From Ignavibacteriota bacterium (lineage in GTDB: Bacteria > Bacteroidota > Ignavibacteria > Ignavibacteriales > Ignavibacteriaceae), in contig CP053446.1 in assembly GCA_013285405.1 (NCBI GenBank), positions 2,589,001-2,653,000 of the forward strand: DNA of 64,000 nt, written 5' to 3'. This document shows positions 1 through 64,000 of this stretch, one piece after another. Under the pieces are notes generated by a model. It searched no databases. It was not told the origin of the DNA and was given only the letters and a program-made list of their open reading frames with translations. Position 1 is the first letter of the stretch. Each line of letters starts with the position of its first letter. The position numbers were made by a program, and so were the translations under genes.

Positions 1-363
1 TTTTCCAAGTGTAATTTGTTCGGCTGCGGCAATTATAGTTTCAAATCCTGATGCACAAATTCTCTGTACCATTATTACAGGAACTTCTGTCCGAACACCT
101 GAGTAAAGAGAAATGTGTCTTGGCAGGAAGTAAGCATCGTACGAGCTTTGTCCGATATTAGCAACTATAGTTTGATCGATTTCTGAGGGACTTACTGATG
201 ATTTTTTCAATGCTGCTTTACACGCAAAGATTCCCAAATCGGTTGGCGAAACGGTTGCAAGAGCACCAGCTAATTTACCAAATGGAGTTCTTGCACCACC
301 AAGCAGATAAATATCATCATAAACAATCCCGATTCCTTTTTCTTTACTGTGGTATGATTTCAT
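1..363 (-). CDS. Thiolase (acetyl-CoA acyltransferase), N-terminal part only
   Basis: The reverse strand reads open from an ATG at 363 to the window edge, giving 121 codons of a thiolase amino terminus. Visible features are an ARTPFGK segment near residues 25-31 and the nucleophile motif QRICASGFE, whose Cys would carry the acyl group. Thiolases cleave 3-ketoacyl-CoA with free CoA, releasing acetyl-CoA. It is the last visible gene of the long minus-strand aromatic operon, 17 bases after the BadF-type ATPase gene, so a role in beta-oxidation of ring-cleavage products is the natural inference. The N-terminus starts about 20 residues ahead of the usual thiolase start. The carboxyl half with the catalytic His and second Cys lies outside the window. 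Confidence 0.85.
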   Translation of the reverse strand, partial: MKSYHSKEKGIGIVYDDIYLLGGARTPFGKLAGALATVSPTDLGIFACKAALKKSSVSPSEIDQTIVANIGQSSYDAYFLPRHISLYSGVRTEVPVIMVQRICASGFETIIAAAEQITLGK

Positions 364-380
364 CCTACAAACAGATCTTT

Positions 381-1190
381 CTATTTTACATTATTAAAAA
401 CTTTTTTCTGTGTGCTGATTCCATCTTTGTCTCCGGAAGTTTTTGCAAGAATGGATGCACCCAATGCACAAATAAACTGCGGATTATCGGGCACAACAAT
501 TTCTGTATTGAATTTTTCTTCCATAGCATTCTTTAAATAAGGATGAAACTGTGCAACGCCGCCGATGAGATAAATTTTCAGATCTTTCTCCATTCTGATT
601 TTTGAAATTCTGTTTACGATTGAAAGATAAATTCCTTTTGCTACATCTTCAACCGGTACATCACTGAAGAGCCATTTCATTATTTCGGTTTTAGCAAACA
701 CTGTACAAAAACTGTTAAGCTCATTACTGAATTTAGATTTAGCTGCAAGTTCACTCATCGCTGAAACATCAATCTCGGCTCTTTCTGCAATCTCTGTTAT
801 AAATGTACCGGTCCCTGCAGCACATTTTGTATTCATATAAAAATCAATCACTTTACCATCATTAGCACTTCTGATGACTTTTACATCTTCACCACCCACA
901 TCTACGATTGTTTTTTCTTCATTACATAGAGCAGATACACCTGCAGATGCACAGTAAATTTCTGTCTTTGTTATATCAGCAAAATCATTGTGTTCACGTC
1001 CGTAGCCTGTTGCACAGGTTTTTTTAATCTGAAAGTTTGAGAATATATAATTTTGAATTTTTTCTTTCTCCTTTTTGTCCCGGCTAAGAGTTCTGATAAC
1101 ATTTTTATACATAATGTTACTGGAAGAATCAGTGACAACAAACTTCATAAATGATGAACCTATATCTATTCCGAGATAATGCTTATTCAT
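381..1190 (-). CDS. BadF/BadG/BcrA/BcrD-family ATPase, third copy (dehydratase/reductase activator-like)
   Basis: This 269-residue protein belongs to the ASKHA-fold ATPases that hydrolyse ATP to push low-potential electrons onto 2-hydroxyacyl-CoA dehydratases or benzoyl-CoA reductases. The phosphate-binding start LGIDIGSSFMK is at residues 6-16. The two cluster-ligand Cys are visible in KCAAGTGTF and SFCTVFAKTE, which in homodimeric activators hold one [4Fe-4S] cluster between subunits. Its length fits HgdC and BcrD rather than the longer BcrA. The start overlaps the stop of the upstream Mo-subunit gene by one base (TGATG), implying translational coupling. Because bcrA and bcrD already supply the reductase ATPases, this copy may serve the extra dehydratase-like protein at 5955-7154. 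That pairing is inference. Confidence 0.85.
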   Translation of the reverse strand: MNKHYLGIDIGSSFMKFVVTDSSSNIMYKNVIRTLSRDKKEKEKIQNYIFSNFQIKKTCATGYGREHNDFADITKTEIYCASAGVSALCNEEKTIVDVGGEDVKVIRSANDGKVIDFYMNTKCAAGTGTFITEIAERAEIDVSAMSELAAKSKFSNELNSFCTVFAKTEIMKWLFSDVPVEDVAKGIYLSIVNRISKIRMEKDLKIYLIGGVAQFHPYLKNAMEEKFNTEIVVPDNPQFICALGASILAKTSGDKDGISTQKKVFNNVK

Positions 1191-3994
1191 CAGTCTGGTT
1201 TCTTCTTACTATTTATAGCATTCAGAACTTTTTCCGGAGTGATCGGGAGCTCAAATATTCTCACACCAATTGCATCTGCAACAGCATTTGCAATTGCTCC
1301 TAGAATCGGAAGAGTAGCACCTTCACCCACTTCCTTTGCACCGAACGGACCATTCGGTTCATAACTGTCAACAATTGAAGTATCAATTGCCGGTATGTCT
1401 GCAGAAGTTGCAATCAAATAATTATGCAAATCCCCGTTGAGCAGCTTTCCTTTTGAATTGAAAACCTGATCTTCAAGCAAAGTTTCGCTCATAGTCATAA
1501 CAATTGCACCTTCAATCTGTCCTTCAACAGCCAGAGGGTTGATAGCGGTTCCGCAATCATGAGCATCCCAGAAATTAAGCACTTTAACTTTTCCTGTTTC
1601 CATATCAACCTCAACTTCACAAACAGAAGCCGAGAAAGAAAAAGCCGGGGATGTTCCCACAGTTGCGCCTTTATATTTTCCTCCAAGCCCTTCTGGTGGT
1701 GAGTAATGACCACGTCCAACAAGCGGACCTTTCTTTGAAAAGAATTCCGCCGCCACTTTATCCCACGGAACAAAATTTTCTGAGTTATTTTTTTCATAAA
1801 ATTTATTTTCACGTGCTTCAATTTTTTCTTCACATACATTTAATAAACCGGAGGCAAACGGAAGAATCTGTTTTCTTACTTCATCGCCAGCCATTTTAGA
1901 GGCATTGCCTCCCATTAGTGTAACCCGGCTTGAGTAAGCCCCGAAACCTATTGGAGTTAAATCACTGTCGGCAGCAACCACACTTATTTTATCAAGAGTA
2001 ATTCCCATTCCTTCTGCTGCTGCCTGTGCTAAAACAGTATTTGATCCCTGACCTATATCTGCATCACCGATATATAAAACTGCTTTGGAACCATCTTCTA
2101 AAACACGAATGATTGCATTGGAGTGCGGAAATTGTGATCTATAAATAGGATAACCTGCACCTGATACAAATCCACCACATCCGATACCAATTCCTCTTCC
2201 TTTTGGAAGTTTGCCTTTCTTTTTATCCCATCCTGATTTTTTTCTTGCCAGTTCAAGGCAAGCTTTTAATTCGCAGGAATGAATATCGAGATCATTACAA
2301 GTTCGCGTTTCCGGTTCCATTGCATTCTTTAAACGAATGTCAATATGATCCATACCAATATCATCAGCAATCATTGAAAGCAGAGACTCGAAAGCGAAAC
2401 GAGGATGGGGCGTTCCATGACCGCGGAAAGCTCCGCATGGAGGAAGATTTGTATTTATTCTGTAACCGTCATATTTGTAGTTAGGCATTTTATACAGAGT
2501 TGGCAGCATTGAACCAGCATAATAAGTTGTGACGACTCCGAAACTTGAATAAGCTCCGCCTTCGAGAATAACTTTTTGCTGAACTGCAGTAATTCTTCCA
2601 TCTTTTTTTACACCAATTTTCAGATCAATATATTGTTTGTGTCTGCCTCTGCCATACAAATACATTTCCTCTCTGTTGAAACGCATCTTAACAGGGCAGC
2701 CGGTTTTTTTTGCAAGAAGAATTGAAAGAACTTCCAGCATGTTTGTGGCAGCTTTTGCGCCGAAGCCGCCACCGCAGTTTGTCATTATTACTCTGATATT
2801 TCCAAGAGGCAAATTAAGTATGCGAGAAAGCTGATGATGAACATAGTGAACAACCTGTGTGGAAGTGTATAGTGTAACTCTTCCGTGTCTGTCCCATTCA
2901 GCAATAGCAACGTGTGGTTCCATTGAGTTCTGATAAGTTCTGTTGCCAATAAATCTTTCTTCTCTAACATAATCTGCTTCGGCAAAACCTTTTTCAACAT
3001 CACCAAAGTGATGATTAACACTTGTGTTAATATTATTTTCAAATTTATCATCGAACAGACGTGGTGCACCATCTTTCATGGCTTCAATCGGATCGAATAC
3101 AGCAGGCAGCTCATCAAAATCTACTTTAATTAATTTTAGAGCTTTGCAGCAAGTTTCTTCATCAACTGCAGCAACAGCAGCAATCACATCACCAACATAT
3201 CTTACTTTATCAATCGCCAGAACATTTTCATCGTAGCGGGGCGGTGATGTTCCGTATGTAATTTCAGGTACATCGGCGCCGGTCAGTATTGCTTTCACTC
3301 CAGAAAGTTTTAAAGCTTCGGAAGTATCTATTGATTTAATTTTTGCGTGAGGAAGAGGACTTAAGAGAAGTTTTCCAAAAATCATATTCGGAAGAACTAT
3401 ATCATCAGTATAAATTGCTCTCCCTGTTGCTTTATCAGGAGCGTCCAATTTCGGGAGTCGTTTTCCCACAACTGAAAGATTCATTGCAGATTTTTGCGGC
3501 TGATATTCAATTGGTTTTGGTTCTTTTCCATCAAGATATTCAACAGCAGTTTCAACAGCTTCAATAATTTTTGTATAGCCCGTGCATCTGCAAAGGTTTC
3601 CTGACAACGCTTCTTTAATTTGTTCTTCAGATGGATGTGGTGTTTCATCAAGAAATGATTTCGTTCTTATTACCATTCCGGGAGTACAGTAACCGCATTG
3701 TATCGCACCTTTTTCAACAAATGCTCTCTGGATAGGATGAAGATTTTCACCATTGGCAATGCCTTCAATGGTAGTAATACTTTGTCCTTCTGCCTGAATT
3801 GCAAGAACCAAACAAGAGTTAACTGCTTTACCGTTTAGCAGAACTGTGCAAGCGCCGCAATCGCCCATTTCACAGCCAACCTTTGTTCCTGTAAGCCGAA
3901 GTTCTTCACGAAGTAGTGTGGCTAAAGTAGTTACGGGCTTTACAGCCACTTCATATTCATTACCATTAACTTTAATTTTTATTAATTGTTTCAA
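1190..3994 (-). CDS. Fused [2Fe-2S] plus molybdopterin subunit of a xanthine-dehydrogenase-family hydroxylase/reductase
   Basis: A 934-residue protein joins two parts that are separate genes in many relatives. Residues 1-160 are the small FeS subunit: the plant-type cluster motif CEMGDCGAC with a distal Cys, then the second cluster with CGYC and CRC. From about residue 175 it is the large Mo-binding subunit, with GGGFGAK, CGAFRGHGTPH and a C-terminal GAKEVGEG carrying the catalytic Glu of the family. With the FAD protein just upstream it would form a complete Mo hydroxylase. In an operon with benzoyl-CoA reductase, a 4-hydroxybenzoyl-CoA reductase-like role is plausible. The substrate cannot be read from sequence, and other aromatic or N-heterocycle dehydrogenases are possible. 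XdhC is encoded at 15885-16787. Confidence 0.85.
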   Translation of the reverse strand: MKQLIKIKVNGNEYEVAVKPVTTLATLLREELRLTGTKVGCEMGDCGACTVLLNGKAVNSCLVLAIQAEGQSITTIEGIANGENLHPIQRAFVEKGAIQCGYCTPGMVIRTKSFLDETPHPSEEQIKEALSGNLCRCTGYTKIIEAVETAVEYLDGKEPKPIEYQPQKSAMNLSVVGKRLPKLDAPDKATGRAIYTDDIVLPNMIFGKLLLSPLPHAKIKSIDTSEALKLSGVKAILTGADVPEITYGTSPPRYDENVLAIDKVRYVGDVIAAVAAVDEETCCKALKLIKVDFDELPAVFDPIEAMKDGAPRLFDDKFENNINTSVNHHFGDVEKGFAEADYVREERFIGNRTYQNSMEPHVAIAEWDRHGRVTLYTSTQVVHYVHHQLSRILNLPLGNIRVIMTNCGGGFGAKAATNMLEVLSILLAKKTGCPVKMRFNREEMYLYGRGRHKQYIDLKIGVKKDGRITAVQQKVILEGGAYSSFGVVTTYYAGSMLPTLYKMPNYKYDGYRINTNLPPCGAFRGHGTPHPRFAFESLLSMIADDIGMDHIDIRLKNAMEPETRTCNDLDIHSCELKACLELARKKSGWDKKKGKLPKGRGIGIGCGGFVSGAGYPIYRSQFPHSNAIIRVLEDGSKAVLYIGDADIGQGSNTVLAQAAAEGMGITLDKISVVAADSDLTPIGFGAYSSRVTLMGGNASKMAGDEVRKQILPFASGLLNVCEEKIEARENKFYEKNNSENFVPWDKVAAEFFSKKGPLVGRGHYSPPEGLGGKYKGATVGTSPAFSFSASVCEVEVDMETGKVKVLNFWDAHDCGTAINPLAVEGQIEGAIVMTMSETLLEDQVFNSKGKLLNGDLHNYLIATSADIPAIDTSIVDSYEPNGPFGAKEVGEGATLPILGAIANAVADAIGVRIFELPITPEKVLNAINSKKKPD

Positions 3995-4003
3995 TGTCTT
4001 CTA

Positions 4004-4897
4004 TTATTTTTTTAAAGATTTTTTTGCACGATTTATTGCTTCAATTAGTGTCCGTTGTGAAAGTGTTTTAACAAGGTTTCTTCTGAAATAAGCACTGCCT
4101 CTTATATCATCAATAGGCAGAGAATCTTTTTTTACAGCTTCACCAACTTTATCAAGCAGCATTAAGTTTGTTTCGATCTCATCAATTTTCTCTCCATTCA
4201 AAATATCGGAAGCTGATTTACTTACAACAGGTGTTGGTGCAACAGCACCGACAACAACCATAGAATCAGCGACAACATTTCCATCAATTCTAATCATAAC
4301 TGCTGAAGAAGCAACAGAAATAGATGCGGCTTCTCTTAAACCAAACTTGAGAAAACTTATTCCTGATCCGGCTTTAACTTTAGGTATGATTATCCGGGAT
4401 AATATTTCTCCTTTTTCAAGTGAAGTTTTTTTGTGATTCAGGAAGAAGTCTTTAATTGATATATTCCTTTTACTCCGGACAGAAACCACTTCGAGATTTG
4501 CATTACCAGCAATTAAAACAGGTGCCATATCACAGCAGGAAGCACCCGTGCAAAGATTTCCACCTATTGTTCCTGTGTTCCGTATCTGGTCACTGCCTAT
4601 TTCCTTCGCAGTTTCTGAAAGAACAGAAAAACTTTTTTTAATTAATGATGATTCAATTATTTCGTTGTGGGTTACAGCAGCGCCGATATACAGATTCTTA
4701 TCATCTTCATTGATAATTTTTAATTCACTTATTCCTGAAAGTGAAATCAACTCATTGTTATTACGCAGCTCTTTTTTCATTTCGACGAGAACATCGGTGC
4801 CTCCTGCAATCGCAGCTCCGTTTTCAGACTTCTCAAGAAGTGAACATGCTTCCTGAAGATTTTGAGGTTTATGGTATATAAAATCCGGCAAATACAT
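4004..4897 (-). CDS. FAD-binding subunit of the molybdenum hydroxylase (CoxM/HcrB-like)
   Basis: The 297-residue product has the two FAD-binding motifs of the family: AGGTD near residue 32 and TIGGNLCTGASCCD near residues 110-122. It would pass electrons between the [2Fe-2S] clusters of its partner and an external carrier. It lies 9 bases upstream of the fused FeS-Mo gene in the same operon. True 4-hydroxybenzoyl-CoA reductase beta subunits carry an extra insert of about 40 residues that binds a [4Fe-4S] cluster. This protein has the short CoxM-like length with no obvious cysteine-rich insert, which weakens a strict 4-hydroxybenzoyl-CoA reductase assignment. The start is the ATG at 4897. Confidence 0.85.
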   Translation of the reverse strand: MYLPDFIYHKPQNLQEACSLLEKSENGAAIAGGTDVLVEMKKELRNNNELISLSGISELKIINEDDKNLYIGAAVTHNEIIESSLIKKSFSVLSETAKEIGSDQIRNTGTIGGNLCTGASCCDMAPVLIAGNANLEVVSVRSKRNISIKDFFLNHKKTSLEKGEILSRIIIPKVKAGSGISFLKFGLREAASISVASSAVMIRIDGNVVADSMVVVGAVAPTPVVSKSASDILNGEKIDEIETNLMLLDKVGEAVKKDSLPIDDIRGSAYFRRNLVKTLSQRTLIEAINRAKKSLKK

Positions 4898-4956
4898 TTA
4901 ATTTATTATTTATTATTTATTATTTATGATTTATTTTTGAAGATATATTATGTGAT

Positions 4957-5949
4957 TCACATTCCTTCGCTGACAAGTTCTTTACTGATTCCATCTTTAA
5001 TGTTGAAAGCATTTTTATGTGAAATAGCTTTAACAAGATTTGTGAATGTCAGATTTAATGGTGTTCTGATGTAATGTTTTTTCCCGAACTCAACAATTTT
5101 CCCGTTCATAAAATCAATCTCTGTTTCTCTTCCGCTCAATAAATCAACCGCGAGAGAAGGGAAGTGATCACCGGCATTTTTCAGATATCTGATACAAAGC
5201 TTAACAAAGTTATCTCCGAACTTAATATCCTCAGCTTTGCCGACTTCCATTGCCTCTAAAATTAATTGTTCAATTATCACAAGAGTATCGGGATGAGCCA
5301 TCGCTTCTCTCATTGTTAATCTTGAAATCGCACAAAGAGGACTGAGTGCTGCATTAAGAATTGTTTTTTCCCAGACTTTATCTTCGATACTAAAAGAATC
5401 AAGACATTTTGTTTCAAGATTTACTCCTGTAAGTTGATCAGAAAGCCACTGAGCCGTTTCTGATTTTGAATCATCAATCGAAGCGATATAATTCGGCGGA
5501 TTAAAAAAAGTTACATTCACTACATTCGGTGCGTTAAGATTTCCCGCAAAATTAATCACCATCCTAAGTATGTTGGAATCATTAAACAAACTATGGTACA
5601 TCCTTCTTATCTCAATACCATTTTGAGCTATCAGTAAAAGTGTATTTTTTATTTTTTCTTTTTGAATCTGCTCCATTATTGAATTAACATGATAGGCTTT
5701 AACAGAACTTATCAGAACATCAATATCATTATTCAGCATATCATCAACAGATGAATAAACGTGATTAAAGTATAACAGCTTTTCAATTCTGCCTACCAGT
5801 TCAATTCCGCTGCTTCTTATCAGGTTGATTTTTCTTTTTTCAACATCGCAGATGTGAACATCACATCCGGCTTCTTTAAAATGTGTCGCGAGAGTCAGAC
5901 CAACCGGACCTAATCCGATCACACCAATTTTATATTTTCCTGCATCCAT
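4957..5949 (-). CDS. Ketopantoate reductase (PanE/ApbA)-family oxidoreductase
   Basis: The 330-residue protein begins with a Rossmann NADP-binding segment, IGVIGLGPVG at residues 8-17. It contains SSVKAYH, whose Lys matches the catalytic lysine of ketopantoate reductases, and an IAQNGIE motif. The C-terminal helical domain is typical of the family. The standard member reduces 2-dehydropantoate for coenzyme A synthesis. Here it sits inside a catabolic operon, 5 bases downstream of the dehydratase-like gene, so reduction of a different 2-oxo or 3-oxo acid is equally possible. A role in supplying pantoate and hence CoA for thioester chemistry cannot be excluded. Confidence 0.8.
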   Translation of the reverse strand: MDAGKYKIGVIGLGPVGLTLATHFKEAGCDVHICDVEKRKINLIRSSGIELVGRIEKLLYFNHVYSSVDDMLNNDIDVLISSVKAYHVNSIMEQIQKEKIKNTLLLIAQNGIEIRRMYHSLFNDSNILRMVINFAGNLNAPNVVNVTFFNPPNYIASIDDSKSETAQWLSDQLTGVNLETKCLDSFSIEDKVWEKTILNAALSPLCAISRLTMREAMAHPDTLVIIEQLILEAMEVGKAEDIKFGDNFVKLCIRYLKNAGDHFPSLAVDLLSGRETEIDFMNGKIVEFGKKHYIRTPLNLTFTNLVKAISHKNAFNIKDGISKELVSEGM

Positions 5950-5954
5950 AATAG

Positions 5955-7154
5955 TTAAACCAATTGTTCAATGAATGTTTCTATTTTAGTTGTTGTTTGT
6001 CCTTCAGAAAAAAATCTCAGATCACATAAATCTCCTTCAATAACAAGAGTTTCAACATTTGCTTCTTCTCTTAAACGATATGGCATTCCAAACCGGGCAT
6101 TGGAATTATTAAAGCACGTTTTTGCGTCGTGAAAAATCACGCCGTCAATTCTATATTCTTCAATAAAGTGTTTTAACATTTCAAGCTTTACTTTTTCACT
6201 TCTGTTAATAAATATTTTAGAATAGGCAAGTGCAGTTGATTCGAAAGGATTTTTTTCATCGAAGTCATCAAATATCCAGCTATTGCAGTAAGTAGATGCA
6301 ACAACCGCAGTATTGTTTTCTACGAACAGGTTTGATAAAAATCTCAGCTTTCCCCAGATAGGCATTCCTTCCCAATAAACACGGCATCTGTCTTTGCTGA
6401 TAAATCCGGTATTTGTTTCTATGTTGGTGCTCAACTCCTCAAGTAAATACTTGTAATAATCTACGGCAGTTTGAGTTCCTCTTAAAATTACAATCGGACC
6501 CATGTGTATTACACCGTCAAAAAAACTTATTGGAGGAGGAGAATGTTTTGCCGTTTCCAGAACTTTTCTCCAAAGCGAAGTAGCTTCTTTGCTCAATCTT
6601 ACAGTTTCTCTAAAGCTGTCCAGATCAAATTTTTTACCCGAAGTTTCTTCACAAACAGGTATCATATCTCTATACTGATTTGCAACATCCTCAATGTCAG
6701 ATTTTTTTATTTCGCCGAGATATCTGGGAGGATGAATTCCTGCGATCTGACATTTAAACTCATTGCTGAAATATGTGAACCAATCCTGAACTTCCCGGCA
6801 CTGATTTGTTGAGTACACTATCAGGTCTGGTTTGGGAATCGAGTCAAGTGAATAATGTTTTGAAAGTGGAGTTTGTTTATGAAGATAAGCACCGATATCC
6901 GAAGTTAAATATGAGCAGATGTCATTCGAGTAACCGAGCTTTGCAGCAGTTGGTATGTAATCGCCTGCAGTTCTGCTTGCACCGAGCAATGCACCATGAT
7001 TTTCGGGGAAGTAAACTTCAAACCCAAATGATCTGAGAAGTTCAGCCGGACCAACACTTGTGCACCACGCAATTTTTTTATTGTGATTACCTAATGACTG
7101 ATAGTAATCACTCATCAACTCCCTCAAAACTTTTGTTGCTTTTATTTCATACAT
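5955..7154 (-). CDS. 2-hydroxyacyl-CoA dehydratase / BcrB-like FeS protein
   Basis: The 399-residue protein belongs to the HgdB/BcrB/BcrC superfamily (2-hydroxyacyl-CoA dehydratase D component). Cysteines in the three family positions are seen: AWCTSVGP near residue 30, NDICSYL near residue 80 and STNQCREV near residue 115. In the family these hold a [4Fe-4S] or larger cluster. Only one such subunit is encoded here beyond the bcrB/bcrC pair, so it may work as a homodimer, as double-cubane cluster proteins and YjiM-like proteins do. It lies 21 bases downstream of the ligase gene. The substrate is unknown. Confidence 0.8.
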   Translation of the reverse strand: MYEIKATKVLRELMSDYYQSLGNHNKKIAWCTSVGPAELLRSFGFEVYFPENHGALLGASRTAGDYIPTAAKLGYSNDICSYLTSDIGAYLHKQTPLSKHYSLDSIPKPDLIVYSTNQCREVQDWFTYFSNEFKCQIAGIHPPRYLGEIKKSDIEDVANQYRDMIPVCEETSGKKFDLDSFRETVRLSKEATSLWRKVLETAKHSPPPISFFDGVIHMGPIVILRGTQTAVDYYKYLLEELSTNIETNTGFISKDRCRVYWEGMPIWGKLRFLSNLFVENNTAVVASTYCNSWIFDDFDEKNPFESTALAYSKIFINRSEKVKLEMLKHFIEEYRIDGVIFHDAKTCFNNSNARFGMPYRLREEANVETLVIEGDLCDLRFFSEGQTTTKIETFIEQLV

Positions 7155-7175
7155 AAAGAAAAATACCCTGATATT

Positions 7176-8945
7176 TTATTCATCAAGCGGAAGTATATAA
7201 ACATTGCCTACCACTTTCACATCTTCTCCATAAAGTTTTTCGATATGAGATTTATAAAATTCTTTAACATTATTCGGTGCAAGTTTTAGTGAAGGAGTCA
7301 ATGTTTTATTTTCTATAGAAAGCTCATCATCAACAAGCATTGCTGCTTTTATCCAGGAAAATTTCTGATTCATATTGTAGTTTAATTCTTTCAGACAATG
7401 TGAAAGACATCCCGAAAGCTCGGAAATACCTTCCGGACAGTTGCACTCAGGAAAATCTCCATTAACATTATTTGTTTTATCAAGTAGTCTATGGTTCGGA
7501 AATAATAAAGCAACTGGATAATTTCTTCCTTTACCTTCAACAAGAGCATACGAGATATACGGACATTTTTTTAAGATGCTGCTTTCAATTCTTGTCGGAA
7601 TAACTTTTTCTGCATTGAGAAGTTTGAATATTCTATCCTTTCTTGTAATCAAACGCAAACCGGAATCGGTGATCTCACCAATATCACCGGTGCAGAACCA
7701 TCCGTCATCCGTAAAAATATCTTTATTAGCCAGATCATTTTTATAGTAGCACTTCATTATGTTCGGACCTTTAACGAGTATTTCGCCATCTTCCGCAAGC
7801 TTAATTGTAACACCGGGAATAGGAAAACCGACAACTCCGGGTTCTCTTTTAATTTCCGGATCGGTAAGTGTACAGCAGGGTGATGTTTCTGTGAGTCCAT
7901 ATCCTTCAACAACAGGAATTTTTCTCATTTCAAATTCATCGGAAATTCTTTTGGGAAGCGGCGCTGCAGCAGTAAAAACAAATTTTAATCCGGGATGAAA
8001 AAATTCTTCTTCAGCTTTTTTATCTCCACCAATCAAATCTATAATTGCCTGATAGATAAGTGGTACACTAAAAAAAACAGTTGGTTTTATTTCTTTCCAG
8101 TTTTTAAGTATTTCAGCCGGGTCTGTACCGAGACTCGATTCAAGAGTCATCGAAGCACCGTTATATAACGCTCCGAATATTTCAAAAATTCCACCGAAGC
8201 TGTGATGCCAGCGCAGATAACTAAGGAAGCGATCATTCGCATCAAGGTTAAGAGTAACTTGTATTGCAGCCTGCTGAGATAAAATATTTTTGTGTGAAAG
8301 CTGAACACATTTTTCATTGCCCATTGTTCCTGATGTGTACATATTCAGACAGATATCGTCAGGATGTGTATTAAAGTTCAGGCTGGAAGCAGAATTCTTA
8401 TTTTCATTCAGAAGCTCAGAAAACGGATGAAGGTTTTTATGTTTTAATCTCCGGCTGGTAAGTTCTGCTGAACTTAATTCATTAAAAATGAAAATGTGTT
8501 TTAGCGGAAGCTCACGTATTATCTTGTCCAATTGCTCAGTGTTTCCAACCGTTAAAAACTTTGCATCCGAATGCTGTATTAATTGTTCTGCTGTTTCACT
8601 ACTGTAGTTAAAGAAGATGGGAACTGCAACTCCGTCTGCAGCCATAAGAGCAAGTTCAAGTTCAAGCATTTCAAATCTGTTACGTGAAAAAATCACCATT
8701 TTATCGCCTTTGTTAAATCCAAACTTTTTTAAGTTTGATGCGATATTGCAGATATCAGTATATAATTGATTCCAGTTTAACTCAATGTATTTTTCATCTC
8801 TCTTTTCTCTGAAGACAATTTTATTTCCGAATTTATCAGCATTTCTTCTGAGCATCTGCGCAATATTGGGAACCACTTCTCCCAATTTTGTATTGCAAAT
8901 CATCAAGTTCGAATCAGAAATAATATTTTCGTTATCTTTTTTCAT
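7176..8945 (-). CDS. AMP-forming acyl/aryl-CoA ligase
   Basis: The 589-residue protein is an adenylate-forming CoA ligase. It has the P-loop MYTSGTMGNEK near residue 203, the GYGLTETSP motif near residue 345 and the FCTGDIGE hinge motif near residue 420, followed by a C-terminal small domain. Overall style and length resemble long-chain acyl-CoA synthetases (FadD15-like) more than classic benzoate-CoA ligases, so the substrate is uncertain. Position in the operon, 18 bases after bcrD, suggests it activates the aromatic acid or a downstream intermediate to its CoA thioester. The segment around residues 490-510 carries a short Cys-rich stretch (CNCPE) that is not part of the usual core. Confidence 0.85.
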   Translation of the reverse strand: MKKDNENIISDSNLMICNTKLGEVVPNIAQMLRRNADKFGNKIVFREKRDEKYIELNWNQLYTDICNIASNLKKFGFNKGDKMVIFSRNRFEMLELELALMAADGVAVPIFFNYSSETAEQLIQHSDAKFLTVGNTEQLDKIIRELPLKHIFIFNELSSAELTSRRLKHKNLHPFSELLNENKNSASSLNFNTHPDDICLNMYTSGTMGNEKCVQLSHKNILSQQAAIQVTLNLDANDRFLSYLRWHHSFGGIFEIFGALYNGASMTLESSLGTDPAEILKNWKEIKPTVFFSVPLIYQAIIDLIGGDKKAEEEFFHPGLKFVFTAAAPLPKRISDEFEMRKIPVVEGYGLTETSPCCTLTDPEIKREPGVVGFPIPGVTIKLAEDGEILVKGPNIMKCYYKNDLANKDIFTDDGWFCTGDIGEITDSGLRLITRKDRIFKLLNAEKVIPTRIESSILKKCPYISYALVEGKGRNYPVALLFPNHRLLDKTNNVNGDFPECNCPEGISELSGCLSHCLKELNYNMNQKFSWIKAAMLVDDELSIENKTLTPSLKLAPNNVKEFYKSHIEKLYGEDVKVVGNVYILPLDE

Positions 8946-8963
8946 TTGAAATATTGAAATCTC

Positions 8964-9806
8964 CTAATGGACAACGGCTTCATTTTTTTCTTTGAGTTTT
9001 AAATATCTGAAACCACCCCAGAGTGCCGCACCAACTGCACCCGCGTAAATTGATTCGGGATAAGCTGTAAATTCAAATTTATGTTTACTCTCATTTGATA
9101 GCTCTCTTATTGCTTCCACCATTCCTTTGTTCATTGCCATTCCGCCGGTAAGAACAATTGGTGAATCAGCTTTTAAAGAACTTAACAACCGAACTACTCT
9201 GTTGGCTATTGAAAGATGAATACCTTTTATTATATCCGGTGTTGCAATTCCTCTTGATACCATATTAATTACATCGGTTTCCGCGAGCACAGCACAAATA
9301 CCGGATGGAGTTTCCGGCGCAGCAGATTTAAGTGATATATCGCCAACCTCTTCAATTGCCAGACCAAGGTAACGCGAAATATTTTCAATAAATTGTCCTG
9401 AGCCAGAAGCACACTGACCTGTCATTTTATAATCAAGCACTTTACCTTTATCATTTACCTTTATAGCTCTGACAAACAACGCTCCCATATCAACAACAGT
9501 TCTTGCATCTGTATTAAAGTAAAGTCCGCCGCGTGCGTGTGTTGTCATACTGTAGAAATGTCCGGTTTTTTTCTCAACCATCTCGCCTTCGCCTGTCGAA
9601 GCGATGTATGATATATCATCATAATCAAGATTACTCTTCTTCAACATGAAATTTACAAGTTCATCAGCCACGTCAACTGGATTTCTCTTCCTGATTTTTT
9701 CAGTTTTACTCAGAATAATTTTTTGATCATCTGCATAATCAATCAATACGGCTTTTATGTAACTGCCGCCAACGTCAATTCCAAGCGTTAAAAATTTGTT
9801 ATTCAT
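8964..9806 (-). CDS. bcrD: Benzoyl-CoA reductase subunit D (ATPase)
   Basis: The 280-residue ASKHA ATPase matches the length of BcrD (about 280). It starts with LGIDVGGSYIK and has the cluster Cys in GQCASGSGQF and GICAVLAETD. BcrA and BcrD form the ATP-hydrolysing module that feeds electrons one at a time to the ring-reducing BcrB-BcrC module. The gene follows bcrA with a single base between stop and start, and the order bcrC-B-A-D is that of the Thauera operon. No ferredoxin gene, the usual electron donor, is seen in the window, so it must be encoded elsewhere. Confidence 0.85.
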   Translation of the reverse strand: MNNKFLTLGIDVGGSYIKAVLIDYADDQKIILSKTEKIRKRNPVDVADELVNFMLKKSNLDYDDISYIASTGEGEMVEKKTGHFYSMTTHARGGLYFNTDARTVVDMGALFVRAIKVNDKGKVLDYKMTGQCASGSGQFIENISRYLGLAIEEVGDISLKSAAPETPSGICAVLAETDVINMVSRGIATPDIIKGIHLSIANRVVRLLSSLKADSPIVLTGGMAMNKGMVEAIRELSNESKHKFEFTAYPESIYAGAVGAALWGGFRYLKLKEKNEAVVH

Positions 9807-9807
9807 A

Positions 9808-11226
9808 TTAGTTGATGCTCTCCTCTATTTTTGGAGTTTTTTTTGAGGGAAGATTTACATTCATATTTCTTCTTGCAAACATTGCCCCTCCTAACGCTCC
9901 CATAAAAATTGAGTCTGGGTGAATATTAATTTTTATTTCAGTACCGTAGCTATCTCTTACCATATTTGTTATATATTTAAGAACAGCCTGATTTCTTGCA
10001 ACACCGCCGGTAAAAGTAAATTCATTTCTTACTCCACCCGATCTTGCGATTAACGACATTGCTCTGATGACAATAGCTTTGTGCAAACCGGCGAGAATAT
10101 CTTCCTTTTGTTCACCAACATTCAGGAGTTCTCTTACTTCAGCACCTGCAAACACTGTGCAAGTTGAACAGATATTAACTTCTTTTTGTGCTTCGAGTGC
10201 TACCGGTCCGAGTTCGTTTAGCGAGAGACTAAATTCTTCGGCAATATAACCGAGATACCTTCCACACCCTGCGGCGCATCTGTCATTCATGTGAAAGCTG
10301 GTAACCAATCCGTGTCTGTCAACCTGAATTGCTTTTGTGTCCTGTCCGCCAATATCAAGAACGGTTCTTGTATCAGGGAAAACAGCGTGAGCACCAAAAG
10401 CATGACAAAGTATTTCAGATTTAATGCAATCTTCAGGAAATGGAAGCAGAGCTCTGCCGTAACCTGTTCCTACCATATTTGCAATGTGTATATCCATACT
10501 CGCAATGTGTTCAATATGCTCTTTTAAAGAGTAAGAGATTGATTCATATTTCCCCGCAAGTAAATTCAGTTCGGGGTCAAAGTGAACATCGTTACTTTGT
10601 TTTGGAAGAGTGCTATACCTGCCGTTTAGCAAATTTATTGATTCGTGCACCAGTTCAACAAAATCGTATTCCACCATTTTATTTTCGACAGGAGTAATGC
10701 TTTTATCAAATAACAGCATCAGGGTTTCAAAATAATCTTTATCGAACTTCTCAACCTGTTCGTGATATTTTTCACTGATAATATCACGGAAGAACTGACT
10801 TTTTGAAGCAAGGTTTCCTTCCAGATAATCTTTTCTAATAAGCGGAGCCACATTCTTAATAATCTGATCTATAAAACCTGATAAAACTTTTTTGTTTTCA
10901 GATGCAACGGATGAATCAATTGATTCTTTCAACTGAATATGAAGAGTTTCAAGTCTTCTTTCGAATTGAAGGTAATGAAATATGGATTTAATTTCCTCAA
11001 GATATTTTTTGTTTTCAGGATGAGAAGTCAACTCCGTTCCGAGTTTTCTTTCAAGAAGATTGAATCGTGCATCAAAAATTGCTTCGAGGCGGGCAACATC
11101 TGCTGCGACTTTATAATTTGCACGCGTGTTTGTTATTCCTCTGCCAATGATTTCATCTTTCTCATCTATTATCACTGCTTTGGAGGTTGTTGAACCAAGA
11201 TCCACGCCTAAATAATATTTATTCAT
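9808..11226 (-). CDS. bcrA: Benzoyl-CoA reductase subunit A (ATPase with large insert)
   Basis: The 472-residue ATPase starts MNKYYLGVDLGSTTSK. An upstream in-frame ATG at 11271 would overlap bcrB by 32 bases and add a sequence with no family resemblance, so 11226 is chosen. Between the N-terminal lobe and NMVGTGYGR there is an insert of roughly 200 residues. This insert distinguishes the longer Thauera/Rhodopseudomonas BcrA type from the short Azoarcus BzdP/BzdQ type. Cluster cysteines appear in RCAAGCGRYL and ICSTCTVFAG. The protein would pair with BcrD in the electron-activating module. It lies 13 bases downstream of bcrB. Confidence 0.85.
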   Translation of the reverse strand: MNKYYLGVDLGSTTSKAVIIDEKDEIIGRGITNTRANYKVAADVARLEAIFDARFNLLERKLGTELTSHPENKKYLEEIKSIFHYLQFERRLETLHIQLKESIDSSVASENKKVLSGFIDQIIKNVAPLIRKDYLEGNLASKSQFFRDIISEKYHEQVEKFDKDYFETLMLLFDKSITPVENKMVEYDFVELVHESINLLNGRYSTLPKQSNDVHFDPELNLLAGKYESISYSLKEHIEHIASMDIHIANMVGTGYGRALLPFPEDCIKSEILCHAFGAHAVFPDTRTVLDIGGQDTKAIQVDRHGLVTSFHMNDRCAAGCGRYLGYIAEEFSLSLNELGPVALEAQKEVNICSTCTVFAGAEVRELLNVGEQKEDILAGLHKAIVIRAMSLIARSGGVRNEFTFTGGVARNQAVLKYITNMVRDSYGTEIKINIHPDSIFMGALGGAMFARRNMNVNLPSKKTPKIEESIN

Positions 11227-11239
11227 AACAAATAACTTT

Positions 11240-12520
11240 TTATTGTTGCATAATAATTTTTCTCTGCTCAAGCATCTGGAAAAATGATTCCAGCCTGTTT
11301 TTTATATTCGAATATGAAAAATACCTCGGATCAACCAGGTCTGACTCAATAAACCCGACAGGTATCTCAAGTTTTTCTTCAAGTTCTCTCATCATTAACA
11401 GTTGACCTGCAGAAAACGAATTACAACTCTTAATTGAATTAATTAAAAAACCATCTGCATGATAATCGGTAATACATTTTGCAAGAAGATCAACCCTTTG
11501 ATTCAGGTTAAGATTTGTGTAGCAGTTCATACAATATTCAGAAAGACTTTCGAGCGGTCTTTCAGCGTCGTGTCTGAAACCCAGATCGTAAACACCTCCA
11601 ACTTTTGTATAAGAAGAAGCAACAATTACGGCACCCATATCATAAAAAAGTTTCCAGAATTCTCTGAAGCTTGTCCAGTTAGGCGGACCTTCAACAACTA
11701 ATCTGTATTTCTCTTCCTTTATTTCGCCTTCAGGAGTAACAGGACCCAGACCCTGTGCAGATCTTTCCAGAATTTCTTTATAAAGTTCATTGTAATATGT
11801 TACTGCTTCTGCTGTTCCTCTGAAACCGATATTGATTGGTCCGATGTAATAAACTCCTGCAAAATAAGCATCAATAGGCGAAGGAACATTTTTAGGTGTG
11901 TCGAATATTTTTACTATCAGATCTTCTGCTTTAACAGAATTATTTAAAATTTGCTTGAGCTTATCTTCATCGTACTTAATTCCGGAAACCATTTCCATTT
12001 TAGGTATCACTTCTGTCCTAAGCTGCTTAACCATATACTCAGTCATCTCGGGAGTAATTTCACCCGCCTGTTGATATGGAGTGTGAAGCATCGCAACCGG
12101 AACTCCGGGATAAAGATCCTCAAGATTTTCAAACCATTTCATGAATGTAAAACAACCTGTGTAACTCAACAGAAGCAGATCAGGTGCAGGAATTTTTTCA
12201 CCTGTAGGTCCAATATTTCCTTTCAACATCATACCAATATCGCATTTGACATAAGTACACACATCCTCCGAATGACCAAACTTTTCTGCTTCATGAATAT
12301 ATTCACCTGATCTTTTTCTCATACCGGACTGAAGCGCATTTATTTCGGGGTAAACAGGAAGCATATCAAACGCATGAATTAACTCTGATAGATTACCCGG
12401 GACAAAAGTGTAAACAACTTTTTTCCCTGTTTCTTTTGCAGTGCTTAAATCTTTAAAAAGTTTTGCGATCATCTCTTTTTGAATGATCATACTTTTTTCT
12501 TTTTCAACATTTACGCTCAT
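11240..12520 (-). CDS. bcrB: Benzoyl-CoA reductase subunit B
   Basis: The 426-residue protein belongs to the HgdB-like superfamily and is close in length to BcrB (about 435). Cysteines in EDVCTYVKCDIG near residue 83 and SYTGCFTF near residue 117 occupy the family cluster positions. A Cys-rich stretch YCMNCYTNL is present near residue 340. With BcrC it would form the ring-reduction module that binds benzoyl-CoA and carries out the two-electron dearomatisation. The gene is second in the operon, 34 bases after bcrC. The assignment to benzoyl-CoA reductase rather than another dehydratase rests on gene order, subunit lengths and the long BcrA insert. Confidence 0.8.
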   Translation of the reverse strand: MSVNVEKEKSMIIQKEMIAKLFKDLSTAKETGKKVVYTFVPGNLSELIHAFDMLPVYPEINALQSGMRKRSGEYIHEAEKFGHSEDVCTYVKCDIGMMLKGNIGPTGEKIPAPDLLLLSYTGCFTFMKWFENLEDLYPGVPVAMLHTPYQQAGEITPEMTEYMVKQLRTEVIPKMEMVSGIKYDEDKLKQILNNSVKAEDLIVKIFDTPKNVPSPIDAYFAGVYYIGPINIGFRGTAEAVTYYNELYKEILERSAQGLGPVTPEGEIKEEKYRLVVEGPPNWTSFREFWKLFYDMGAVIVASSYTKVGGVYDLGFRHDAERPLESLSEYCMNCYTNLNLNQRVDLLAKCITDYHADGFLINSIKSCNSFSAGQLLMMRELEEKLEIPVGFIESDLVDPRYFSYSNIKNRLESFFQMLEQRKIIMQQ

Positions 12521-12554
12521 TATTTATCCTCTTTAATAATGGTTTGAATCAGAG

Positions 12555-13745
12555 TTAAACTAATTCTTCGCTCCAGAGTCTGATTGAATCAGCAAAAGCA
12601 CCAACCTGTTCTTTTATATTTTTAAACTGACCGGTATTTTCAGCGTATTGAAAACTGACATATCGTACATTTGCATTATCACAAGCTTTTTGAAGTACAG
12701 GCAAATCAAGTAATGCAGGATCGCAAAAGCTTGGTGCTGCAAACACAACTCCGTCTGCTTTTCTATTTTTTACAACCTGCAATAGTCTTTCTTCTTTTGG
12801 ATTGTCAACATCATAAACCGATGAAGAAAATATGCTCATTGTAAGATATGAATTTGATAAAGCTTCAATCGGATCATTGGAATTGTCAGGAATTTCACCT
12901 TTAATAAAACGCGAGCCCAGCATAAAATCATCATCAACAATGTAACAGCCAGCCATCTCAATAGTTTTAATAAGACTTATCGGAGGCTGCTCACAGAAAG
13001 CTCCTGACACAACCACTTTTATTTTATCCATTGGTTTAACCGAATCTTCCTGGATAAAATCATAAACCTCTTCTAAAATTTCATTATGCTCTTCAACAGG
13101 GATTACTGTACCGGTGCGGATGATATAATAAAAATCTTCTGCTGAAAGTCTCCACGGAAAATCTCGTATGATGTTGTAAATATTTTCAATTAACTTTCTG
13201 TTTTTATTGTAAAGCTTGATGGCATTGTTTAGTTGCGTAGTAGTAACTTCAATGTGATTAATTTTTTTTATGTTATTGAGGATAGAATTGATTTCGGTTT
13301 TATAGAAGCTACCGCCAATCTGTGGATCAAAGTTTTGCGGAAAGTCGAGATAGTGAACAAAAGTTCCAACCTTGAGTAACTGAAACATCCCGGAAAGATT
13401 TCTGATGACATCACAGATAGCAGGGAATGCAAAGCCATCAAATCCTTTAAAGTGTCCGTCGAGCGCAAGTTCAATCACTCCTCGCGGAAGACGGCAAATG
13501 TAGGATTGGTAATAAGCATCTCCTTTGATAATCTGCTTTTTGTCTCCTGCACCAAAAATACCAACTGCAAGTCCATTCGATGCATGAACTATTTCTCGTG
13601 GAAAGTAAACGGGAAGATAGCCGATTAAAACTCTGTTTTTATCTTCGGACTTCCACGCTTTAGCCCGGTTAAAATTTAAATCAAATGCAAGCTCTTTACA
13701 TCTATCAATAATTTTAGCATTCGAATTAGAATTGTTATTTGTCAT
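12555..13745 (-). CDS. bcrC: Benzoyl-CoA reductase subunit C
   Basis: The 396-residue protein is the first gene of the long minus-strand operon. It shows BcrC/BzdN-like features: FPREIVHASNG near residue 49, YICRLPRGVIELAL near residue 82, FPAICDVIRN near residue 107, and the C-terminal SFCDPALLDLP and AENTGQF motifs. The cysteines are candidates for the [4Fe-4S] cluster at the active site. Its usual family length is about 385. The product would work with BcrB in anaerobic dearomatisation of benzoyl-CoA. The promoter must lie in the 214-base gap shared with the divergent SDR gene, which also holds a palindrome like the Rrf2-type sites at 17.2-17.8 kb. Confidence 0.8.
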   Translation of the reverse strand: MTNNNSNSNAKIIDRCKELAFDLNFNRAKAWKSEDKNRVLIGYLPVYFPREIVHASNGLAVGIFGAGDKKQIIKGDAYYQSYICRLPRGVIELALDGHFKGFDGFAFPAICDVIRNLSGMFQLLKVGTFVHYLDFPQNFDPQIGGSFYKTEINSILNNIKKINHIEVTTTQLNNAIKLYNKNRKLIENIYNIIRDFPWRLSAEDFYYIIRTGTVIPVEEHNEILEEVYDFIQEDSVKPMDKIKVVVSGAFCEQPPISLIKTIEMAGCYIVDDDFMLGSRFIKGEIPDNSNDPIEALSNSYLTMSIFSSSVYDVDNPKEERLLQVVKNRKADGVVFAAPSFCDPALLDLPVLQKACDNANVRYVSFQYAENTGQFKNIKEQVGAFADSIRLWSEELV

Positions 13746-13803
13746 CAGAACCTGATAGAATTTTATATGATTACATGTTTCATATACTGATAAATTACTC
13801 TAA

Positions 13804-13823
13804 TTAAGATAAATTTATCCGAT
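13804..13823. promoter_or_regulatory. Candidate Rrf2-type operator in the bcr/SDR divergent promoter
   Basis: The 20 bases TTAAGATAAATTTATCCGAT agree with the perfect palindrome before the Rrf2 regulator gene (17258-17277) at 16 of 20 positions. They contain a perfect 12-base core palindrome, GATAAATTTATC. The site sits 58 bases upstream of bcrC and 136 bases upstream of the SDR gene, a reasonable operator position. Regulation is inferred from sequence similarity only. Confidence 0.4.
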
Positions 13824-13959
13824 TTAAAAACAAAATTTTTTATGTTTCCTGAAAAACTTGCTTTATCTTTTTATTTTTACATTTACTGCACAGAAAATTT
13901 GTAATTTGATTGCTAAATGTCAATATAGTAAATAAATAAATTATCATTAAGTAAGAACT

Positions 13960-14703
13960 ATGAATTATAAAACAGCATTAGTTTCAGGCGGTGTACAGGG
14001 TATTGGTAAAGCCATTGCACAAAGATTAATTAAAGATGGTTTCTTTACTGTTATTGCAGATCTGAATGAAGAAACAGGGAAGTCTGTTATTTCTGAACTT
14101 GGGAAAGATAAATCATCTTTCATTAAGTGCAATGTTAGTGATGAAGAACAGGTTAAAAACCTCTATTCAAAAATTCTTGAAACAAGAAAACAAATTGATG
14201 CTGTGATTAACAACGCTGGAGTTATACGTGATAACATGATCTGGAATATGTCATTAGAAGATTTCGATCAGGTAATTGACGTAAATTTGCGCGGCACATG
14301 GCTGATGTGCCGTGAAGCTGCTAAAATAATGCGCGAACAAAAAAGCGGAAGAATTATAAATATCTCATCGAGAGCTTGGCTGGGAAATAATAGGGGGCAA
14401 TCGAACTACACTGCATCGAAAGCTGGAATTGTTGGGCTCACAAGAGTTCTTGCTTTAGAACTGGGCAAGTATAATGTAAATGTTAACGCAATTGCACCTG
14501 GTCTGATTGATACTCCTCTCACACAAAATCTTCCGCAGAAAGTTCTTCAGGATTTGATTGAAGCTCAGCCAACAAAAAAAATGGGTAAGCCGGAAGATGT
14601 CGCAAATGTCTGTTCGTTTTTACTCTCTAAGGAAAGTGAATTTATAACCGGACAGATTATACACATTGATGGAGGAAGAAGTATAGGAAGTACTATATTT
14701 TAA
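13960..14703 (+). CDS. Short-chain dehydrogenase/reductase (FabG/PhaB-like)
   Basis: The 247-residue SDR has the NAD(P) motif SGGVQGIGKA at residues 9-18, NNAG near residue 90, a catalytic Ser in NISSRA and the YTASK active-site Tyr-Lys near residues 151-155. It resembles 3-oxoacyl-ACP and acetoacetyl-CoA reductases, which interconvert 3-oxo and 3-hydroxy acyl thioesters. It is divergent from the bcr operon and converges, with one base between stops, on a PcaF-like thiolase. A 3-hydroxyacyl-CoA dehydrogenase role in the lower aromatic pathway is a reasonable inference. No canonical Shine-Dalgarno sequence precedes the ATG. Confidence 0.8.
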   Translation: MNYKTALVSGGVQGIGKAIAQRLIKDGFFTVIADLNEETGKSVISELGKDKSSFIKCNVSDEEQVKNLYSKILETRKQIDAVINNAGVIRDNMIWNMSLEDFDQVIDVNLRGTWLMCREAAKIMREQKSGRIINISSRAWLGNNRGQSNYTASKAGIVGLTRVLALELGKYNVNVNAIAPGLIDTPLTQNLPQKVLQDLIEAQPTKKMGKPEDVANVCSFLLSKESEFITGQIIHIDGGRSIGSTIF

Positions 14704-14704
14704 A

Positions 14705-15907
14705 TTAAACTTTCTCAAAAATCATTGAAGCACCCTGACCAACACCTACGCACATAGTTGCAAGACCGGTTTTCACATTTTCTCTCCTGTTCATTTCCCA
14801 AAGAAGAGTTGTAATAATTCTCGCACCAGTACAACCTAACGGATGACCAAGTGCAATAGCGCCGCCGTTAACATTTACTTTATTATCATCCAATTTTAAT
14901 TCCTGAATACATGCAATAGACTGTGAAGCAAAAGCTTCATTCATTTCAATCAAATCTAAATCATTAATATTTATACTTGCTCTGCTTAAAGCTTTCTTTG
15001 TTGCAGGAACCGGACCAATTCCCATAAAAGCCGGATCAATACCGGCGACAGCCATCGCTTTCACTTTTGCCAGCGGTTTGAGACCGTGTTTCTGAATTAT
15101 CTTTTCAGAAACGATTAATAAAACCGAAGCACCATCATTTATTCCTGAAGAATTACCTGCGGTAACAGTTCCGTTTTTTCTGAATGCAGGTTTTAGGTTT
15201 GCAAGTTTTTCTTTCGTTGTATCAAGCCGCGGATGCTCATCTTTATCTACAATAATTGTTTCTTCGTTCTTGAGTTGAGCGGGAACAGGAATAATCTCAT
15301 CTTTAAATTTTCCGTTATTAAATGCCGATTTATATTTCTGCTGTGAATTGAAAGCAAAATCATCCTGTCGCTCTCTGGAAATTTTCCATTTTTCAGCAAC
15401 ATTCTCTGCAGTTTCACCCATTGAATATGGATAATACAAATCATTTAATTTTTTATTTGGGAATCGCCAGCCGATTGTGGAATCATAAATCTCAACATTT
15501 CTATCAAATGCATATTCAGATTTTGGAAAAACAAACGGCGCTCGTGACATACTCTCCACACCACCTGCTATAAAAACATCTCCGTCACCAGCCATAATTG
15601 CTCTCGATGCATCCATAACTGATTGCATTCCTGAAGCACATAAACGGTTAATAGTCACACCGCCGATATCAACAGGAAGACCTGCAAGCAGCAAAGCCAT
15701 TCGAGCTATGTTGCGATTGTCTTCTCCGGCTTGATTAGTACATCCAAGCAAAACATCTTCAATAAGTTTAAAATCTATTTCAGGATTTCGGTGCAATATT
15801 GATTTGATAAGATGAGCAGCTAAATCGTCCGGTCGAACACTGCTTAAAACACCACTGTATCTGCCAATCGGAGATCTTACAGCATCAATTATATATGCTT
15901 GTTTCAT
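14705..15907 (-). CDS. Acyl-CoA thiolase, 3-oxoadipyl-CoA thiolase-like
   Basis: A complete 400-residue thiolase. It has the nucleophilic Cys in NRLCASGMQ near residue 89, NEAFA, the His motif GGAIALGHPLGCTGAR and the second active-site Cys in CVGVGQG at the C-terminus. The GCTNQAGEDNRNIARMA stretch is reminiscent of PcaF/PaaJ 3-oxoadipyl-CoA thiolases. It would release acetyl-CoA during beta-oxidation of dicarboxylic thioesters made from the ring. Its start overlaps the end of xdhC by 23 bases, so the two genes are probably one transcript. No terminator was seen between it and the convergent SDR gene. Confidence 0.85.
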   Translation of the reverse strand: MKQAYIIDAVRSPIGRYSGVLSSVRPDDLAAHLIKSILHRNPEIDFKLIEDVLLGCTNQAGEDNRNIARMALLLAGLPVDIGGVTINRLCASGMQSVMDASRAIMAGDGDVFIAGGVESMSRAPFVFPKSEYAFDRNVEIYDSTIGWRFPNKKLNDLYYPYSMGETAENVAEKWKISRERQDDFAFNSQQKYKSAFNNGKFKDEIIPVPAQLKNEETIIVDKDEHPRLDTTKEKLANLKPAFRKNGTVTAGNSSGINDGASVLLIVSEKIIQKHGLKPLAKVKAMAVAGIDPAFMGIGPVPATKKALSRASININDLDLIEMNEAFASQSIACIQELKLDDNKVNVNGGAIALGHPLGCTGARIITTLLWEMNRRENVKTGLATMCVGVGQGASMIFEKV

Positions 15908-16787
15908 TCTTGATTACAGTTTGGCTGTCCGGATTTTTTATTGTGTGATAGTTTAATCTGAGATGAGGTGCTTCTTTGTTATTAATTACTGCCATTATCT
16001 CTGCCATAATTGAAATTGCAATCTCACCCGGAGTATTTCCGCCAATATCAATTCCGATCGGTGCATAAAGATTATGGTAGGATAACTTATTCCCGTATTT
16101 TTCATTCAGATAGTGAATACATTTCTTAACCTTCAGCTTTGAACCTATCATACCAATGTATTTCATTTTAGGATATTGTGTCAATAACAATTCAAGTATT
16201 GGAAGATCAAATTTATAGCACTGAGTAACTAAAACAGCAAAGCTATTTTCATTTAGTTCAAATTGAAATGGTGCAGGAGGATATTCTATCAGATGCTTTC
16301 TACCTGAAAAGTCAGGCATTTGATCCAGAACATCTTTTCTATTATCAAAAAGTTCAGGAAAAAATTCTTGTTGTGCGGCAAGAGAAGCAACTGCCTCACC
16401 GATATGTCCGGCACCAAAAATATAAATTGTTTTTTTATTGCTGATTAACTCATAAAAAAGTTCAAGTTCGCCGCCGCACCAGGCAGGTAGCAAAAGTTTT
16501 GTAAAATTGGGATTGGAGTTATCTATTTCAGGGGCTTCTCGATCAACAAGTTGAATAATTTCGTTTAAACCAGACAGTGTTCCTTTAAATAATTCTTTGC
16601 ACTTTTCAATTGCATGAAATTCTACAGGACCGCCGCCTATCGTTCCGGTCGTTCTTCCTTCATTGTCCACAAGCAACTTGAAACCAACTCTGCCTGGAGT
16701 TGATCCCTTTGTTTTTGTAACAGTTACCAGTACAGTCGGTTTATTTTCTTTTATACGTTCAACCAGTGTTTGAAATACTTCCATCAT
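15885..16787 (-). CDS. xdhC: XdhC-family molybdenum cofactor insertion chaperone
   Basis: The 300-residue protein has the XdhC/CoxI N-terminal motif (GSTPGRVGFKLLV near residue 27, TGTIGGGPVE near residue 47) and a C-terminal Rossmann domain with YIFGAGHIGEAV near residue 120. Proteins of this family bind molybdenum cofactor, promote its sulfuration and deliver it to xanthine-dehydrogenase-type enzymes. The only such enzyme in the window is encoded at 1190-4897, so it is the likely client. A second in-frame ATG three bases downstream of the first is an equally good start. Confidence 0.85.
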   Translation of the reverse strand: MMEVFQTLVERIKENKPTVLVTVTKTKGSTPGRVGFKLLVDNEGRTTGTIGGGPVEFHAIEKCKELFKGTLSGLNEIIQLVDREAPEIDNSNPNFTKLLLPAWCGGELELFYELISNKKTIYIFGAGHIGEAVASLAAQQEFFPELFDNRKDVLDQMPDFSGRKHLIEYPPAPFQFELNENSFAVLVTQCYKFDLPILELLLTQYPKMKYIGMIGSKLKVKKCIHYLNEKYGNKLSYHNLYAPIGIDIGGNTPGEIAISIMAEIMAVINNKEAPHLRLNYHTIKNPDSQTVIKNETSIYN

Positions 16788-17257
16788 TCACAAATTCTTT
16801 TAATTAATTATAATTAAGTTAAACCGAATTGACAAATTTGATACATTATTATACCTACTTTTCATAATAAAAATATATTAACCTCGTTAATTCATAAAAG
16901 CAAACAACCTGATAGTATCTGTTCAATTTTTACTGAAATAAATTATTGTTCTTTAATCAGTTTCCCATCAAAAAATTAAGATAATTGTTTGAATTAAATC
17001 TAAAGTGTGTTATACTTCTAATAGAAATTGCAGAATGTTCAATTCTATTATGAGAGTGAAATATTTTAACTTGACATTGAGGCGAATAACTGAGGTTAAT
17101 CTATATGAATTAATATTAGGTGTTCAAAATGAAGAGTATGAAGTAGTAACCAATTTCAGAATTTGTAATAAATATATAGTGTTTGACTACAAACTTTTTT
17201 CATTTTTTAGCTATTGCTCTGCTTCATTGACATTTTGCAATCAATTATCTATATTTA
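16788..17257. other. Intergenic region between xdhC and the Rrf2 gene
   Basis: About 470 very AT-rich bases. An open frame of 94 codons (17005-17289) runs through it but overlaps the operator and the regulator start and shows no protein-like features, so it is not called. The region should hold the xdhC promoter (minus strand) and the start of the Rrf2 transcript. Apart from the palindrome just beyond its right edge, no repeat or RNA structure was recognised. Confidence 0.5.
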
Positions 17258-17277
17258 ATCAGATAATTTTATCTGAT
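17258..17277. promoter_or_regulatory. Palindromic operator of the Rrf2 regulator
   Basis: ATCAGATAATTTTATCTGAT is a perfect inverted repeat with 9-base arms and a 2-base centre. It ends 8 bases before the ATG of the Rrf2-family gene, a position expected for autorepression. Rrf2 regulators such as NsrR and IscR bind palindromes of this size. The same half-site geometry recurs at 17736-17755. Confidence 0.65.
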
Positions 17278-17285
17278 TTTACTAT

Positions 17286-17717
17286 ATGACTGTAATATTC
17301 TCAAAGAAATGTGAATACGGAATGCAGGCAATTCTTTACCTCGCAGCACAGGAAAAAAATACTCTGGTTTCTGCAGAGGAAATTTCACGAGTATTGAAAA
17401 TTCCGCGTGAATTTATTTCCAAGATACTTCAAAGTTTGCGCGATAGTGGATTGATATCTTCAACCAAAGGGAAGTCAGGTGGTTTCTCGCTTGCCAAGCC
17501 AGCATCAAGAATTAAATTGATAGATGTTGTTGCTGCAATTGACGGACTTGAAATGTTTGATACTTGTGTACTCGGTTTTGCGGATTGCTCACCGACTCAT
17601 CCCTGTCCCGTTCACCACATCTGGGGTCCGTTACGTAATCAGACTTACGATATGCTCACTTCCGAAACGATTGACAAGTTGGGAGAAAAAACGTTGAACA
17701 AGATCAAAAGTTTGTAA
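17286..17717 (+). CDS. Rrf2-family iron-sulfur transcription regulator (NsrR-like)
   Basis: The 143-residue protein has the Rrf2 winged-helix domain (KKCEYGMQAILYLA at the start, recognition helix near IPREFISKILQSL, wing KGKSGGFSLAKP). Three cysteines, C94, C101 and C107 in CVLGFADCSPTHPCPVH, match the cluster ligands of NsrR and IscR. Its neighbours encode Ric and NrfHA, which deal with nitrosative damage and nitrite, so an NO-sensing NsrR-like role fits. Palindromes directly before it and before the next gene suggest it controls itself and the downstream operon. An IscR- or redox-type sensor is an alternative. Confidence 0.85.
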   Translation: MTVIFSKKCEYGMQAILYLAAQEKNTLVSAEEISRVLKIPREFISKILQSLRDSGLISSTKGKSGGFSLAKPASRIKLIDVVAAIDGLEMFDTCVLGFADCSPTHPCPVHHIWGPLRNQTYDMLTSETIDKLGEKTLNKIKSL

Positions 17718-17735
17718 AAATTTTTTTATGATTTA

Positions 17736-17755
17736 ATCAGACTAATACATCTGAT
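17736..17755. promoter_or_regulatory. Second Rrf2-type operator
   Basis: ATCAGACTAATACATCTGAT keeps the same 20-base geometry and outer half-sites (ATCAGA and TCTGAT) as the operator at 17258-17277. It ends 2 bases before the first possible ATG of the NapH-like gene. If it overlaps the promoter, that ATG could hardly be preceded by a ribosome binding site, which argues for a downstream start. Confidence 0.55.
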
Positions 17756-17757
17756 AT

Positions 17758-19110
17758 ATGAAATTTAATGATAGCAAATATGAAGGAATTCAGGATAATG
17801 TCATTCCAGCTTGTCTGGAATCTGACACGAAAGATTCTGGAGTCGCTTCACGCCCCAGAATGACAGATGCCAATAAAATTAATGAAAGTGATGTCATTCC
17901 GACGCTGCCTGTACGGCAGGTAGGTTCATTTCAGGATATTCCAATAGAATATAGAACCCGAAACAAGTTCGGGATGACAAAGAAGAAGATTATCAAGAAC
18001 AAAGAAAAGGGAATTCAGAAAGTAAGATTCATTGTGCAGATGGCATTTGCAATTCTTTGTATCTGGATTGGTGTTGAGTTCTATCAGTTCATTCAATACC
18101 TGGAAACAAATGGTGCTTCAGTTTTTTCATCACGCCCACCCGGAGTTGATGGCTTTCTTCCAATCAGTTCCTTTATGAGTTTTTATTTATTTCTGATGAC
18201 AGGACAAATTCACTCGGCACATCCTGCAGGATTTTTTATTTTCTTCGCGATTGTTCTTGTCTCAATAGTTTTTGGAAAAGCTTTTTGCAGTTGGCTCTGT
18301 CCTGTTGGTTTTTTATCAGAACTGATCGGTGATTTTGGAAAAAAAATTTTTGGTAAAGATTTGAAGCTGCCAAAATTTCTGGATTATCCGCTCCGAAGTT
18401 TGAAATATTTATTACTCGGATTTCTCTTTTACTCCGTTATATTTTTAATGAGTACAACTGCACTTCAGGCATTTCTTGATAGCCCGTACAATCTTGTTTC
18501 TGATGTGAATATGTATTATTTCTTTGCAGAAATTTCAAGATTCTCTTTGATAGTGATTGGAATTTTGTTCCTGCTTTCAATTGTGTTAAGAGGATTCTGG
18601 TGCAGATATCTTTGTCCTTATGGTGCATTACTTGGAATTACTTCGTTACTTAGTCCAGGCAAAATAAAAAGGAATCCTGTTAGTTGTATCGACTGTGGAT
18701 TGTGTAACAAAGCCTGTCCGTCATTCATTAAGGTGGATAAAGTGAAAACAGTAATCTCTGATGAATGTACTTCCTGTCTGAATTGCGTTGATGTTTGTCC
18801 AGTTGCTGATACACTTCAACTTGAAATGATTCCGGCTAAGAAAAAGATTAACAAAAAATATGTTGCGATTGGTGTTGTCTCAATTTTTATGATTGTTACA
18901 GGATATGGAATGATCTCGGGCAAATGGCAGAATAATATTTCGAAAGAAGAATATCTTGAACTTTACCAGGATATGGAGTCATTTGGTCATCCAACCTTGC
19001 CTACCGACAGGCAGGCCGGAACAAAAGCAATAAAAAAATTTAATGAAGATGCTTTGAAGAATAATTCAGAAAGCAATTCCGGGAATGATATTAATAAAGA
19101 AATCAAATAA
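17758..19110 (+). CDS. NapH/MauN-like membrane 4Fe-4S ferredoxin with repeat-derived N-terminus
   Basis: The membrane part starts near residue 85 and has about five hydrophobic spans. The conserved CSWLCPVG and CRYLCPYG motifs follow, then two cytoplasmic ferredoxin motifs, CIDCGLCNKACP and CTSCLNCVDVCP. Such proteins pass electrons from quinol to periplasmic reductases. The first 72 codons are made almost wholly of two dispersed palindromic elements (17800-17864 and 17893-17978). The true start may be the ATG at 17974, leaving the repeats in the leader. A third element (18995-19015) adds LPTDRQAG near the C-terminus. The gene follows an Rrf2-type operator and is followed by ric 56 bases on, so a link to nitrosative stress or nitrite respiration is likely. 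Confidence 0.8.
   Translation: MKFNDSKYEGIQDNVIPACLESDTKDSGVASRPRMTDANKINESDVIPTLPVRQVGSFQDIPIEYRTRNKFGMTKKKIIKNKEKGIQKVRFIVQMAFAILCIWIGVEFYQFIQYLETNGASVFSSRPPGVDGFLPISSFMSFYLFLMTGQIHSAHPAGFFIFFAIVLVSIVFGKAFCSWLCPVGFLSELIGDFGKKIFGKDLKLPKFLDYPLRSLKYLLLGFLFYSVIFLMSTTALQAFLDSPYNLVSDVNMYYFFAEISRFSLIVIGILFLLSIVLRGFWCRYLCPYGALLGITSLLSPGKIKRNPVSCIDCGLCNKACPSFIKVDKVKTVISDECTSCLNCVDVCPVADTLQLEMIPAKKKINKKYVAIGVVSIFMIVTGYGMISGKWQNNISKEEYLELYQDMESFGHPTLPTDRQAGTKAIKKFNEDALKNNSESNSGNDINKEIK
17800..17864. repeat. Dispersed palindromic element, full-length copy
   Basis: Outer arms GTCATTC (17800-17806) and GAATGAC (17858-17864) enclose two inner hairpins, the first being ATTCCAGCTTGTCTGGAAT (17803-17821). 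The first hairpin matches the copies inside the sorting domains at 53142, 54445 and 56302. It reads in frame with the NapH-like ORF. Confidence 0.65.
17893..17978. repeat. Second composite palindromic element in the NapH-like leader
   Basis: Arms GTCATTCC and GGGATGAC (one mismatch) bound an element that contains a CTGCC-N5-GGCAG hairpin at 17905-17919 and CCCGAAAC/GTTCGGG near its right end. It lies immediately before and across the alternative ATG at 17974. Confidence 0.5.
18995..19015. repeat. LPTxRQAG-coding palindrome in the NapH-like gene
   Basis: CTTGCCT-ACCGAC-AGGCAGG is an imperfect palindrome in the 3' part of the gene. It codes for LPTDRQAG in frame between HPT and TKAIKKF. The same element is seen at 63080-63100 and, in variant form, at 28571-28590 and 46844-46862. 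Confidence 0.65.
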
Positions 19111-19166
19111 CTCACAGCCGAAAGCTGATAAGCCTCAGGCTTAAAATTATTAAAGAGGTGAATAGA

Positions 19167-19922
19167 ATGAGTAACCAAACAAAAACCGAAGGAAGCATCT
19201 TGCTTACAAAAACTCTCGCAGAAATAGCAAAAGAAAATATCCGTTCTGCAATTGTGTTTGAGGAATTTGGTCTGGACTTTTGTTGCAGAGGCAATCGTAC
19301 TTTAAAAGATGCTTGTGCAGATAAGGATATCGAAACAGAAAAAGTTGTACTTCGGTTAAATGATTTAAAAGAAAATGGAAATGGTCACATACAGGCTGAT
19401 GATTGGTCGCTGGATTTTCTTGCTGATTACATTATAAATAATCATCATCAGTATGTACGGCGTATGGTCCCGATATTATCTTTACATGCAGATAAAGTCG
19501 CAGCAGTGCACGGGAAAAATCATCCTGAAACAATTCTTATTGCAGACCTTTATCTTGCTGTAAGAGAAGAGCTTGAAATGCATATGATGAAAGAGGAGAG
19601 AATTTTATTTCCTCAAATTAAACAGATGGTGTTAACACAAAAAGAAAATGGTCAATTCTCGCCGCCGCCTTTTGGTTCAATTCAAAATCCAATTCGGATG
19701 ATGGAATACGAACATACAAATGCAGGTGATGGTTTACAAAAGATCAGAGAATTGAGCAATAACTTCACTCATCCGGAAGATGCCTGCAATACATTTAAAG
19801 CTCTTTATTCTGAATTGAAAGAGTTTGAGGAAGATCTGCATAAGCATATTCATCTTGAGAATAATATTCTGTTTCCAAAATCTGTTATTCTCGAAGAGAA
19901 ACTTTTGCAGACAAGCAATTAG
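19167..19922 (+). CDS. ric: Iron-sulfur cluster repair di-iron protein Ric (YtfE/ScdA)
   Basis: The 251-residue protein has the ScdA N-terminal domain with DFCCRGNRTL near residue 37, then a hemerythrin-like domain rich in His and Glu (NNHHQYVRRMVP, HMMKEERILFP, YEHTNAGDGL, HKHIHLENNILFP). These residues would bind the di-iron centre that repairs FeS clusters damaged by nitric oxide or oxidants. The ATG at 19167 is chosen because AAAGAGG lies about 8 bases upstream. An in-frame GTG at 19158 overlaps that site. The gene follows the NapH-like gene and precedes nrfHA, consistent with an Rrf2/NsrR regulon. Confidence 0.9.
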   Translation: MSNQTKTEGSILLTKTLAEIAKENIRSAIVFEEFGLDFCCRGNRTLKDACADKDIETEKVVLRLNDLKENGNGHIQADDWSLDFLADYIINNHHQYVRRMVPILSLHADKVAAVHGKNHPETILIADLYLAVREELEMHMMKEERILFPQIKQMVLTQKENGQFSPPPFGSIQNPIRMMEYEHTNAGDGLQKIRELSNNFTHPEDACNTFKALYSELKEFEEDLHKHIHLENNILFPKSVILEEKLLQTSN

Positions 19923-19954
19923 TGTTTTTGTTGAAATAAGATTGGATTAAAATT

Positions 19955-20029
19955 CCGGATGTCTTAATTTGTAAGTGAAATTTACACGGAATATTTGATT
20001 GTTATTTTCAAATATGATAAGACATCCGG
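19955..20029. ncRNA. Possible structured RNA: three-way junction upstream of nrfH
   Basis: A perfect 12-bp outer helix (CCGGATGTCTTA, 19955-19966, with TAAGACATCCGG, 20018-20029) encloses two hairpins. One is TGTAA/TTACA with a 7-base loop (19970-19986). The other is ATATTTGA/TCAAATAT with a 9-base loop (19991-20015). Linkers are 3, 4 and 2 bases. It lies in the 327-base gap between ric and nrfH. No known riboswitch family was recognised. A palindromic DNA repeat is the main alternative. Confidence 0.35.
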
Positions 20030-20178
20030 TGATTTATACAACTCCGGACAACCAACTAAAGGGGCTAATCATTGTTTATGTTATAAGGAAGTATCTGCAG
20101 TATTACCTGGGGATTCCATTATCGCTGAAACAAAAAATAAAATAAACTCTCATTTTTAGATCAGAACTGTTAAAACAT

Positions 20179-20202
20179 TTTGCAATGAAAGCTAATTGCA
20201 AA
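20179..20202. promoter_or_regulatory. Palindrome upstream of nrfH
   Basis: TTTGCAAT and ATTGCAAA form perfect 8-base arms around an 8-base centre, 47 bases before the nrfH ATG. Position and symmetry suit a dimeric regulator site. There is no T-run after it, so it is not a typical terminator. A single Rrf2-like half-site ATCAGAT lies at 20217-20223. Confidence 0.35.
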
Positions 20203-20249
20203 CTATGTGTGACAAAATCAGATACTCAATAAATCAAAAATAAAATTTT

Positions 20250-20834
20250 ATGAACCCGATAACATTTCTTAAAGCGTTTGCACCACCTGCAACATGGAGA
20301 TTTGTAGTGCTGGTTTTGATTGGAATTTTTTGCGGGTTGGTTCTATTCACACTTCATGTTGGCAGAGCTACATCATATCTATCTGACAAACCGGAAGCGT
20401 GTGTAAATTGTCATGTAATGGCTCCATATTTTGCAACCTGGCAGAACAGCAGTCATGGAAGATTTACTGTCTGCAACGATTGTCACGTTCCTCAGAATAA
20501 TATTTTTGAAAAATATTTTTTCAAAGCATCAGATGGATTGAGGCATTCATACATGTTTACATTCAGGCTTGAACCTCAAGTTATAAGAATTCATAAGGCA
20601 GGCAGAAATGCAGTTCAAAGAAATTGCGTCAGATGTCATTCAGAACAAATTCATCCAATATCTGTAAGAGCGATAACTGCTCAATCAATTCAGGAAGAAG
20701 GTCAGGGTTATTGCTGGGATTGTCATAGAGAAACTCCACACGGAAGAGTGAATAGTTTGACATCAACACCATTTGCAAGAACTCCACAACTATCGGCGCC
20801 TTATCCGGAGTGGATTAAAGAGATTGTGAAATGA
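20250..20834 (+). CDS. nrfH: Tetraheme quinol dehydrogenase of nitrite reductase
   Basis: The 194-residue protein has one N-terminal membrane anchor (residues 17-36) and four CXXCH haem sites: CVNCH 51-55, CNDCH 75-79, CVRCH 126-130 and CWDCH 155-159. This is the NapC/NirT/NrfH pattern. NrfH oxidises menaquinol at the membrane and passes electrons to NrfA in the periplasm. nrfH is normally followed closely by nrfA. Here a 745-base stretch with a DUF559 nuclease cassette separates them, so co-transcription would have to run through that cassette. Confidence 0.93.
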   Translation: MNPITFLKAFAPPATWRFVVLVLIGIFCGLVLFTLHVGRATSYLSDKPEACVNCHVMAPYFATWQNSSHGRFTVCNDCHVPQNNIFEKYFFKASDGLRHSYMFTFRLEPQVIRIHKAGRNAVQRNCVRCHSEQIHPISVRAITAQSIQEEGQGYCWDCHRETPHGRVNSLTSTPFARTPQLSAPYPEWIKEIVK

Positions 20835-20861
20835 AAATTAATGTTTACTGGGGTTTAATTG

Positions 20862-21010
20862 GAACTCATCCCAACCCTTCTCTTAAAAAGAGAAGGGCTT
20901 ATTTGAGGTATAACTTTTAATAATATTGCTGACAGAATTTTTTAGGATTAGTTGTGCAAAGAAAATAATTCTCTCTCATTTTAAGAGAGAGATATAGAGA
21001 GAGTTCAATG
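20862..21010. repeat. Left flanking repeat of the DUF559 cassette
   Basis: This 149-base unit begins GAACTCATCCCAA. It contains a perfect 10-bp hairpin (CCCTTCTCTT/AAGAGAAGGG, 20875-20897) and a second hairpin (CTCTCTC/GAGAGAG, 20971-20991), and ends GAGAGTTCAATG. The last three bases are the start codon of the nuclease gene. A homologous 150-base unit follows the gene in the same orientation. Confidence 0.75.
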
Positions 21011-21397
21011 AGCTTAAGTAATAAGCACAGGTTAGTCGAAATTACCAAAGTTGTTTGTCGTGAATTAAGAAAAAATTCAACAATAGCAGAAAGATTGTTT
21101 TGGGAAGCTGTTCGCAATAAGAAATTAGGAAAGAAATTTTACAGGCAATATCCCATCTTTCACGATATAACTGGTAAAGAAACTTTTTTCATAACTGATT
21201 TTTATTGTCATCAGGAAAAGCTAATTATTGAGCTGGACGGTAAGTATCATCAGTACAGACTGAAAGAAGATAAAGAAAGAACAAAGATTTTAAATTTTCT
21301 TGGAATGAGGGTGATAAGATTCAATAACGATGAAGTTATCAATGATTTGAAAAATGTTCTCAGCAAAATTAATCGAGAATTGGAAGTGAGCAGTTAA
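21008..21397 (+). CDS. DUF559/Vsr-like endonuclease-domain protein in a repeat-bounded cassette
   Basis: The 129-residue protein belongs to the DUF559 family, related to very-short-patch-repair-like PD-(D/E)XK nucleases. Visible features are the N-terminal AERLFWEAVRNKKLG, RQYPI, then the putative catalytic core ITDFYCHQEKLIIELDGKYH and MRVIRFNNDEV. Asp in TDFY and Glu in IELDG are the likely metal ligands. No methylase or other restriction component lies nearby. The gene is bounded by two direct repeats of about 150 bases, and its ATG is the last codon of the left repeat. The whole cassette lies between nrfH and nrfA, suggesting recent mobility. Its biochemical substrate is unknown. Confidence 0.8.
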   Translation: MSLSNKHRLVEITKVVCRELRKNSTIAERLFWEAVRNKKLGKKFYRQYPIFHDITGKETFFITDFYCHQEKLIIELDGKYHQYRLKEDKERTKILNFLGMRVIRFNNDEVINDLKNVLSKINRELEVSS

Positions 21398-21404
21398 GGA
21401 AAAA

Positions 21405-21554
21405 GAACTCATCCCAACCCTTCTCTTAAAAAGAGAAGGACTTATTGGAGCAGTAAACTGGAATTTTCAGAGTTGACAGAAAAATAAATGAACAGTTCTA
21501 TCGTCATAATAATTCTCTCTCTTCTTAAGAGAGAGATACAGAGAGAGTTCAATG
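21405..21554. repeat. Right flanking repeat of the DUF559 cassette
   Basis: A direct copy of the 20862-21010 unit. It has the same GAACTCATCCCAACCCTTCTC start, the first hairpin at 21418-21439, a TTGACAGAA-like centre, the CTCTCTC/GAGAGAG-type hairpin and a terminal GAGAGTTCAATG. The ends are almost identical and the middle has diverged. It ends 25 bases before nrfA. Confidence 0.75.
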
Positions 21555-21579
21555 AATTATAATTTTTAAAAGGGTTATT

Positions 21580-23082
21580 ATGAAAACATTAAACGAAATT
21601 ATAAAAGCAAAACCATGGGTTGCGTGGGTAATTTTTATTGCGACTGTTGTGGTAGTTTTCTTCATAGGTCTTCTCGCTTCAACTATTATCGAAAGAAGGG
21701 GTGAAGCACTTTACACCTTGCAAATGCTTAAACCATTAAATGAGTGGGAACCAAGAAATGAAGTTTGGGGAGAAAACTTTCCGCGCGAATATGAATCATA
21801 CCTGAAAACTCTGGAAACCAATTTTGCAAGCAAACATGGCGGGTCAGTTATGATTGATTACTTAGATAAATATCCGGAACTTGTTGTCCTTTGGGCTGGA
21901 TATGCATTTTCAAGAGAATATAATCAGGGAAGAGGTCATGCACATGCAATCGAGGACATCAGAAAAATTTTAAGAACAGGTGATAACGAATATTCTCCGC
22001 AACCAGCTACCTGTTGGACATGTAAGAGTACGGATGTCCCAAGAGTTATGGATGAAATCGGAGCTTCTGATTTTTATAAAAAGAAATGGAAAGATCTTGG
22101 TGCTGAAATTGTAAATCCGATTGGATGTCAAGACTGCCATGATCCTAAAACCATGAATCTAAGAATTACTCGACCAGCCTTGATCGAAGCTTTTCAAAGA
22201 CAAGGTAAAGATATCACCAGCTTTTCAAGACAGGAAATGCGTTCGCTTGTTTGTGCACAATGTCATGTTGAATATTATTTCAAAGGTGATGGAAAGTATT
22301 TAACTTTTCCATGGGATAAAGGTTTCAATGCTGATTCAATGGAAGCTTATTATGATGCAATGGAATTTACTGATTGGACCCATGCTTTAAGCAAAGCTCC
22401 GATGTTAAAAGCACAGCATCCTGACTACGAATTATTTATGACTGGTATTCATGCAATTCGTGGTGTTTCATGTTCAGATTGTCATATGCCGTATAAAAGT
22501 GAAGGCGGAGTTAAGTTCACTGATCACCACATTCAATCTCCACTAAACAACGTTTCAAATACCTGTCAGGTTTGTCATCGTGTGGAAACAGAAAGATTAA
22601 TTCAGGATGTTTATGACAGACAGGATAGAATTGAAGAGATAAGAAGAATTGCCGAAAAAACTTTAGCTGCTGCTCACATCGAAGCAAAGATTGCGTGGGA
22701 AAATGGAGCCACTGAACAACAGATGAAATCAATTCTTACTTTAATTCGTCATGCACAATGGAGATGGGATTGGGTTGCTGCCGCAAATGCACTTGGATTT
22801 CATGCACCGGTCGAAGCTTTGAGAGTTTTGGGAACTTCAATTCAAAAAGGTGAACAGGCACGAAGAGAACTTGCAGCTCTATCTGTAAAAGAGGGATGGA
22901 AATATCCTGTTGAACTACCGGATATTTCGACAAAAGAAAAAGCACAAAGATTTATCGGACTAAACCCTGAAAAGATGAAAGCTGATAAAGAAGAGTTTCT
23001 TAAAACGACGACAGTTAAGTGGGATGAAGAAGCAAAACAAAGACAGGGATATTTGTACAATTATTCGGAAACAAATAAATAA
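21580..23082 (+). CDS. nrfA: Ammonia-forming cytochrome c nitrite reductase
   Basis: The 500-residue protein has an N-terminal anchor (residues 15-37) and the pentahaem NrfA pattern. The catalytic haem site is CWTCK at 145-149. Four CXXCH sites follow: CQDCH 183-187, CAQCH 225-229, CSDCH 298-302 and CQVCH 329-333. KAQHPDYE lies in the calcium/active-site region. It reduces nitrite to ammonium with six electrons delivered by NrfH. The retained N-terminal hydrophobic segment suggests it may stay membrane-attached. Its separation from nrfH by a mobile cassette is unusual. Confidence 0.95.
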   Translation: MKTLNEIIKAKPWVAWVIFIATVVVVFFIGLLASTIIERRGEALYTLQMLKPLNEWEPRNEVWGENFPREYESYLKTLETNFASKHGGSVMIDYLDKYPELVVLWAGYAFSREYNQGRGHAHAIEDIRKILRTGDNEYSPQPATCWTCKSTDVPRVMDEIGASDFYKKKWKDLGAEIVNPIGCQDCHDPKTMNLRITRPALIEAFQRQGKDITSFSRQEMRSLVCAQCHVEYYFKGDGKYLTFPWDKGFNADSMEAYYDAMEFTDWTHALSKAPMLKAQHPDYELFMTGIHAIRGVSCSDCHMPYKSEGGVKFTDHHIQSPLNNVSNTCQVCHRVETERLIQDVYDRQDRIEEIRRIAEKTLAAAHIEAKIAWENGATEQQMKSILTLIRHAQWRWDWVAAANALGFHAPVEALRVLGTSIQKGEQARRELAALSVKEGWKYPVELPDISTKEKAQRFIGLNPEKMKADKEEFLKTTTVKWDEEAKQRQGYLYNYSETNK

Positions 23083-23244
23083 TTCTCTGTTCTGAGTTTC
23101 TATTAAAAGTTGGAAATAAAAGAAATAAAATCCCCATAATTGGTAAATCATCGGATAAAATATTAAAGAAAACAAAAATTATATAACAAATTTCCCGGCA
23201 CTATCATTGCTTAATAACAACTAATTCTATATGTTTGATCTGAG

Positions 23245-23682
23245 ATGATGAAGAAAAAAATATCAATATTGCTTTTAACATTCCTGTTCCTGGTTTCAAC
23301 AACCGGGTTACCGGTTTCGTATCACCTTTGCCAGATGATGAATGAAAAATCTCTGAGCGAGTGTGAGATGTGCAAAAGCGAAATGGAAGTGATAGAAACA
23401 AAATGCTGCAATGAAAAAGCATTTGATAATTCTCTTGTCATCAAATCTGAAAAATCAACTTGCTGTCATGAAGAATTTGTTTACAACAAAGTCGATGATG
23501 AGTTTGTTTCAGGTAAATCTGGTGTGAATAATTTTTCGTTTTCAGAAAATTTAACACAGTTAACACCAACTACTTTTTGTCCAATTGATTTTTCAGTCGA
23601 AGAATCTTTCTATTGTGATTCTTCACCACCGTTTTTAATCAACTCTGATTTACATATCACCAATTCTGTTCTTCTGATCTGA
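23245..23682 (+). CDS. Small Cys-rich exported protein preceding cusA (HYC_CC_PP-like)
   Basis: The 145-residue protein begins with a signal peptide and has YHLC near residue 30, cysteine pairs in KCCNE and TCCHEE, and SPPFLIN near the C-terminus. Cys and PP motifs in this order resemble the small family named HYC_CC_PP that accompanies CusA/CzcA pumps in Bacteroidota. The sequence suggests periplasmic soft-metal binding, but no enzyme motif is present. It lies 128 bases before the RND pump gene. A short protein of similar position and C-terminal style (35422-35796) precedes the second RND system. Confidence 0.65.
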   Translation: MMKKKISILLLTFLFLVSTTGLPVSYHLCQMMNEKSLSECEMCKSEMEVIETKCCNEKAFDNSLVIKSEKSTCCHEEFVYNKVDDEFVSGKSGVNNFSFSENLTQLTPTTFCPIDFSVEESFYCDSSPPFLINSDLHITNSVLLI

Positions 23683-23810
23683 TTCATTCTTATTCCTTTT
23701 GTGGATGTAGTGGATAGTTATATCCGCGCATCATCATTTATTAAATAAAATTTTTAAAATGAATTGACAACTGTAATTCATACAGCAGTTGAATATTTTC
23801 AGGAAATAAG

Positions 23811-26800
23811 ATGATTGAAAAAATAATTGATTGGAGTGCACACAACAGGTTTCTCGTAATATTCGCTTACCTTGTTATTACTGGATTCGGAATTTACAGC
23901 GTCATCAATCTTCCGGTTGATGCGATTCCTGATTTATCAGAGAATCAAGTTATCATTTTCACAGAGTGGATGGGCAGATCACCTGAAGTAATTGAAAACC
24001 AGGTTACATTTCCGATTGTTTCAGGTTTGCAAGGATTACCTGATGTAAAAGCAGTTCGTGCTAATTCGATGTTCGGAATGTCTTTCGTGTTTGTAATCTT
24101 CGATGATAATACTGATATCTATTTTGCACGTACTCGTGTACTCGAAAGACTAAATACAATCCAGGCACAGCTTCCCGGTGGAGTTGTTCCATCTATCGGT
24201 CCTGATGGAACCGGAGTTGGACACGTTTATTGGTACACAGTTGAAGGAAAAAATTATGATCTGGGAACACTGCGATCAATTCAGGATTGGTATATTCGAT
24301 ACAAATTATCTGCAGTCGAAGGTGTCGCTGAAGTTGCGAGTATCGGTGGATTTGTTCGTCAATATCAGGTAGATATTGATCCAGATAAACTTCGTGCTTA
24401 TAATCTTTCCACATCAGAAATTATCAACGCGATTCAACGAAGTAATAATGAAGTCGGTGGAAAAATTATTGAAGCAAGCGATGCTGAATATTTTGTGCGC
24501 GGTCAGGGATATATAAAATCTAAAGAAGATGTTGAGAATACAGTAGTAAGAACAAATCCGAATGGTATTCCTGTTCTGATAAAAAATGTAGCTGTTGTTC
24601 AGCTTGGCGGTGATATTCGTCGTGGTTCATTGGAGAAAGATGGTGAAGGACAGGTTGTTGGTGGAATTGTTGTAATGCGAAGCGGCGAAAATGCACGGAA
24701 TGTTATCGACCGGGTTAAAGAAAAAATAAAAGAAATTTCTCCGGGACTTCCTGAAGGTGTAGAGATTATTGCTTCTTACGATAGAAGTACATTAATAAAA
24801 GAAGCTGTCGGTACTCTTGAGAAAGCATTGATCGAAGCATCAATCGTCGTTGCGATTATGGTTGCAATTTTTCTGCTTCACTTCAGAAGTATAGTCAGAA
24901 TATTAATTGAACTTCCTATTTCCGTTCTCATTTCATTTATCCTGATGTACACATTCGGAATTTCGAGCAACATTATGTCACTTGGCGGAATTATTCTTGC
25001 AGTCGGAGTAATTGTTGATTCATCAATTGTGCTTGTGGAAAACGCATATCGAAATCTCGCAAAAGCAATTGCAGAGAAAGGACATCTTACAAGCGAAGAA
25101 TATAAAAACATTTCTATTATGTCAGCAAAGCAAGTTGGCAGAGCAATTTTCTTTTCTGAACTTATTATACTTGTTTCGTTTCTTCCTGTGTTTTTATTAT
25201 CAGGACAGGAAGGAAAACTTTTTCATCCGCTCGCATTCACAAAAACTTTTGCAATGTTTGGTGCCGCAATTGTTGTTATCACATTGATTCCTGTTTTGAT
25301 GACAATGCTGATGAGAGGCAAGTTCAGACCCGAACAAAAAAATCCGACAACAAAATTTTTTATTCGTCTTTATGAGCCTGTAATTCATTGGGTTCTCAAG
25401 CATCGGAAGATCACAATTGCAATAAATATCATTGCTTTGTTAATAACAGTTCCGATGATAATTAACACCGGTTCAGAGTTTATGCCGCCGCTCGATGAAG
25501 GTTCAATTCTTTATATGCCGGTAACACTTCCAAATGCTTCAATAACCGAGATGAACAGAATTCTACAAGTTCAGGATAAAATTATTAAAAGCGTTCCCGA
25601 AGTTGATCACGTACTTGGTAAAGTTGGAAGAGCAGAAACTGCAACCGACAATGCACCGTTAAGTATGATTGAGACAATAATTCTTCTCAAACCAAAAGAT
25701 GAATGGCGCCCCGGAATTACGAAAAGAGATATTGTAAATGAACTTGATCACAAACTTCAAATTCCCGGAGTAACAAACGGTTGGACTCAACCAATTATTA
25801 ACAGAATAAATATGCTCGCAACCGGAGTTAGAACGGACATTGGTTTTAAAATATTCGGACCTGATCTGGATACACTTGAATATTATGCTATCAAAGCAGA
25901 ACAAATTTTAAAAACTGTAAACGGTGCTGCTGATGTTGTTGCTGAAAGAGTTCAAAACGGATATTATGTTGATATTCAAATCAAAAGAGAAATTGCTGCG
26001 CGATACGGAATAAACGTAAGTGATTTGCAGGATATAATTGAAACAGCAATCGGCGGACAAAATCTCGGAATTGTTCTGGATGGAAGAATGAGATTTCCGA
26101 TTCGGATGAGATATCAAAGAGATTTCAGAGATAATATTGATGATTTGAAAAATCTTATTGTTCCTGTTGGAGTTTCTGCCGGAATGAATTCACCAACAAT
26201 GAATACAACTAATGCTGGAATTAGTTCAATGCAACAATCATCCGGTATGGGAAGTATGGGTGGAAATTCCGGATCATCGCAATCCACAATTATTCAGGAA
26301 AATAATTCTGATAATGTTTCTTCGTTACTTAGTGCTTCGCAAAATTCAAACGTCTATCTTCCATTATCAACATTAGCAGATATAAATATTTTAACAGGAC
26401 CTCCAATGATCAGCAGTGAAAACGGAATGTTGCGTTCAATTGTTTTTATGAATACTCGCGGAAGAGATATGGGAAGTGTAATGACTGATGCAAAAGAAGT
26501 TATTGAAAAAGAATTAAACCTGCCTGCCGGATATTCTTATACCTGGAGTGGTCAGTACGAAAGTAAAATGCGTGCTCAGCAGACAATTGAAATTATTATG
26601 CCGGTTGTATTCCTGATAATTTATCTGCTGCTTTTCCTTACTCTGAAAGATTATGTTGAAGCCGGAGTAGTGATGCTTTCAGTCCCTTTTGCATTAATTG
26701 GAGGAATATACATGGTTTATATTCTCGGATATAATTTTTCTGTTGCAGTTTGGGTGGGATTTATAGCTTTGTATGGAATTGCAGTGGAAACTGGTGTGGT

Positions 26801-27167
26801 GATGGTTGTATATCTTCATGAATCGCTTGATAAAAAATTAAGAGCTCTTCAGAAAGGTGAAATAACTGAGATCACCAAAAATGATATTTATGAAGCAACA
26901 GTTGAGGGATCTGTTCTAAGATTAAGACCGAAGCTGATGACTGTTGCAACAACAATGATAGGCTTAGTTCCTGTTATGTGGGCAACGGGTACTGGTTCAG
27001 ACGTAATGAAGCCGCTTACTGCACCAATGATCGGAGGATTACTTACTTCAGCAGTTCATGTTCTGGTTGTAACACCAATTCTGTTTGCAATTATGAAGGA
27101 GCGTGCACTTAAAAAAGGTAAACTACAAATTTCAAAAATGGCTGGTTGGATGAAGGAGGGAGAATAA
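23811..27167 (+). CDS. cusA: CusA/CzcA-type heavy-metal RND efflux pump with Met/Ser-rich insert
   Basis: The 1118-residue inner-membrane transporter has the RND layout: TM1 near the N-terminus, a large periplasmic loop, a TM2-TM6 block near residues 345-500, a second loop, and TM8-TM12 at the C-terminus. It exports Cu/Ag-type ions by proton antiport. The protein is longer than most CusA proteins (about 1040). The extra length lies at residues about 786-848 in the second periplasmic loop, in a Met-, Ser-, Asn- and Gly-rich stretch including SSMQQSSGMGSMGG. Such a loop could bind Cu(I) through Met, but this is inference. The TolC-like gene follows after 2 bases, with a strong AAGGAGG at the 3' end of cusA. 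Confidence 0.9.
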   Translation: MIEKIIDWSAHNRFLVIFAYLVITGFGIYSVINLPVDAIPDLSENQVIIFTEWMGRSPEVIENQVTFPIVSGLQGLPDVKAVRANSMFGMSFVFVIFDDNTDIYFARTRVLERLNTIQAQLPGGVVPSIGPDGTGVGHVYWYTVEGKNYDLGTLRSIQDWYIRYKLSAVEGVAEVASIGGFVRQYQVDIDPDKLRAYNLSTSEIINAIQRSNNEVGGKIIEASDAEYFVRGQGYIKSKEDVENTVVRTNPNGIPVLIKNVAVVQLGGDIRRGSLEKDGEGQVVGGIVVMRSGENARNVIDRVKEKIKEISPGLPEGVEIIASYDRSTLIKEAVGTLEKALIEASIVVAIMVAIFLLHFRSIVRILIELPISVLISFILMYTFGISSNIMSLGGIILAVGVIVDSSIVLVENAYRNLAKAIAEKGHLTSEEYKNISIMSAKQVGRAIFFSELIILVSFLPVFLLSGQEGKLFHPLAFTKTFAMFGAAIVVITLIPVLMTMLMRGKFRPEQKNPTTKFFIRLYEPVIHWVLKHRKITIAINIIALLITVPMIINTGSEFMPPLDEGSILYMPVTLPNASITEMNRILQVQDKIIKSVPEVDHVLGKVGRAETATDNAPLSMIETIILLKPKDEWRPGITKRDIVNELDHKLQIPGVTNGWTQPIINRINMLATGVRTDIGFKIFGPDLDTLEYYAIKAEQILKTVNGAADVVAERVQNGYYVDIQIKREIAARYGINVSDLQDIIETAIGGQNLGIVLDGRMRFPIRMRYQRDFRDNIDDLKNLIVPVGVSAGMNSPTMNTTNAGISSMQQSSGMGSMGGNSGSSQSTIIQENNSDNVSSLLSASQNSNVYLPLSTLADINILTGPPMISSENGMLRSIVFMNTRGRDMGSVMTDAKEVIEKELNLPAGYSYTWSGQYESKMRAQQTIEIIMPVVFLIIYLLLFLTLKDYVEAGVVMLSVPFALIGGIYMVYILGYNFSVAVWVGFIALYGIAVETGVVMVVYLHESLDKKLRALQKGEITEITKNDIYEATVEGSVLRLRPKLMTVATTMIGLVPVMWATGTGSDVMKPLTAPMIGGLLTSAVHVLVVTPILFAIMKERALKKGKLQISKMAGWMKEGE

Positions 27168-27169
27168 AA

Positions 27170-28552
27170 ATGGTAGATGTTAAATGGAAGATGGGAAATG
27201 GAATTTCGAATTTCGAATTTCGAATTTCGAATTTATCATTAGTGTCTTTTAAGTATTTATATAAAAGAGTATTTATTATTCTAATAACAATATTTTCATT
27301 TTTCGAAAACAGTTTTGCTCAAAGTGTTGATTCATTGATTAATGAAGCTATGCTGAATAATCCGTATTTAAAATCTATTGAGCAAAAAATATATTCCGGA
27401 CAATACAGAGCTGAATCAGTTGATTATTTGCCACCTCCAACACTTGGAGTGCAGTTTGATCAAATACCAATCAAGGAAATTAATATCTGGAATAGTGCAA
27501 TTTCTAATTCACTTTCACTTTCTCAAATGTTTCCTCTCGGTGGAAAGTTAAGTGCAATGAACAAAGTTGAACTTCAGAATGTTGAAGTAACAAAAAGAGA
27601 TTACGACTCATATAAAATAAATCTTATTGCACAGATCAAAATGCAATACTATAATATCTGGCAGATCGAAAGAAAACTCGATGTTCAACAGGGCACAATT
27701 GATTTATTAAATAATATTTTAAGTTCTGTTGATGTCAGCTATCAGGTAAACAGAATTAATCAGGCGGATCTTTTAACAGTTAAAAGTGAAGTCGCATCGA
27801 ATAATGCTCAGCTTGTAATTCTGAAAAAACAGCGTGAAGCCGAAATTTATAAACTGAACAAATTGCTTGGTAGAAAACTCAACTCAAATGAAATTGTAAT
27901 TGAAAAGTCTATTGCAGAAGATTCACTCACTTATTCACAGGATGAACTGGAAACAATTCTGATTGATTCAAATCCTTCTCTCCGAAAAATGGGAACGATG
28001 ATCGAAATGAACAAAGCAATGGTGAATGCAAATAATAGTGAACTTGTTCCTGATCTTATGATTGAAGGAATGTTTATGCGAATGCCGCAGGGAATGATAC
28101 TCACATCTCAGTCAGATATTAGCATGATTGGTATGGAGTCAGCAAGTACTGAATATATGTACTCACTGATGGCTTCAATCACTTTACCTTTCGTTCCGTG
28201 GTCATCTGGAAAATACAGCAATAAAGAAGAAGAACTTCTATCTGATATTAAAGGTATTGAGTATGAAAAGAATAATATGCAAAGAGAAATGATAACAGAA
28301 CTGCAAACAGCTTTTGTTAAACTGAAGACAGCACAGGAGTTGATTAACCTTTATTCAAAAGAAGTCATACCAAGTTATGAGCAAGCTGCAGAATCACAAC
28401 TGGCAAATTATCAGAACAATCGCACGAATATCACGACTGTAATTGATTCATACAGAATGCTTCTTATGCAACGAATGAATTTTTATATGGCACAAGCTGA
28501 TCGTCAAATGGCTATCGCTGAAATTGAAATGATGGTTGGAAAAAGGTTGTGA
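27170..28552 (+). CDS. TolC-family outer membrane efflux protein of the Cus system
   Basis: The 460-residue protein contains two TolC-type repeats of long helices with the usual NPxL near the start (NNPYLKSI). It forms the outer-membrane exit duct of the pump. AAGGAGGG lies about 8 bases before the ATG at 27170, so this start is preferred to the 27146 ATG overlapping cusA. Residues 1-22 come from simple repeats (ATGGNAGATGG and AATTTCG units) placed ahead of the signal peptide, which ends near NSFAQS. The N-terminal addition has no known role. Confidence 0.85.
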   Translation: MVDVKWKMGNGISNFEFRISNLSLVSFKYLYKRVFIILITIFSFFENSFAQSVDSLINEAMLNNPYLKSIEQKIYSGQYRAESVDYLPPPTLGVQFDQIPIKEINIWNSAISNSLSLSQMFPLGGKLSAMNKVELQNVEVTKRDYDSYKINLIAQIKMQYYNIWQIERKLDVQQGTIDLLNNILSSVDVSYQVNRINQADLLTVKSEVASNNAQLVILKKQREAEIYKLNKLLGRKLNSNEIVIEKSIAEDSLTYSQDELETILIDSNPSLRKMGTMIEMNKAMVNANNSELVPDLMIEGMFMRMPQGMILTSQSDISMIGMESASTEYMYSLMASITLPFVPWSSGKYSNKEEELLSDIKGIEYEKNNMQREMITELQTAFVKLKTAQELINLYSKEVIPSYEQAAESQLANYQNNRTNITTVIDSYRMLLMQRMNFYMAQADRQMAIAEIEMMVGKRL

Positions 28553-28570
28553 TAGAAGATGTTGAGCGAA

Positions 28571-28655
28571 CCTGCCTGCCAGTAGGCAGGGCGAAATCCC
28601 GCCTTGCGGGAGAAAATGGAAGATGGAAGATGGCAGATGGTAGATGGGAAATGGA
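28571..28655. repeat. Repeat cluster after the TolC gene
   Basis: CCTGCCT-N6-AGGCAGG (28571-28590) is followed by CCCGCCTTGCGGG (28598-28610) and a run of ATGGNAGATGG units. The 13-mer AGATGGCAGATGG at 28628-28640 has a perfect inverted copy at 29357-29369 inside the start of the adaptor gene. These inverted copies bracket the four-helix-bundle gene and its GIY-YIG insert. Confidence 0.6.
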
Positions 28656-28829
28656 TATAATAATGAGGTAATGTAAAATGAATCCTAAAACCGAAGAATT
28701 ATTAGAAAGAACATTTCAATTTGGAGTTGATACTCTGAAATTTTTAATGTCTTTACCAAAAGATAAAGTTTTTGGAATAATCGTCTATCAGTTAGGAAAA
28801 TCTTCAACTTCATCAGGATCAAATTATTC

Positions 28830-29103
28830 ACCCCGTCAAATATGAAACAAAAATATATTGTATACATTTTACAAAGCAAATTAGACAACAAATTCTATGT
28901 TGGATTTACAAACAATTTAAAGAAGAGATTAATAGAACATAATAGTGGGAAAGTTAAATCGACAAAATCAAGGAGACCTCTTGATTTAGTTTATGCGGAG
29001 GTTTGTTACAACAAAAGTGATGCGCTACATAGAGAAAAATATTTGAAAAGTTCTTACGGGAAAAGATTTATTAGAAATCGGCTGAAAAATTATTTGACGG
29101 GGT
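28830..29103 (+). mobile_element. Compact GIY-YIG element with 13-bp terminal inverted repeats
   Basis: ACCCCGTCAAATA at 28830-28842 and TATTTGACGGGGT at 29091-29103 are perfect inverted copies. They bracket a single gene whose ATG begins on the last base of the left repeat and whose final codons lie in the right repeat. The element splits a conserved motif of the host gene, so insertion is directly visible. No target-site duplication is evident. Confidence 0.75.
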
Positions 29104-29105
29104 AA
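28842..29105 (+). CDS. Small GIY-YIG nuclease
   Basis: The 87-residue protein has a GIY-like strand YIVYIL at residues 5-10, a YIG-like strand FYVGFTNN at 18-25, the catalytic Arg region LKKRLIEHN, and a Glu in HREKYLKS near residue 63. This is the single-domain GIY-YIG nuclease (YhbQ/UPF0213-like) found in many copies in Bacteroidota-related genomes. The start ATGA overlaps the premature stop of the upstream host fragment, which could allow translational coupling. It is the only gene of the inverted-repeat element. A role in the element's own spread is plausible but unproven. Confidence 0.85.
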   Translation: MKQKYIVYILQSKLDNKFYVGFTNNLKKRLIEHNSGKVKSTKSRRPLDLVYAEVCYNKSDALHREKYLKSSYGKRFIRNRLKNYLTG

Positions 29106-29329
29106 AGAAGCACAAGCTGCTGAATCGGCAATGGATTTCAATCATAAAATTGGAATTGTTCTTAAAGAAATCTGTGAAAGTAATTATTGGTACCGAGTTT
29201 TAAATGCAATACTAACAAATTTTAAAAAAGATATAGAGTTACAAAGACTTTTAAATGAAAGCTTTGAATTAAAAAAAATATTTTCATCTATAAAGATTAA
29301 AACCAGTTTGAGAAAGAAGGATAAATAAT

Positions 29330-30850
29330 ATGTTTAAAAAATTAAAAATACATTTTCCATCTGCCATCTACCATCTACCATTAGTAATAATTTTATTGTT
29401 AACGATATCAACAGGATGTTCATCTGATAATGGAAATGACAATGCGGAAAATAATAAAGTAGTTTACACCTGTCCTATGCATCCGCAAGTTATCTCCGAT
29501 AAACCAGGATCGTGTCCAATCTGTGGAATGGATCTGGTAAAAAAATCTTCTGAAGAAGCAAAGTTAGAAGATATGGAAGGAATGATAATTTTGAGCGATC
29601 AAAAAATTGCACTCGCTGATGTAACTACTATCAAAGTTAAAAAACAAAATTTGGTTAAAGAAATCAGTGCTTACAGCTATCTCGATTTTGTTGAAGAAAA
29701 CAGAAAAACGATTTCAGCAAAATTCAACGGAAGGATTGAAAAACTTTATGTTGATAAAACCGGCGACTTCATACAAAAAGGTAAACCTCTTTTTGATATT
29801 TATAGTCCCGATCTTGTTCAGGCACAAAATGATTATCTGATTGCAATAGGAAATAAACAAAGCTCAGAATACAATTCAACTGGTAATTCCGGGACTAAAA
29901 ATGATCTTAAAAATTCTGCCAGAAAAAAACTTGAGCTACTTGGAATTACAGACAATCAGATAAAAGAACTTGACAACTCCGGTGAAATAAAATTAACCAT
30001 CACATATTATTCTCCTTATTCTGGAACTGTAATCGAGAAAAAAGTTCAGGAGGGGATGTATGTTAGCGAAGGAAGTTCCATTTATGAAATTGCAGATTTA
30101 TCCTTACTCTGGAATATTGCCGAAGTTTATGAGAACGATTTAAACGTAATAAAACCCGGAAGTAAAATGGAGCTTATTCTTCAAGCTTTCCCTGGAGAAA
30201 CATTTACCGGAAGAATTTCATTTGTATATCCTGTAGTAAATCCGGAGACAAGAACAATTAAAATCAGAAGCGAAATTCAGAATAAAGGAAACAAGCTTCG
30301 CCCGAATATGTATGGTCAGACAATATTTAAAAATAATTTTGGAGATGGATTGATAATTCCGTCAGATGCAATTTTGTTTTCGGGCAAAAGAAATATAGTT
30401 TGGGTGCGATTACCCGATGGAATGTTTGAATCACGTGAAGTGAAAGTTGGCAATAAATTCGGAGATAATTATCAAATTCTTTCCGGATTAAAAGAAGGTG
30501 AAGAAGTTGCGGCAACTGGCGGATTCCTTATTGATTCTGAAAGCCAGTTGAAAAGCGGAATGCCTACCGGACATCAGCATGGAGAAGTTGATCAGGAAAA
30601 GAAGGAAGTAAATGATCATTCCCAGCATTCATCTGAAGAAATGAAAAATATGAATGAGGAAAAAGATATTGTTAATAAAAGAGACGTAAAAGTTTCTACT
30701 CTCGATATAAATAAAGATGGTTTTGTTTATCAATGTCCGATGGATTGGGAAGTAATTTCTGATAAACCGGGAACCTGTCCTTTATGTAAAATGGATTTGA
30801 AAAAATTCACAGTCAATGAAGCTCAGAAGAATTTAATCGAATATCCTTAA
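29330..30850 (+). CDS. cusB: CusB-like RND periplasmic adaptor with two heavy-metal-binding domains
   Basis: The 506-residue lipoprotein has a signal peptide ending at a lipobox (STGC near residue 30). Next comes a heavy-metal-binding domain, TCPMHPQVISDKPGSCPICGM at about residues 47-67 (written here only as landmarks: CPMH and CPICGM). A barrel-sandwich/HlyD core follows, then a His-rich linker and a second metal-binding domain near the C-terminus (CPMDW and CPLCKM). It would deliver Cu/Ag to CusA and link pump to duct. The signal peptide is partly coded by the ATGGNAGATGG repeat family in inverse orientation. The adaptor is separated from tolC by the nested insertion. Confidence 0.88.
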   Translation: MFKKLKIHFPSAIYHLPLVIILLLTISTGCSSDNGNDNAENNKVVYTCPMHPQVISDKPGSCPICGMDLVKKSSEEAKLEDMEGMIILSDQKIALADVTTIKVKKQNLVKEISAYSYLDFVEENRKTISAKFNGRIEKLYVDKTGDFIQKGKPLFDIYSPDLVQAQNDYLIAIGNKQSSEYNSTGNSGTKNDLKNSARKKLELLGITDNQIKELDNSGEIKLTITYYSPYSGTVIEKKVQEGMYVSEGSSIYEIADLSLLWNIAEVYENDLNVIKPGSKMELILQAFPGETFTGRISFVYPVVNPETRTIKIRSEIQNKGNKLRPNMYGQTIFKNNFGDGLIIPSDAILFSGKRNIVWVRLPDGMFESREVKVGNKFGDNYQILSGLKEGEEVAATGGFLIDSESQLKSGMPTGHQHGEVDQEKKEVNDHSQHSSEEMKNMNEEKDIVNKRDVKVSTLDINKDGFVYQCPMDWEVISDKPGTCPLCKMDLKKFTVNEAQKNLIEYP

Positions 30851-30866
30851 TTATGTTAGAACTTAT

Positions 30867-30888
30867 TCCGCAGAGAAACTTTTGCGGA
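30867..30888. repeat. Hairpin downstream of cusB
   Basis: TCCGCA (30867-30872) and TGCGGA (30883-30888) form a hairpin with a 10-base loop in the 122-base gap after cusB. No T-run follows directly, so it is more likely a dispersed palindrome than a terminator. Confidence 0.35.
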
Positions 30889-30972
30889 GTGGAAAGTTTT
30901 AGAACTGAATTAAAATTAGAATTATTTAAATAAACAATTAACACTATATTTATTAATAAACCGGAGAACAAA

Positions 30973-31320
30973 ATGTATCAAATAAAAAATCTCAACTCAA
31001 TTCTTTTAATTGCTGTAATAGTTTTTTCTATTGCACTAATTTCTTGTGCACAGGATGAAGGACATAAAAATCATAATAACGATATGCAGAAATCAGATGC
31101 AGTAAAAGTTGATTCGTCAATTGTTCGTGAAGGTGTAATTGATCTTGCAGTTATTGATGAAAATACAGACGGAAAAGTTTATCAGGATCAAATGTGTTGG
31201 AACGTTGTTTCTGATAAACCTGGTGAGTGTCCTTTATGCGGAATGACTTTGAAAGAAGTTTCTCTTCAAAAGGCTGAAGAAAATCTTCTTAAACATAATT
31301 TTAAAGTAAAAGAGAATTAA
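30973..31320 (+). CDS. Heavy-metal-binding-domain lipoprotein
   Basis: The 115-residue protein has a signal peptide with lipobox ALISC near residue 26 and a His-rich patch (HKNHNND). One metal-binding domain has the pattern YQDQMCWNVVSDKPG followed by CPLCGM. The domain matches those at both ends of the adjacent CusB-like protein. It probably acts as a periplasmic copper or silver scavenger anchored to a membrane. It begins 122 bases after cusB and has SD-like GGAGAA before the ATG. Confidence 0.8.
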   Translation: MYQIKNLNSILLIAVIVFSIALISCAQDEGHKNHNNDMQKSDAVKVDSSIVREGVIDLAVIDENTDGKVYQDQMCWNVVSDKPGECPLCGMTLKEVSLQKAEENLLKHNFKVKEN

Positions 31321-31325
31321 ACATT

Positions 31326-31424
31326 ATGGAAATACTTATCGGTTTAAGTTTTATAGCAATAGTAGCCATATTTGGATATTTTAAGTTCAAGCAAGCAAGT
31401 AAAGGTAAAGATTGTTGTAAGTGA
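31326..31424 (+). CDS. 32-residue membrane peptide ending in a Cys pair
   Basis: A short open frame, MEILIGLSFIAIVAIFGYF followed by KFKQASKGKDCCK, starts 5 bases after the preceding stop. It has one clear transmembrane helix, a basic patch and a terminal CC, which suits a small metal-linked membrane peptide. Several such peptides occur next to metal transporters (for example FeoB-associated Cys-rich proteins), but no family is recognised here. There is no strong SD. It may be translated by coupling. Confidence 0.45.
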   Translation: MEILIGLSFIAIVAIFGYFKFKQASKGKDCCK

Positions 31425-31465
31425 GTGAAGTTGAATCAACTAATTATTCACAAAAAAATAAACAG

Positions 31466-31497
31466 AGATGACATCTTCTAAAAGGATATCATCTTTT
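31466..31497 (+). terminator. Hairpin with T-run before the cytochrome c gene
   Basis: AGATGACATCTT pairs with GGATATCATCT over 12 positions with one mismatch and a 5-base loop, and is followed by TTTT. It ends 14 bases before the cytochrome gene start, which has its own AAGGAGG. It may end the cusB-lipoprotein transcript or act as an attenuator. Confidence 0.5.
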
Positions 31498-31511
31498 ATG
31501 AAGGAGGATAT

Positions 31512-32069
31512 ATGAAAATCTTATTAAGTGTTGTCATAACATTAGTAGTTCTTTTTGGGCTTCTAATGATTTATATGTACAGCGGATGGCATGATGTAAG
31601 TGCAATGCACGAGGATCACGGGATGATGAAATGGATTATGAGAACTACAAAAAATAATTCAATTGAATCCCGTATAAAGGAAATCTCGGTTCCAAATCTG
31701 GAGAACCCTGAGATGATAAAAGAAGGCTTTGAACATTACAATGCAATGTGTGCGGGCTGTCATGGTGCACCTGGAATGGAAGAAACAGAATTATCAAAAG
31801 GGTTAAATCCCCACGCTCCATATTTGCCAAGAGTGGCAGCATTTATTGAACCCGCAGAAATTTTCTGGGCTACAAAAAATGGAATAAATATGACCGGTAT
31901 GCCAGCATGGGGCAAGACACATTCGGATGAAAAAATCTGGGCGATTGTTGCGTTTACAAAAAAACTTCCGGATATGTCCGCCGATGATTATAAAAAAATG
32001 GCAAATGAAACTGAAGAAAATGAAAATCATCATAATGGAGAAGAACATAACAACCATTCTCACAATTAA
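31512..32069 (+). CDS. Membrane-anchored c-type cytochrome, His-rich tail
   Basis: The 185-residue protein has an N-terminal membrane helix (residues 3-22), one haem site CAGCH at 80-84 and a likely axial Met in TGMPAWGK. Its C-terminus is rich in His (ENHHNGEEHNNHSHN). Mono-haem cytochromes of this type carry electrons in the periplasm. The His-rich ends and location between metal-binding genes suggest a role in copper handling, for instance as a partner in Cu(I) oxidation, but that is inference. A strong AAGGAGG precedes the ATG. Confidence 0.8.
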   Translation: MKILLSVVITLVVLFGLLMIYMYSGWHDVSAMHEDHGMMKWIMRTTKNNSIESRIKEISVPNLENPEMIKEGFEHYNAMCAGCHGAPGMEETELSKGLNPHAPYLPRVAAFIEPAEIFWATKNGINMTGMPAWGKTHSDEKIWAIVAFTKKLPDMSADDYKKMANETEENENHHNGEEHNNHSHN

Positions 32070-32147
32070 AATGAAATTATTCACAGATTATTTTCAACAC
32101 ACTGAATGGAAAGTTTCCTGAACAAGTAGTTCATTGATTAATAAAAG

Positions 32148-34175
32148 ATGGAACATCATACTTCACATACAGAACATAATCATCACAAAGTTGAACACCA
32201 ACAACATTCAAGTCATAGTCAAAGCGGACACGACAAACACGCAGGTCACAATGTTGCTGATTTTTGGAAAAGATTTATAGTTTGTTTAATAGTATCCATT
32301 CCAGTGCTTGCTCTATCACATATGATACAACAATGGTTGGGATTTGAATTATCTTTTCCTGGTGACAAATATGTGTTAGCATTTCTTTCCACTTTCATTT
32401 TCATTTACGGCGGTTTTCCATTTTTAAAAGGATTGTATGATGAAGTGAAAGATAAAGCTATTGGAATGATGACACTCATTGGTGTGGCTATTTCAGTAGC
32501 CTGGATTTACAGTGTTGCTATCACATTTGGTTTACAAGGGATGGATTTTTATTGGGAGATGGCAACACTGATAGACATTATGCTCATCGGTCATTACTTT
32601 GAAATGAAGTCAGTTATGGGTGCTTCCCGTTCATTAGAGTTGCTTGTAAAAATGATGCCTTCCACTGCGCATCATATTATGGGAGAAAACATTCACGATA
32701 TGCCGGTTAGTAATTTGCAAATTGGAGATATGGTAATGGTGAAGCCGGGAGAAAAAGTTCCTGTTGATGGTATTGTAGCTGAAGGTGAAAGTTATGTAGA
32801 TGAAAGTATGCTTACAGGTGAGAGCAAACCCGTTAAAAAAGAAAAAGATGTCAAAGTTATTGGTGGAGCTATAAATGGAAATGGTTCTTTGATCATAAAA
32901 GTAATTAGTACGGGTAAAGACAGTTATCTGAATAAAGTAGTGAAACTTGTGGAAGATGCACAAAAAATAAAATCCAAAACACAAAATTTTGCAGATCGTG
33001 CCGCAAAGGTTTTAACCTTTGTTGCTTTAGGCGGAGGAGTAATCACACTTGTAGTGTGGCTGCTTTTAGATTTTCCATTTGTTTTTGCTTTAGAAAGAAT
33101 GGTTACAGTTATGGTGATCTCCTGTCCTCATGCTTTGGGTTTAGCTGTTCCATTAGTTGTGGCAATCTCAACTTCTATTTCTGCACGAAAAGGTTTGCTC
33201 ATTCGCAACCGGACAGCATTTGAAAATGCAAGATTGATTTCCACAATTATCTTTGATAAAACCGGAACACTTACAAAAGGTTCACACGAATTACAGGAAG
33301 TAAAAGTTCTGAACCCAAAATTTGATGAAAGAGAATTACTTCGTTTGGCAGCAGGTATTGAGCAACATTCTGAACATTATATTGCTGCCGGCTTAATTCG
33401 AAAAGTAAAAGAGTTGAATATTAAAATCCCAAAATCAGAAAACTTCAATTACCTTCCGGGAAAAGGATTGGAAGGAATTGTTGAAGAAAAAGAAATAAAA
33501 GTAGTTGGTCCGAATTATTTGAAAGAACAAAACATCGGCTTATCTGAAATGAATGATGAATTTATTGGAACTGTTGTTTATGTGCTGATAGACAATCAAG
33601 TCTCAGGTTATTTTATATTTTCGGATCAAATAAGAGAAACCGCATTTGAAGCTATTCAAATACTCAAAGAAGTTGGAATTAAAAATTTACTTCTCACAGG
33701 CGACAACGAAAAGGTAGCAAAAAAAGTTAGCACTGAACTAAAAATGGACGGCTATTTAGCAAATGTTTTACCGCATGAGAAATTAGAAAAAGTAAAAGAA
33801 CTTCAGCAAAAAGGTGAATACGTTGCTATGACAGGCGATGGTGTAAATGATGCACCGGCACTGGCACAAGCAGATGTAGGTATTGCCGTTGGCTCGGGAA
33901 CAGATGTAGCAGCAGAAACAGCGGACATTATTTTAGTAAACTCAGATCCGAAAGATATTGCCAGTTTAATTTTATTCGGTAAAGCTACATACAATAAAAT
34001 GATACAAAATCTTTGGTGGGCTGCTGGCTATAACATTGTTGCAATTCCATTGGCAGCAGGTGTTTTGTTTAAATGGGATATTTTGCTCAGTCCGGCAATA
34101 GGTGCTGTGTTGATGAGTTTAAGCACCATTGTGGTAGCTATAAATGCACAACTTTTAAAAAGACAATTACATTGA
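32148..34175 (+). CDS. copB: CopB-type (P1B-3) copper-translocating P-type ATPase
   Basis: The 675-residue ATPase has a His-rich N-terminus (residues 1-35) instead of a CXXC metal-binding domain. It has the intramembrane motif SCPHALG (CPH, characteristic of CopB), the actuator TGES, the phosphorylation site DKTGTLTKG, and GDGVNDAPALAQADVG near the C-terminus. CPH ATPases are linked to Cu(II) or Ag export. It stands within the metal island after the cytochrome gene. Confidence 0.92.
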   Translation: MEHHTSHTEHNHHKVEHQQHSSHSQSGHDKHAGHNVADFWKRFIVCLIVSIPVLALSHMIQQWLGFELSFPGDKYVLAFLSTFIFIYGGFPFLKGLYDEVKDKAIGMMTLIGVAISVAWIYSVAITFGLQGMDFYWEMATLIDIMLIGHYFEMKSVMGASRSLELLVKMMPSTAHHIMGENIHDMPVSNLQIGDMVMVKPGEKVPVDGIVAEGESYVDESMLTGESKPVKKEKDVKVIGGAINGNGSLIIKVISTGKDSYLNKVVKLVEDAQKIKSKTQNFADRAAKVLTFVALGGGVITLVVWLLLDFPFVFALERMVTVMVISCPHALGLAVPLVVAISTSISARKGLLIRNRTAFENARLISTIIFDKTGTLTKGSHELQEVKVLNPKFDERELLRLAAGIEQHSEHYIAAGLIRKVKELNIKIPKSENFNYLPGKGLEGIVEEKEIKVVGPNYLKEQNIGLSEMNDEFIGTVVYVLIDNQVSGYFIFSDQIRETAFEAIQILKEVGIKNLLLTGDNEKVAKKVSTELKMDGYLANVLPHEKLEKVKELQQKGEYVAMTGDGVNDAPALAQADVGIAVGSGTDVAAETADIILVNSDPKDIASLILFGKATYNKMIQNLWWAAGYNIVAIPLAAGVLFKWDILLSPAIGAVLMSLSTIVVAINAQLLKRQLH

Positions 34176-34330
34176 AAAATTATAATTTGCAATCCCGGAT
34201 TTTTAACAGAAAAAGTTAAAACCGAATAATATTATATTGCACTGGTAGAATAAAATTGTCATCAATTATATAATTAAAACGTAAATAATCACTAACAATT
34301 AACATAATATATACAGAAAGGAAAAACACA

Positions 34331-34702
34331 ATGTTCAAACAACTCATCTTTATCATTTCAATGACAGTAGTTTTAGCTGCATTTGCATTTGCGCAAGAAC
34401 AACCCGAAACTACGAAATCAGAAAAGAAAGAATGTTCAACCAATTCGAAAGGCTGCTGCAGTACAAAAGAAAATCATAGTGAAGTAAATATGGAGAAGAC
34501 TGATGAAACTGAAGTCGTTCAGATTTGGAATAAATTCTGCCCGGTAAAAGGCGAAGAAGTTGATGCAGATGTTCCAACCTTTGAATACCAAGGAAAAGTA
34601 ATTGGCTTTTGCTGTCCGGGATGTGATAAGAAATTTCAAAAAGATCCTGAAACTTATTTGAAGAATTTAAATGAGGATGGATCAGAATTTATTGGCAGTT
34701 AA
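34331..34702 (+). CDS. Exported YHS/TRASH-like metal-binding protein
   Basis: The 123-residue protein has a cleavable signal peptide (AFAFAQ near residue 21) and a Cys-rich linker KGCCSTKE. The single YHS-like domain has FCPVKGEEVD and FCCPGCDKKFQKDPETYL motifs. YHS and TRASH domains bind soft metals through their cysteines. It is preceded by AGGAAA and followed by a clear terminator. It probably acts in periplasmic copper binding with its neighbours. Confidence 0.8.
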   Translation: MFKQLIFIISMTVVLAAFAFAQEQPETTKSEKKECSTNSKGCCSTKENHSEVNMEKTDETEVVQIWNKFCPVKGEEVDADVPTFEYQGKVIGFCCPGCDKKFQKDPETYLKNLNEDGSEFIGS

Positions 34703-34712
34703 TTTCAAAATT

Positions 34713-34742
34713 AGGGATGCTTTTGTGCTTCCCTTTTTATTT
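34713..34742 (+). terminator. Rho-independent terminator after the YHS protein gene
   Basis: AGGGATGC pairs with GCTTCCCT (one mismatch) around a 6-base loop, followed by TTTTATTTT. It lies 11 bases after the stop codon and just before the next gene's start. Confidence 0.7.
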
Positions 34743-34752
34743 TAATAATGCA

Positions 34753-35397
34753 ATGAAAAGTTTAATCAAAAAAGCGTTCGTACTCAGCTTAATTACAATC
34801 TTCTACAATCTTGCAGAAGGAATTATTTCAGTTTATTTCGGTGCGAATGATGAGACCCTTGCTTTGTTTGGTTTCGGAGTGGATAGTTTTGTTGAAGTTA
34901 TTTCCGGAATCGGAATTGCTCATCTGGTATTCAGGATGAAATATTCAAGAGTGGAAAATCGTGATGCGTTTGAAAAAACTGCTTTGAGAATTACCGGGAC
35001 TGCATTTTATTTGTTGGCGATTGGTTTAATTGTTGGATCAGTTCTCAATATTATTAATAATGTAAAACCAGAATCAACATTACCCGGAATAATTATCGCT
35101 GTGATATCCATTGCAACTATGTATTGGCTGATGACTTCGAAATTAAAAGTTGGCAAAGCATTACACTCCGATGCGATAATTGCCGATGCAAATTGTACTA
35201 AAACATGTTTTTATCTGTCATTCATTCTTCTTGTAAGCAGTGGATTGTATGCATTATTTAGTATTGCATATTTTGATATTCTTGGTTCAGTAGCAATAGC
35301 TTATTTTGCTTTCAAAGAGGGCAGAGAAGCATTTGAAAAAGTTAAGAGTGGAAAGCTGATGTGTAATTGTGAATCTGAATCTGTGTATATTGCCTGA
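34753..35397 (+). CDS. CDF-like cation transporter
   Basis: The 214-residue protein has five to six hydrophobic segments and the CDF-style motif LFGFGVDSFVEVISG near residue 40, with a second helix motif HSDAIIADANCTKTC near residue 143. Asp residues in both would bind the cation. The upstream 12 codons in the same frame lie in the terminator region and are excluded. The ATG at 34753 gives MKSLIKKA. It lacks the cytoplasmic C-terminal domain of full-size CDF proteins. Metal specificity cannot be told. Confidence 0.7.
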   Translation: MKSLIKKAFVLSLITIFYNLAEGIISVYFGANDETLALFGFGVDSFVEVISGIGIAHLVFRMKYSRVENRDAFEKTALRITGTAFYLLAIGLIVGSVLNIINNVKPESTLPGIIIAVISIATMYWLMTSKLKVGKALHSDAIIADANCTKTCFYLSFILLVSSGLYALFSIAYFDILGSVAIAYFAFKEGREAFEKVKSGKLMCNCESESVYIA

Positions 35398-35421
35398 GTC
35401 ATTTAAATAATATAATAACAT

Positions 35422-35796
35422 TTGAATAGACTTTTACCATTAATAATAATTTTAGCTGAACATACCCTGACTCCAATTAATAAAATACTGTCAATCATAA
35501 TATTAGCAGGACTTGTCTTCAATTTCACTCATTCAGAAATTATTGATCAGATTGAAGGAAACAGCGAATGTAAAACTATGTTTGATTATTGTACGCTCGT
35601 CAAATCAGCTTCGATAAGTACTTACTCTGTTAATAAAATTCTGGGGAATGATTATTTCTTAATAGATATTATCTATCAGGATGATACTTACCATTCTCAA
35701 AACTCAAATGCATTTTATCAAAAGCATCAGAATTTTAATTTTCATCATTTAGAAAATCCTGCAATTCATATTATTAACCAATCATTTCTTATCTGA
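35422..35796 (+). CDS. Unknown small protein before the Czc operon
   Basis: An open frame of 124 codons starting with TTG, with one hydrophobic stretch near residues 20-36 and few recognisable motifs (two Cys in SECKTMFDYC, several His in the C-terminal half). It stands directly before a TolC-adaptor-RND set, in the same relative position as the Cys-rich protein before cusA, and both end in a short hydrophobic LI tail. The start is uncertain and no family is recognised. It could be a diverged relative or a non-coding open frame. Confidence 0.4.
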   Translation: MNRLLPLIIILAEHTLTPINKILSIIILAGLVFNFTHSEIIDQIEGNSECKTMFDYCTLVKSASISTYSVNKILGNDYFLIDIIYQDDTYHSQNSNAFYQKHQNFNFHHLENPAIHIINQSFLI

Positions 35797-35872
35797 TTTT
35801 TACCGGTCAACTTATCTAATCCAGCTATTGGCTTTCTGCCGATTGACATAATATTAACATTCAGGAATATCT

Positions 35873-37129
35873 ATGAACAAAATATTTATCTTGTTTATAT
35901 CTATAAGTTTATTTTTGTATGGATATGCACAGGATTTAAACGAGAGTAACAGTATCACTTTAACCGAAGCGATTGAAATCGGATTAAAAAATAATCCGGT
36001 TATCAAATCTGCTTATGAAAATATTTCAGCAGTTGAAGGAAAATTCTGGAGCGGGATATCTTTACCATCTCCGGAAATAGGTGTCAGCTATGAATTTGTT
36101 CCGCTTGGTTCGGGTTTAAACAATTACGAAGAACGAACTTTTGGAATCAGTCAGGCATTTGAATTTCCCACAAATTATTTTTTAAGAGGTTCTATCTCTG
36201 GTGATGAAAATGATATCGCTTACTTAAATTTTAAGCAGAGTGAAATTCAGATCACTCGTCAGATAAAAACTGCATACTACAATGTACTTGCAAAGCAAAA
36301 ACTTCTTGCGATTGCAAAAGAGAATCTGCAAATCGCTGATGATTTTTCTAAGAAAGCTGAAATAAGATATAATGTTGGCGAAGGAACTAATCTTGAAAGA
36401 TTAACAGCAAAAGTTCAGTTTACTGAAGCAAAGAATATTCTGGCTCTTGCTCAGAATGAATTGAAATCTTCTTTCGCCGAATTGAATTATTCATTAGGGT
36501 ACAGCAGACTCTCAGATGAAAAATTTATTTTAATCGATAGCCTTGCTTTTTCAAAATTCGATACTCTGTCATTTGAAAATTTGTATCACCTTTCATTAAG
36601 CTCAAACCAGCAGATAAAAATATCCGAACTAAACGTCAATGCTTTGTCAACAGAGAGAACTCTTGCATGGTCTTCTTTACTTCCTGGTTTTAACATTTCA
36701 TATTTCAGGCAAAGTCTGGGAAGTGATAATAATTATTACGGAGCTTCGCTTGATATTTCTGTTCCGCTTTGGTTTCTTTTTGATAACCGTGGTCAGATAC
36801 AATACGCTTCTGCAAAAGTTAATATCGCTGAATCTGAGTTGGTATCAGTGAAGAACGAAGTTTATCTCAATCTGACAAATGCATATAACGATTATTCAAA
36901 TAACCTGCAGCAGGTCAGTCTTTATCAAGAACATATTTTACCGCAGGCAGAAGAAGTTTATCGCTCAGCTTCCGCAAGCTACGATGCTGGTGAGATTACC
37001 TATATTGAATATCTGCAGGCACGTCAAACTATAATATCCTCAGAGAAAAATTATACTGAAGCATTACTTAATTATTATCGTTCGATATTTTCTCTCGAAG
37101 AGATTGTCGGACAAAAACTTTTGAACTAA
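35873..37129 (+). CDS. czcC: CzcC-like outer membrane efflux protein
   Basis: The 418-residue TolC-family protein has a signal peptide (YGYAQ near residue 20), the NNPVIKSA motif near residue 37 and two helical repeats. It would form the outer-membrane channel for the second RND system. It is the first gene of czcCBA, with 16 bases to the adaptor. No SD stronger than GGAA is visible. Confidence 0.85.
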   Translation: MNKIFILFISISLFLYGYAQDLNESNSITLTEAIEIGLKNNPVIKSAYENISAVEGKFWSGISLPSPEIGVSYEFVPLGSGLNNYEERTFGISQAFEFPTNYFLRGSISGDENDIAYLNFKQSEIQITRQIKTAYYNVLAKQKLLAIAKENLQIADDFSKKAEIRYNVGEGTNLERLTAKVQFTEAKNILALAQNELKSSFAELNYSLGYSRLSDEKFILIDSLAFSKFDTLSFENLYHLSLSSNQQIKISELNVNALSTERTLAWSSLLPGFNISYFRQSLGSDNNYYGASLDISVPLWFLFDNRGQIQYASAKVNIAESELVSVKNEVYLNLTNAYNDYSNNLQQVSLYQEHILPQAEEVYRSASASYDAGEITYIEYLQARQTIISSEKNYTEALLNYYRSIFSLEEIVGQKLLN

Positions 37130-37145
37130 TATGAAGGAGTTTTAA

Positions 37146-38339
37146 GTGGAAATAAAATTATTAAAAATCATTCTTGCGACCATTATTTCACTGTCATTGA
37201 TGAGGTGTGGTAGTGAAGAACAAGTACACGATGAGCATTCTGAAGAAAGTCATCACGAAGAATCACATTCTGAATCGATAATGATACCGGAGGTATCTAT
37301 AAAAGAAATTGGTTTAAAAACTGAAACTGTTACATTAAAACCTTTTACTGGCTTAATGAAGATTCCGGCAATAGTCACAACGAATCAGAATTTTGAGGCT
37401 CAGGTCGGTTCTTTGGTTCAGGGACGTGTTCACAAGGTTTTTGTAAATGCTGGTGATTATGTAAAAGCAGGTCAGGAATTGATGCTCGTTGAAGGATTGG
37501 AAATCGGTGAAATAAAAGCTGGCTATTTAAAAGCAAAAGCAAATCTTGATTTTCATCTGGCAAACTTTGAACGGCAGAAAAAGCTTATCGAACAAAATGT
37601 TGGCTCTCAGAAATCATTTCTCGAGTCGCAGGCTGAATATGAAAAAGCACTCGCAGAATTTAATGCAGAAGATAAAAAAATTCACTCGATCGGATTAAAT
37701 GATGAAGATGTTCTCAACGGAAATGGTAATCATCCTGATCAACATACTTCAGGAACCTTACCTGTGAAAGCACCAATTGATGGAATAGTTGTTGAAAGAA
37801 ATGTTGTTATCGGTCAGTTGGTTGATGGAACTACAAATGCATTTAAAATAATAAGCACTGCTTCCGTTTGGATTGATGGTCAGATTTATGAAAAAGATTT
37901 TTCAAGAATAAATCAAAAAACAAAAGTTGATTTTATCTCATCAACATATCCCGGTGAAAAATTCAGCGGCTCAATTATAAATATTGGTCAGACAATAGAT
38001 GAAAGATCCAGAACGATTACAATCAGGGCTGAATTCAGAAATCCGGATAGAAGATTAAAACCACAAATGTTTGGCGAAATGCTTATCCCATCAAATGAAA
38101 ATTCGACAGCAATTCTTATTCCTGCTGAATCAATTATAAAAATTGAAAATCAGGATTATGTATTTGTTCGGTTAGAAGATTATTCATTTCAAAAACGGAA
38201 AGTAGTTCCGGGTTCTTTAATGAATGAATTAATTGAGATCAAGGAAGGATTAAATGAAAATGAGCAGGTCGTTATCAAAGGAGCTTTTTATCTGAAATCT
38301 GAATCACTAAAAGATCAATTAGAGGAGCATGATCACTGA
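37146..38339 (+). CDS. czcB: CzcB-like RND periplasmic adaptor (lipoprotein)
   Basis: The 397-residue HlyD-family protein starts with GTG at 37146, 7 bases after AAGGAG. A lipobox LMRC near residue 21 is followed by a His/Glu-rich segment (HDEHSEESHHEESHSES) typical of zinc, cobalt or cadmium adaptors. Barrel-sandwich and beta-barrel domains follow, and the C-terminus again carries EEHDH. Its stop overlaps the czcA start by one base (TGATG), implying translational coupling. Confidence 0.88.
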   Translation: MEIKLLKIILATIISLSLMRCGSEEQVHDEHSEESHHEESHSESIMIPEVSIKEIGLKTETVTLKPFTGLMKIPAIVTTNQNFEAQVGSLVQGRVHKVFVNAGDYVKAGQELMLVEGLEIGEIKAGYLKAKANLDFHLANFERQKKLIEQNVGSQKSFLESQAEYEKALAEFNAEDKKIHSIGLNDEDVLNGNGNHPDQHTSGTLPVKAPIDGIVVERNVVIGQLVDGTTNAFKIISTASVWIDGQIYEKDFSRINQKTKVDFISSTYPGEKFSGSIINIGQTIDERSRTITIRAEFRNPDRRLKPQMFGEMLIPSNENSTAILIPAESIIKIENQDYVFVRLEDYSFQKRKVVPGSLMNELIEIKEGLNENEQVVIKGAFYLKSESLKDQLEEHDH

Positions 38340-41300
38340 TGCTTGAAAAAATAATTTCATATACTTTGAAGCAGAAAGGATTTGTAATATTCCTTTCTCT
38401 TACAATTGTCATGTTCGGTATTTATTCGTTTGTGAAGTTGCCAATTGATGCGTTTCCTGATGTAACAAATATTCAGGTAGAAGTTGTGAGCTATGCAGAT
38501 GGTTTGTCCGCAATTGAAATTGAGCGATCAGTTACTTATCCGATTGAAATGTCAATGCGTGGTTTACCTGGTGTAAAGCAAATGCGTTCAGTTACAAAAT
38601 TTGGTCTGTCACTCATCACAATTGTGTTCGAAGATGACATGGATATTTATTTTGCACGCCAGCTTGTTTTTGAAAGACTCAATGAAGCGAAAGAAAATGT
38701 TCCTGATGGTGTGGAAGTTTCGATGGGTCCGGTTGCAACCGTGATGGGCGAGATTTATCAATTCACACTCAATGGTAAAATGCCTGAGGATACTTCCGAA
38801 CGACAAAAATATTTCACTGAGTTAAGAACATTGCAGGAATGGATTGTAACTCCATTGTTAAAAAATGTTCCCGGAGTAAATGAGATAAATTCTTTCGGCG
38901 GTTATTTCAAACAATACCAGGTGATTGTGTATCCTGATAAGCTGCTCAAATATGATATAACAGTTGACGATGTATTCACGTCAATCGAAAACAATAATAA
39001 AAATGTAGGCGGTAGCATAATTGAAAGATATTCGGAACAATATATCGTCAGAGGAGTTGGTCTTATAAAGAATATTCCTGACCTCGAAAATATTGTACTT
39101 AAATCTTATAACGGAACTCCTGTTTATGTAAAAAATGTTGCGGATGTGCAAATTGGTGAAGCAGTGAGGCAGGGAGCTGCTATAATAAATGGCAAGGAGG
39201 AAGCAGTTGGTGGAATTGTTATGATGCTGCGAGGTGAAAACAGCCGCGAGGTTGTTGGTCGTGTTAAGGAAAAGGTAAAAGAAATAAATGATAACAATAT
39301 TCTTCCTGACGGAATTAAAATCGTTCCCTACTATGACCGGACAGATATCGTTGATGCGAGTGTGAGTACAGTAACAACGGCATTGATTGAAGGCTCCATA
39401 CTTGTATTAATTATTCTTTATCTCCTTCTAAGAAGTTTTCGTGGTTCAGTTGTTGTACTTATTGCTCTCCCGCTTTCATTACTAACCACCTTCATTGTTA
39501 TGAAATTAGTTGGCTTAAGCGCAAATCTTATGTCGCTTGGCGGATTAGCCATCTCAATAGGAATGATAATAGATGCAACGATCATCCAGGTTGAAAATGT
39601 CCAGCGTCATTTAAGTGAGAATGGTCATCCCGAAAGAAAATTTTCGACAGTCTTGAAAGCAGTGCTCGAAGTAAGAAAACCAAGCATTTTTGGTGAACTA
39701 ATTATTGCAGTAACTTTTATTCCCGTTCTTTCTCTTGAAGGAATAGAAGGGAAAATGTTTGGTCCGCTTGCTCTGACGGTCGCAATTGCACTTTTATCAT
39801 CATTATTTCTTTCCATCTTTGTTATTCCTGTACTTTGTGCAATATTTTTAAAATCTGAACAGGAAAAAGAAAGTGTGATAATGAAATTTTTGAAAAGACG
39901 ATACATTCCTGTTCTGCAGTATTGTATGAGAAAAAGAAAATCAATGCTGGCAGTTGCAGGAATTTTTCTTGTAGTATCTCTGATTATTCTTCCGCGTTTA
40001 GGTACAGAATTCATCCCGATTATGGATGAAGGATCTTTTGATATGGATGTTGCTCTTTTACCAGGAGTATCTTTGGAAAAAGCATTGGAAATAAACAAAC
40101 TTGTTGGTGAAAAATTGAAAAAGTTTCCTGAACTCAAAACTGTTGTTTCCAGAACGGGTCAAACAGGAGTTGCGCTTGATACACGCGGTGTTGACAAAAC
40201 AGGATACGTTGGAGTGTTCTATCCAAAAGATGAATGGGTAAGTATTAAAAGCCGTGATGTTATTACTAATGAAATGAGACAATCAATTGAAGAGATTCCG
40301 GGAATCGGTATTGGATTTAGCCAACCTATTCAGTGCAGGATTGATGAAATTGTTGCCGGAACACGTGCACAATTAATTATAAAACTTTTTGGTGAAGATA
40401 TTAATCTGCTTAAAAGCAAAGCTGATGAAATCGCACGCATTCTCTCAAAAGTTGATGGTGTAACTGATCTGCTGACTGAAAAAGTATCCGGTCAGCCGTA
40501 TCTTACAATAGAAACAGACAGAAGTAAAATTGCACGCTATGGTTTGAATATAAATGATGTTCAAAAAATAATTGAGGTAGCAATTGCTGGAAAATCAGCT
40601 TCAAAATTTTATGAAGAGAATCGTAATTTTGATATTATTGTTCGTCTTCCGGAAGAAAACCGCAATTCCATAGAAACCATCGGAAATATTTTGATTCCAA
40701 CAAATTCAGAATTAAAAATTCCACTCAGTCAGCTTGCAGAAATTTCACTGAGTGAAGGTCCGGTTCAGATTAGCCGCGAAGATGGTTTGCGAAGAATTGG
40801 TATCGAAATGAATATTTCCGGAAGAGATATTGGCAGCTTTGTTAAAGAAGCAAAAGAAAAGATCAAAGAAAATGTTGATCTTCCAGCCGGATATTTTTTA
40901 ACATGGGGCGGACAGTTTGAAAATCAGCAGCGCGCAATGGCTAAACTTATGATCATCGGACCTGTTGCAGTCGGACTGATCCTGCTTTTATTGTTTGTAA
41001 CTTTTCGATCTTTAAGATTAGCGTTACTTGTTATTTCAAATTTGCCATTTGCATTAATTGGTGGTGTGTTATCATTATGGATATCAGGTTTATATTTATC
41101 AGTTCCTGCTTCAGTCGGCTTTATCGTATTATTTGGTGTTGCAGTGTTGAATGGGGTGGTACTTGTATCTTACATCGCTCAATTACGTGATGAAGAAGGA
41201 CTTAGCATTAACGATGCTATTCTAAAAGGAAGTGTTAACAGATTAAGACCTGTTTTGATGACAGCTTCCATCGCAGTGTTTAGTTTGCTCCCCATGTTAT

Positions 41301-41446
41301 TTACAACCGGCACTGGTTCTGAAATACAAAAACCACTTGCAACTGTTGTAGTTGGCGGTTTGATTACATCAACACTTTTAACACTGCTTCTGATTCCATC
41401 TATGTACAGCTGGTTTGAAAAGAAAAAAGTCAAAAATGGAATGTAA
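38339..41446 (+). CDS. czcA: CzcA-type heavy-metal RND efflux pump
   Basis: The 1035-residue RND transporter has normal CzcA length, LPIDAFPDVTNIQVEV near residue 34 and an acidic residue in the TM4 region (GMIIDATIIQVEN), part of the proton relay. It lacks the Met-rich loop of the first pump. This and the His-rich partner suggest divalent cations such as Zn, Co, Cd or Ni. Specificity is inferred from family features only. It completes the czcCBA operon. Confidence 0.92.
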   Translation: MLEKIISYTLKQKGFVIFLSLTIVMFGIYSFVKLPIDAFPDVTNIQVEVVSYADGLSAIEIERSVTYPIEMSMRGLPGVKQMRSVTKFGLSLITIVFEDDMDIYFARQLVFERLNEAKENVPDGVEVSMGPVATVMGEIYQFTLNGKMPEDTSERQKYFTELRTLQEWIVTPLLKNVPGVNEINSFGGYFKQYQVIVYPDKLLKYDITVDDVFTSIENNNKNVGGSIIERYSEQYIVRGVGLIKNIPDLENIVLKSYNGTPVYVKNVADVQIGEAVRQGAAIINGKEEAVGGIVMMLRGENSREVVGRVKEKVKEINDNNILPDGIKIVPYYDRTDIVDASVSTVTTALIEGSILVLIILYLLLRSFRGSVVVLIALPLSLLTTFIVMKLVGLSANLMSLGGLAISIGMIIDATIIQVENVQRHLSENGHPERKFSTVLKAVLEVRKPSIFGELIIAVTFIPVLSLEGIEGKMFGPLALTVAIALLSSLFLSIFVIPVLCAIFLKSEQEKESVIMKFLKRRYIPVLQYCMRKRKSMLAVAGIFLVVSLIILPRLGTEFIPIMDEGSFDMDVALLPGVSLEKALEINKLVGEKLKKFPELKTVVSRTGQTGVALDTRGVDKTGYVGVFYPKDEWVSIKSRDVITNEMRQSIEEIPGIGIGFSQPIQCRIDEIVAGTRAQLIIKLFGEDINLLKSKADEIARILSKVDGVTDLLTEKVSGQPYLTIETDRSKIARYGLNINDVQKIIEVAIAGKSASKFYEENRNFDIIVRLPEENRNSIETIGNILIPTNSELKIPLSQLAEISLSEGPVQISREDGLRRIGIEMNISGRDIGSFVKEAKEKIKENVDLPAGYFLTWGGQFENQQRAMAKLMIIGPVAVGLILLLLFVTFRSLRLALLVISNLPFALIGGVLSLWISGLYLSVPASVGFIVLFGVAVLNGVVLVSYIAQLRDEEGLSINDAILKGSVNRLRPVLMTASIAVFSLLPMLFTTGTGSEIQKPLATVVVGGLITSTLLTLLLIPSMYSWFEKKKVKNGM

Positions 41447-41613
41447 GATTTGAGGGGATGCCATTTAATTAATTCATTCTGAAATATGCCGTGCTGCAGT
41501 TATCAAAATAAAGTTATGTGCTTAAGTTTGATTATGCACTGGAGGAAATGCTGTCACGATATGAATAAAAATTGTCAAAAGAAATAAATTGAATATATTT
41601 ATCAGTAATAAAA

Positions 41614-42513
41614 ATGACGCATAATCATTCACATACACACAATACTGAGAATTATAGCAGAGCTTTTATAATTGGCATAGCTCTTAATTTTATTTATATC
41701 CTTATAGAGGTAGTGTATGGTGTTATGATAAACTCAATGGCATTAATTGCCGATGCCGGTCATAACTTTAGTGATGTGCTTGGACTTCTTCTCGCCTGGG
41801 GAGCTGCTTATCTGGCTAAAAGTGCTGCAACAAAAAAAAGAACTTACGGTTTCAGAAAATCAACAATACTTGCTGCACTGTTCAATGCAATATTATTATT
41901 GATTGCCGTTGGTGCAATAGCTATTGAAGCAGTCAGAAAATTTTTTTCCCCAGAACCTGTTCAGGGTTCCGTTATGATGATTGTTGCAGCGATTGGTGTT
42001 GTGGTGAATGCTGTTACTGCATTTCTGTTCATTAAAGGCAGAGAAAAAGATTTGAACATTCATGGTGCTTTTCTTCATATGGCTGCTGATGCCGGAGTTT
42101 CTCTCGGAGTTGTACTTGCAGGACTAATCATTGTTTCAACAGGTTGGCTCTGGGTTGATCCTGCAATTAGTCTTGTTATCGTCGTTGTCATCACAGTTGG
42201 GACATGGGGATTACTCAGAGATTCTTTTCATCTTTCTATGGATGCTGTGCCGAAAGGAATAGATCTGAATCAAGTTTCTGATTATCTCCAATCAATTAAT
42301 GGAGTCAAGGAAGTTCATGATTTACACATCTGGGCAATGAGCACTACGGAAATTGCTTTAACTGCACATCTCGTAATTCCTGATGAAACCAAAGATGATT
42401 TCTTTCTGAAAAAGATTTGTGTTGAACTGCACTCACGTTTTGGGATAGAACATTCAACAATTCAGGTTGAAAAATCGGCGCAGAGTGCAAATTGTGAGCA
42501 CCGAAACGTTTAG
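41614..42513 (+). CDS. czcD: CzcD-type cation diffusion facilitator
   Basis: The 299-residue CDF protein starts with a His-rich tail (MTHNHSHTHNTENY). It has the first metal site DAGHNFSD near residues 46-53, the second HMAADAGVS near residue 152, and a C-terminal cytoplasmic domain with HDLHIWAMS. It exports Zn or related ions from the cytosol to the periplasm, where CzcCBA could pick them up. It lies 167 bases after czcA, in a gap where no feature was seen. Confidence 0.9.
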   Translation: MTHNHSHTHNTENYSRAFIIGIALNFIYILIEVVYGVMINSMALIADAGHNFSDVLGLLLAWGAAYLAKSAATKKRTYGFRKSTILAALFNAILLLIAVGAIAIEAVRKFFSPEPVQGSVMMIVAAIGVVVNAVTAFLFIKGREKDLNIHGAFLHMAADAGVSLGVVLAGLIIVSTGWLWVDPAISLVIVVVITVGTWGLLRDSFHLSMDAVPKGIDLNQVSDYLQSINGVKEVHDLHIWAMSTTEIALTAHLVIPDETKDDFFLKKICVELHSRFGIEHSTIQVEKSAQSANCEHRNV

Positions 42514-42555
42514 CAGCTCTGCAAATCATATATTCCCAATATAATTTCTTTATTT

Positions 42556-42727
42556 CGTCCCTTACGGGACTTTCAGTTTTTGATATGATTATCGTGTTTT
42601 ATAAATATTATGTCCCTAACGGGACAAAAAAACTTTTTATATTTGTTTAACACTGCAAAAATCCCGCAGGGATTTAATAATTATAGACATGTTTCCAACC
42701 GTATGAATAAAAGTCCCGTCAGGGACG
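42556..42727. repeat. MITE-like element of about 172 bases made of GGGAC hairpins
   Basis: The ends are near-perfect inverted repeats: CGTCCCTTACGGGACTT (from 42556) and AAGTCCCGTCAGGGACG (42711-42727), and each end is itself a hairpin. Two further hairpins lie inside: TGTCCC-TAAC-GGGACA (42611-42626) and AAATCCC-GCA-GGGATTT (42659-42675). No coding frame is present. It fills the 320-base gap between czcD and the aminotransferase gene and resembles repeats mobilised in trans by REP-type transposases. Confidence 0.65.
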
Positions 42728-42833
42728 ACATGGCTTTTCATCAATAAGCAATTTAGAAATTCATTTGCACAACTAAGCATTATTATCCTTAAATTTCGTT
42801 AGTAATTTTCCTCTGATTATTAGGAGATTTCTG

Positions 42834-44153
42834 ATGAAAGACACACCAATCAACTACGAAATAGTTTCAAAAAAAATAAAAGAAAGCCGTATTGAAAAAA
42901 TTGGTACGGCATCTATTCGCGAATTAAAAAAACTTGTTGATGATATAGAAAAGTCAACCGGTGAAAGATTCGTACGAATGGAAATGGGAATTCCGGGATT
43001 ACCTGCTGCGGAAATTGGAATTAATGCCGAGATTGAAGCAATGAGAAAAGGTATCGCCAATACTTATCCGGATATTCAGGGAATTCCACAATTAAAAACA
43101 GAAGCTTCCCGTTTTGTAAAATTATTTTTGAATATTGATGTTGATCCGGAAGGTTGTATTCCCACTGTTGGTTCGATGCAGGGAAGTTTTGCTTCCTTCC
43201 TGATTACCAGCCGGATGAACGCCAGACAAGATACAATTCTCTTTCTTGATCCGGGATTTCCGGTTCATAAACAACAACTAAAAGTTCTCGGACAGAAGTT
43301 TGAAACTTTTGATGTGTATGATTTTCGCGGCGATAAATTAAAAGCCAAAATTGAATCGTATTTATCAAAAGGAAATATTGCTGCAATGCTTTATTCCAAT
43401 CCTAATAATCCTTCCTGGATTTGTTTTACGGAAAAGGAATTGAAAATCATTGCTGAACTTGCTGATAAGTATAGTGTTGTTGTGCTTGAGGACCTTGCAT
43501 ACGTTGCGATGGATTTCAGAAAAGATCTTTATCATCCGGGAAAACCACCTTACCAGGCAACAGCAGCAAGATACACAGATAATTATATTTTATTTATCTC
43601 GAGTTCCAAAGCTTTCAGTTATGCCGGGCAAAGGATCGGACTTTTGATTATGTCAGATAAACTCTATGAAAAAAAATGTCCTGATTTAAAAAGATATTAT
43701 ACAACTGATATTTTCGGAAGAGCAATGATTTTTGGAACAGTTTATCCTTTGAGTGCCGGTGTTACACATTCCGTTCAGTATGCATTTGCAGCAATGCTTA
43801 AAGCAGCAAATGATAATGAATTTAATTTTGTGGAGATTGTAAAAGAATACGGTGAGAAGGCAAAGATCATGAAAAAACTTTTTACCGATAATGGTTTTTA
43901 TATTGTTTATGATAAAGATGAGAATGATCCGATTGCAGATGGATTTTATTTCACCTATGCTTATCCTGATTTCTCAGGTGAAAAACTTCTCGAAGAGATG
44001 CTTTATTACGGAATAAGTGCTATTTCACTTGCGATCACCGGAAGTCAGCGATTGGAAGGTATCAGAGCTTGCGTTTCTCTTGTTCAACGTGATCAATTTC
44101 CTGACCTGGAAAATCGCTTAAAAAAATTCCACGAAGATCATCGACCGAATTGA
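42834..44153 (+). CDS. PLP-dependent class I/II aminotransferase
   Basis: The 439-residue enzyme has the fold-type I pattern: GSMQGSFAS near residue 105, YSNPNNPSW near residue 188, ED-LAY and the PLP Lys in SSSKAFSYAGQRIG near residue 262. It transfers amino groups between amino and oxo acids. Substrate is not evident. The family includes aspartate and aromatic aminotransferases. An SD-like TAGGAG lies about 12 bases upstream. It is followed by a PTS EIIA-like gene. Confidence 0.85.
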   Translation: MKDTPINYEIVSKKIKESRIEKIGTASIRELKKLVDDIEKSTGERFVRMEMGIPGLPAAEIGINAEIEAMRKGIANTYPDIQGIPQLKTEASRFVKLFLNIDVDPEGCIPTVGSMQGSFASFLITSRMNARQDTILFLDPGFPVHKQQLKVLGQKFETFDVYDFRGDKLKAKIESYLSKGNIAAMLYSNPNNPSWICFTEKELKIIAELADKYSVVVLEDLAYVAMDFRKDLYHPGKPPYQATAARYTDNYILFISSSKAFSYAGQRIGLLIMSDKLYEKKCPDLKRYYTTDIFGRAMIFGTVYPLSAGVTHSVQYAFAAMLKAANDNEFNFVEIVKEYGEKAKIMKKLFTDNGFYIVYDKDENDPIADGFYFTYAYPDFSGEKLLEEMLYYGISAISLAITGSQRLEGIRACVSLVQRDQFPDLENRLKKFHEDHRPN

Positions 44154-44234
44154 TTCTACAAAATGTTTGTTAAACGAACTGATGATGACTAAATTCACAA
44201 TTAGAATTCAAATTATTATACCAAACATTTTATT

Positions 44235-44705
44235 ATGAAAGTTCACGAGTTACTAAGCACAGGAAATATTTTAACCAATTTCAAAAGTGTACATAAGGAT
44301 GACGTTATTAATGAACTCATCGATTTACTTAATGCTGATAGTCGGGTAACTGATCTTGAAGAAATAAGAAAATGTGTTTTTGAAAGAGAAGAAAAAATGT
44401 CAACAGGTGTTGGAAAAGGATTTGCAATTCCTCACGGCAAGACAAATTCAGTTACGGATATTATTGCTGCTTTTGGTAAAAGTGAAACTCCAATTGAGTA
44501 CGATTCCCTCGATGGAGAACCTGTTCATCTTATCTTTTTGCTTATTGGAAAAGAGACGTTACTTGCTAAACACATTAAGCTGCTAAGCAGAATCTCGAGG
44601 TTGATGAACAATGAAGAGTTCAGGAAAAAACTGATTGATGCAGATAGTCCTGAATCTATATTGAAAATATTCCATGATGAAGAACAGAGCTATTCAGATG
44701 TTTAA
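44235..44705 (+). CDS. PTS EIIA-like (PtsN/fructose type) regulatory protein
   Basis: The 156-residue protein has the EIIA domain of the fructose/nitrogen type, with the phosphorylatable His in FAIPHGKT near residue 67. No EIIB/EIIC transporter is nearby, so a regulatory role in the nitrogen PTS style is likelier than sugar uptake. It may be co-transcribed with hisS, which begins 33 bases later. Confidence 0.8.
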   Translation: MKVHELLSTGNILTNFKSVHKDDVINELIDLLNADSRVTDLEEIRKCVFEREEKMSTGVGKGFAIPHGKTNSVTDIIAAFGKSETPIEYDSLDGEPVHLIFLLIGKETLLAKHIKLLSRISRLMNNEEFRKKLIDADSPESILKIFHDEEQSYSDV

Positions 44706-44738
44706 TCAGAACATCACAAATCTATTCCTCCCAAAAAA

Positions 44739-46010
44739 ATGATTAAGGCAGTAACCGGAACAAAAGATATTCTTCCATCTGATATTCCACGATGGAAATA
44801 TCTTGAGAAAACTGTTGAAAGAATTTTCAGTAATTTTAATTATAAGGAAATCCGAACACCGGTATTTGAAGAGACATCATTATTTGCAAGAGGAATTGGT
44901 GAAGAAACTGATATCGTTGGAAAAGAAATGTACACTTTTAAAGATAGAAGTGATACAAGTTTAACTCTTAAACCTGAAATGACAGCATCGGTCGTACGTT
45001 CTTTTGTTGAACATTCACTCGGTGCACAGCAGTCATTAGTAAAATTATTTTATATCTCACCGATGTTCCGGCAGGAAAGACCACAGGCAGGAAGGTTCAG
45101 ACAATTTCATCAGTTTGGTGCTGAAGCAATCGGAAGCAAGTCTCCTTTGCTCGATGCTGAAATGATACAGATGGCTTATGAAATATTTAAATCACTTGGA
45201 TTAAAAAACCTCACGGTAAAAATAAACTCACTTGGCACTCCTGAAACGAGGGAGAATTATAAAAAGATTCTGAAAAATTTTCTGGAAGATAAAAAGAATA
45301 ATCTTTCTGAAGACAGCAGAAGAAGATTTGAAACGAATATCCTGAGAATATTTGACAGCAAAGTTGAATCAGATCAAAAAATAATTAAGGATGCACCGAA
45401 GCTAATCGATCATCTTGATGAAGAAAGTAAAAATGATTTTGATGTTGTGAAAGATCAATTAAAAAAATCAAATATTCCGTTTATAATTGATTCAACTCTT
45501 GTAAGAGGATTAGACTATTATACAAAACTTACATTTGAAATAGACAGCGGGAGTGTTGGTGCACAAACAGCTTTGTGTGGTGGTGGAAGATACGATTTGC
45601 TTATTGAAAATATCGGAGGAAAACCAACTCCTGCAACCGGATTTGCTGCAGGTATCGAAAGAATTCTACTTGCCTGTGAGAATGAAAAAAGTTTTATTGT
45701 TCCGATTGCTACGATTGATGTTTATCTGATCAGAATTGATAATGATTTAGAGATTGTTGTCAGTGAACTCGCAGTAAAATTGCGCAAAGAAAATCTCTCC
45801 GTTGATTTTGATTATCTGCAGAGAAGTGTTAAAGCACAAATGCGCGAAGCAAATAAGTTGAATGCAAAGTATGTGCTATTTATTGGCGGCGATGAATACA
45901 AACAAGGAATGATAAATTTGAAAAATATGGCTACCGGTGTTGAAGAGAAAGTTGCAATTACTGAAATCAGTAAAACAATTACAAGAATTAAAACTAACCC
46001 AATTTCTTAA
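44739..46010 (+). CDS. hisS: Histidyl-tRNA synthetase
   Basis: The 423-residue class II synthetase has the start GTKDILPSDIPRW, motif 2 FRQERPQAGRFRQFHQFGAE, the histidine-specific LVRGLDYYT and motif 3 ATGFAAGIERIL, then an anticodon-binding domain. It charges tRNA-His. The last codons (TNPIS and the TAA stop) fall inside a 31-base REP-like hairpin (45994-46024), with the stop codon in the loop, so the native C-terminus has probably been rewritten by the insertion. Confidence 0.95.
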   Translation: MIKAVTGTKDILPSDIPRWKYLEKTVERIFSNFNYKEIRTPVFEETSLFARGIGEETDIVGKEMYTFKDRSDTSLTLKPEMTASVVRSFVEHSLGAQQSLVKLFYISPMFRQERPQAGRFRQFHQFGAEAIGSKSPLLDAEMIQMAYEIFKSLGLKNLTVKINSLGTPETRENYKKILKNFLEDKKNNLSEDSRRRFETNILRIFDSKVESDQKIIKDAPKLIDHLDEESKNDFDVVKDQLKKSNIPFIIDSTLVRGLDYYTKLTFEIDSGSVGAQTALCGGGRYDLLIENIGGKPTPATGFAAGIERILLACENEKSFIVPIATIDVYLIRIDNDLEIVVSELAVKLRKENLSVDFDYLQRSVKAQMREANKLNAKYVLFIGGDEYKQGMINLKNMATGVEEKVAITEISKTITRIKTNPIS

Positions 46011-46024
46011 AGAAATTGGGTTAG
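45994..46024. repeat. REP-like hairpin at the end of hisS
   Basis: CTAACCCAATTTCT (45994-46007) and AGAAATTGGGTTAG (46011-46024) are perfect 14-base arms around TAA, which serves as the hisS stop codon. The RAYT gene starts 14 bases later. A second copy lies at 46617-46649. Confidence 0.85.
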
Positions 46025-46037
46025 TCTGAAAGTTAAA

Positions 46038-46607
46038 ATGCCATATCGAATAAATTCCTCCTATAAAAATCAGTTCTATCATGTTTATAATCGAGGTAAT
46101 AATCGGAATAATATTTTTTTTGAACTAAAAAATTATTATTACTTTCTAAGAAATATTAAAGAAAAATTTTATGATGGTATTGAACTGATTGCGTACTGCC
46201 TTATGCCAAATCATTATCACCTGGTGGTAAGAATTAAGAATGATGGTGAACTTGAAAAAGCAATGCAAAAAATATCTACCGGTTATACGAGGGCAATAAA
46301 TAAAGCTTATCAGAGAACAGGTCACTTATTTACTGGAAGATATAAGAATAAACTTATTCCGGGTGATAATTACTTGATCCATTTAGTCAGATATATCCAT
46401 CTTAACCCGATTAGAGCAGGATTGGTAAACAAAATAGAAGATTGGGAGTTTTCAAGCTATAACGAATATTTGAATTTGAGGGGGAGCGAAGTTATTAATA
46501 CAAATATTTTATTTGAATATTTTAAAACAAAAATGGCATTCATAGATTTTCATAATAATTTTCAGGAGGAGCAGAATCACTATGTCAAAGATCTATTATT
46601 GTATTGA
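46038..46607 (+). CDS. REP-associated tyrosine transposase (RAYT, Y1/HUH)
   Basis: The 189-residue protein has the Y1-transposase pattern. YHVYNRG is near residue 15, the HUH pair is in LMPNHYHLVV near residue 60, the nucleophilic Tyr is in STGYTRAIN near residue 85, and HLFTGRYKN and HLNPIRAGLV follow. These enzymes cut and rejoin single-stranded DNA at REP hairpins. It is flanked by two copies of the same hairpin, at 45994-46024 and 46617-46649, an arrangement typical of RAYT loci. It is inserted between hisS and rlmB. Confidence 0.9.
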   Translation: MPYRINSSYKNQFYHVYNRGNNRNNIFFELKNYYYFLRNIKEKFYDGIELIAYCLMPNHYHLVVRIKNDGELEKAMQKISTGYTRAINKAYQRTGHLFTGRYKNKLIPGDNYLIHLVRYIHLNPIRAGLVNKIEDWEFSSYNEYLNLRGSEVINTNILFEYFKTKMAFIDFHNNFQEEQNHYVKDLLLY

Positions 46608-46616
46608 GAGGGAGGA

Positions 46617-46649
46617 ACAAACCCAATTTCTTAAAGAAATTGGGTTTGT
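46617..46649. repeat. REP-like hairpin between RAYT and rlmB
   Basis: ACAAACCCAATTTCT (46617-46631) and AGAAATTGGGTTTGT (46635-46649) are perfect 15-base arms around TAA. The rlmB ATG follows 10 bases later, preceded by AGTTAA, as in front of the RAYT gene. Confidence 0.85.
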
Positions 46650-46658
46650 GTCAGTTAA

Positions 46659-47423
46659 ATGAACATAATCATCGGAAGAAAACCTGTACTTGAAGCTCTA
46701 AACTCAGAAGAAGAAATTGAACAAGTTTACATTCTTTTTGGTCAGCAGGGAAATATAATTAATGCGATCCGGGTTGCAGCAAAAAAACGAGGAATAAAAT
46801 GCAACCAGATTCCACTTGAAAGATTTAAAACTTACACACCAGACCTACCTGACCGGCAGGCATGCAAAAACTCGCAAGGTGTTATTGCACTTAAACAGGA
46901 TTTCAAATTTTCTACACTTGACGAAATACTTCGAAAAGCCCTCTCCTTCGGAGAGGGTTTGGGAGAGGCACTTATTTTAATTCTTGATGAAATTCAGGAT
47001 CCACATAACGTTGGTGCAATACTTCGTTCTGCTGAATGCAGCGGAGTGAACGGGGTTATTCTAACAAAACATAATAGCGCAACAATCACATCAACAGTTG
47101 TAAAAGTTTCTGCAGGTGCAACTGAACATTTGAAGATCTGCCAGGTAAATAATCTTTCGCAAACAATTGATGAACTGAAAGAAAAAGGTTTCTGGATAGT
47201 TGGTTCATCGCTTGAAAATGCAAAAAACTACAATGAAGTTGATTACAAAATTCCGATTGCATTGATAGTGGGCAATGAAGAAAAAGGAATCAGAAAACTC
47301 ACTGCAAGCAAGTGTGACTTTTTAATTAAGATTCCGATGAGTGGAAAAATCCAATCGCTGAATGTTTCTGTTGCAACAGGAATTTTACTCTTCGAAATAC
47401 TCCGCCAAAGACAATTGAATTAA
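46659..47423 (+). CDS. rlmB: 23S rRNA 2'-O-methyltransferase RlmB (TrmH/SPOUT family) with two in-frame palindrome inserts
   Basis: The 254-residue SPOUT methyltransferase starts IIIGRKPVLEAL. It has motif 1 DEIQDPHNVGAILRSAE near residue 108, motif 2 ALIVGNEEKGIR near residue 205 and motif 3 IPMSGKIQSLNVSVATGI near residue 227. It methylates G2251-type positions in 23S rRNA. Two stretches absent from normal relatives are coded by palindromes: DLPDRQACKN near residue 62 (46844-46862) and LSFGEGLGE near residue 94 (46939-46957). Both keep the frame and lie at domain-linker positions, so the enzyme may well still work. Confidence 0.88.
   Translation: MNIIIGRKPVLEALNSEEEIEQVYILFGQQGNIINAIRVAAKKRGIKCNQIPLERFKTYTPDLPDRQACKNSQGVIALKQDFKFSTLDEILRKALSFGEGLGEALILILDEIQDPHNVGAILRSAECSGVNGVILTKHNSATITSTVVKVSAGATEHLKICQVNNLSQTIDELKEKGFWIVGSSLENAKNYNEVDYKIPIALIVGNEEKGIRKLTASKCDFLIKIPMSGKIQSLNVSVATGILLFEILRQRQLN
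46844..46862. repeat. In-frame palindrome in rlmB (LPDRQA type)
   Basis: CCTACCTGACCGGCAGGCA is a variant of the CCTGCCT-N6/7-AGGCAGG family seen at 18995, 28571 and 63080. It codes for LPDRQA within rlmB. Confidence 0.55.
46939..46957. repeat. In-frame palindrome in rlmB (GEGLGE type)
   Basis: CCCTCTC-CTTCG-GAGAGGG is a perfect 7-base-arm hairpin, followed by TTTGGGAGAGG. It codes for the extra LSFGEGLGE just before the catalytic SPOUT domain. Confidence 0.6.
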
Positions 47424-47430
47424 CTGGTGT

Positions 47431-47462
47431 CATTCTGAGGAACGAAGTGACGAAGAATCTTT
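47431..47462. repeat. Dispersed GTCATTCTGAGG-type repeat downstream of rlmB
   Basis: The gap after rlmB (47424-47580) contains GTCATTCTGAGGAACGAAGT and continues to GAAGAATCT, a repeat type widely seen in FCB-group genomes. The rest of the gap shows no gene. The next gene has AGGAGG directly before its ATG. Confidence 0.5.
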
Positions 47463-47580
47463 AATAGTAGTTAGTATTGAGACTCTTCATTTTGCTCAGT
47501 GAGACAGAATTTTAATCGCTTTTTAAGTTGACATCCTCGTAATATTTCCTTACGTTTCATACCAACAATCAGGAGGAGTT

Positions 47581-49446
47581 ATGAAAAAGTTAGCAGCAAT
47601 TTTATTTGTTTGCTTATTTACAAATAATTTTTCACAAACAAACGTCTCACCGCAATTCTCTGAGCTGAAGGGAATAGAAGATCAGCTTGGTAACACACAT
47701 TTGTTTTATAGGATTTATGAGTACTTTTCTAATCAATATGGTTTCTCACAGGACAATAGCATTTATCATTTTATTCCTGCTACAACAATAGATAGTCTGT
47801 TTTTATCTGACTACATTTACTCAAGTCCGGTTATGGAAGCAGGTAGATTTGTATATGACTATGATTTTTGGGATGAAAATTTTATTGAATTTATTTTTTG
47901 TGGTATGACTGCATTTGGACCAGAGCCAATAGCATACATTGAAAGATTTGATGGTAATACAAATTATTATCAGTGGGGTGAGATTAATAGCATTGAGATT
48001 TCAAATCAGGATGACAGCTTGATATATGCCGGAGGAGAAATTTTTTCCGCTTTGGAGAAGTCAATTGTCAGCACAGATGGTGGATGGAATTGGACCTCAA
48101 TAGATGATACTCTCACTTTTTTATCATTAAATCCGTTCAATGATAATATTTTATTTCTTGAAGGTTTCTATGGTTTCTTATATAGATCAACAGATGCAGG
48201 AAACACTTTCAATTTAGTTGATGTTTTAAATCAACCGGCTCATTCAACATCATTTATCTATGATCCGGATCAATTACATATTTACAGGTTGTTTGCAAAT
48301 CAAACTTTACGAGTTTCTTCAAACAATGGCGAACCATTTTCCTGGGCAACAAAATATTCCAGCGATTCTGAAATTTTTATAAGTATCGATGAATCAACTT
48401 CAGGAACAATTTATTTAGCTGACAAGAAAAACATTTTAGTATCGACAGATTACGGTAACAACTTCACTCTTTACAAAACCTTGGAAAGAAAAATCGTTGG
48501 CATTTACAAAAAGCCAAATTCCGATAAACTCTATGCTGCAACAAAGTATAAGATTTATGAAATAACTCCTGATACAATTCAGGTAATAAAAAGCCTTCCA
48601 GCGATTGATGACCTCCAGTGGTATCCATTTTCAATTGGCAACAAGTGGGTCTTCGAAAATTATCGACAGGAATTTAATCCTCCAGGTATTAAAGAATTTA
48701 TCGGATTAAGTATAATGGAAATAGCAGGAGATACATCAATCAACGGTAAGATCTATTATAAATTAATGAATGAGCCATTGTATTGGAATATTGATGTTGG
48801 TTTAATTAGACAAGATTCTTTAAATGCAAAATTGTTTATTTACTTACCTGAAGAAAATGAGGAAGTACTATATGAAGATTTTTTAGCACAGGTTGGAGAC
48901 ACTATCTGGGTTGACTCGATAGAATATAAAATTCTTCAAAATGAAGAACCTTTTTCTGTTTGGGGAATAAACACTTACAAAAGAACAATAGATTATCAAT
49001 TTCGATTTCAGGAATATGAATTAGTAAAGGATATTGGTTTGTATGAATTGGGATTTTCCGATTTCTTTGCGAGATATACAATGGAACTAAAAGGCTGCAT
49101 AATTGATGAAGTAGTTTACGGTGATACAACAACTGTTGGAGTCGATAATGATGAAACACAAATAGTAAGTGAATTCAAACTCGAGCAGAATTATCCAAAT
49201 CCGTTTAATCCAAATACAGTAATCAGTTATCAGTTACCAGTAACCAGTAATGTCACACTAAAAGTTTATGATATTCTTGGTAATGAAATAGCGACACTTG
49301 TTAACGAAGAAAAACAGCCCGGAACTTATGAGGTCGAATTCAATGTAGGGACAAGTCGTAACTTGTCCTTGACGAGTGGAATTTATTTTTATCAGTTAAA
49401 AGCCGGTTCATTTATTCAAACTAAAAAAATGGTTTATTTAAAGTAG
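47581..49446 (+). CDS. Secreted propeller-type protein with type IX sorting domain, paralogue 1
   Basis: The 621-residue protein has a signal peptide (residues 1-19, ending NNFSQ), BNR/sialidase-like motifs (STDGGWNWTSID, STDAGNTF, STDYGNNF) suggesting a beta-propeller, a middle domain of unknown type, and a C-terminal sorting domain from about residue 535 (NYPNPFNPNT, KVYDILGNE, SGIYFYQL, KKMVYLK). Such domains direct secretion by the type IX system and surface attachment. It is the first of three tandem paralogues and shares near-identical DNA with the third. Near its C-terminus a palindrome (49349-49368) codes for GTSRNLSLT. Function is unknown. Confidence 0.8.
   Translation: MKKLAAILFVCLFTNNFSQTNVSPQFSELKGIEDQLGNTHLFYRIYEYFSNQYGFSQDNSIYHFIPATTIDSLFLSDYIYSSPVMEAGRFVYDYDFWDENFIEFIFCGMTAFGPEPIAYIERFDGNTNYYQWGEINSIEISNQDDSLIYAGGEIFSALEKSIVSTDGGWNWTSIDDTLTFLSLNPFNDNILFLEGFYGFLYRSTDAGNTFNLVDVLNQPAHSTSFIYDPDQLHIYRLFANQTLRVSSNNGEPFSWATKYSSDSEIFISIDESTSGTIYLADKKNILVSTDYGNNFTLYKTLERKIVGIYKKPNSDKLYAATKYKIYEITPDTIQVIKSLPAIDDLQWYPFSIGNKWVFENYRQEFNPPGIKEFIGLSIMEIAGDTSINGKIYYKLMNEPLYWNIDVGLIRQDSLNAKLFIYLPEENEEVLYEDFLAQVGDTIWVDSIEYKILQNEEPFSVWGINTYKRTIDYQFRFQEYELVKDIGLYELGFSDFFARYTMELKGCIIDEVVYGDTTTVGVDNDETQIVSEFKLEQNYPNPFNPNTVISYQLPVTSNVTLKVYDILGNEIATLVNEEKQPGTYEVEFNVGTSRNLSLTSGIYFYQLKAGSFIQTKKMVYLK
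49349..49368. repeat. In-frame palindrome in the sorting domain of paralogue 1
   Basis: GGACAAGT-CGTA-ACTTGTCC has perfect 8-base arms. It codes for part of VGTSRNLSLT, replacing the usual short turn before SGIYFYQL. Confidence 0.65.
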
Positions 49447-49457
49447 GGAGACTACAA

Positions 49458-51356
49458 ATGAAAAAGTTTTCTATAATCTTTTTACTGCTGTTCAACACTT
49501 ACTTATTTTCTCAATCATATTCTCATATTACTGAATTGAGGGGACTTGAAGATTCACTTGGTACCACTCATCTGTTTTACAGATATATCTCTCCGCATTC
49601 CGGTTGCTGGTCAAGGAATATTTTTCACTATGATTTGCAAAATTATATAGACACACTATTTATTCCGGATTTCGGTTACGAGGTGATACCGGAATGGGGA
49701 TGCGAAGGAGATTTTGTAAATGATTATGAATTCTTCAATAATATCCCTGCAAAATATTTTTATTGCGGCTATCATCTTTGGATTGATCCTGTTGCATTAT
49801 TGAGGAGATATGATGGTGATATCCCGATTGAAACATTTGCCTTGACAGAATTAGAAATATTTAAATTTAATGAAAGCCTCGTTTATGCATCAGATGGCCA
49901 GAGATTATTTAAATCAACAGACGGTGGTTACAATTTTGAATTCGATGATAGTTCGCAGCTTATTGATGCTTCGATAATTTCACTAAGTCACAACAATGAT
50001 TCCCAGATTTACGGAGTAAACAATAATCAACTCGTTCGTTCTGAGGATGATGGTTTGAGCTACATTATTGTTGATAACTCATACTGGGTAGAAAACTCTG
50101 AATTATATTATGATGTCGACGGTGAACATATATATGGATTATCTGGAGCATTCAATTTTCAATTACAGACGTACTTATCCAATATTTATATATCTGATGA
50201 TGATGGAAATCCATTCACCTGGAATAGTATTTTAGAATACCAGGGCAGAGTTTGGTTTGCAAATGACGAAATTAACACTGGAGAAATTTATTATTCAATG
50301 AGGAATAAAATTTTTAAATCAACAGATTTTGGGAGTTCATTCCTTTTATACAGACAGCTAGATAGAAACATTTCCGGGTTGTACAAAAAATCAGGGACAA
50401 ATGTTTTATATGCATCAACTCCACTAAGAATTTACGAAATCACTCCTGATACAATTCTGGCGATTAAAAATTTGTCAGTACCGGAAACGGCATTAAAATT
50501 TTATCCTCTCGAAATCGGTAACCGATGGGTTTATGATAAATACACATATATTGAATGGAACACTTATCATGATTTTTATATTCGGGAGATAACTCGGGAT
50601 ACTGTACTATCAAATGGAAAAAAGTACTATCAGATAGAAGAGTACGATTTCGGTCAACCTTATATAAATTATTCTTTTGAAAGGATTGATTCATCCCAGG
50701 GAATGATTTACAGATACGACAATACTCAAGGATTACCTGAAGATGAATATTTAATAGATGATTTGCTTGCAATTATTGGGGATACTATACAAAGTTTTAG
50801 GATGGGCTATCCATGGATAGATGGATACACTTTACTCCTGGAAGAAAGTATTTTTACTAAATGGGGATTAAGCAAACCGAAAAAAATCTTCGAGCAATAT
50901 GATCTTATGATGCCACGATATTCATTAACACAGGATATAGGTTTGGATAGTTTAACGTATTCATTCGATTTTGGCTACACTGAAGCTTATCTTAAGGGTT
51001 GTGTAATCAATGATATTCTATTAGGAGATACAACAGTCGTTTCAGTTGAGGATGAAGAAATTCCAATCGCAACTGAATTCAGACTTGAGCAAAATTATCC
51101 CAATCCTTTCAATCCAAGCACAAAAATTAAATATCAAATACCGGCCACCCTAAATCCCTCCAAAGGAGGGACTTTAGTTCAATTAATTGTATATGATATT
51201 TTAGGGAATCAAATTGCAACACTTGTCAACGAGGAAAAACAATCGGGTGTTTATGAAGTAGAATTCGATGGTAGTAATCTTCCAAGCGGAATTTATTTTT
51301 ATCAGCTTCGTACTGGAGACATTGTTCAAACAAAGAAAATGGTTTATTTGAAGTAG
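49458..51356 (+). CDS. Secreted propeller-type protein with type IX sorting domain, paralogue 2
   Basis: The 632-residue paralogue has a signal peptide (YLFSQS near residue 19), the same ELRGLEDSLGTTHLFYR opening as its neighbours, Asp-box-like motifs (STDGGYNF, STDFGSSF) and the C-terminal sorting domain. It is more diverged from paralogues 1 and 3 than they are from each other. Its sorting domain carries an insert NPSKGGTL coded by the palindrome 51155-51171, at a different site from the inserts in its neighbours. Gaps to both neighbours are 11 and 8 bases, so the three genes are one operon. Confidence 0.8.
   Translation: MKKFSIIFLLLFNTYLFSQSYSHITELRGLEDSLGTTHLFYRYISPHSGCWSRNIFHYDLQNYIDTLFIPDFGYEVIPEWGCEGDFVNDYEFFNNIPAKYFYCGYHLWIDPVALLRRYDGDIPIETFALTELEIFKFNESLVYASDGQRLFKSTDGGYNFEFDDSSQLIDASIISLSHNNDSQIYGVNNNQLVRSEDDGLSYIIVDNSYWVENSELYYDVDGEHIYGLSGAFNFQLQTYLSNIYISDDDGNPFTWNSILEYQGRVWFANDEINTGEIYYSMRNKIFKSTDFGSSFLLYRQLDRNISGLYKKSGTNVLYASTPLRIYEITPDTILAIKNLSVPETALKFYPLEIGNRWVYDKYTYIEWNTYHDFYIREITRDTVLSNGKKYYQIEEYDFGQPYINYSFERIDSSQGMIYRYDNTQGLPEDEYLIDDLLAIIGDTIQSFRMGYPWIDGYTLLLEESIFTKWGLSKPKKIFEQYDLMMPRYSLTQDIGLDSLTYSFDFGYTEAYLKGCVINDILLGDTTVVSVEDEEIPIATEFRLEQNYPNPFNPSTKIKYQIPATLNPSKGGTLVQLIVYDILGNQIATLVNEEKQSGVYEVEFDGSNLPSGIYFYQLRTGDIVQTKKMVYLK
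51155..51171. repeat. In-frame palindrome in the sorting domain of paralogue 2
   Basis: TCCCTCC-AAA-GGAGGGA has perfect 7-base arms. It codes for the NPSKGGTL insert between two strands of the sorting domain. Confidence 0.6.
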
Positions 51357-51364
51357 GAGGAATT

Positions 51365-53275
51365 ATGAAAAAGTTAGCAGCAATTTTATTTGTTTGTCTG
51401 ACGGCAAATAGTTTTTCTCAGACAAATATCCCACCACAATTCTCTGAGTTGAAGGGAATGGAAGATCAGCTTGGTAACACACATTTGTTTTACAGGATTT
51501 ATACTGCAGGATCTGGATCAATGGGTTACTATTATTCAAATAGTATTTGGCGATTGGAACCATTTACAGGAATTAATACTTTCTTTTTAGGTGATGGTGG
51601 ATTTGCAGATCAATTTGATCAGGTAAATGATCTTGAATTTTGGGGAAATGATTTCGAACGATATACTTATGCAGGCACACATATTTATATTGAGCCATTT
51701 CCTGAGGTTCATCGTTATGATCAATTGAATCCGATTTTTGCACCGCAAATTTGGGGAGTAAGTAGAAATATTGAGTTATCAAAACAAGATACTAATTTAA
51801 TTATGTTTTCAGTTGATAATGGATTCAACTATAAAAGTACTGATTGGGGAAACAATTGGGATTCGGTTTCAATCGGTTTTGAAATATTATCTCTTTCACC
51901 ATTCAACGATAAAATTTTATTTGCAAATCAAGTAATATCACTGTTGAAATCTACAGATGGCGGTAATACATTTTTCACTGTTGATACTGGGAAAATATAT
52001 TCTCCGAATTTTATTTATGATAATGATGTATTACACATATATGCACTCAATAACAGATTTGGAAGTCATCTCATAGTATCAAATAATAAAGGTGAACCAT
52101 TCTCCTGGCAAACAAAATATTCAAGCGATTCTGAAATTTTTATAAGTATCGATGAATCAACTTCAGGAACAATTTATTTAGCAGATAAAAAAAATATTTT
52201 TATCTCAACTAACTATGGAAATAATTTCAGTCTTTATAAAACTCTTGACAGAAAAATTGTTGGCATTTACAAAAAATCAAATTCAAATAAATTGTATGCT
52301 GTAACAAAATATAAAATTTATGAAATCACTCCTGATACAGTTCAGATGATTAAAAGTCTTCCGATACCACAAGAAATTTTAAACTTTTATCCACTTGCAA
52401 TTGGAAATAAATGGATTTATAATACGTGGGGATGGTGGTGGGATGGTACGTATCATTCTTATAGTGGAATAACATCAAGAGAGGTTGTCGGTGATTCCAT
52501 TATGCCAAATGGAAAGTTTTATTATAAGTTAAATGATCCGACAACGATGAATTATCCTTTTATTCTCTTTGAAAGGATTGATACAACATCAGGAAAAGTC
52601 TTTAGGTATGATAATACATTGGGATTGCCTGATGATGAATATCTGATTGAAGATTTATTTGCGGAAGTAGGAGACAGTATTTGGAGCAGCAGACACCAAT
52701 ATCAGGATTATGCACCATTTATTTGCATTGATGAAAGACCGTACAATTTTTGGGGAATACAAGGAGTAAGAAAAATATTTACAATTTATGATCTAACAGG
52801 ATTTACATATTCACTTGCGCAAGGAATAGGAGTTGATAGTATGTATAGCAGCTTTGATTTTGGAGAAAATTTTACAACTCTCAAAGGCTGCATCATCGAC
52901 GGAATTGTTTACGGCGATACAACAACAGTTGGAATTGAAGATGAAGAAACACCGATGGCAACTGAATTCAGACTTGAGCAGAATTATCCCAATCCTTTCA
53001 ATCCAAATACAGTAATCAGTTATCAGTTACCAGTGATCAGTAATGTTACATTAAAAGTTTACGATATACTTGGAAATGAAATTGCAACACTCGTTAACGA
53101 AGAAAAACCTGCCGGCACTTACGAAGTTGAATTCAACAGTCATTCCGGCTTGTCCGGAATCAGAGATTTACCAAGCGGAATTTATTTCTATCAGTTATTA
53201 GTCTCGGCTGGGCGAAGCCCAGACGGAAAAGCTGGTTCGTTTGTTCAAACAAAGAAAATGGTTTTACTCAAATGA
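51365..53275 (+). CDS. Secreted propeller-type protein with type IX sorting domain, paralogue 3
   Basis: The 636-residue protein starts with almost the same signal peptide as paralogue 1 (MKKLAAILFVCL). It shares with it the stretch SSDSEIFISIDESTSG almost base for base, showing recent duplication or gene conversion. Domain order is signal peptide, propeller-like repeats, unknown middle domain and sorting domain. Two palindromes add residues to the sorting domain: SHSGLSGIR (53142-53160) and LVSAGRSPDG (53208-53222). AGGAGG precedes the ATG. Confidence 0.8.
   Translation: MKKLAAILFVCLTANSFSQTNIPPQFSELKGMEDQLGNTHLFYRIYTAGSGSMGYYYSNSIWRLEPFTGINTFFLGDGGFADQFDQVNDLEFWGNDFERYTYAGTHIYIEPFPEVHRYDQLNPIFAPQIWGVSRNIELSKQDTNLIMFSVDNGFNYKSTDWGNNWDSVSIGFEILSLSPFNDKILFANQVISLLKSTDGGNTFFTVDTGKIYSPNFIYDNDVLHIYALNNRFGSHLIVSNNKGEPFSWQTKYSSDSEIFISIDESTSGTIYLADKKNIFISTNYGNNFSLYKTLDRKIVGIYKKSNSNKLYAVTKYKIYEITPDTVQMIKSLPIPQEILNFYPLAIGNKWIYNTWGWWWDGTYHSYSGITSREVVGDSIMPNGKFYYKLNDPTTMNYPFILFERIDTTSGKVFRYDNTLGLPDDEYLIEDLFAEVGDSIWSSRHQYQDYAPFICIDERPYNFWGIQGVRKIFTIYDLTGFTYSLAQGIGVDSMYSSFDFGENFTTLKGCIIDGIVYGDTTTVGIEDEETPMATEFRLEQNYPNPFNPNTVISYQLPVISNVTLKVYDILGNEIATLVNEEKPAGTYEVEFNSHSGLSGIRDLPSGIYFYQLLVSAGRSPDGKAGSFVQTKKMVLLK
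53142..53160. repeat. In-frame palindrome, SHSGLSGIR type, copy in paralogue 3
   Basis: ATTCCGGCTTGTCCGGAAT has 7-base arms ATTCCGG/CCGGAAT around CTTGT. The preceding GTC and following CAGAGAT are shared with the copies at 54445 and 56302. Confidence 0.7.
53208..53222. repeat. In-frame palindrome, SAGRSPDG type, copy in paralogue 3
   Basis: CTGGGC-GAA-GCCCAG sits in a longer shared unit that starts GTCTCGG and ends ACGG. It codes for LVSAGRSPDG between YQL and KAGSF of the sorting domain. Confidence 0.65.
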
Positions 53276-53276
53276 T

Positions 53277-54548
53277 ATGATCAGTTTCAGCTTCAAATAC
53301 ATTCTGCTAATCATATTATTTGTAAATAATAATGGTATTACACAAACCCTTTGGCAGAAATATCCTCAAAATCCTGTGCTTGGAAATGGAGCACAAGGTT
53401 TTTGGGATGATAGTGGTGTTTATGCCCCTTCAGTCGTTTTTGTTAACACAGTTTATAAAATGTTTTATGCAGGTTACAATGGTTTCAACTATCAAGTAGG
53501 TCTGGCTACTTCCACAGATAAGTTAAATTGGACCAGACATTTTTCTCTCCCGGTTCTTGAATATGGATCACCCGGAAGTTGGGATGCACGTTATGTAACT
53601 CAACCATCTGTATTGTTTATTAATGGCATCTATAAAATGTGGTATACAGGTTCTGCAGCTGATTTGCTTCCATTTTTCAAGATAGGTTATGCTATTTCTT
53701 CAAACGGAACTAACTGGGATAAATACGACTTCAATCCTGTTCTTTCGGCAAGCACTATTGGTAACTGGGACCCCGAAGGAATATCGAGTCCCTCCGTTAT
53801 TTATAAAGATGGAATATATTATATGTGGTTCACTGGTCATAAAAATATCAGTTCAGCCATCGGTCTAGCAACATCTTCAAATGGAATAAATTGGGACTGG
53901 TACCAGGGAAATCCTGTACTGGAAGGCGATATTAATTCGTGGGATAAAAATGTTGCAAATTGCGAAGTACTCGAAATCGGTGGAAATTTTTTAATGTGGT
54001 TTTCCGGAAAAGATGGCAGCACTTCCAGGATTGGATTTGCAAATTCTGAAGACGGTGTTAACTGGGAAAAGTATCAAGGTAATCCAGTACTCGAAAATGG
54101 TCCGGGTTTCTGGGAACAGTTTTCAGTCGATGAGCCTGATATACTTTATATTGAAGGAGAATACTTGTATATGTGGTATTCAGGATTTGATAATCCGAAT
54201 CATTCGCAGATTGGTTTTGCAAATCAACTTACAATTGGTGTTGAACAGGAAGGATTTCTATTAAATGAGTTTAATTTATTTCAGAACTATCCCAATCCTT
54301 TCAATCCAAATACAGTAATCAGTTATCAGTTACCAGTGATCAGTAATGTTACATTAAAAGTTTATGATCTTCTTGGAAGAGAAATTGTAACTCTTGTTAA
54401 CGAAGAAAAACCTGCGGGCACTTACGAAGTTGAGTTCAACAGTCATTCCGGCTTGTCCGGAATCAGAGATTTGCCAAGCGGAATATATTTCTATCAATTA
54501 AAGACTGGAAATTATATCGAAACTAAAAAAATGTTGATGATTAAATGA
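53277..54548 (+). CDS. Secreted five-bladed-propeller (glycosidase-like) protein with sorting domain
   Basis: The 423-residue protein uses the ATG at 53277, directly after the previous stop. Upstream in-frame codons lie inside the preceding gene. After a signal peptide (NNNGITQ near residue 22) it has repeats of W-x-Y-NPVL and YKMWYTG/MWFTG type, as in GH43, GH32 and GH130-like five-bladed propellers. Ordered catalytic acidic residues could not be assigned, so glycoside binding or hydrolysis is only suggested. The sorting domain at the C-terminus contains the SHSGLSGIR palindrome insert (54445-54463). Confidence 0.75.
   Translation: MISFSFKYILLIILFVNNNGITQTLWQKYPQNPVLGNGAQGFWDDSGVYAPSVVFVNTVYKMFYAGYNGFNYQVGLATSTDKLNWTRHFSLPVLEYGSPGSWDARYVTQPSVLFINGIYKMWYTGSAADLLPFFKIGYAISSNGTNWDKYDFNPVLSASTIGNWDPEGISSPSVIYKDGIYYMWFTGHKNISSAIGLATSSNGINWDWYQGNPVLEGDINSWDKNVANCEVLEIGGNFLMWFSGKDGSTSRIGFANSEDGVNWEKYQGNPVLENGPGFWEQFSVDEPDILYIEGEYLYMWYSGFDNPNHSQIGFANQLTIGVEQEGFLLNEFNLFQNYPNPFNPNTVISYQLPVISNVTLKVYDLLGREIVTLVNEEKPAGTYEVEFNSHSGLSGIRDLPSGIYFYQLKTGNYIETKKMLMIK
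54445..54463. repeat. In-frame palindrome, SHSGLSGIR type, second copy
   Basis: The same 19 bases, ATTCCGGCTTGTCCGGAAT, at the same position of the sorting domain as in paralogue 3. Confidence 0.7.
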
Positions 54549-54608
54549 TGAAATCATTTTATCAGAAATCACGACCATTTCGGGAATTCTCTTAAAATAG
54601 GAAATGTT

Positions 54609-56435
54609 ATGAAAAATATTTTACTCTTATATTTAATTTATTTTTCGGTTGCTTACTCACAATACATTCCAACTTATGTCGAATCGTCAAGTGGATTGAA
54701 TAATCCATTTCTTGAGGGTGGAAGAACAGAAGTCGAACTTGCCGATATGAACAACGATGGCAATCTGGATATAATTTCTGTTGGTGATCACGGTTCGCCA
54801 TATATTAATACTGCCGAACACGGAGTGATGATCTGGTTTGGAAATGGATCAGGTACCAACTGGTCGGTTGTTCAGATTGGAAATTTCGGATATGGCGGAG
54901 TTGCAATCGGCGATGTCAACAACGATGGAAAACTCGATGTTGGCTATGGAATTCATCATAATTATTCTGGTGAAGATCTTGGTGATCAGATACTCGAAGT
55001 TGCACTCGGAAATGGATTCGGAACAGACTGGACTGCCTGGGATAATGGACTTGCAACTAACGGAGAAAGCTGGGGAATGTTCTGTACTGATTTTGCTGAT
55101 GTTGACTGCGATGGTGATCTTGATATCGGTTCAAATGCATTCGGTTGTTGTGCTGGTGTTCATATTTATTTGAATAACGCAAATGGAAGTTGGACTCAGT
55201 CATTTGGATTCACAGGTGGAAATTCTTCTATGGATTTTGTTTTTGGTGATGTTAATAACGATGGTTATCCTGATTTCGCAACTTCTCATCAGAATGGTAC
55301 TGTTTACATCAATGATCATACAGGAAATTTTACAGTGGCACGTGCTGGTTACAGCGATGGACCTGATCTTGGTGATATTGATAACGATGGAACCGATGAA
55401 CTTTCAATCGTAAATAATAACGGTGGTGTTGAAGTATGGAAATGGAGCGAAGGAAATAACTGGACTTCAATATCTAATGGGTTGCCTGTTTCAGGTGGAT
55501 ATGAAGCAACTCAGATTTATGATATGAATTCAGATGGTTTTGGTGAAGTTGCAGCTTTTGGAACCGGATTAATAACAATATGGCTTGGTGATGGTACAGG
55601 CAGCTGGATACAGGCTGCACAATTTAATTTACCATCACCTGGATATTTTAAAGCATTCAGAATTGACGGCGATGCTGATCATAATGGTTATGCTGATATT
55701 GTTCTGGTTGATGAAGAGGGAACCTGGATTAATTATCAAAATCATCTTCGGTTTTTCAAAGAGAGTTCACCCGCTGACAGTATCACAATCAGACCTGTTT
55801 ATCCTTTCACAAATAAAAAAATAAATGTTCAAAGTGTTCAGACAATAAAATGGATTAGCGAAGTTCCATCTGGAGTTTCATCTCTCGTAAAACTTGAATT
55901 ATCAACAAATGATATAAATGGTCCCTGGAATACTATTGCCGTCGATCTTCCAAACAATGGTCACTATCAGTGGATCATTCCGGAATCAGCAGCATCAACT
56001 GATACTTGCAGGATCCGATATACAGTTTATACCAGCACTGATACTATTTCCTCAATCAATCCTGAAGGATTTTTCATTATTGGTCAACTAGTAATATCAG
56101 ACGAACAAAATAAAATTCCGGAAGAATTTATTCTTTATCAAAATTATCCTAATCCGTTTAATCCAAGTACAGTAATCAGTTATCAGTTGCCAGTAGCCAG
56201 TATTGTAACATTAAAAGTTTATGATATACTTGGTAATGAAATTGCAACTTTGGTAAACGGAGAAAAACCCGCCGGCAATTATGAAGTTGAATTTAACAGT
56301 CATTCCGGCTTGTCCGGAATCAGAGATTTACCAAGCGGAATTTATTTCTATCAGTTATTAGTCTCGGCTGGCCGAAGCCCAGACGGAAAAGCTGGCTCAT
56401 TTGTTCAAACTAAAAAAATGGTTCTCATGAGATAA
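54609..56435 (+). CDS. Secreted FG-GAP/VCBS repeat protein with sorting domain
   Basis: The 608-residue protein has a signal peptide (SVAYSQ near residue 17) and a chain of calcium-binding FG-GAP/VCBS-type repeats: DMNNDGNLDI, DVNNDGKLDV, DVDCDGDLDI, DVNNDGYPDF and DIDNDGTDEL. The Asp-rich loops bind Ca2+ in an integrin-like propeller. An Ig-like domain follows (residues about 395-505), then the type IX sorting domain with both palindrome inserts (56302-56320 and 56368-56382). Surface adhesion or polymer binding is a fair guess. Confidence 0.85.
   Translation: MKNILLLYLIYFSVAYSQYIPTYVESSSGLNNPFLEGGRTEVELADMNNDGNLDIISVGDHGSPYINTAEHGVMIWFGNGSGTNWSVVQIGNFGYGGVAIGDVNNDGKLDVGYGIHHNYSGEDLGDQILEVALGNGFGTDWTAWDNGLATNGESWGMFCTDFADVDCDGDLDIGSNAFGCCAGVHIYLNNANGSWTQSFGFTGGNSSMDFVFGDVNNDGYPDFATSHQNGTVYINDHTGNFTVARAGYSDGPDLGDIDNDGTDELSIVNNNGGVEVWKWSEGNNWTSISNGLPVSGGYEATQIYDMNSDGFGEVAAFGTGLITIWLGDGTGSWIQAAQFNLPSPGYFKAFRIDGDADHNGYADIVLVDEEGTWINYQNHLRFFKESSPADSITIRPVYPFTNKKINVQSVQTIKWISEVPSGVSSLVKLELSTNDINGPWNTIAVDLPNNGHYQWIIPESAASTDTCRIRYTVYTSTDTISSINPEGFFIIGQLVISDEQNKIPEEFILYQNYPNPFNPSTVISYQLPVASIVTLKVYDILGNEIATLVNGEKPAGNYEVEFNSHSGLSGIRDLPSGIYFYQLLVSAGRSPDGKAGSFVQTKKMVLMR
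56302..56320. repeat. In-frame palindrome, SHSGLSGIR type, third copy
   Basis: ATTCCGGCTTGTCCGGAAT again, at the homologous position of the VCBS protein's sorting domain. Confidence 0.7.
56368..56382. repeat. In-frame palindrome, SAGRSPDG type, second copy
   Basis: CTGGCCGAAGCCCAG differs by one base from the 53208 copy and codes for the same LVSAGRSPDG insert. Confidence 0.65.
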
Positions 56436-56551
56436 ATTTCTTAATAAAAAAGGTTGGTACTTCCGAAATTATTTTTTAGTTTAGCTTTCAAGTTCATTTT
56501 TTTGAAGCACAAATCATTTCTTATTTATAAACTAATCACAGGTGGTTAATT

Positions 56552-58969
56552 ATGAAAAAAACTATACTGTCATTTAACTTTGCGCTAGTTCTGGTTTTTT
56601 CATTCCTTTTTTCAGGAAATATTTTCTCCCAGACAGCACCACTCAAATATTTCATTCAATCCTATCAGTTCGAATCTCAAAGCTACGATGGCAATGGAAC
56701 AATTGGTTCTGATTTTTCAGAGATTTTAATTGGTGAAATTGAACTGCATAACATTCCCTGGTTAAGATTGCATTTTTCTGACCTGAACCTGGGCAACGAG
56801 AGTTACTTAATAATAAGATCGCTTTTTGATGATCAATGGCAAAAGCTTGACGCTGTCTCGATAAAACAGTGGTATAATTACAGTGCATACTTTAACGGTG
56901 ATGTTGTTGAAATAAAATTATTCCTTTCACAAACAGACCGTAATGTTTTTATAAAAATAGATGAAGTTGTTGTCGGTGAATGGTCTGATGGAAACAATAC
57001 CGAATCACAATGTGGACCTACTGATGACAGAATTTCATCCAACCAGCCTGCGACTGCAAGATTGTTAAGTATTGGATGCACAGCCTGGATAATTCCAAAT
57101 GGAAAATTTGGTACTGCAGGTCATTGCCTTGATGGAAGTGGTGCAGACGTTGTTGAATTTAACGTACCTCCTTCATTACCAAATGGAACATTGCAGCATC
57201 CCGGACCTCAGGATCAGTATTCTGTTAATGTTGCGACTAAAATTTTCAGCAACAGCGGTATCGGAAATGATTGGGGAGTTTTTGAAGTATATCCGAACTC
57301 AGTTACCGGTTTAATGCCCAAACAAGCTCAAAATGCTTATTGGCCTTTGGTTCAGGATTTGGGTCCCGATTCAATCAGGATTACTGGTTATGGAGTTGAT
57401 GATGGCACTGCAAACCAGACTCAACAAACTCACATTGGTCCAAATGCAGGATCAAGTGGAACGACGATGAGATATGTTACAGATACTGAAGGTGGAAATT
57501 CCGGCAGCCCTGTTATTGATGGTTTAACTAATGTGGCAGTTGGAGTTCATACGCACGGTGGCTGCTCGAGCAGTGGCGGAAATAATAATGGAACAAGTTT
57601 GTTTAATTCAGCTTTCTGGGCAGCAGTTGATCAAGGTTCCGGAGGTTGTCCTGTAGAATTGCCATCTAATCCAAATCCTGCAAATGGAGCAAACGGTATT
57701 CCACTTAATCTTGCTCAATTGACCTGGTCAAACGGTGCTGGTGCTGTTACTAATGAACTCTATTTTGGTACTAACCCATCTTCTTTAACTCTTGTGCAGA
57801 GTGGTTCTCTGGCAACAAGTTGGACAATTACAGGTGTGACATTTACTTATGGAACAAATTACTATTGGAGGGTGATTGAAGTAGGTGATACTTGTTCAAC
57901 AAATGGTCCGGTATGGAGTTTTAAAACCGTTCAAGATCCTAACTTAGTGCAGTGGTGTGATGCATTTACAAATTTAAGCAACTGGACAATTGTTGGCCCG
58001 CTTGGTACAGCAAACTGGACTGCAAACAGCTCAAGTTCTGCCGGAGGGACACCCCCGGAATTAAGATTGAGCTGGTCTCCATCATTTACCGGTGTTTCGA
58101 AGATAAGATCAACTGTTATTCCTTTACCAGCTAATCAGTTCATGACTTATTCATTTAACTACTTTTTTGATTGGTATGCAGATCCAAGTGGAGTAGTTAC
58201 CGTTGGTGTTACTTATGATGGTGGTGCAACAAGTACAATACTTTATAACCAGCCTGATGCAACAGGTAATGTTGGACCAACTGTAATGACTGGTAATTTC
58301 ACAACACCTGTTACAGGATCAGCAAATACACAAATTGAAATCACTTATAACGGATACTCATTTAATTATGATTATGTTTATTGGGATAATTTGTGCCTTG
58401 AATATATCACTCCGGTTGAATTATCTGCATTTACTGCTTCACCCAATGGTACTGATGTAGAGTTGAGATGGACGACTGCAACTGAAACAAACAATAAAGG
58501 ATTTGATATCGAGAGAATGATTTCTTCCGATGTTTTCGAGGTAGTAGGTTTTGTTCCCGGTTTTGGCACAACAACAGAACCAAAAACATATTCCTATACT
58601 GATTCCAAGCTCAGTTCGGGAAAATATTCCTATAGATTGAAACAAATTGATTACGACGGTTCATTCAGTTATTCTAATGTGCTAGAAACTGAAGTAATTA
58701 CACCAAGCACGTTTAGTCTGGAGCAGAACTATCCGAATCCATTCAATCCAAGTACAAAGATTAAATTCTCAATACCTGCTGAGTCTAATGTTCTCCTGAA
58801 TGTTTTCAATACTTTAGGACAGGAAGTAGCTCAGATATTGAATGGCAGATTAAAAGAAGGATTTCACGAAGTTGAATTTGAGGCTGGTAATTTAACATCG
58901 GGAATTTATTTCTACCGGTTGGAAGCTGATAAATTTGTCGATGTGAAGAAGATGATAATAATCAAATAG
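56552..58969 (+). CDS. Secreted trypsin-like serine protease with sorting domain
   Basis: The 805-residue protein has a signal peptide (NIFSQ near residue 27), an N-terminal domain of unknown type, and a peptidase S1 domain. The triad is visible: His191 in GTAGHCLDG, Asp240 in GNDWGVFEVY and Ser317 in GGNSGSP. A fibronectin-type segment (about residues 370-465) and a jelly-roll-like domain follow, then VELSAFTAS, common before sorting domains, and the C-terminal sorting domain (NYPNPFNPST to KKMIIIK). The sorting domain is free of palindrome inserts. The protease is likely to be exported and surface-bound or released. Confidence 0.88.
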   Translation: MKKTILSFNFALVLVFSFLFSGNIFSQTAPLKYFIQSYQFESQSYDGNGTIGSDFSEILIGEIELHNIPWLRLHFSDLNLGNESYLIIRSLFDDQWQKLDAVSIKQWYNYSAYFNGDVVEIKLFLSQTDRNVFIKIDEVVVGEWSDGNNTESQCGPTDDRISSNQPATARLLSIGCTAWIIPNGKFGTAGHCLDGSGADVVEFNVPPSLPNGTLQHPGPQDQYSVNVATKIFSNSGIGNDWGVFEVYPNSVTGLMPKQAQNAYWPLVQDLGPDSIRITGYGVDDGTANQTQQTHIGPNAGSSGTTMRYVTDTEGGNSGSPVIDGLTNVAVGVHTHGGCSSSGGNNNGTSLFNSAFWAAVDQGSGGCPVELPSNPNPANGANGIPLNLAQLTWSNGAGAVTNELYFGTNPSSLTLVQSGSLATSWTITGVTFTYGTNYYWRVIEVGDTCSTNGPVWSFKTVQDPNLVQWCDAFTNLSNWTIVGPLGTANWTANSSSSAGGTPPELRLSWSPSFTGVSKIRSTVIPLPANQFMTYSFNYFFDWYADPSGVVTVGVTYDGGATSTILYNQPDATGNVGPTVMTGNFTTPVTGSANTQIEITYNGYSFNYDYVYWDNLCLEYITPVELSAFTASPNGTDVELRWTTATETNNKGFDIERMISSDVFEVVGFVPGFGTTTEPKTYSYTDSKLSSGKYSYRLKQIDYDGSFSYSNVLETEVITPSTFSLEQNYPNPFNPSTKIKFSIPAESNVLLNVFNTLGQEVAQILNGRLKEGFHEVEFEAGNLTSGIYFYRLEADKFVDVKKMIIIK

Positions 58970-58988
58970 TATTTGATAAATTCCAGTA

Positions 58989-59019
58989 ACCCCTCCCAAA
59001 AAGAGGGGTTTTTATTTTA
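58989..59019 (+). terminator. Rho-independent terminator after the protease gene
   Basis: ACCCCTC and GAGGGGT form a perfect 7-bp stem around a 7-base loop, followed by TTTTATTTTAA. It lies 19 bases after the stop codon and ends the run of secreted-protein genes. Confidence 0.85.
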
Positions 59020-59120
59020 AATGTGATTGTTCGAAAAAAATATTAATTCAGGATTAATCCAGACTAATTTTTCTATTTGAGTGTGATTAGGAGATTTAAC
59101 TGAAATGGTGATTACTTCAA

Positions 59121-59756
59121 TCAGTTCTTTATCGCACTGATAGTAAACTTTCTGACTTCATTATCAGGCAAGTCACTGAAATTGTAAAGTATATACTTTT
59201 CTTCTTTCAGTTTTTCAAGTTCATACCATTTGTAGCGTATTTGTTTGAAACCGAGCAAACGGAGATCATTAGCAACGGTGTTGTGGAATTTTTCTAAAAG
59301 AGTGCGTTTAGTAAAACTGTCATGGGTGAATACAATAATTTTATTTCGTTCATCATTCAGAATTGTAATTTTGTAATCAAGACCTGCTAATCTGCTGCTA
59401 AGATATTCACCAAAATATTTTCTTATTTCGGGTAGGAATCTTAATTGATGTCTGATAGCTAAATCTTTTACATTCTCCTGCATTACCAGAACATCCTGAT
59501 CTTCTTCGCTTATCGCATCATACCTTGGAATAAAATCAAACCAATAGTTCAAATCGACAAGAGTGTTTCGTGCGCTTTCCCAGCTATTAATTACTTTGTC
59601 ATAATTATTTACTGCAGTATGAATCTCTTTCAACTCACGGAAGTATTCTGACTTTTTTGAGGGAGAGAAACTCGAAACCGTAACTCCAACTACTCCAAGA
59701 ATAACCATCGCCAGAGTAATTGATATGAAGATTCTATGTCGTTCGAAAAGGTCCAT
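59121..59756 (-). CDS. Unknown protein with one N-terminal membrane segment
   Basis: The 211-residue protein has a hydrophobic helix at residues 9-28 and a charged, mainly helical and beta-mixed soluble part (for example KITILNDERNKIIVFTHDSF) that would face the periplasm. No known motif was recognised. It is in the same direction as lysC-lysA but separated from lysA by 284 bases, so it may have its own promoter. Confidence 0.6.
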   Translation of the reverse strand: MDLFERHRIFISITLAMVILGVVGVTVSSFSPSKKSEYFRELKEIHTAVNNYDKVINSWESARNTLVDLNYWFDFIPRYDAISEEDQDVLVMQENVKDLAIRHQLRFLPEIRKYFGEYLSSRLAGLDYKITILNDERNKIIVFTHDSFTKRTLLEKFHNTVANDLRLLGFKQIRYKWYELEKLKEEKYILYNFSDLPDNEVRKFTISAIKN

Positions 59757-60040
59757 TAAATATTTTTTTTGTAAATGTCGTCAATTATTTCGGATTTATT
59801 CACCATTTATGCCAACCTGCTGCTAAAGTAATTATTAAAAATTAGAGCAAATACTTTCATTCATTTGTAATATTTACGAAAAACAAAGTTTAAGCGGTTA
59901 ATAGTGACTGATTTTAACCGACAATTAATTCGGATGGCGACAATTTGAACAAACGAATTCTTTAAGTTTGAAAAATGATTTTAGTCTGATTAAATCAGAT
60001 ATTAGTAAGTCAGTGAAGATTGCTTCACAGTAAAATGAAT
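59757..60040. other. Intergenic region after lysA
   Basis: The gap holds two small inverted repeats: GTGAAG-ATTG-CTTCAC (60013-60028) and CTGATT-A-AATCAG (near 59977-59989). The latter contains the half-sites ATCAGAT and TCTGAT in a different spacing from the Rrf2 operators. Either may belong to the lysA 3' end. No gene was seen. Confidence 0.4.
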
Positions 60041-61195
60041 TCAGATTCGGTCTGAAAAATAAGATTGAATCTTATCCCGAAGATTATATTCTGATGACAT
60101 CACTTCACCATAAGCACCTGTTGATCTGATTGCGATCAGATTTCCGCGTTCAGTTTCAGGAAGAAAAAAATATTTAGCAAAAGTATCAGATGATTCACAG
60201 ATTGGTCCAACCACATCGTATCTTTTTGCTTTTCCATTTGAAGTGAGATTTTCAATTTTATGATATGATTGATAGAGTGCTGGTCTGATTAATTCTGTCA
60301 TACCGGCATCAAGAATTATAAAGTTTGTGTTGATACCTTCCTTTACATAAAGAACTTTTGAAATCAGCGAGCCGCATTGTCCAACAATTGCTCTTCCGAT
60401 TTCAAAATGAACTTGCTGATCCGGGAATCTTACCAAAAATTTTTCAAAGACCTCGAAATAGGATTTAAAATCCGGAATTGGTTCTGAGTCAGGACTTTCA
60501 TAATTGATTCCAAGACCGCCACCTGCATTTAAATACTCAAAGCGAAAGTTACGATCTGAAAACCACTTTTGTATTTCATTGATTCTTAAACACAATCCTT
60601 TGTAAACATCAAGATCTGTAACCTGTGATCCAATGTGGAAGTGCAATCCAATCAGCTTGATATTCATCAATGAAGAAATTAAATCAAGTACCTGAGATAG
60701 TTCCCATATATTTATTCCAAATTTATTTTCTTCGAGACCTGTGGTTATATAATGATGAGTATTTGCATTAATATTAGGATTAATTCGTAAAGCAACATTT
60801 GCAATTTTGTTCAACGAAATAGCTATTGAATTAATCACTTCAAGTTCCTGTTTCGATTCAACATTGAAACATAAAATATCATTTGTAAGTCCGGTTAGAA
60901 TTTCTTTATCAGATTTGCCAACGCCTGCAAATACTAATTCGCTACTCTTAAAACCAGTTGAAACAGCTTTAGTAATTTCATTCCCGCTTACGCAATCTGC
61001 ACCTAAACCAGCATTACTAATTATTTGTAAAATCCTGTCATTTGAATTTGCTTTGAGTGCATAATGTAATTTGTAATTTTTTTTTGATGATTCTTGAACT
61101 ATCTCATCCAGAGTTTTTTGCAAAAGTTTAATATCGTAGTAATAAAACGGAGTTTCGATCTGACTAAACTTTGATATAATTTCTTTGGTTAACAT
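60041..61195 (-). CDS. lysA: Diaminopimelate decarboxylase
   Basis: The 384-residue fold-type III PLP enzyme has the PLP Lys in HYALKANSN near residue 48, HFHIGSQ near residue 185, NAGGGLGI near residue 223 and CESSDTFAK near residue 325, the last holding the active-site Cys. It decarboxylates meso-diaminopimelate to lysine, the final step of the pathway. It is shorter than many LysA proteins (about 420) but complete. The gene follows lysC with 2 bases between stop and start, so the two are co-transcribed. Confidence 0.92.
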   Translation of the reverse strand: MLTKEIISKFSQIETPFYYYDIKLLQKTLDEIVQESSKKNYKLHYALKANSNDRILQIISNAGLGADCVSGNEITKAVSTGFKSSELVFAGVGKSDKEILTGLTNDILCFNVESKQELEVINSIAISLNKIANVALRINPNINANTHHYITTGLEENKFGINIWELSQVLDLISSLMNIKLIGLHFHIGSQVTDLDVYKGLCLRINEIQKWFSDRNFRFEYLNAGGGLGINYESPDSEPIPDFKSYFEVFEKFLVRFPDQQVHFEIGRAIVGQCGSLISKVLYVKEGINTNFIILDAGMTELIRPALYQSYHKIENLTSNGKAKRYDVVGPICESSDTFAKYFFLPETERGNLIAIRSTGAYGEVMSSEYNLRDKIQSYFSDRI

Positions 61196-61197
61196 TA

Positions 61198-62523
61198 TTA
61201 CTCGTCCGGTTCAGATGGAAAAATACAATTAAGTGAGTTGAGCGCAGCCTTCTTATCACTGGCACCAACTAAAATTGAAATGCTGTGTCTGCTGCCGCCA
61301 TAAGAAATCATCCGAAGATTATAATGTTTTAAAGCTCCAAGCACTTGATTGATGATTCCTTTCTGGTCGATTAAATTTTCTCCAACAACGCAAATAATTG
61401 TCTGATCAGAATCAACTTCAACAGCTCCATAATATTTAAGTTCTTCAACAATTTCAGAAAGATAAGTTGTGTCATCAATAGTAACCGATACCGCAACTTC
61501 GGAAGTAGTTATCATATCTATTGGAGTTTTAAAACGTTCGAATACTTCGAAAACTTTTCTTAAAAATCCATACGCAAGAAGCATTCTTCCTGATTTTATT
61601 TTGATTGCCGTAATTCCATCTTTAGCTGCGATTGCTTTAATACCTTTACCATTTGCTTCTGCTGAAATTAAAGTTCCCGGGTCTTCAGGTTTCATTGTAT
61701 TCTTTAATCTAACAGGAATGTTAGCGAGTTTTGCCGGAAGTACGCTTGATGGATGCAAAATCTTTGCACCAAAATACGCAAGCTCTGCGGCTTCATCAAA
61801 AGAAAGTTGCTCGATGGAATGAGTTTTCTCAACATATCTCGGATCGTTGTTGTGAAAGCCGCTGATGTCTGTCCATATTTGTATTTCTCCGGAATTAATT
61901 GCAGCACCGATTAGCGAAGCGCTGTAATCACTTCCACCACGTTTCAAGTTATCAATCTCACCATACAAATTTCTGCAGATGTAACCCTGAGTGATGAATA
62001 AAGTTTTCCCCGGATATTTATCCAATTCTCTATATAAATTTTCTTTGATATAGTAAGTATCAGGTTCGCCGTTCGTGTCAATCCTCATAAAATTTAATGC
62101 AGGAAGAAGGACTGAGTCAATTTTCTGTTCCTGTAAATAAAGATGAAATAACGCGGTTGAAATTAATTCTCCCTGAGCGAGTATTGCTCTTTCTTCATGA
62201 ATTGTGAAAAGATCTTGTGTGAAAGACTTTATATAATCTAAGTGTGAATCAATAAGTGTTGTTGCGTCTTTACTAATTAACGGATTAACATATAATTCGG
62301 CAATGACCTGCTTGTATTTTTTTTCAAACTGATTAATGAATTGATTGGCTTTTGAATTCTTCTTTGTATAAAGTGCTTCTGCAATTTGAACGAGGGCATT
62401 AGTTGTCCCTGACATTGCGGATAGGACAACGATTTTCGATTCGCTGCTATTAATTAATCTTGCAACTTCTTTCATTCTTTCTGCCGAGCCAACCGAAGTG
62501 CCGCCGAATTTCAGAACTTTCAT
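61198..62523 (-). CDS. lysC: Aspartate kinase
   Basis: The 441-residue kinase starts with KFGGTSVGSAERM at residues 4-16, has LKRGGSDYSASLIGAAI near residue 193 and ends in two ACT domains (from about residue 300) that usually bind lysine or threonine. It phosphorylates aspartate in the first step toward lysine, threonine and methionine. It is monofunctional, with no homoserine dehydrogenase domain. Pairing with lysA suggests lysine control. TAAGGAG precedes the ATG by about 10 bases. Confidence 0.92.
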   Translation of the reverse strand: MKVLKFGGTSVGSAERMKEVARLINSSESKIVVLSAMSGTTNALVQIAEALYTKKNSKANQFINQFEKKYKQVIAELYVNPLISKDATTLIDSHLDYIKSFTQDLFTIHEERAILAQGELISTALFHLYLQEQKIDSVLLPALNFMRIDTNGEPDTYYIKENLYRELDKYPGKTLFITQGYICRNLYGEIDNLKRGGSDYSASLIGAAINSGEIQIWTDISGFHNNDPRYVEKTHSIEQLSFDEAAELAYFGAKILHPSSVLPAKLANIPVRLKNTMKPEDPGTLISAEANGKGIKAIAAKDGITAIKIKSGRMLLAYGFLRKVFEVFERFKTPIDMITTSEVAVSVTIDDTTYLSEIVEELKYYGAVEVDSDQTIICVVGENLIDQKGIINQVLGALKHYNLRMISYGGSRHSISILVGASDKKAALNSLNCIFPSEPDE

Positions 62524-62759
62524 TTATCCTGTTTACTCCTTAGTAAAATTTGAGGCAAATATAATGATTAAACTTAAATTAGTTACCTATTGCAAATTGA
62601 CTGTGGGAATGCGATAGGCACAAGTTAGTAAGTCGTTTTACTCAAATATTTCCCGTAAATTTAAACTGAAATTAATCAAGATTTGTAAAACCGGAGCTGA
62701 TATGAACCAAAAAAAAATAATTCCATAATTTTAAAGCAAAAATAATTAAGGGTATTTAT

Positions 62760-64000
62760 ATGAAATCCCAGAAAGTTAATTTCTACTCATCTCTACTGCT
62801 TGCCTTACTACTATTTACATCCTTGAATTATGCACAACAATTTGCTCAAGAAAGATTTTCTAAGGTTTCAACCGACACCATCAAAGAAAAACCAATTCAA
62901 TTCAGGCGAGGAATAGAATTACAAGAAGGTTACCAGAGTTACGAACAAAAATATTTAGGAAAGAACCTTATTGAAGAAAAGCGAAGATTATTTCCATTAC
63001 AGAGTACAGGAGTATGGACAGAGTTAAATCCCAAAGTACCGAGAGTAGATTATCTGGGAATTAATTTTGTAAATAAAGACCTGCCTACCGGACAGGCAGG
63101 TACAGGCTGGGCAGTTGGTGATTTAGGTGCTTTAATAAAAAGTACCAATGGAGGGACTAGCTGGACAGTTAGCGAAACTAATACAACAACACCGATTTTA
63201 AAAGTAAGAAGTTTCAACGGGCAAATAGTAATTGCAAGTGGATTTGGTGGACTTATACTCCGCTCAACAGATGGAGGCGAAACATTTACACAAGTTACAA
63301 GCAATGTAACAGGTGATCTTTGGGGATTGCAAATGCTGAATGACACTCTTGGCTGGGCTTGTGGAAATGGGAACTCACTTGCAAAGACAACTGATGGCGG
63401 ACAAACGTGGCAAAGAATAATTACTCCTGGTTACACCTCTGATTACTGGTGGATAGATTTTATGAATGAGAATTATGGATTTATAGCAGCCAACGGAAAA
63501 GTATTAAGAACAATTGACGGAGGTCTGAACTGGGAGATAATCCAGGCAGGAGATACATATCCTCTATTTAGTATTGATGTAATAGACAGTTTACATATAG
63601 CAGCAGGAGGATATGGAGGAACAGGTTACTCTGGAAAAAATATTTATAGCAGCGATGGAGGAAATACCTGGATAAACGGAGGGCAATTAACTAATGAAGC
63701 AGTTAATTGTATCCAATATGTAAATCCCGATACAGGATACATTGTAATGACAAATGTATCTGCTCGTAAAACCACAAACAGAGGCCAGAACTGGACAACA
63801 ATACAGGGAATAAGTGACAACTATGAATTACAATTTTTACTACAGAATAATATAGGCTATAGTGTAGGAACCGGATTAAAAATTAATAAAGCTGATGGAA
63901 GTCTTGATACTTGGAATAGGTTGATAATAAACGACAATTTCTCCGATGTGTTTTTTGTAAGTGAACAAACGGGATTTGCAATAAGCAGTTCAGGATTATC
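62760..64000 (+). CDS. Secreted YCF48/Asp-box propeller protein, 5' part, cut by the window end
   Basis: From the ATG at 62760 the frame stays open to the window end (413 codons). A signal peptide (residues 1-25, ending NYAQQ) is followed by propeller repeats of the YCF48/BNR type: KSTNGGTSW, RSTDGGETF, KTTDGGQTW, RTIDGGLNW, SSDGGNTW and TTNRGQNW, with GWAVGD/GWACGN turns. Such proteins in this lineage usually end with a type IX sorting domain, not visible here. A 24-base palindrome-coded insert, LPTGQAGT, lies at 63080-63100, splitting what would read NKD-GWAVGD. Confidence 0.85.
   Translation, partial: MKSQKVNFYSSLLLALLLFTSLNYAQQFAQERFSKVSTDTIKEKPIQFRRGIELQEGYQSYEQKYLGKNLIEEKRRLFPLQSTGVWTELNPKVPRVDYLGINFVNKDLPTGQAGTGWAVGDLGALIKSTNGGTSWTVSETNTTTPILKVRSFNGQIVIASGFGGLILRSTDGGETFTQVTSNVTGDLWGLQMLNDTLGWACGNGNSLAKTTDGGQTWQRIITPGYTSDYWWIDFMNENYGFIAANGKVLRTIDGGLNWEIIQAGDTYPLFSIDVIDSLHIAAGGYGGTGYSGKNIYSSDGGNTWINGGQLTNEAVNCIQYVNPDTGYIVMTNVSARKTTNRGQNWTTIQGISDNYELQFLLQNNIGYSVGTGLKINKADGSLDTWNRLIINDNFSDVFFVSEQTGFAISSSGL
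63080..63100. repeat. LPTGQAG-coding palindrome in the YCF48-like gene
   Basis: CCTGCCT (63080-63086) and AGGCAGG (63094-63100) are perfect 7-base arms around ACCGGAC. The element belongs to the same family as 18995-19015 and reads in the same frame, giving the same peptide. Confidence 0.7.

Follow-up and report, generated by a model that had tools for sequence, protein, structure and literature searches.

A 274-bp putative mobile element consisting of a GIY-YIG nuclease gene between palindromic ends

What is a small nuclease gene, tightly enclosed by a perfect inverted repeat, doing in the middle of another gene? This question is raised by a locus in the 64-kb stretch of Ignavibacteriota DNA analysed here (64,000 nucleotides, referred to below as the window), for which an earlier note had described a 274-base GIY-YIG element caught inside a host gene, had pointed to no named element class like it, and had left open whether the host mRNA is spliced. 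To answer it, we first examined the locus and its chance of arising from background sequence, and then searched for relatives, uninterrupted homologues and known systems with which it might be compared.

The inverted repeat, the nuclease gene and the interrupted host

The description in the earlier note is correct. The left terminal inverted repeat, ACCCCGTCAAATA, lies at 28830-28842 (+) and the right, TATTTGACGGGGT, at 29091-29103 (+), and the two are perfectly complementary. Between them is an ORF (28842-29105, +) that starts with ATG at 28842-28844, its A being the last base of the left repeat, and ends with TAA at 29103-29105, its T being the last base of the right repeat, which also encodes the C-terminal Leu-Thr-Gly. 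The 87-aa product matches Pfam GIY-YIG (E=4.6e-19) and no other family. The whole element spans 28830-29103 (+), 274 bp, although the exact outer limits may lie 1-3 bases further out.

The flanking sequences are the 5' part (28678-28829, +, ending ...SGSNY) and the 3' part (29104-29328, +, EAQAAES... to the stop) of a four-helix-bundle gene: read as one protein they match TIGR02436 (E=5.4e-16), whereas neither half alone matches a Pfam family. Intact homologues in relatives (72% identical and less) run through the site as AATTATGAAGAAGC, NYEEAQ, while the window reads AATTAT-TC[ACCCCG...CGGGGT]AAA-GAAGC; the host fragments are thus normally one gene, and the segment is an insertion. We also note that the interrupted gene with its insert is itself flanked by an 88% inverted repeat of 32 bp made of GATGG-type units (28615-28646 and 29351-29382), and that in one of the related loci (L065) the four-helix-bundle gene is flanked by inverted GTTCAAA-type repeats, so the host gene may be a mobile cassette. 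It sits between the outer-membrane-factor-like and membrane-fusion-like genes of what reads, by eye, as a heavy-metal efflux (RND) operon (23811-30850).

The inverted repeat is the only perfect one of 13 bp with at least 6 G/C and arms within 300 bp in the 64-kb window, and in 40 first-order Markov simulations of the window only 2 had one such pair anywhere, without being asked to abut an ORF. Two perfect hairpins of nearly the same sequence (A[CA][TA]AACCCAATTTCTT with its complement and a short loop) were also seen about 620 bp apart, at 45993-46025 and 46617-46649. In its own 3.86-Mb genome, the 12-mer ACCCCGTCAAAT occurs only in the pair at the element ends. Most notably, the same kind of ends recurs at the same place around homologous ORFs in other phyla, which puts the arrangement beyond chance.

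Paired ends, targets and mini-copies among the relatives

A scan of 84,980 species genomes gave 67 relatives, and a search of 196 related whole genomes gave many more. Of 98 GIY-YIG loci examined, 52 had paired ends; those without were mostly the more distant homologues, and homologous genes above about 54% identity nearly all carry matching inverted ends. A stricter table holds 41 elements besides ours, each with one GIY-YIG ORF, of 265-395 bp and most of them 273-300. Together these come from Ignavibacteria, Bacteroidota (including cultivated Algoriphagus), Chlorobiota, Cloacimonadota, Neomarinimicrobiota, WOR-3, Aminicenantes, Bipolaricaulota, Campylobacterota (Desulfurellales), Planctomycetota, Myxococcota, Patescibacteria and one MAG labelled Akkermansia, or about a dozen phyla, although the labels are those of the records and most of the elements come from MAGs. 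Neither of the two conditions that the earlier note had set against its own reading, that homologous genes elsewhere lack the repeats or that the host fragments are normally separate genes, is therefore fulfilled.

The repeat belongs to a degenerate end consensus, RCCCYGTNNRATA / TATYNNACRGGGY, that varies in step at both ends. The three variable bases occur in seven kinds, yet the two ends of an element agree in 39 of 41 cases against 7.5 expected by permutation, with none of 10,000 permutations as high. In a pair count, 96.3% of cells pair in the 13-bp stem, seven of thirteen pairs show two-sided changes, and columns 11-13 have 26 such changes and no broken pair; sliding the partners drops pairing (measured over 16 pairs) from 88.6% to 30-46%. 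Candidates were accepted with up to 3 mismatches of 11 between the ends, which biases pairing upward somewhat but does not by itself create matched triplets of seven kinds. In many copies the right end also encodes the C-terminal Leu-Thr-Gly, so that codon choices there are mirrored in the non-coding left end. On a protein tree the end types need 17 changes (minimum 7, shuffled 28.5), so both ends switched together several times rather than being inherited once.

To define the targets, we built a profile from intact relatives. At least 20 of 41 copies interrupt a four-helix-bundle gene, nearly always with the left flank ending at model position 47-51 and the right flank starting at 51-58 (a few start later), on the same strand as the nuclease ORF. 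Other host halves, read together, match GxxExxY/PDDEXK_3, integron integrase, another phage-type integrase, REP-associated tyrosine transposase, DinD (weak), ORF6N and a recG-like ATPase; one copy lies just after a ribosomal protein L11 gene, and several Patescibacteria copies precede a gene that we read, by eye, as ribosomal protein L10. The common theme is dispensable or mobile genes, plus spacers of ribosomal operons.

Recent movement at the DNA level is inferred from two Desulfurellales MAGs (loci L061 and L062), which carry an element 98.95% identical over 286 bp in four-helix-bundle genes that are only about 75-90% identical (75-77% next to the element and 0.7-0.9 further along); beyond the gene nothing aligns well, and the change in identity falls at the ends. 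Proteins of this family typically differ by 35-45%, so conservation does not explain the 99%. In Algoriphagus the site is filled in four genomes (G196, G197, G213 and G236) and empty in many others, and G197 also has an empty paralogue. However, no near-identical full copies at two different sites within one genome were found.

Interestingly, the elements are accompanied by MITE-like palindromes of 36-130 bp with the same ends and no ORF, of which there are 28 distinct candidates in the loci examined; only 4 of the 28 have an open frame through them. One Bacteroidales genome (G200) has about ten, some identical in body but in different flanks, and one 287-bp full copy with identical ends. Mini-copies also lie inside full elements (at loci L266 and L084), and in L061/L062 one is read in frame within the same host gene.

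The genome that contains the window holds other GIY-YIG genes, and these are mostly not the same element. Several (e.g., G000:C1:2945597-2947078 and 712545-713377) sit beside tRNA-Asn, tRNA-Asp (five tandem copies, period 315 bp), tRNA-Ala, tRNA-Ser (three tandem copies, period 316 bp) and tmRNA, together with partial copies of those RNA genes that hold short palindromes; they lack the inverted ends and lie outside the clade, and look like a second, RNA-gene-linked amplification of GIY-YIG genes. A further copy (L002, 59% identical) lies inside the clade but lacks clear ends, and sits just downstream of a 97-bp mini-palindrome with GTGAGAT-type ends (G000:C1:2141008-2141104; 509-605 of locus L177). 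No phage or plasmid origin was supported, as only distant GIY-YIG proteins (<=45% identity) were found on plasmids and phages, and none in viral contigs.

The predicted nuclease and its relation to known systems

The catalytic residues of the nuclease, Y8, Y19, G21, R29 and E65, are invariant in the family. The AlphaFold model has a mean pLDDT of 92.8 and shows only the GIY-YIG domain and a short helical tail; the nearest solved folds are UPF0213 (1zg2) and Slx1 (7cq2, 6sei) (TM about 0.65), followed by I-TevI and UvrC, and sequence profiles agree. Neither UPF0213 nor Slx1 is known to sit between inverted ends or to be mobile.

The locus resembles insertion sequences and their MITEs in having inverted ends around one gene, insertion into genes, and ORF-less derivatives with the same ends. 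However, the nuclease is GIY-YIG and not a DDE, HUH, DEDD, tyrosine or serine transposase, and the size is 274-300 bp against roughly 800-2000 bp (PMC10969869). There is also no constant target duplication: by our reading of the junctions by eye, duplications of 2, 3 or 4 bp each fit some junctions and fail others, and compared with uninterrupted homologues, filled sites usually carry about 3-5 extra bases beyond CCC...GGG or, in Algoriphagus, have lost about 8. The exact junction rule is the least settled part of this description. IS1272 also has inverted-repeat ends, targets chosen by inverted-repeat structure and no target duplication (PMC5678879), but it is a conventional IS carrying a transposase gene, whereas here there is an ~85-aa GIY-YIG protein and the targets are mostly a gene codon rather than proven stem-loops.

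Free-standing GIY-YIG homing endonuclease genes (I-TevI, Seg type) share the nuclease and the recurrence at one site of a conserved gene, but the present elements have inverted ends, several unrelated target genes and ORF-less derivatives, and have no NUMOD-type DNA-binding domain, intron or intein. In the Tsy transposon (PMC10293859) a GIY-YIG nuclease gene is accessory to two tyrosine recombinases, while here it encodes the only protein. Rickettsia palindromic elements are short palindromes inside protein genes, sometimes read in frame, which is true here of the L061/L062 minis, although only 4 of the 28 minis have an open frame; they have no known mobilising gene, whereas the palindromes here share ends with a nuclease-bearing element. 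The GIY-YIG superfamily survey PMC1564403 describes no such element in the parts consulted, and as the earlier note had suggested, no named class that fits was found in the open-access literature searched, most subscription papers and all bioRxiv-only papers lying outside it. We therefore regard it as categorically new, with the reservation that catalysis of movement by the nuclease is inferred.

Competing explanations and implications

We conclude, with reasonable confidence, that this is a DNA-level mobile element: a minimal, insertion-sequence-like unit of about 275-300 bp that spreads by inserting at preferred sites in dispensable genes, above all one codon of TIGR02436 four-helix-bundle genes, in the sense direction, so that host transcription runs into its ORF. 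It looks like one of the smallest self-sufficient mobile elements known. That the nuclease catalyses movement is an inference. Most likely, the inverted ends fold into a hairpin or cruciform, the nuclease, whose structural relative Slx1 probably acts by cutting branched DNA, cleaves there and/or at a target, and the element is joined or copied in during repair without a fixed target duplication. A nuclease of this kind acting on inverted ends whose sequence drifts while pairing is kept is a coherent mechanism, although the joining chemistry is unexplained, GIY-YIG proteins are not known as transposases, and this one has no separate DNA-binding domain. Mini-palindromes with the same ends would be moved in trans and may serve as landing sites.

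Less likely, but not excluded, is that the palindrome is the mobile unit, a MITE- or REP-like repeat moved by an unrelated host or transposon enzyme, and that the GIY-YIG gene is a passenger or homing gene that landed inside such a palindrome and spreads by cutting palindromes that lack it. Consistent with this, ORF-less palindromes with identical ends outnumber full copies in G200, GIY-YIG nucleases are classic homing enzymes, and minis and full copies occur in the same host gene family. On the other hand, full elements have nearly constant size with the ORF reaching into the ends in many copies, the ORF is conserved with its catalytic residues, and the clade with ends is separated from GIY-YIG genes without them; a gene landing many times in pre-existing palindromes would not give this uniform build.

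An RNA-level intervening sequence, in which the inverted ends pair in the mRNA and the segment is excised so that the host gene stays functional, is very unlikely. Both host halves are open, the insertions are in the sense strand and end pairing is conserved, but no Rfam intron model matches in 28500-29400, and removal of the repeat-bounded segment gives AATTATTCAAAGAAGCAC, which leaves the host out of frame. Excision would also leave the host out of frame in Algoriphagus, where sites lack about 8 host bases, and minis share the ends but lie in non-coding repeats. These observations argue against RNA splicing and for DNA insertion with imprecise joining. Finally, a coincidence of a stand-alone GIY-YIG gene, a decayed host gene and a chance repeat, conceivable because 174 of 196 related genomes have a GIY-YIG gene, is refuted by the recurrence of the same ends, host codon and strand across phyla, with co-varying ends.

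The most far-reaching possibility, which we consider about as likely as not, is a new class of autonomous transposable element, the smallest known, in which an ~85-residue single-domain GIY-YIG nuclease is the only transposition protein, recognises hairpin ends largely by shape, inserts without a fixed target duplication, and also moves ORF-less palindromes, which would offer a model for orphan palindromic elements such as those of Rickettsia. If the nuclease alone moves the element, transposition needs only about 85 amino acids and two 13-bp ends, with a nuclease family not known to act as a transposase. It would also supply a mobilising enzyme for short palindromic repeats whose movement is unexplained, and a small site-selective insertion system amenable to laboratory study. 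The family spans about a dozen phyla and is probably annotated only as stand-alone GIY-YIG proteins beside split genes.
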